Origin: a virus
Direction: 5' to 3' (one strand)
DNA: 20,896 bases
Virus record (IMG/VR): IMGVR_UViG_3300043787_000126
Location: 1 to 20,896 of that record
Shown: one piece after another, positions 1 to 20,896 of the stretch
Position numbering within the stretch: position 1 is the stretch's first letter
Layout of the letters: each line of letters opens with the position of its first letter
Translations under genes and position numbers: made by a program
The notes under the pieces: model-generated
Told to the model about the DNA's origin: nothing
The model's input: only the letters and a program-made list of their open reading frames with translations
Database searches by the model: none

Positions 1-2
1 CA

Positions 3-173
3 GCCTCAACGGCTCAGCCGAGTCTGCGCACTGGACAAACGGTGCGGCGCGGACATGTCCAGCTTAACCCCGCACAGCGCGAGGCGGCCGAGCTTAGCGG
101 CATGACCGATCGCGAGTACGCGGAGTCGTTCGAAGACGCTCGCACGAGCGGGAAACTGATAGGTTACCGATGA
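3..173 (+). CDS. C-terminal end of an unidentified phage protein (partial)
   Basis: An open frame enters from the left edge and reads 56 codons to a TGA at 171-173. It contains a coherent tail, with QLNPAQREAAELSGMTDREY followed by a short charged helix ending in GKLIGYR. Its stop overlaps the next start in an ATGA arrangement, which supports translation in this frame. C-terminal tails of this kind (an 'NPAQREAA..GMTD.EYA' helix pair) are common on proteins encoded just before phage capsid genes, such as scaffold or protease-like proteins. That assignment is only inference, because the defining part of the protein lies outside the window. Confidence 0.6.
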   Translation, partial: ASTAQPSLRTGQTVRRGHVQLNPAQREAAELSGMTDREYAESFEDARTSGKLIGYR

Positions 174-718
174 TCGATACCCCCAACGGCCGAAACGGCC
201 TCAAGGATACGGTGCGGAGCGCGGAAGAGGTCGCCGCCCATAAGCCCCAGATCGTCGACCACGAGGCGCGCGCGCGCGAGCGCATCGCTCAGTTTAGAGC
301 GGAGCATGGCGACGGTGACTTTAGCGAGGTCTATGTCGACAAGTGGTTTGCGCAAGCGCCGCCCGGTTGGACCTACGAGTGGAAGACCAACTCGGTCTGG
401 GGCAAGGAATACCCTCAATATGTCGCTTCGCTCCAACGCACGGGCTGGAGCCCTGTTCCCGCCCATCGCCACCGCGAGCTTCTTTATCCCGAGTATGACG
501 CTGAGAACGTCATCATTGATGGCATGCTTTTGGTCGAGCGGCCGAAGGAGTTGACAGACCGGGTCCGTCGGCAGGAAAATGCCCGCGCCATTGACGTGGT
601 GCGCAGTTCTGAACGTAAGCTCGCAGAGGCGCCAGCCGGTACAGCGCCTCGTACAGCCCACGCGGAAACAGTGCCCAGAGTTCGTGGCCACGTCGGCCCG
701 GTTAGCATCTCGGATTAG
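170..718 (+). CDS. Conserved phage head-module protein, function unknown
   Basis: This 182-aa protein starts at an ATG that overlaps the previous stop by 4 bp. The N-terminal third is charged and probably helical (DHEARARERIAQFRAEHG). The core carries PPGWTYEWKTNSVWGKEYP and TGWSPVPAHRHREL, then a short strand with GMLLVERPKEL and an Arg-rich helix. Proteins with the same GWTYEWK / TGWSPVP / GM.L.ERP pattern recur next to capsid genes in many tailed phages and are annotated as hypothetical. The C-terminal 40 residues look disordered. The position directly before the capsid genes suggests a virion or assembly role, but no specific function can be assigned. Confidence 0.8.
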   Translation: MIDTPNGRNGLKDTVRSAEEVAAHKPQIVDHEARARERIAQFRAEHGDGDFSEVYVDKWFAQAPPGWTYEWKTNSVWGKEYPQYVASLQRTGWSPVPAHRHRELLYPEYDAENVIIDGMLLVERPKELTDRVRRQENARAIDVVRSSERKLAEAPAGTAPRTAHAETVPRVRGHVGPVSISD

Positions 719-1011
719 CCTCCCACACGAGAACTAACGGATCGACAAAGACGGCGGCCCCTTGGCGCTCTTGGGGCCCGCCGACAACATTAACGGCACC
801 TCTCTTGACGACGGCGTCAACATAGCAGTACCAATCCGTCATCTGAGGGATCGGCGGGAGCCCCGACGCAGGTCGGGCGCATCGCAAGTGCGCTAGCACC
901 GTTCGGTCCTTCAGAGGCAATCCCTTGGCGCTCTTGGGCTTGCCACAATTCATGTCATCGACGGCGCTCGTTTGATGGCGAATCTTCCAACCCTCACGGG
1001 AGAAGTTCGTC
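719..1011 (+). other. Noncoding gap between two head-module genes
   Basis: The 293 bp between the stop at 718 and the start at 1012 contain no convincing + strand gene, although almost every other + strand junction in this window is only 0-55 bp. The gap contains a 17-bp direct repeat (759-775 and 922-938) and a possible hairpin with arms GGCCCC (756-761) and GGGGCC (773-778). A minus-strand open frame of 106 codons (702-1022) spans the gap. It has no recognisable domain and no clear ribosome-binding site, so I do not call it a gene. I saw no good sigma70-like promoter by eye. Confidence 0.6.
759..938. repeat. 17-bp direct repeat pair, 163 bp apart
   Basis: CCCTTGGCGCTCTTGGG occurs at 759-775 and again, identically, at 922-938, both inside the noncoding gap before the capsid-associated gene. 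The copies would fall in different frames of the only long open frame there, so the repeat is at DNA level and not a protein repeat. The first copy lies within a potential GGCCCC/GGGGCC hairpin. It could be a protein-binding site, the scar of a lost gene or a recombination repeat; the sequence does not decide. Confidence 0.8.
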
Positions 1012-1653
1012 ATGCCGAACACCTTTGCGCCCTTTGGTTTCGCTGAGTCGCACCGCCTCGGCGCCGCGCCCGACTATCAGATCTCCAAGCGCTACATTAA
1101 CCCGGCCAACGCCAACCCGATCTATTTCGGCGATCCCGTCGCGATGATTCCTGGGTCTGGCTACATCTCCCAGGCGCTCCCAGGCGCGGCTCCAAACCAG
1201 GGCCAGATCGCGGGCGTTTTCATCGGCTGCGAATACATGTCGCGGTCGTCGCGGAAGCCCTTCTGGAGCCCCTGGTGGTCGGGTTCGACCGGCGACGTTG
1301 TGACCTCGGGCACCGGCTTCGACGTCGGCGCCAAGATAGTCGACGATCCTCTCCTGGTGTTCCGGGTCCAGGCCAATGGCCAGTTGAACCTGGGCATGAT
1401 CGGCAACAACGCCACTTTCGCCTATGGCATTGGCGGCAATCCGCCCGCGAATCAGATGAGCGGCGTCAGCAACGCCTGCCTCGACGTCGTCACGCCGCCG
1501 ACCGGCCTTGGCCCCCCATACCTCCCCTTCCGCATCGTCGACCTCATCCGCGACCCGCCGGGGGTCAACGGGACTGACATCACCTCGCCGTTTGGCTGGG
1601 CCTTCGTGACCTTCAACAACCAGGATTACAAAGTCCTGACAGGTCACGGTTAA
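1012..1653 (+). CDS. Capsid-associated virion protein (decoration/minor head type)
   Basis: This 213-aa protein has an ATG preceded by GGGAGAAG at good spacing. The opening NTFAPFGFAESHRLGAAPDY, then YFGDPV, a central GVFIGCEYMS with WSPWWSG, a DDPLLVFRVQANG segment, PFRIVDL, and a terminal FNNQDYKVLTG match a widely distributed phage family encoded immediately before the major capsid gene. Members are small beta-rich proteins usually annotated as head or structural proteins. Its place directly upstream of the capsid protein supports a decoration or capsid-stabilising role on the virion. The exact role is inferred from position and family resemblance. Confidence 0.8.
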   Translation: MPNTFAPFGFAESHRLGAAPDYQISKRYINPANANPIYFGDPVAMIPGSGYISQALPGAAPNQGQIAGVFIGCEYMSRSSRKPFWSPWWSGSTGDVVTSGTGFDVGAKIVDDPLLVFRVQANGQLNLGMIGNNATFAYGIGGNPPANQMSGVSNACLDVVTPPTGLGPPYLPFRIVDLIRDPPGVNGTDITSPFGWAFVTFNNQDYKVLTGHG

Positions 1654-1670
1654 TAGCAGGAGATTGACCG

Positions 1671-2585
1671 ATGGCAGTCAGCGTAAGCGCGGCCTATGAC
1701 CTGCTGTTTCCAGGGCTAAGAAAGGTCGCTGGGGAATACAAGGATCTCGACCGGATCTATCCGAAGATCTTTCAGGTCGACAAATCCTACATGGCTGTCG
1801 AGCGCACCGCTTCGATGCGCTTCATGGGCCTCGCGGCGCTGAAGGGTGAAGGCGCGCCGACCGTCTTCGACAATCAGGCGGGCGAACGGTACATTTACAA
1901 TCAGTACCACAAAGAGGTCGGGCTCGGGTACGCCTTCACCCGACGCATGGTCGACGACAACCTGTACAAGAGGCAATGGCGCCCTTCCAACCTTGGTCTG
2001 CAGAAAAGCTTCAACCAGACCAAGGAGATCTATGGCGCGAATCTCCTCAACACCGCGACCACTTACGACCCGTCAGTGCTTGGCGACCAGCAGCCGCTGT
2101 GCTCGCTCAACCATCCGATCGATGGCGCGGTGGTGCCAAACAGGTTCCAACTCGACATGGATCTCAACGAGGCCTCGCTGCTCAACGCGCAGGCCTCGAT
2201 TCGCGGCTTGTTCAGAGATAACGCCGGTCTGCGCATGCAGGCCAGGGCGCGCCGCCTGATCGTCCCGATCGCGCAGGAACCGATCGCGATTCGCCTCCTC
2301 AAGACCGTCTTGCGGCCTGGGACGTCTGACAACGACGTCAACGCAATCCTGGAGACGAGCGGCGGTGTGCCAGACGGTTTCCTGGTCCACGATTATCTGT
2401 CGTCGCCGACAGCTTGGTTCATCTTAACGGACCAAGAAGGCCTGCTCTATCTGCAGCGCATCGCCTTCGAAATGTCGATGCAAGTCGACTTCACGACCGA
2501 CAACCTTCTTGTGAAGGGCTACGAAAGATACAGCTTCGGCTTCTTCGACTGGAGAGCGGTCTGGGGAAGCTTCCCGACGCAATAG
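1671..2585 (+). CDS. Major capsid protein, Mu gpT-like / HK97-fold
   Basis: The protein is 304 aa, with an ATG preceded by GCAGGAGA. The N-terminal half has YHKEVGLGYAFTRRMVDDN and a helix ending in KEIYGANLLNTA. The middle has the DQQPLCSLNHP stretch, comparable to the 'G..LFS..HP' segment of gpT-like head subunits, followed by a long helix (NAQASIRGLFRD) and a strand carrying LIVPIAQEPIAIRLLKT. The C-terminus has AWFILTDQEGLLYLQR and ends with YERYSFGFFDWRAVWGS, the terminal strand pattern typical of HK97-type shells. The length of about 300 aa fits the gpT family. It would form the icosahedral shell and lies between the capsid-associated protein and another structural gene. Confidence 0.88.
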   Translation: MAVSVSAAYDLLFPGLRKVAGEYKDLDRIYPKIFQVDKSYMAVERTASMRFMGLAALKGEGAPTVFDNQAGERYIYNQYHKEVGLGYAFTRRMVDDNLYKRQWRPSNLGLQKSFNQTKEIYGANLLNTATTYDPSVLGDQQPLCSLNHPIDGAVVPNRFQLDMDLNEASLLNAQASIRGLFRDNAGLRMQARARRLIVPIAQEPIAIRLLKTVLRPGTSDNDVNAILETSGGVPDGFLVHDYLSSPTAWFILTDQEGLLYLQRIAFEMSMQVDFTTDNLLVKGYERYSFGFFDWRAVWGSFPTQ

Positions 2586-2620
2586 ACCGTGTGAGGCTGA
2601 CGAGCGACTGAGGAAGACTT

Positions 2621-3844
2621 ATGGCCAAGTCGACATTCACTGGCCCGCTTATGTCCCTCGGCGGCCTAGCCGGGGGCGTTGGCGGAAGCACGCCACGGGA
2701 ATACTCGGACGAGATCGGCCCCTCGATCTTCTGGGGCGGCATGGCGATTCCCGCCACCGGCTCGGTGTCGAGCAAGGACCAATTTGGCGCAGGCTCGATC
2801 GCGGCGGTGTTCGGGGCCTTCCCGATCCGCACCCTCAATGCCACGCCCGCCCCAGGCGTCGGTCTGCTGACGGTGCCTGCATTTGCAATCGCGGGCGTGC
2901 CCCAACCGAACATCGTCGCCTATGCGCCTGGACGGGCGCCGGGAACTCCCGCCGTGATCAGCGGGATCGCCTACCTGAACGGCGTCGGCTTGGACATGGG
3001 GCTCGACGCCGCCGTTTTCGCCACTACGGGCATTGCGACGCTGGCGGTTCCCGCCAATGCGTGGCGCTACCGGGCCGGCCAATGGATTGGCCTCCTCAAT
3101 GGCGGCCCTGGCGGCGCCACGCAGATGTCGCAGATCACAGCGATCAACGCCCTGACCGGCGTGCTTACGCTGAGCCCCGCTCCTGCGGTGAACAGCACGG
3201 GCCAGATTGCCCTCACCAACCGCTTCAACCCCAACGCCTACGGCGCGAGCGGGCCGCCGAGTTCACTGGCCAAATTGGCGTCGAGCGGCTCGGCGCGCAT
3301 CCTCATTCCCGAGATCGGCAGCGCGCGTGGCGTTGGCGTCACGGGCATTGTTGGCTCGTCCGGTGGATCGGTCCTCATCCAGGGCATCGACGTCTTCGGC
3401 TCGCCGCAGAGCGAGATGATCGTACGACCCGCAGGCATCGGCACGACCTGGGGCCGGAAGACCTATTCGATCTTCGTTTCGGCGACGCCGCAGTTCAGCG
3501 ACAACACCAACTATTCGGTGGTGACGTCCGATCTGATCGGCCTGCCGCTTTCGGTCCTGTCGGCCGACAGCCTCGTCGATGTCGCGTTCGGCGGCGTGCC
3601 AGCGATTGCCGGCACAGACTTGACCATCGTCCCGGCTGATCTGACCAACCCGGCGACGACGACCACGGGTGACCCGCGTGGCGCCATCCAGGTGAGCGCC
3701 AACGGCCCAGCGGCGGCGCCTGGAACGCCTCTCGTCCTTGACGGCGCGACCGTGCTAACGGTCGACCAGAGGCTCAATCCGCTGCAAGTGGCGCTCGCCA
3801 CCGCAACCAACCCTGGAGCGCTGCTCGGCGTTGCGCCGGCTTAG
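2621..3844 (+). CDS. Virion structural protein, 407 aa
   Basis: The ATG at 2621 follows GAGGAAG. The protein is rich in Gly, Ala, Ser and Thr, with no charged helices, consistent with beta-structure. It opens with STFTGPLMSLGGLAGGVGG, the style of other phage head proteins that start by naming a 'FTGP' segment. A conserved-looking region lies around residues 235-310 (SGGSVLIQGIDVFGSPQSE, then RKTYSIFVSATPQFSDNTNY). This resembles a recurrent phage structural motif of the type 'GYDVYG.P..E.I ... GKKAFKYI.SVTP.F.D..NYSVGT'. It is encoded directly after the major capsid gene, so a head or head-completion component is likely. The precise role is unknown. Confidence 0.75.
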   Translation: MAKSTFTGPLMSLGGLAGGVGGSTPREYSDEIGPSIFWGGMAIPATGSVSSKDQFGAGSIAAVFGAFPIRTLNATPAPGVGLLTVPAFAIAGVPQPNIVAYAPGRAPGTPAVISGIAYLNGVGLDMGLDAAVFATTGIATLAVPANAWRYRAGQWIGLLNGGPGGATQMSQITAINALTGVLTLSPAPAVNSTGQIALTNRFNPNAYGASGPPSSLAKLASSGSARILIPEIGSARGVGVTGIVGSSGGSVLIQGIDVFGSPQSEMIVRPAGIGTTWGRKTYSIFVSATPQFSDNTNYSVVTSDLIGLPLSVLSADSLVDVAFGGVPAIAGTDLTIVPADLTNPATTTTGDPRGAIQVSANGPAAAPGTPLVLDGATVLTVDQRLNPLQVALATATNPGALLGVAPA

Positions 3845-3853
3845 GAGGTTTCC

Positions 3854-4246
3854 ATGCGAGGCGAATCAGATCGCGAGTGCAGGGCCAAGGGCGGCGTCGT
3901 CTTCGCCGGCAAGGGCTCCAAACCGCTTAAGGCATTCCATAGCACCGCGCCGTCGACTGGAACCCCGGATGCGAGCCTGAAGCGCGGCGCGGGCCCCCTG
4001 TTCCGCAAGCGCGGCGGCCGACTGCCCGAGGCCTTCAAGGAACATGAAGGCGACCCCGAAGAGGGGCGAGACGACAAGGCGACAGGCGGCGCGATTTCCG
4101 GCGCGGGCACCAAGCCGAGCATGGGACGTGCGGGGCGGAAGAGTGGCGGCGGCGTGGGCGCCGATCTCAAGCCGTTGACGCATCCAGGAACGCCGAGGAA
4201 GCCGCCGGGAAGGAAGCTTATGGGTGAGTCGGAGCGGACCCCTTAG
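3854..4246 (+). CDS. Small basic Gly-rich protein of the head module
   Basis: This 130-aa protein has a strong AGGAGG ribosome-binding site just upstream, starting at the stop of the preceding gene. It is very low in hydrophobic residues and rich in Gly, Lys, Arg and Pro, so it is probably intrinsically disordered. Patches such as LFRKRGGRLPEAFKEHEGD and GRAGRKSGGGVG recur in many small phage proteins placed after capsid genes. A DNA- or capsid-lumen-binding role would fit the charge, but that is speculation. No known domain is recognised. Confidence 0.65.
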   Translation: MRGESDRECRAKGGVVFAGKGSKPLKAFHSTAPSTGTPDASLKRGAGPLFRKRGGRLPEAFKEHEGDPEEGRDDKATGGAISGAGTKPSMGRAGRKSGGGVGADLKPLTHPGTPRKPPGRKLMGESERTP

Positions 4247-4255
4247 ACTCGCATT

Positions 4256-4276
4256 CCCCTCCTCAAAACTGAGGGG
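4256..4276. other. Short hairpin after the head module
   Basis: Arms CCCCTC (4256-4261) and GAGGGG (4271-4276) can pair. An alternative fold pairs CCTCA (4261-4265) with TGAGG (4270-4274) around an AAAC loop. It starts 10 bp after the stop of the small basic protein and lies just before a second, stronger hairpin. No T-tract follows, so termination is uncertain. Confidence 0.4.
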
Positions 4277-4298
4277 TCCGGTCGTCGAACCTAAAAGG

Positions 4299-4328
4299 CG
4301 CCGCCGCTTCTGCCAAGGGGCGGCGGCG
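4299..4328 (+). terminator. GC-rich hairpin between head and connector modules
   Basis: A perfect 9-bp stem, CGCCGCCGC (4299-4307) with GCGGCGGCG (4320-4328), closes a 12-nt loop. It is followed by ATTTCGTT, which is only weakly T-rich. The position in the 104-bp gap between the head and connector genes would suit a partial terminator, an attenuator or an mRNA processing site. There is no good promoter by eye downstream, so read-through to the next genes is expected. Confidence 0.4.
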
Positions 4329-4350
4329 ATTTCGTTAGTGAGGGTCTGCG

Positions 4351-4707
4351 ATGCGACCGATTACTCGGATTGTTGGGCCGAACGCCACGCCCCTCCCGTT
4401 CGCCAGCCCTCCGATCCGGCTTGATGAGTGGGCCGACGCCCCGCTCGGGATTCAGGTCGCCGTGAACGGCGTCGCCACGTACACCGTTGAGCATTCGTTC
4501 GACGAAGGGCCCGACAGCCTCGTCAGTCCCCTGCCGATCGCGCAGATGCTTTGGCGCACCGATTTGGTGCCCCTAGGCGCGGTCGGTGGAGCCTTGCCGA
4601 TAACTTTCTCGATGGCGACCGCGCCCATCTGGATGCGCCTTGTCGTGAACACCGGCGTGGGACAAGTGCGCATGATTGTAACGCAGTACAATGTTTCTGA
4701 GGGGTAA
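4351..4707 (+). CDS. Small virion protein, first of a tandem paralogous pair
   Basis: The protein is 118 aa, with an ATG preceded by GTGAGGGT. The core segment YTVEHSFDEGPDSLVSPLP, then IAQMLWRTDLVPLGA, and a C-terminal strand pair (IWMRLVVNTGVGQVRMIVTQ) align almost end to end with the next gene. The family pattern ('Y.VEHTFDD...W...RLTV..GTG..T..VLQ') is widespread in phage structural operons and usually annotated as hypothetical or virion protein. A small all-beta fold is likely. The stop at 4705-4707 is 2 bp before the next start, so the pair should be co-translated. Confidence 0.75.
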   Translation: MRPITRIVGPNATPLPFASPPIRLDEWADAPLGIQVAVNGVATYTVEHSFDEGPDSLVSPLPIAQMLWRTDLVPLGAVGGALPITFSMATAPIWMRLVVNTGVGQVRMIVTQYNVSEG

Positions 4708-4709
4708 GG

Positions 4710-5132
4710 ATGCGTGCGATCACCGCCACCGCGACCCCGGCTAACAACACGGTGCTCGTCCGCATGGACGACTACGCGACCGCTGTGGTTGGCGTGGCGA
4801 TCGCCCCCTCGGGCGGCGGCCAGTTCATTCTCGACTACTCCTTCGAAGACCCCAACGATCTGGTCAGCCCGGTGCCGCTCGCGCAGATGACTTGGGACCG
4901 CTCGCTTCTGCCTGCGGGCGCGCAAATGGGAACTGCGCCTATCAGTTTTCAGATGATGGCGTGCCCGCTCTATTTCCGGCTCACCTTGGGGCTCGGCGTC
5001 GGCTCGGTGCGCGGGACGTTCCTGCAAGTTGGCGAGCACAGCCATTCGAACATCAGCCAGGGGCCTTTCGCGCCGCCTCGGGTCGCGGGTGAGGGCTCCC
5101 CAGGCTCGAATTACGGGGCGATGGTGAAGTAG
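4710..5132 (+). CDS. Small virion protein, second of a tandem paralogous pair
   Basis: This 140-aa protein has an ATG preceded by TGAGGGGTAAGG. Residues of about 38-105 (YSFEDPNDLVSPVPLAQMTW, then PISFQMMACPLYFRLTLGLG) repeat the plan of the preceding gene, clearly a duplication that has diverged. It differs by a C-terminal extension of about 35 residues, Gly/Pro/Ser-rich with HSHSN. The stop at 5130-5132 abuts the ATG of the next gene. A virion role next to the connector is likely by position. No specific activity can be inferred. Confidence 0.75.
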   Translation: MRAITATATPANNTVLVRMDDYATAVVGVAIAPSGGGQFILDYSFEDPNDLVSPVPLAQMTWDRSLLPAGAQMGTAPISFQMMACPLYFRLTLGLGVGSVRGTFLQVGEHSHSNISQGPFAPPRVAGEGSPGSNYGAMVK

Positions 5133-5858
5133 ATGGCTGACCTCAACCTCACCGAGACCTTCGACTTCGCGCCGTCCATCGGCGAGTGCGTCCTCAACGG
5201 CTTGAGCCGCATCCAAATTCGCGGCCCGATGGTGAAGACGGCGATGCTGCAGATGGCGGTGCAAGAGGCCAACCTGATGCAGGTCGAGTGGAGCAATCTC
5301 CAGGGCCCCAATCTGTGGGTGGTCGATGCGCAGGAGGTCTGGACCAGACCCGGCTATGCGACCTATGCCGTCGATCCGACGACGATCGCCGTCCTGGAGG
5401 TGACCCTCGGCTGGGGCGAGGGAGGCCCCATAGAAGGCTTGCAGGAGCACGGGCCGCAGGAGACTGACCTTCTCCTCACCTCGATCTCCAGAGGCCAGTA
5501 CATGGCCTATCCCAACAAGCAGATGCCTGGGCGGCCGACCGTCTACTGGTACGACATCCTGATCGAGCCGACCCTCACCCTGTGGCCTGTGCCCGACACA
5601 GCCTACAGGCTGCGCTTCACCCGCTTCCGGCGGCAGATGGACGCCTCGATGCGCAACGCCGCGAACTTTGAGGCGCCCTATCGCTTCTTGGATGCAGCGT
5701 GCGCCGGTCTCGCCGCCCGCTTGGCTGTGCACTATGCGCCCGCATTAGAGAAGGCGCGTCAGGCTCAATACGAGCGCGCTATTCAGCTTGCGATGAAGAG
5801 GGACACTGAGAACTCTCCGATATTCATTTCACCAATGTTGGAGTTCTACTCACCGTAG
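5133..5858 (+). CDS. Connector/adaptor-like head-tail joining protein
   Basis: This 241-aa protein starts immediately after the previous stop. The N-terminus is helical (KTAMLQMAVQEANLMQVEWS), followed by a beta stretch with NLWVVDAQEVWTRPGYATY. Next come ISRGQYMAYPNKQMPGRPT and a strand block with PTLTLWPVPDTAYRLRFTRF. The C-terminal helix has FRFLDAACAGLAARLAVHYA and then an ERAIQLAMKRD helix. This order (GRPT.Y..D / PTLTLWPVPD / AGLAARLA) is characteristic of phage connector, adaptor or tail-completion proteins that sit under the portal in podoviruses. I infer a neck ring component. The last 13 bp overlap the 3' end of the convergent HNH gene. Confidence 0.7.
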   Translation: MADLNLTETFDFAPSIGECVLNGLSRIQIRGPMVKTAMLQMAVQEANLMQVEWSNLQGPNLWVVDAQEVWTRPGYATYAVDPTTIAVLEVTLGWGEGGPIEGLQEHGPQETDLLLTSISRGQYMAYPNKQMPGRPTVYWYDILIEPTLTLWPVPDTAYRLRFTRFRRQMDASMRNAANFEAPYRFLDAACAGLAARLAVHYAPALEKARQAQYERAIQLAMKRDTENSPIFISPMLEFYSP

Positions 5859-6373
5859 CGGATGGAAGAGGGATGGTATTGTGCTTTAGCGCGCAAGTAG
5901 GCCTGATGGGCCTCTTCTTCGGTATCGAAACTGCCGAGATGGATAGTCTTGCGGTTGAGCAAAATTCTCGCGGCCCACTTGTTGCGCTTGCGCGAATAGC
6001 CTCGTGGGCTTTTGCGGTTGTGCTGGTTCTCGGTGGGCGTGGCCTCGCGCAAATTGCTGAGATGGGTGTTGGCAGGATCGTGGTCCCAGTGGTCAATCTC
6101 GTGGGGCGGCCAGCGGCCTTTCGCGAGCGCCCAGGCGATGCGGTGAACGAAGATGCCGTAAAGCCTGCCCTGATACCTGATCCTGGCTCTCGGATATCCG
6201 TTCGGGCTGTAGGTGACGGGTTGACCCGCGCGCAGCGCGTTGAAGATGTTCCAGCCGCGCGTTGTGGCGAAGTGCTCACGCGGCCTCGCCTTCCATCGTA
6301 CGACCCCGGTTTCCTGGTCGTAGTCGAAGCACTCGCGCAGGAACGGAATCGGGATCAGAATATCGATAGCCAT
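5846..6373 (-). CDS. HNH homing endonuclease with C-terminal AP2 domain
   Basis: This 175-aa protein is encoded on the minus strand. I chose the ATG at 6373 because GGAGG (complement of 6381-6385) precedes it at 7-nt spacing, whereas the upstream open frame is unrelated in character. Residues 1-75 hold a short beta region. His77 lies in VHRIAWALAKG, and the HNH core is IDHWDHDPANTHLSNLREAT (Asp94, His95, Asn107) followed by ENQHN. Residues of about 124-166 form an AP2-like DNA-binding domain (KWAARILLNRKTIHLGSFDT, EEAHQAY). Free-standing HNH-AP2 proteins are mobile endonucleases that copy themselves into cognate sites. The gene is antisense to the structural operon, and its 3' end overlaps the connector gene by 13 bp. 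Confidence 0.9.
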   Translation of the reverse strand: MAIDILIPIPFLRECFDYDQETGVVRWKARPREHFATTRGWNIFNALRAGQPVTYSPNGYPRARIRYQGRLYGIFVHRIAWALAKGRWPPHEIDHWDHDPANTHLSNLREATPTENQHNRKSPRGYSRKRNKWAARILLNRKTIHLGSFDTEEEAHQAYLRAKAQYHPSSIRYGE

Positions 6374-6457
6374 GGGCGCGCCTCCAGCACGTCGTTGGTC
6401 AGAGCCGGGGGTGCGTTTCCAGCGCGCCTTCGGCTCGCTTGTTTGTAGGAGGCTCCC

Positions 6458-6871
6458 ATGGGGTGGGCAAGCCAAAGCGGGAGGGCCATTACCAACCCCG
6501 AATCGCCTCGGGCGTTTGCCGTTTGCGATCGTTGCGGGATATGGTATAACCACAATAAATTAAAGTGGGATAGGCAGTGGCAGGGCACGATGATCGTGAA
6601 CCTGGGCTTCCTCGTTTGTCAGCAATGTTTGGACACGCCGAACCCCCAGCTTAAAGCGCGGTTGCTTGGGCCCGACCCAGTCCCGATCGCCAACCCTCGC
6701 CCAGAATTGTATCGCTATCCGATCAACGTCCGCGACGTCGGCGTGCAGACGGTTCACGTCCAGCCGCTCCGACCGACCGCGCCGCCGCCGCCTCGAAAGG
6801 GGCCGCTCGGAACCGAGCGCGATCCCGAGCGCAACTATCCGGCGGGCGTGCCGATGGAGATAGAACCGTGA
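6458..6871 (+). CDS. Four-cysteine zinc-ribbon phage protein
   Basis: This 137-aa protein has a strong TAGGAGG site 7 nt before its ATG. Cys23 and Cys26 (FAVCDRCGIWYNHNKLKW) and Cys54 and Cys57 (FLVCQQCLDTPNPQL) form a two-knuckle zinc ribbon. The rest is Pro-rich (PVPIANPRPELYRYP, PTAPPPPRKGPLG). The arrangement CDRCG.WYNH ... LVC..CLD.PQ matches a conserved phage protein found near connector and fibre genes, whose function is unknown. Its stop overlaps the GTG start of the giant fibre gene by 3 bp, so the two are translationally coupled. A structural or assembly-factor role is inferred from context. Confidence 0.78.
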   Translation: MGWASQSGRAITNPESPRAFAVCDRCGIWYNHNKLKWDRQWQGTMIVNLGFLVCQQCLDTPNPQLKARLLGPDPVPIANPRPELYRYPINVRDVGVQTVHVQPLRPTAPPPPRKGPLGTERDPERNYPAGVPMEIEP

Positions 6872-9800
6872 CGTTTCGCGAGAAGCCCAGCGCCTTCCTC
6901 GGTCCGTTCGGACAAAAGACCGTGCCGATGGCGGCTTCGACACGGATGACGCCGATCGACGAGCTTCCCGTCCCCAAGCAGCCAGAAATTCCGATCAGCG
7001 AACTGCCCCTGGCTGGGCCGCTGTTCGGCGACGAGCAAGTCCCCCTGGTGCAGCACGGCATCACCTGCCGCGTCGGCGCGAGCAACATCAGCGCGCTCGG
7101 GCCGAACGCGTTTTTGAACCAGATCATGACGCTGATCTATGTCGCCGCGCCAGGGCAGCAGGCGTTCTCGCTCAGCACGCCCGATCGCTCCGGCCGCATG
7201 TTCGCCCTCACCCAGAATCACGCGCTCCATGTGACGGTGGCTGGCGATCGGCTCATCGAGGACGACGGCACCGGGTCTGGCGACTACACCATCGAGCTTC
7301 AGATCAACTCAGTGGTGTTCGTCGCATCGAGCGATGAGGACACCCGCTGGCAACCGTTCCGCGCGCCGATGATCGGCGGCGAGGTCGTCGTCATCGACAT
7401 CTTCGCGGTGGTCGACCCGACGATCGACTGGCTCATCAACACGATCAAGACCGAGATGCTCGGGCCGATCGTCACCGAGAACGTCATCCCCGATCTGACC
7501 TACGAGCCCAACGGGCAGATGACTGTCCTGTACGTCAACGGGCATCCGTTTTTCAGCGCCACGAGTCCGCCCGACTTCACAACAGTTGGCCGTACGATCC
7601 AATGGGTTCACCCGGTCTACAGCGTCGGCGTCGGGTCGCAGGTTGAGGCCTGCTACACCTATGGCACGCCGCCAGGGGTCGGGTCCGGAGCGCCCAGCGT
7701 GGGCGTCGGCGGCCTCATCGATGCGCCCGCCGACGGACGGTGGTATGCGCGCCAGAACAACGCCTGGATGCCCAGCGTTGGCTCGGTGGCGGGCCGCAGC
7801 GGCGCGGTGGTTCTCGACCACAACGACATCACCGACTGGGCCGTTACGCTCGCCCCCTACGCCTTGACCGCCGACATCATCATTCCGGTCGGCTCGACGA
7901 CGCTGCCAAAGGTGGAAGGCCGCCACGCGGCGATCGGCGTCAGCCCCACCTGGGCGCGCGCCGATCACGTCCACCCGGCCGCCAGGGTTTGGGCGGAGGC
8001 CTCGCAGACCCTCTACTATCAGGCGATCGCGGCGCAGACCGCTTTCCCCATCAACACCCCTGACATCTTTGGCCAGAGCCTCTCGGCGATATTCGCGGGG
8101 AACGAAGGGGTCGACGTCTATCTCAACGGCGTCAAGCTCGCGCCATGGAGCGCCACCTTTTCGGGCGACTACATCATCGACGTCGCGACCGAGACCGTCA
8201 GTCTGCTGCAGGGCGCGGCGGCTGGCGCGATCATAGCGATTAGCGTGACGATCAACCCGAAGGACATTGCGCCCGTCCTGGTGCTGACTGAGAAGCTGGC
8301 CACGCTGCCGTTCGACGGGGTGACGACGAGCTTCGCGCTGCTGAGCCTGACCGGCCTCGCGGTGACCGCTGGCGAGGTGACCGATCTGCACGTCGTCGTC
8401 GACGGCGTCGAGCAAGATCCGGGGATCGATTTCGTGCTCGATCAGACCGGCCAGTTCATCGAGTTCATCTATCCACCGGAGGCCGACGCCAAGTCATTCA
8501 TCATTTACTACGCCAAGAGCCAAATCGGGTTCCTGTCAGTCGTCGAGCACGACTGGACGATGACCGGCGACGGCACGACGCAGAACCCATTGAGCGTCAT
8601 CCTGGCCAGCGAGGATGTCCCTGGCCTCGTGAACGTGCCCGCCGGGTCCGCGCTCACCCTCACCCTCATCCCCGCCGCGCCGCCTTTCCTGCCAGAGGCC
8701 GCCTTGGGCTTAGCGGTCGCGCAGCCTGCGGACATCGTGACCGGGACCGACGACGTCTTTCCCGTCACCTCGCTGACCCTTCGGGGCGTGATGGGCGACG
8801 ACGTCGCCAATATGACGACGGCGGCGAAGGAGGTTGTCCCGGCAATCAACGAACTCGATGCCGGGATCGCCAACCTGAACAACATCAAGGTGGACCGTGC
8901 TGGCGACAGCATGACGGGTCCGCTGTACATCGCCATCCCGCCGACCAGTCCCGATGAGGTGACGAACAAGCAGTATGTCGACGAGAGCATTGCCGCCAGC
9001 GCGCTCTATCAAGGGGTGTGGCATGTGGCGCAAAACACGCCCGATCTGACGCCCAGCGTCATGAACCCGCTCAACGGGTGGTCGTGGATCGCGCAAACCA
9101 TTGATCCGAACGCGCCTGAAACTGCGCCAGCCTTTCTGCCGGGTATTGGCGGCATGCTGATCGATAGCGGCGACCGCATTCTGTGGGACGCGAACACCGC
9201 CGCCTACGACATGGTCAAGGGCTCGTCGCTCAGCATTCAGGAGGCGCGGGCGACGTTTGTCGAGATCGCTGGCGACCGGATGACCGGCAATCTGTTGTTT
9301 AGCCCCGGCGGTCAAGTTCTCTTTGCCGATAATTCTGGGATTTATCAATCATCATTCGGGCCGTTGACGCTGCAAGAAGGCAACGGCGGCGAGCAGCCGC
9401 AGATCGCCAATGTTTTTGGCCTGAACGGTCGAGATATCATCGACACTGTCAATGGTGACGCACGCTATGTGATCAAAGCTGGCGACACGATGGCTGGGCC
9501 TTTATTGTTGTCTCGCGATGCACAGTTCAATACAGAGGCGACGACCAAGAATTACGTCGATACTCTCATACTTCTGTGGGAGGCGCTGAAGGTAAACAGG
9601 GCTGGCGATACCATGACAGGGCCGCTCACCTTACCAGCGGCTCCGCCTACGCTTGCTTTAGAGGCGACGAATAAGATTTATGTTGATAGCGCAATCACGA
9701 CCAATGCGTTGTGGAAAGGCGTTTATCTTCCATCTCTGAACTACCCCGATCTTAACCCTGCGAGCATGAACCCGCAGGATGGTTGGACGTGGTTTATCCA

Positions 9801-11199
9801 AACTCAAGACCCGAATTTGCCAGAAGTTGTCCCGCCCAATGTTCCGGGTCTCTCTGGGCAGTCAGTTGATAGCGGCTGGATCGTGTGGTGGAACGAGGGC
9901 GCACGTCAGTATAATTTGACGAAGGGCCCAAGCTTATCGATGTCCACCGCGTTGGCGACGTTCGTTAATCTCGCTGGCGATACGATGACCGGCGATTTGA
10001 ACTTTCCGTCTCTTGCAGGAGTGAATTTTGCTGGCACAAGGCTTGTTTCTAGTGGATATGTACTGTACATCCAGAAACCGCCTGGGGACGTGCAGCCGCA
10101 GATCTTGAATAATGCTGGCACGGCAGCCAACGATATTATTGACGCCAGCGGCGGTACGATGACTGGCAGTTTGAATTTTGCCAACAATGGGCTTGGGCTG
10201 TTCTGGCCGAATACTGTATCGTTGCTGACGACAGGGGCTAATCAGCTACAAGCTAACGCTGGCACGTTTATAATTAACGGCGCACTCAGTACGACGGGTG
10301 CGGCGACCATGGCTGGCACAGTGACGGTGCGCGCCAATGCGAGCGTTGGCTCGCTTCAGTTGCATAGTGGAAGCACGGCGCAGACCGGCGAGATCAGCTT
10401 CTATGCCCCCAACGGCACGACCCGCACTGGCTATATCGGCTATGGCTCCGGGAACATCAATCATATCACCGCTGAGAATGGCTATAGTTGGCGATTTGAT
10501 CAGCCAATCAATGGCCAGATAACTCTTCAGAACGGTCGTATCGACCTATACCAGTCTGGCGGGAACTACTACCGCTGGATCGACTCCACCAGCGCTAACA
10601 ATCCGTCCCCGCTCCCAGTTGTGCTGGCTGTCAACTCCATCGGTCAAGGCACTTGCGGGCTTTACCAAATGCATGACGGCTACACTGGCTATGGCGGGGC
10701 CCAGGGCCAGATGTACCTTTATAACGGCAACGGTGGCTACGGATATCAATGGTTTATGCATAGCAACGTAGGGCCGTCCACCACGTTCAACGGCGTCGTT
10801 TATGCCAGCGTCAGCCCGCCGTCAGACAGCAGGCTGAAATCCGACATCACGCCGGTCAACTTCGATGAGGTCGACGCCGCGTTCAAAGCCTTCAACCCGG
10901 TGCGCTACAAGCTGAAGCCGCCACGAGAGCGCAATCCGCTGTCCGCGACCGGCTACACCGATCGGCCGATGCGTGATCCGAACCGGGTGCACTGGGGCTT
11001 GCTCGCTGACGACGTCGAGATCGGCGCGCCCGATCTGGTGACGCTCGCGGATTACACCCAGCATCTCGATTTTCACGGCAACCCGATCGAGAACCCGGAA
11101 CCGAACATGGTGAAGGCCTACGATCTGGCTGGGGTGCTAAGCATCGCCATCGCCAAGATCAAGCAACTGGAATTGCGGGTGAAGGAGCTTGAGCGGTGA
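6868..11199 (+). CDS. Giant modular tail fibre with S74 intramolecular chaperone
   Basis: This 1443-aa protein starts at a GTG overlapping the previous stop, with GGAG upstream. Residues of about 31-75 hold a fibre-anchor motif (ISELPLAGPLFGDEQVPLVQ). Four beta-modules of the 'V.LNG...DY' type follow at about 89-190, 206-272, 380-465 and 476-555. A DAPADGRWYAR cassette lies at 283-305. AGD.MTG / YVD repeats start at 675, and a long unit is duplicated at 703-867 and 938-1095. The C-terminal 125 residues are a peptidase S74 (endosialidase-type) chaperone: S1319-D-S-R-L-K1324 keeps the Ser-Lys spacing of five known for that family, followed by WGLLADDVE. The domain is expected to trimerise the fibre and cleave itself off. 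The section from about 9300 to 10320 has lower GC than the rest. Confidence 0.9.
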   Translation: MTFREKPSAFLGPFGQKTVPMAASTRMTPIDELPVPKQPEIPISELPLAGPLFGDEQVPLVQHGITCRVGASNISALGPNAFLNQIMTLIYVAAPGQQAFSLSTPDRSGRMFALTQNHALHVTVAGDRLIEDDGTGSGDYTIELQINSVVFVASSDEDTRWQPFRAPMIGGEVVVIDIFAVVDPTIDWLINTIKTEMLGPIVTENVIPDLTYEPNGQMTVLYVNGHPFFSATSPPDFTTVGRTIQWVHPVYSVGVGSQVEACYTYGTPPGVGSGAPSVGVGGLIDAPADGRWYARQNNAWMPSVGSVAGRSGAVVLDHNDITDWAVTLAPYALTADIIIPVGSTTLPKVEGRHAAIGVSPTWARADHVHPAARVWAEASQTLYYQAIAAQTAFPINTPDIFGQSLSAIFAGNEGVDVYLNGVKLAPWSATFSGDYIIDVATETVSLLQGAAAGAIIAISVTINPKDIAPVLVLTEKLATLPFDGVTTSFALLSLTGLAVTAGEVTDLHVVVDGVEQDPGIDFVLDQTGQFIEFIYPPEADAKSFIIYYAKSQIGFLSVVEHDWTMTGDGTTQNPLSVILASEDVPGLVNVPAGSALTLTLIPAAPPFLPEAALGLAVAQPADIVTGTDDVFPVTSLTLRGVMGDDVANMTTAAKEVVPAINELDAGIANLNNIKVDRAGDSMTGPLYIAIPPTSPDEVTNKQYVDESIAASALYQGVWHVAQNTPDLTPSVMNPLNGWSWIAQTIDPNAPETAPAFLPGIGGMLIDSGDRILWDANTAAYDMVKGSSLSIQEARATFVEIAGDRMTGNLLFSPGGQVLFADNSGIYQSSFGPLTLQEGNGGEQPQIANVFGLNGRDIIDTVNGDARYVIKAGDTMAGPLLLSRDAQFNTEATTKNYVDTLILLWEALKVNRAGDTMTGPLTLPAAPPTLALEATNKIYVDSAITTNALWKGVYLPSLNYPDLNPASMNPQDGWTWFIQTQDPNLPEVVPPNVPGLSGQSVDSGWIVWWNEGARQYNLTKGPSLSMSTALATFVNLAGDTMTGDLNFPSLAGVNFAGTRLVSSGYVLYIQKPPGDVQPQILNNAGTAANDIIDASGGTMTGSLNFANNGLGLFWPNTVSLLTTGANQLQANAGTFIINGALSTTGAATMAGTVTVRANASVGSLQLHSGSTAQTGEISFYAPNGTTRTGYIGYGSGNINHITAENGYSWRFDQPINGQITLQNGRIDLYQSGGNYYRWIDSTSANNPSPLPVVLAVNSIGQGTCGLYQMHDGYTGYGGAQGQMYLYNGNGGYGYQWFMHSNVGPSTTFNGVVYASVSPPSDSRLKSDITPVNFDEVDAAFKAFNPVRYKLKPPRERNPLSATGYTDRPMRDPNRVHWGLLADDVEIGAPDLVTLADYTQHLDFHGNPIENPEPNMVKAYDLAGVLSIAIAKIKQLELRVKELER
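8974..9468 (+). repeat. Fibre repeat unit A (protein-level)
   Basis: Residues of about 703-867 of the giant fibre run from YVDESI through ALYQGVWHVAQNTPDL, GWSWIAQTIDPNAPE, GSSLSIQEARATFVEIAGD and QPQIANVFGLNGRDIID to DARYV. The same order recurs as unit B 705 bp downstream, and a shorter relative appears in the gene at 12293. Confidence 0.8.
9679..10151 (+). repeat. Fibre repeat unit B (protein-level)
   Basis: Residues of about 938-1095 repeat unit A: YVDSAI, ALWKGVYLPSLNYPDL, GWTWFIQTQDPNLPE, GPSLSMSTALATFVNLAGD and QPQILNNAGTAANDIID. The DNA is clearly more AT-rich than most of the gene (47% GC at 9661-9720 against 60% at 8401-8460, counted by hand). The two copies have therefore either diverged for long or come from different sources. 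Confidence 0.8.
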
Positions 11200-11552
11200 C
11201 CGAGTGGGTGAGCGGGAGCCTGTACATAAGAGCCATGGGCGAGGGCGGCATGGGCCTCAAGAAGGGTGAGGTCGTCGGCGGACACCTCCATCGATTCGAT
11301 CACACCACAATTTGCTTCTGTGGCAACTGGCACGTCACGAAATGGGAGCCGGGTGGCGCGGTCGCGTTCGATTTCGAGCGCGAAGGTCCGTTTCACGTCC
11401 TGATCGAGAAGGATTGCCTGCACGAGTTCACCTTTCTCGGCGGCGCGCCGATCGGCCACGCTTGGTGCGTGTACTCGCACCGCTATCCTCAAGGCGACGT
11501 GTCGCTCGAATACACCGGCTGGCTCAACGCTTACGAACAGGCTCCCGCATGA
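11196..11552 (+). CDS. Small cupin-like protein
   Basis: This 118-aa protein starts at a GTG overlapping the fibre stop, with GGAG at about 11184. The segment VVGGHLHRFDHTTICFCGNW, with a GH.H pair, resembles the first metal-binding motif of cupins. HVLIEKDCLHEFTFLGG resembles the second, with His and Glu/Asp positions. Small single-domain cupins can bind metal or sugars. Here the gene lies between a giant fibre and a collagen-like fibre gene, with 4-bp overlaps on both sides. A capsule- or sugar-related or structural role is therefore possible. The family assignment is from motif appearance only, and the function is unknown. Confidence 0.6.
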   Translation: MTEWVSGSLYIRAMGEGGMGLKKGEVVGGHLHRFDHTTICFCGNWHVTKWEPGGAVAFDFEREGPFHVLIEKDCLHEFTFLGGAPIGHAWCVYSHRYPQGDVSLEYTGWLNAYEQAPA

Positions 11553-11791
11553 CGACCAGGGCGTTCGATCTCGCGCGATGGTTGCCGCCGCCGAACCCAG
11601 CGGTCGGCGACGCCATCCGCGTCCAGTTCAACACCTCGCCTTTGGTGAGCCAGTGGTACGCGCCCGTCGCGGGCCCGGTGGGGCCGGTCGGACCGGTGGG
11701 GCCGGTTGGGCCGCAGGGCCTGCAGGGGCCGCAAGGCGTGCCAGGGCCGGTCGACCCGGACCTGGAGTGGGACGCGGGTTACTATTTCTAG
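11549..11791 (+). CDS. Small collagen-like fibre protein
   Basis: The protein is 80 aa, with an ATG overlapping the previous stop (ATGA). Residues 1-40 are an anchor-like segment with LPPPNPAVGDAIRVQF and SQWYAPV, loosely like the FP..P.VG anchor of the genes at 14713 and 17521. Residues 42-68 are nine uninterrupted Gly-X-Y triplets (GPV four times, then GPQ, GLQ, GPQ, GVP, GPV), so a short collagen-type triple helix is likely. The last 12 residues are acidic and aromatic (DLEWDAGYYF). There is no receptor-binding domain. It could be a fibre base, a spacer or an adaptor for the neighbouring fibres. Frame choice rests on the Gly-X-Y pattern and the overlap. Confidence 0.75.
   Translation: MTTRAFDLARWLPPPNPAVGDAIRVQFNTSPLVSQWYAPVAGPVGPVGPVGPVGPQGLQGPQGVPGPVDPDLEWDAGYYF
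11672..11752 (+). repeat. Gly-X-Y collagen-like repeat
   Basis: Nine consecutive Gly-X-Y triplets are encoded. The first four are near-identical 9-bp DNA repeats (GGCCCGGTG, GGGCCGGTC, GGACCGGTG, GGGCCGGTT), a structure prone to expansion or contraction. Confidence 0.9.
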
Positions 11792-11800
11792 GAGGCGCTC

Positions 11801-12277
11801 TTGCCCGCTGTCTTACGCATCCTGCGTTCGAACGCCACTGGCGTCAGGCCGGCTGGGCGGCAGGATGGCGAGCCGTACGTCAATTATTCCGATCGCCAGT
11901 GGGGCGTCTGGGACGGCAACACCGCCCAACCGATGGACCTCTTGGCGATCCGCTGGTGGTCCCCGACGACCGCCTACGTGGTCGAGGACCTCGTCGTCTC
12001 GGCGGGCGTCATCTATCGCTGCCTATTCCCGCACACCAACCAGCCGCCGCCCAACGTCAATTGGGAGGCGATAAGCGGGACCAACCTCGGGGGCGGCGGA
12101 GGCGGCGGCATCGCCGACGCCCCCAGCGATGGTCAGCTTTACGGGCGCGAGAACGCCGCCTGGGTGGTAGTCCCAGTCGGTCCCGGCGGCGGCATCCCTG
12201 ACGCCCCGAGCGACGGCACCACCTATGGTCGACTGAACGCGGCTTGGACCGCCATAATCGACGCAGGAGCATTCTGA
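11801..12277 (+). CDS. Modular fibre protein, class I anchor, no distal domain
   Basis: The protein is 158 aa. A TTG start at 11801 is chosen because TAGGAGG lies 6 nt upstream and the anchor motif begins there. Residues of about 6-45 are the class I anchor (ILRSNATGVRPAGRQDGEPY, then WGVWD). Residues of about 50-90 resemble a CBM5/12 segment (SPTTAYVVEDLVVSAGVIYR, NVNWEAI). A Gly7 linker (residues 97-103) leads to two copies of the DAPSDG..YGR.NAAW cassette. The protein ends right after the second with IIDAGAF. It has an anchor and linker but no receptor-binding end, and may be a base or adaptor fibre, or a cassette remnant. Confidence 0.8.
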   Translation: MPAVLRILRSNATGVRPAGRQDGEPYVNYSDRQWGVWDGNTAQPMDLLAIRWWSPTTAYVVEDLVVSAGVIYRCLFPHTNQPPPNVNWEAISGTNLGGGGGGGIADAPSDGQLYGRENAAWVVVPVGPGGGIPDAPSDGTTYGRLNAAWTAIIDAGAF

Positions 12278-12292
12278 AGAAAGGTAAGCGCC

Positions 12293-13237
12293 ATGCCTAA
12301 TACCATCAAAATCCTCCGCTCTTCGACGGCTGGTGTGCTGCCCGCTGGCAAGACGGCTGGGGAACCTTGGGTGAACTTCGCCGATGGGCAGTTCGGGGTC
12401 TGGAACGCGGCGGCGACACCTTTGCTCGCTGTCCGGTTCTGGCTCAGCACGGCGAACTACGCCGTCAATGACGTCGTATTGAGCGCGGGCGAGCTTTTCG
12501 TCTGCGTCACTGCGAACACTAATTCCCCGCCGCCGAGCGTCAACTGGACGCCCGTGGTGGGCGCGGCGACTGGCGTCGACAGCTTCAATGGCCGCACCGG
12601 TCCCGTCGTCCTGACCACGGCCGATGTGACGACGGTTCTCCCCGCCGCCACGATTGCCCCGCTGATGGATGGCGTGGCGGCGGTCGGCACGACAACCATC
12701 TGGGCGCGAGAAGATCACGTCCATCCCTCCGACACGTCGCGGCTCCCGCTCGCGGGTGGGACGATGCTGGGCGCGCTGATCCTCCAGCCGGGTCCGCCGA
12801 CGCTGCCGCAGGAAGCGGCGCCGATGTCCTACGTCGACACCATGATCGCCGCCCTCCGGCTGTTCAAGGGGACCTGGGAGGTGCTTGCAAACATCCCCGA
12901 CCTGACCAACCCGGTGGCGCTGGGGCTGACTCCAGGCGACTATTACATGGCGGTCACCGTCGACCCGGCCGTGCCGGAACTCGCGCCCGGTGGCGTCCTC
13001 GGCATCGGCGGATCGCTGATCGGCAACGGCGATCTCGTCATCTGGGACGGCGTGACGTTCGACACGGTCGAGGGTTCTGGCTTGACGGTGGCCGAGGCCG
13101 ATACGCGCTATCTGGGGCTTGGCGGCGGCACGCTGACCGGCGCGCTCACGCTCGCTGGACCCCCGACCATTCCGCTGCATGCGGCGACCATGGGCTATGT
13201 CGACAATGCGATCCTCGATGCAGGCACGTTCCCATAG
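12293..13237 (+). CDS. Modular fibre protein, class I anchor with YVD repeats
   Basis: The protein is 314 aa, with an ATG preceded by AGAAAGGTAAG. The class I anchor (IKILRSSTAGVLPAGKTAGE) is followed by a CBM5/12-like segment (STANYAVNDVVLSAGELF, SVNWTPV). Next come a SFNGRTGPVVLT segment and a WAREDHVHPSD motif (the giant fibre has the related WARADHVHPAA). After a LPLAGGTMLGALIL / YVD repeat, residues of about 181-314 repeat the giant-fibre unit (LFKGTWEVLANIPDL, then GSGLTVAEADTRYLGLGGGT). The protein ends directly after a second YVD motif (YVDNAILDAGTFP). It again lacks a distinct distal domain. Confidence 0.82.
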   Translation: MPNTIKILRSSTAGVLPAGKTAGEPWVNFADGQFGVWNAAATPLLAVRFWLSTANYAVNDVVLSAGELFVCVTANTNSPPPSVNWTPVVGAATGVDSFNGRTGPVVLTTADVTTVLPAATIAPLMDGVAAVGTTTIWAREDHVHPSDTSRLPLAGGTMLGALILQPGPPTLPQEAAPMSYVDTMIAALRLFKGTWEVLANIPDLTNPVALGLTPGDYYMAVTVDPAVPELAPGGVLGIGGSLIGNGDLVIWDGVTFDTVEGSGLTVAEADTRYLGLGGGTLTGALTLAGPPTIPLHAATMGYVDNAILDAGTFP

Positions 13238-13249
13238 TTTTGAGGGGTC

Positions 13250-14710
13250 ATGAACCGCATTCTGATCCTGCGAAGCTCGACCGCTGGCGCCCGTCCTGTC
13301 GGACGGGACACAGGTGAGCTTTATGTGAACTTGCCCGACAACCAGTTGGGGGTGATCGACGACACGAACGCGCCCGTCGACCTGATCGCGGTGCGCCATT
13401 TCTCACCGGCAGCGAGCTATTTCACAGGGGACTGCGTCCTTTACAACGGCAGAATTTATATCGCGACGGGCATTTTTGGACCGGGGCCATTCAACCCGCT
13501 TGATTGGAACGTCGTGACGATGGCGACGGATCTCGCTCTCTACATGCCCCTATCTGGCGGCACGTTCACCGGTGTGGTGACGTTCCCCGGCAACAACAGC
13601 GTCGTTGTCAACGGAGCGGCGGCTACCCAGCGGGCCATTCTCGCTCAAAGCGCGGGGTCAAACCGCTGGCAGATGATGTTGGCGGATTCAACCCCTGAAG
13701 GCGGCGCCAACGCTGGCAGCAATTTTGTTCTCACGCCGATGAGTGACACAGGAGGGTTTCTTCCGGCTGCGCTGACCATTGAGCGCGCCACCAGCGTTGT
13801 TGATTTCGCTGTGCCTCCGACCGTCGCCGGTGCGCCCTTGGGCGGCGGTTCTTCTTATACCTTACCGCCCGCTACGACGACCACGCTGGGTGGCGTCAAG
13901 CCTGACGGGACAACGATTACAGCGGCGGTTGACGGCACGATCTCGGCGGTCCCGTCTGGTGGCGGTGGCGGGGGTGGCGTCGGCGAAAATCTAATTATTA
14001 ACGGCAACTTCGCCATCAATCAGCGCGCCTACGTTTCTGGCACGGCGCTCCCCGCAGTCCCGACCATCATGAACGGTTACGGCCATGACCGCTGGAAGGC
14101 GGGCGCAGGTGGCTGCACCTACACATTCGCGGCGGTGATTCCAGATACGACTGTGACGATTACCGCAGGAACGTTGACCCAGATCATCGAGGCTGGGGTC
14201 ATCGATGGCGGTCCGTACACCCTATCCTGGGCAGGAACAGCGCAGGCGAGAGTTTACCAAGGTGCTCCCACCGGCGCTTATGCAGCGAGCCCCCTCACCA
14301 CGCCAGCGTTGACTCCTGGCGTAAACACCATAGTCGAGTTCAACACTGGAACGGTAACGCGGGTTAAATTTGAAAGTGGAGCCGCTGCCACGCCGTTCAA
14401 CCGACTGTCGATGGCTAGATGTATGACAGAGTGTCAGAGATACTACCAAATTGGCACCCTTTATTGTGATGGCCTTTACGCAGCAAATGCTGGCAACGCT
14501 ATTTATTTTAGTAACACATGCCCAGTCCCTCCACGAACTGGGGCGACCGCAACAATGACAATCGTAAGGAACACGTCGACAAACCTAGGCGCTACTCCGT
14601 CACTTAATCATGATCCACCGCCAGGGAATATGTTTTATGTAAATGCATCGGCAACGGCCGTAGGGACTGCAAGGGTAAACATTAGATATAGTGCGAATGC
14701 GGAGCTTTAA
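13250..14710 (+). CDS. Tail fibre with class I anchor and 'NLIINGNF' distal domain
   Basis: This 486-aa protein has GAGGGG just before the ATG. The class I anchor (ILILRSSTAGARPVGRDTGE) is followed by a CBM5/12-like segment (SPAASYFTGDCVLYNGRIY, FNPLDWNVV). Residues of about 139-190 are a beta-module beginning RWQMMLADSTPEGGANAGSN, shared with the fibre at 17521. A TLGGVKPDGTTITAAVDGT segment precedes a seven-Gly linker (residues 237-243). The distal domain begins ENLIINGNFAINQRAYVSG, continues with YGHDRWKAG and carries CMTECQRYYQ. This matches a widespread fibre domain ('NL.INGNF.INQRG ... DRW ... CQRYY') presumed to contact the host surface. The last 400 bp are AT-richer than the anchor. 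Confidence 0.85.
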   Translation: MNRILILRSSTAGARPVGRDTGELYVNLPDNQLGVIDDTNAPVDLIAVRHFSPAASYFTGDCVLYNGRIYIATGIFGPGPFNPLDWNVVTMATDLALYMPLSGGTFTGVVTFPGNNSVVVNGAAATQRAILAQSAGSNRWQMMLADSTPEGGANAGSNFVLTPMSDTGGFLPAALTIERATSVVDFAVPPTVAGAPLGGGSSYTLPPATTTTLGGVKPDGTTITAAVDGTISAVPSGGGGGGGVGENLIINGNFAINQRAYVSGTALPAVPTIMNGYGHDRWKAGAGGCTYTFAAVIPDTTVTITAGTLTQIIEAGVIDGGPYTLSWAGTAQARVYQGAPTGAYAASPLTTPALTPGVNTIVEFNTGTVTRVKFESGAAATPFNRLSMARCMTECQRYYQIGTLYCDGLYAANAGNAIYFSNTCPVPPRTGATATMTIVRNTSTNLGATPSLNHDPPPGNMFYVNASATAVGTARVNIRYSANAEL

Positions 14711-14712
14711 AC

Positions 14713-15321
14713 ATGGCTCTCTATTTTCCCGATACCCCTGCCATTGGCGATGAGTTTGAAAACGGCTTCGTCAAGTGGATTTGGGACGGTATCAAATGGA
14801 CGGGCGGCGGCGCCGTTGAGGATATGACTCCCTACCTACCGTTAACGGGCGGGACGATGACTGGCCCTTTGGCGGTTTCAGATGCTAATCTAGCGGTTGC
14901 GGGGGGAACGAGCGGTCAACTCCTGACCACGGACGGCAGTAGCAATCTGACATGGCAGGATAGCAGTAGCAGTGTCAATGCTACTCAACTTCTTGCGGTT
15001 CTGGCTGTTGATGGCCCGCTGCTTTCAAACAGCACTCCGACGTCTTTGTTGCCAGTGGCGGCGAAGTTCAATGCACCAGCAAACTTTTTCACAGTTGGTA
15101 AGACGTGCCGTCTTCAGATGTCTGGGTTTTTTTACGCCAATGTCCTTGGTTGTACGTTTGCATTTGATATTCAATTCGGAGGCACTACGACAATTATGGG
15201 CGGTTTCACCCCCCTTCAATCGACTCAACCGTGTCAAACGTCATCGACGTGTTTGGTCAGCTGGCCTCGACGGCGACGACTTATAGTCTTCAACTGTTCC
15301 AATACACTCTGGAGTCGCTGA
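14713..15321 (+). CDS. Short fibre with class II anchor and jelly-roll-like domain; 3' end probably damaged
   Basis: The protein is 202 aa as read. The class II anchor (LYFPDTPAIGDEFENGFVKW, WDGIKW) is followed by a LPLTGGTMTGPLAV repeat, a GQLLTTDGSSNLTWQDS segment and a beta-domain (LPVAAKFNAPANFFTVGKTC, FAFDIQFGGTT) resembling TNF/C1q-like fibre heads. From about 15210 the in-frame peptide turns implausible (CLVSWPRRRRL). The -1 frame gives SIDSTVSNVIDVFGQLAS and TYSLQLFQYTLESLN, ending at 15326, which looks like the expected last strands. The frame change falls at a C6 tract (15209-15214). Middle strands of the fold also seem to be missing. A damaged gene, a phase-variable tract or a sequencing error are all possible. 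Confidence 0.7.
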   Translation: MALYFPDTPAIGDEFENGFVKWIWDGIKWTGGGAVEDMTPYLPLTGGTMTGPLAVSDANLAVAGGTSGQLLTTDGSSNLTWQDSSSSVNATQLLAVLAVDGPLLSNSTPTSLLPVAAKFNAPANFFTVGKTCRLQMSGFFYANVLGCTFAFDIQFGGTTTIMGGFTPLQSTQPCQTSSTCLVSWPRRRRLIVFNCSNTLWSR

Positions 15322-15337
15322 ACTGAGCGTACGATCT

Positions 15338-15353
15338 GGCGTCATATGACGCC
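15338..15353. promoter_or_regulatory. Perfect 16-bp palindrome between fibre genes
   Basis: GGCGTCATATGACGCC is a perfect palindrome in the 54-bp gap between the fibre genes at 14713 and 15376. It is flanked by a direct repeat CTGAGCG (15323-15329 and 15354-15360). It could be a dimeric protein-binding site, an RNA hairpin (GGCGU/ACGCC stem) or a recombination-associated site. There is no T-tract. Confidence 0.5.
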
Positions 15354-15375
15354 CTGAGCGAGAGGCTAGATAGCC

Positions 15376-17517
15376 ATGACGAATCGGATTCAAACAATCA
15401 GGAGTTCTGTTCCGCTCGCCCGTCCAGTGGGACGATTCCCCGGAGAACTCTACACCAACTGGGCGGATCTGCAGCTTGGCGTGATCAACGCCAGCAACAC
15501 CCCGATCGATCTGATTGCGGTGCGTTTCTTTTCCAGCACGGCGGCTTACAACCTCGGCGACTTCGTCATCTTCAATGGCGACCTCTGGTGCGCGATCGGC
15601 CCAGTGGCGCCAGGGCCGTTCGCGCCTAATCAATGGGCCGTGCTGGTCGGCGAAGTCGACTTCGCGGTGAGGAAGTTCTCGCCGACGTCGAGCTACGCTA
15701 CCGGCGATTTCGTCACCTACAACAGCGTCCTCTATGTCGCCAATCAGGCGGTCAGTCCAGGGACGTTCAATCCGCTGCAATGGGATCAGATCGGCCCTGG
15801 CGGGGTTCCTGGACCTCCTGGCGTCGCGGGACCGCCAGGGGTTCCTGGACCCCCCGGAGGCGATGTTTCCATTGGCCCCTTGCCGCCTCCCAATCCGGTT
15901 GACGGCGATCTGTGGTTCAACCCTCCTCCCGTCGATGAACTGACGATCTGGTACGACCCTGGCACGGGCGCTGGCGGGTCATGGGTCCTGGTTAGCGGCG
16001 GGGCGTCGGGAACGCCGCCGTCTGGCGGCCCGTTCTTGCCGCTTGGCGGCGGGACCATGCTCGGCAATCTCATTTTAAATGCCGATCCAACCGCTGCGCT
16101 GGGCGCAGCGACCAAGGAATATGTTGACGACAGCATCGCAACAGCCATTGCGGGCCTTCCCCCTGGCGGTGGCGGTGGCGGCGGAGGTGGGGGTGTTACT
16201 GGATCGGGTTGGACCAAAGTTATTGATAATGTTATGATACAGCCCGGTAATAGAACGGCTGTTTTTAATAATATTCCATTGACTGGTGGCACTTTGATGA
16301 TGTTCATTAGTAGTTTAGCCACCAATACTCTTACTGGTAATTTATATTTGGATGTATCGGCTGACAACGGTGTAACATGGTCAACTCAGAATATGCTCAT
16401 TTGGGCGTTTGATTCTTTGAGTTCTCCTAGTTACATTGTTAGTACTGGTTTTATAATTGACGGCTATTCAAACGACTTTGGCATATGCACCGTTATGCCG
16501 GTTGATGACGTAGTATCGCCTACTAATCCTGGTGTTGTTCCTCAAGTTGGGCCGGGTGTAGCGGCGGGTGGTGGCGTTACAATTGTCGCCATGGGTGGTT
16601 TTACGTCACACGTTGGCGGGTGCAACGCGCTTAGAATACGTGCCGAGCGTGATTTTATTCCTGAAGCATGGGTGTGGCTGTACATAGATAATGCTATCGG
16701 AAGTGGAGGGGGCGGTGGAGGCGGAGGTCCGCTCGTCGTGCCGCCGCCGACGGCTGCAAACTGGTCCACTGTGAACTTTTCATATTCGGCAGGTCCAGAT
16801 GTCCTGCTAGTTGATGTTCCAGGCGGGGTGGCGTTTCAGGCTCTTTCGAATGCGCAGACTGGTCAAAGTAATTATTGTTCGGCAATAAGTGTTGGGTCGC
16901 AACCTGTGCCTCCGTATACGCTTGACATTGCTATTTCTGCTCTTGGCTTGTTCCTCGACCCAACCGCTGGTTATACCGGCAATTTGTCGTTTGGTGTTGG
17001 GTTGGCGCAAGATCTGAATGTGAACACAGGGTTTGCAATGATGCAGATTGGGGGTTATGACGGTCAAAGTAGGTGGGCTAATAATCTAGTGAACGTTGTT
17101 AATGCGGCTTATCTAAATTATCTTGGAAGTAGTCTTCTCCCCACTGGAAACGGTTATGTTATTTCAAATCTTGGAAACAAGGTATGGCTTCGTATCATTC
17201 AGACAGCGACGACGACGTCGTTTCAAATCAGCACTGACGGGTTAAGTTACCTGCCTGTGTACACAACCGCACTGTTCTATACGATCCCTATAGTGGCGTT
17301 GTTCACTGGTGGACTTGGCGGTCAACTTCCGTATTACGGCAATCAAGCTCAACTTGTTATAAATTCTTGGAACCTCCAGGGGCCGAATATACCATTTCGC
17401 TTAGACGCGCCCCCGGCACTGCTTCCGGAGGAGCCGCCAGCCCCCTTGGTCCGAGCGACCCACATCCCGTCGCGGCGTGAAGCGCGGCGGATCGCCGCCA
17501 TGCAGAAGAGGGGATGA
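15376..17517 (+). CDS. Large tail fibre, class I anchor with two AT-rich distal domains
   Basis: This 713-aa protein has GAGAGG about 11 nt before the ATG. The class I anchor (IQTIRSSVPLARPVGRFPGE) is followed by two CBM5/12-like segments (YNLGDFVIFNG and YATGDFVTYNSVLYVAN). A GPP-type collagen stretch lies at residues 140-162. Next is a PPPNPVDGDLWFNPP segment akin to the adaptor repeats at 19411, then a YVD repeat. Ten glycines (264-273) start distal domain 1 (274-443). Eight more (444-451) start distal domain 2 (about 452-675). The two distal domains are unfamiliar and AT-rich (26/60 and 20/60 GC at 16201-16320). The last 38 residues are Pro-rich then basic (SRREARRIAAMQKRG), back in GC-rich DNA. 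It is probably a receptor-binding fibre. Confidence 0.82.
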   Translation: MTNRIQTIRSSVPLARPVGRFPGELYTNWADLQLGVINASNTPIDLIAVRFFSSTAAYNLGDFVIFNGDLWCAIGPVAPGPFAPNQWAVLVGEVDFAVRKFSPTSSYATGDFVTYNSVLYVANQAVSPGTFNPLQWDQIGPGGVPGPPGVAGPPGVPGPPGGDVSIGPLPPPNPVDGDLWFNPPPVDELTIWYDPGTGAGGSWVLVSGGASGTPPSGGPFLPLGGGTMLGNLILNADPTAALGAATKEYVDDSIATAIAGLPPGGGGGGGGGGVTGSGWTKVIDNVMIQPGNRTAVFNNIPLTGGTLMMFISSLATNTLTGNLYLDVSADNGVTWSTQNMLIWAFDSLSSPSYIVSTGFIIDGYSNDFGICTVMPVDDVVSPTNPGVVPQVGPGVAAGGGVTIVAMGGFTSHVGGCNALRIRAERDFIPEAWVWLYIDNAIGSGGGGGGGGPLVVPPPTAANWSTVNFSYSAGPDVLLVDVPGGVAFQALSNAQTGQSNYCSAISVGSQPVPPYTLDIAISALGLFLDPTAGYTGNLSFGVGLAQDLNVNTGFAMMQIGGYDGQSRWANNLVNVVNAAYLNYLGSSLLPTGNGYVISNLGNKVWLRIIQTATTTSFQISTDGLSYLPVYTTALFYTIPIVALFTGGLGGQLPYYGNQAQLVINSWNLQGPNIPFRLDAPPALLPEEPPAPLVRATHIPSRREARRIAAMQKRG
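16165..16194 (+). repeat. Polyglycine linker (10 Gly) at a composition boundary
   Basis: GGN codons encode residues 264-273 of the large fibre. Upstream DNA is GC-rich (37/60 at 15421-15480), and DNA directly downstream falls to 33-43% GC. Similar Gly runs lie at 12089-12109, 13958-13978, 16705-16728 and 17623-17640. Confidence 0.85.
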
Positions 17518-17520
17518 CCC

Positions 17521-18549
17521 ATGCTCGACTTCCCTAATAACCCGACAGTTGGGCAGACCTTCGTTTCTGCCGGCGCAACTTGGACTTGGGACGGCGTGAA
17601 ATGGAGAGGCAGCGCCGCCTCGGGTGGTGGTGGCGGCGGCGTCCCAGAAGCCCCGCTCGATGGCCAGCAATATGGTCGTCAGAGCGCCGCTTGGACGGTT
17701 GTGCCTACAGGTCAGGGTGGCGGCGGGGGTGGTTTGCCCCTGACTGGCGGCGCCTTGACGGGCCCCTTGATCCTTGCCGGAGATCCTACGGTTCCGCTTG
17801 GCGCCGCGACCAAGCAGTATGTCGATGCCCATTCCGGCTCGGGGGGCCTCGCGGACGCGCCGACTGATGGTCAGCTTTATGGTCGTCAAAGCGCGGCTTG
17901 GGCCGTCGTGCCGACTGGTGGCGGAACCGCTGGAACGATCACCAGTCCGGTAAAGATAAACGGAGCGGGAGCGACGCCGTATCCAGGGACGTTTGATCCT
18001 GCCGCTGCGGATCTGATCCTGAACAAAGCCGGTGCGACCCACTTTGCGGCGATCACCCTTACGAACAATGGCTCGGTTCGCTGGCAGATGGGTTCTGACA
18101 CGAATAATGAGACTGGCTCACCCCCCAACTCTGGATCAGGGTTTTTCATTTCGAACTTCTCTGACTCTGGGGCGTCGCTCTCCCTGCCGCTCCAGATCAG
18201 CCGCGCAACGGGCGTCGTCACCTTTGCGCAGCCGATCGTCAACGGCAGCGACGGGCGGTCGAAGCGGAACATTGAGCCGGTCAAGGATGCGCTCGCCATC
18301 ATCAGCCAATTGCAGGGCGTGTTCTACCAATTCAAGTCCGATCCCCGGCGACAGGTGGGGCTGATCGCGCAGGATGTCATTAAGCCGCTGCCAGAGGTGG
18401 TGTTTGAGGCGCCCCCGCAGTCGAGCGATCCGAGAGACCCTGCCAACCCGATGCTGGGCATCGCCTATTCGAACATCGTCGCGGTGCTCATCAACGCTCT
18501 GAATGAGCTATCGGCAAAAGTTCAAGCTCTTGAGGCCAAAGCTCGATGA
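17521..18549 (+). CDS. Fibre with class II anchor and C-terminal S74 chaperone
   Basis: This 342-aa protein has GAGGGG upstream of the ATG. The class II anchor ([26 protein letters not shown]) leads to a Gly6 linker and two DAP/EAP-type cassettes ([24 protein letters not shown], 207 bp apart). [15 protein letters not shown] / YVD repeat lies between them. Residues of about 187-240 ([20 protein letters not shown]) match the module in the fibre at 13250. The S74 domain starts at Ser243 (S-D-G-R-S-K248, spacing five kept) with QVGLIAQDV and a terminal coiled helix ([16 protein letters not shown]). It should self-cleave after trimer assembly. The last 28 bp overlap the convergent HNH gene. Confidence 0.88.
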
Positions 18550-19028
18550 CGTCTGTTGGCCGCCTGTTCCTTTCGCGTCGCCCATCGACAGTTGCTCGGC
18601 TCGTAGCTGCCATTGTTATCAATTCGCTCTATCGTCATGCCAGGAGGCGGTTCGCCCATGTCGGCAAGAAAGTTTTCGAAATTGTGCCAACGGGCGCAAA
18701 CGCCAATACCACGGGCTCCGTAGGCTTCGAAGCTGGAACTGTTGGGGTTTTTGCATCGCTGGATCATCGTTGCCCAGCGCGTAAAGGCCGACGATCTCTT
18801 GCCAACGCGCGAGTGTCCATGGCTGAGATTAAGAGAGCCTGCGATTTCTCGTTGGCGACAGCCACAACTGGTCGTGTTCCCCGAAGTCAGCGCGCCAACC
18901 CAAGCAATCATCTCTGCTCCACAATCGCAGTGGCAGAGCCATCGCGAGCCGCCTTTCTTCATGGCCAAGAGGCGGATGACCGTGAGCCGCCCAAAGCGTT
19001 GATTCGTGATATCTCGGAAAGCGGGCAT
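18522..19028 (-). CDS. HNH-type homing endonuclease with N-terminal zinc ribbon
   Basis: This 168-aa protein is encoded on the minus strand. The ATG at 19028 is chosen because GGAGAGG precedes it and the family's usual start ([12 protein letters not shown]) follows. Cys32, 34 and 36 with Cys55 and 57 ([16 protein letters not shown]) form a zinc-ribbon N-terminus. Then come [28 protein letters not shown] and FLADMGEPP, with the C-terminal [20 protein letters not shown] and KEQAANRR. This matches a common free-standing phage endonuclease family annotated as HNH or AP2/HNH. It is antisense to the structural operon and overlaps the end of the S74 fibre gene by 28 bp, the same arrangement as the HNH gene at 5846. 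The two proteins are not close relatives. Confidence 0.87.
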
Positions 19029-19061
19029 GGCGACCTCTCCACAAGGTTGCTGCGTCAAGTG

Positions 19062-19090
19062 ACGACCGGGTGTTCCAAGCACTCGGTCGT
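19062..19090. promoter_or_regulatory. Strong 11-bp hairpin between the HNH gene and the adaptor gene
   Basis: ACGACCGGGTG (19062-19072) pairs with CACTCGGTCGT (19080-19090) around a 7-nt loop, with one G-U pair on the + strand. On + transcripts it lies 29 nt before the adaptor start. On minus transcripts it lies in the HNH leader. There is no T-tract on the + side, so it may be a leader structure or processing site rather than a terminator. Confidence 0.5.
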
Positions 19091-19119
19091 TGCGCAATTG
19101 TAGCATTAGACGGTTCGCC

Positions 19120-20406
19120 ATGTACACCTACACGACGTTCCAGAATGCCCTGGCGATCGAGATGGCGGTCCCTAACAACGACCCCACCGACGCCCAGTTC
19201 GTCGCCATCCTGCAGACCCTGATCGATCAAGCCGAACAGCGGTGCTACCGCGACCTCGACCTCCTCTACGCCACCTCGACGCAAATCGCCCATCTGACGC
19301 GCGGCTCATCGAAGCTCGACTTCTCCAGTCTCATGCCGCAGCTTTTGATCTTGGAGGACGTCAACCTCGTCGTCACAGACCACAACGTCGTCGGCGCTGC
19401 GGTGATCATCAGCGACGGCCCGCCCGCTGGGCCGGTCAACGGCTCCCTGTGGTTCAGCAGCACGGACGCGCAATTGTATGTTCTGTTCGTTGATCCAAAC
19501 TCGACCCAATGGGTGATCGCGACCAACCAGGGGACGGGCGGCCCAGCGGGCGTAGGCGGCGGAAGCAGCGGCGGCTCCGCGCGCGCCATAGTCAGCGACG
19601 CTCCACCCTTGAACCCTGCGAACGGCGCGCTCTGGTTCAGCAGCAGCGATGCGCAACTTTACGTCTGGTACAACGATGGCGACTCATCCCAATGGGTGAT
19701 CGCGACCAATCCGGGCTCCGGCGGCGCGCCGAGAAGCAAGGGAAGTCGCAGCATTAGCGCTACTGCCAACCTCGCGTCCGTCGGCGATGCTCCGCCGCCT
19801 TCGCCAGCCAATGGCGCGCTCTGGTTCAGCACCACTGACGCTCAGTTGTACGTCTGGTACGACGATGGGGTTTCCGCGCAATGGGTGATCGCCGTCAATC
19901 CAGGTGACCAGATAGATGGCGGCGCTTTCTTGGCCGCCGACCAGGGCGAGCGCGTGCCGCTCGTTCCCGTCAGCAAAGAATGGCTGCGCATGGTCTACGG
20001 GCTGAGCAAGACCAGGGGCATGCCAGAATATTACGCCATGAACGACGACCATTCGATCCTGGTCGGGCCTTTCCCCGATCAGAATTACGCGACAGAATTG
20101 ATCGGAAAATTCCGCCCGACGCCTCTCTATCAGGCGGCCCCTGGCGATGGGACGCAGACGACTGTCTTGACCGCGATCCTGCCGGATCTCTTCCTCGCCG
20201 CCGCGATGTGCGCGGGCTCTGCTTACCAGCACAATTGGAGCGCCTCGGCCGACGATCCACGCCAATCGATGTCGTGGGAGACGAACTATCAGACGCTGCT
20301 CGCTCCCGCCCAGGCCGAAGAGATGCGGAAGAAGGTGCACGGGTGGATGGGATTGACGTCCGAGAAGGCGCCGCCGCCGACGCCGCCCGCCACACCGGGG
20401 CCGTGA
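19120..20406 (+). CDS. Adaptor-like neck protein with three inserted fibre-type repeats
   Basis: The protein is 428 aa from the ATG at 19120, where the family N-terminus begins; a TTG 30 bp upstream lies in the hairpin and is less likely. Residues 1-90 ([20 protein letters not shown]) and 275-415 ([66 protein letters not shown]) form two halves of the adaptor family found in podoviruses such as SU10. It would sit between portal and tail. Between them, residues of about 98-262 are three tandem copies of a '[28 protein letters not shown]' repeat, a module normally seen in fibres. The C-terminus is Pro-rich. The next gene starts 3 bp after the stop. Confidence 0.78.
19411..19905 (+). repeat. Three tandem LWFS / QLYVWY protein repeats
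   Basis: Copies start at 19411, 19594 and 19783 (spacing 183 and 189 bp). Key segments are [36 protein letters not shown] and [18 protein letters not shown], each followed by QWVIA. They are joined by Gly/Ser-rich linkers ([20 protein letters not shown]). Copies 2 and 3 are the closest pair. Confidence 0.92.
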
Positions 20407-20409
20407 GCC

Positions 20410-20896
20410 ATGCCGTTCATGACCGTCAAGCTGATGCCGGGGGTCCACGCCGAGCAGACGCCGCTTCTGCTCCAGGCGGCCATCTGCCAGTCCAACAACC
20501 TCCGATGGCGCGATGGGCTCGCAGAAAAGATGGGCGGATGGAAGAAGTTCTTCTTCTCCATTCCTGGGCAGAGTCTCGTGCCGCCAACAATGCCAGGGCC
20601 AATTCGCGAGATGTGGCCATGGACGGACTTCAACGACAACTATTACCTCGCCCTTGGCGGCGACCAGGGCCTCTTTGTCATCTCTAACGGCAAAGATACG
20701 CCCATTACGCCGACCGGCCCTAACGTGCCCACGCCGGTCGACGATTGGTGCTTGGTCAATTTTGGCCAAGACCTGATTGCTCAGCCCGAGGGCGGGGGCT
20801 TGTTCATTTGGACGGCCGGGAGCGCAGACACGGCGCAACTGATCCCGACTGCGCCGCTGGTCTCCGAAGGCATGTTTCTGGCGATGCCGCAACAGC
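20410..20896 (+). CDS. Tail nozzle/stabilisation-like protein (N-terminal part)
   Basis: An ATG 3 bp after the adaptor stop opens a frame with no stop through the right edge (162 complete codons). It begins MPFMTVKLMPGVHAEQTPLL and carries SNNLRWRDGLAEKMGGWKKF, then a tryptophan-rich WPWTDFNDNYYLALGGDQGL and a GKDTPITPTGP segment. The pattern 'L.PGV ... SN.VRWR.GL.EK.GGW ... LA.GT..GL' is common in phage proteins encoded next to adaptors. It resembles the beta-propeller start of tail nozzle or packaged-DNA stabilisation proteins. The role as part of the short tail is inferred. The C-terminus is outside the window. Confidence 0.75.
   Translation, partial: MPFMTVKLMPGVHAEQTPLLLQAAICQSNNLRWRDGLAEKMGGWKKFFFSIPGQSLVPPTMPGPIREMWPWTDFNDNYYLALGGDQGLFVISNGKDTPITPTGPNVPTPVDDWCLVNFGQDLIAQPEGGGLFIWTAGSADTAQLIPTAPLVSEGMFLAMPQQ

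Follow-up and report, generated by a model that had tools for sequence, protein, structure and literature searches.

A short-fibre gene of an uncultured podovirus, probably broken in both tip and frame by one internal deletion rather than by a homopolymer slip

A programmed -1 frameshift canonically takes place on a slip heptamer that follows the X XXY YYZ rule, helped by a stimulatory structure, and a phase-variable homopolymer gene carries a long tract whose length varies within the population. For phase variation, the portions of the literature consulted, including those of PMC10877375, yielded no recognised case of a phage fibre gene that contains such a tract. The closest relatives of the fibre tip described here form a family of standalone phage proteins, in which the middle of the domain is intact and the whole is read in a single frame.

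The window, that is, the whole stretch of DNA analysed, is a 20,896-base virus record in which fibre genes lie in series, and the gene at 14713-15321 is the subject of this analysis. The window belongs to an uncultured podovirus, and this gene is a short-fibre gene. The window encodes a major-capsid-like protein with 84-100% identity to its counterparts in 52 other viral contigs (L002-L053), and an SU10-adaptor-like protein. Neither Rfam nor tRNA scanning gave a match in the window. At 5846-6553, between structural genes, the minus strand encodes an HNH_3 endonuclease (E 1e-12) that also matches AP2 below threshold. The features of the fibre gene are as follows.

14713..15321, plus strand: fibre gene in frame 0, 202 aa, with an N-terminal anchor module (FPDTP..WxWDGxKW) followed by a shortened TNF-like tip and a tail that is out of frame
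14983..15204, plus strand: first half of the TNF-like tip domain in frame 0 (profile positions 9-78, 32-34 bits; codon usage +0.177 bits/codon)
15205..15214, plus strand: junction TTCA-CCCCCC, with the probable deletion joint at or just left of C6 (15209-15214)
15210..15326, plus strand: the two final strands of the tip, read in the -1 frame up to the ancestral TGA stop at 15324-15326 (profile positions 155-189, the profile end; +0.327 bits/codon)
15214..15321, plus strand: out-of-frame Cys/Arg-rich tail, now encoded by frame 0 (codon usage -0.671 bits/codon)

The tip family and the change of frame

The family was reached with a bait of 98 residues, a phage fibre-tip consensus, which found 76 viral loci; their 73 distinct sequences gave the family profile. 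Scanning again, now with alignment A1, brought in a further 78 viral loci and one genome locus, partly on the same contigs again, for a total of 155 loci (L155-L308 and L309) with one matching ORF each and 126 distinct ORFs. Members carry the motifs SNIVTTPGT and GTGFDST. This gives a profile for a tip family of which the six members checked matched nothing in PHROGs and reached the cut-off nowhere in Pfam, where one of them, L156, gave a sub-threshold match to FLgD_tudor. The bait consensus itself matched nothing in the phages collection or PHROGs, and the phages collection held only two distant relatives of the family.

Direct searches with the window's own sequences returned little. The 202-aa protein had no match in the viral contigs, and in the phages collection it matched through its anchor region only, in 13 cyanophage records. 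The joined 116-aa tip had no match in phages, viral contigs, genome contigs or plasmids, and a PDB search by sequence gave nothing relevant. Two sets of candidates were set aside. A weak match to phrog_26630 (14.8 bits for the joined tip, 10.6 for frame 0) was dropped, as the C-terminal match in L096 ends in GWVGFSG and is, by eye, another domain; tblastn matches to L096 and L143 (E 1.7 and 3.1), obtained with the joined tip, were not taken as homologues.

The frame-0 protein ends in ...GGFTPLQSTQPCQTSSTCLVSWPRRRRLIVFNCSNTLWSR (202 aa, stop at 15321), and the -1 frame reads PPSIDSTVSNVIDVFGQLASTATTYSLQLFQYTLESLN from 15210 to a TGA stop at 15324-15326. The original prediction, that the fibre gene contains a frame break near a C6 tract, is borne out: the tract lies at 15209-15214, and profile matches and codon usage change frame at one place (about 15207). 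The frame-0 protein carries the N-terminal half of the family domain, matching the profile over positions 9-91 with 34.0 bits (E 3.3e-8). The part before the junction alone scores 32.9 bits, so that the 13 positions by which the match runs beyond 78 into the protein's own tail gain only about a bit. The -1 peptide matches positions 155-189 with about 21.8-21.9 bits, ending on the last position of the profile, and the conserved C-terminal strands FDSTxAxxxDLF...QYxLESLN are found in that frame only (E 4.9e-4). This C-terminal match is independent of the bait because the bait ends before the last ~60 residues of the family.

The two matches stand well apart from background. In a six-frame ORF search (n=31,933, the ORFs taken from 154 non-family loci and the window), values of E < 1 were reached only by the frame-0 gene (3.3e-8) and the -1 ORF (4.9e-4). 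Both appear twice in the result, since L001 duplicates the window. Among 1000 shuffles of the -1 peptide the best score was 6.4 bits, against 21.9 for the real peptide. The profile matches and the shuffle test therefore show that the last two strands were ancestrally read in frame -1. A codon-usage model trained on twelve window ORFs scored frame 0 best before the tract (+0.177 bits/codon); after it, frame -1 scored +0.327, frame 0 -0.671 and frame +1 -0.558 bits/codon.

These results also bear on the two endings. The in-frame Arg-rich ending had been described as unlike protein, and the frame-0 tail, with its poor codon usage, indeed draws no match to the family profile when searched alone. 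The -1 reading had been proposed as the final beta-strand pair of the fold, and it is a genuine one, closing a fibre domain that is predicted to be TNF-like. The finding named as speaking against this assignment was an Arg-rich peptide shared by the ends of homologues; the family ends instead as the -1 frame does.

The missing middle of the domain

The gene holds both halves of the domain, changes frame between them and lacks the part in between. Profile positions 78 and 155 lie only 10 residues apart in the window, versus 67-89 (median 76) in 125 family ORFs. Both halves lie in a single frame in 125 of the 126 distinct family ORFs, and the remaining one runs off its contig. The window gene thus departs from what defines the family, a whole domain in one frame with its central strands. 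Relative to the family, approximately 57-79 residues are absent from the window at the junction; relative to L156, the absent residues are 87-144 and 151-154 (62 residues). A profile search for the missing middle elsewhere in the window did not find it.

The break can be placed closely. Alignment A1 stops after G164 (codon 15202-15204) and picks up at the FTPP columns, whose Pro codons in the -1 frame begin at 15210. The joint thus falls within about 15205-15210, on the C tract or to its left. An exact 10-base direct repeat, GGCGGTTTCA, occurs at 14871-14880 and 15199-15208, and its second copy touches C6 at the probable joint; we have no explanation for this repeat beyond chance.

The AF2 model of L156 (52 sequences) was confident, with pLDDT 88.8 and pTM 0.85. 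Its best PDB matches by VIA-align were two TNF-like lectins, the N-terminal domain of BC2L-C (Z 8.3 over 121 residues) and PLTL (Z 8.1 over 123 residues), both at rmsd 3.0. The modelled fold resembles theirs, although identity is only 4-8% and Z is near the common jelly-roll level. Foldseek ranked the phage J-1 Dit CBM2 module and legume lectins above the TNF-like lectins, and in a viral structure library uncharacterised Caudovirales proteins came out on top (best E 2.8e-12). The predicted fold of the family is a TNF-like jelly roll. In the L156 model, strands 88-90, 95-111, 116-127 and 139-143 fall within the residues absent from the window, and would represent 4 of the 11 strands of the predicted jelly roll, the two longest among them. 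The AF2 model of the actual 202-aa product was poor (pLDDT 52.8, pTM 0.37; residues 185-202 below 50), and as it drew on 27 sequences only, it possibly understates the fold.

Deletion, slippage and chimera as explanations

We consider it probable that this is a damaged short-fibre gene in which one internal deletion, rather than a homopolymer slip, broke both tip and frame. The ancestral gene would have consisted of the anchor module and, C-terminal to it, a TNF-like jelly-roll tip ending in ...IDSTVSNVIDVFG...QYTLESLN-TGA (15324-15326). A single deletion in the phage DNA, some 190-200 nt or about 60-66 codons long, would then have taken out four central tip strands, with its joint at or just left of C6, and left the two final strands in the -1 frame. 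From there frame 0 would enter a random Cys/Arg-rich tail, end at 15321 and leave a tip that presumably does not fold. The deletion length should be 1 mod 3, because a gene once in frame was left with its tail in the -1 frame. A history of two events, an in-frame loss and later the loss of one base, is possible, and the deletion ends are not seen directly, because an intact close relative of the tip was not found in the collections searched.

The original prediction had explained the switch by a one-base loss in the C tract, and as the whole cause this is not supported: a slip of one base cannot account for the approximately 57-79 residues that are also absent there. Such a loss, by mutation or sequencing error, would have to have struck a gene otherwise intact whose tip is naturally compact. 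That account agrees with the frame relation, which is that of one missing base, with the tract sitting at the switch and with flanks that are still coding-like on both sides. Against it, no compact form occurs among the 125 family ORFs (67 residues or more where the window has 10), the absent part includes the two longest strands of the fold, and the C6 run is ordinary in the window, where C/G runs of at least 6 bases number 6 versus 14.6 expected under a first-order Markov model; with fewer such runs than expected, the tract by itself is no signal. We rejected a naturally compact tip on the family counts, and a one-base sequencing error is likewise unsupported as the cause. A compact subfamily is still conceivable because the tip domain of the window is divergent (30-43% to 23 homologues of A1). 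We rate this account as unlikely. An assembly or library chimera, in which the deletion is absent from any real phage, seems to us quite unlikely. The evidence is a single IMG/VR metagenomic contig, and a closely related contig (see below) differs at the same place, so that the population may be mixed; but there is no long repeat at the junction, and in 14600-15450 the only listed repeat touching it is the 10-mer (14871/15199). Ten bases are short for an assembler mis-join.

It is more doubtful still, and in our judgement very improbable, that the tract serves a function, whether through C6 phase variation, a programmed -1 frameshift or transcriptional slippage, and yields two C-termini of nearly equal length. 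Both frames are open up to their stops at 15321 and 15326, and re-pairing of a P-site CCC one base back is conceivable. The zero-frame codons ACC CCC CTT, however, do not form the canonical slip site, and downstream RNA folding is not unusual (z = 0.16 for pseudoknot-free folding). Phase variation, which the original prediction had raised alongside sequencing error, is not supported: the tract is short, and a pattern scan of the viral contigs for the two flanks at a spacing of 5-9 bases gave no variant, although records very near the window may be omitted from that search. A frame change is used by none of the 125 homologues, and the central strands are absent even from the -1 product. If the tract did work as a switch, by slippage in replication or transcription or by a ribosomal slip, one fibre would exist in two versions, with a compact TNF-like tip when the -1 frame is read and a Cys/Arg-rich tail when frame 0 is read. 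We give this scant credence, and the gene has the look of a commonplace damaged one, not of an on/off switch. The case carries a caution, in that a frame break beside a homopolymer is not necessarily a slip and homologues can reveal a larger missing piece.

Tip turnover and comparison with related fibres

A sister phage, IMGVR_UViG_3300021479_000061, is 95-99% identical over most of the compared flanks and 93% over 13957-14959, which includes the diverged anchor. Homology breaks off at 14959 and restarts at 15324, the -1 stop codon, as expected if this stop is the true end of the module. A perfect 16-base palindrome, GGCGTCATATGACGCC, lies directly 3' of the fibre gene at 15338-15353 and is conserved in the sister phage; it is possibly an operator or processing site. 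Elsewhere, at 18498-19117, about 560 bases are not present in the sister phage and contain a 201-aa minus-strand ORF (18522-19127) that by eye resembles an HNH-type homing endonuclease, with no match in Pfam.

The fibre gene of the sister phage (L106:8729-9088) has the same kind of anchor module and the same genomic place as that of the window, with 67% identity over residues 1-104. Its tip is replaced by approximately 20 residues ending in FNVTLDAEL, giving a protein of 119 aa in one frame. This ending resembles VTFGVNLDAEL, the last residues of another fibre gene on the same contig, but the resemblance is not significant (E 3.3). In the neighbouring fibre gene of the window (13250-14710), compared with L106:7749-8726, the tip is nearly identical and the anchor and linker are different, a case of module exchange. 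When 50 virus records, the window's own included, were searched with the family profile, the tip was found in the window only. The different tip of the sister and this restricted distribution indicate that the tip site turns over, and fibre tips at this site appear both to turn over and to decay among closely related phages.

The family proteins, of approximately 185-200 aa, share with the window the N-terminal half of the domain (profile 9-78) and the C-terminal strands (155-189, ..ESLN). Unlike them, the window copy is fused to an anchor module, is without approximately 60 residues of the middle and is split over two frames.
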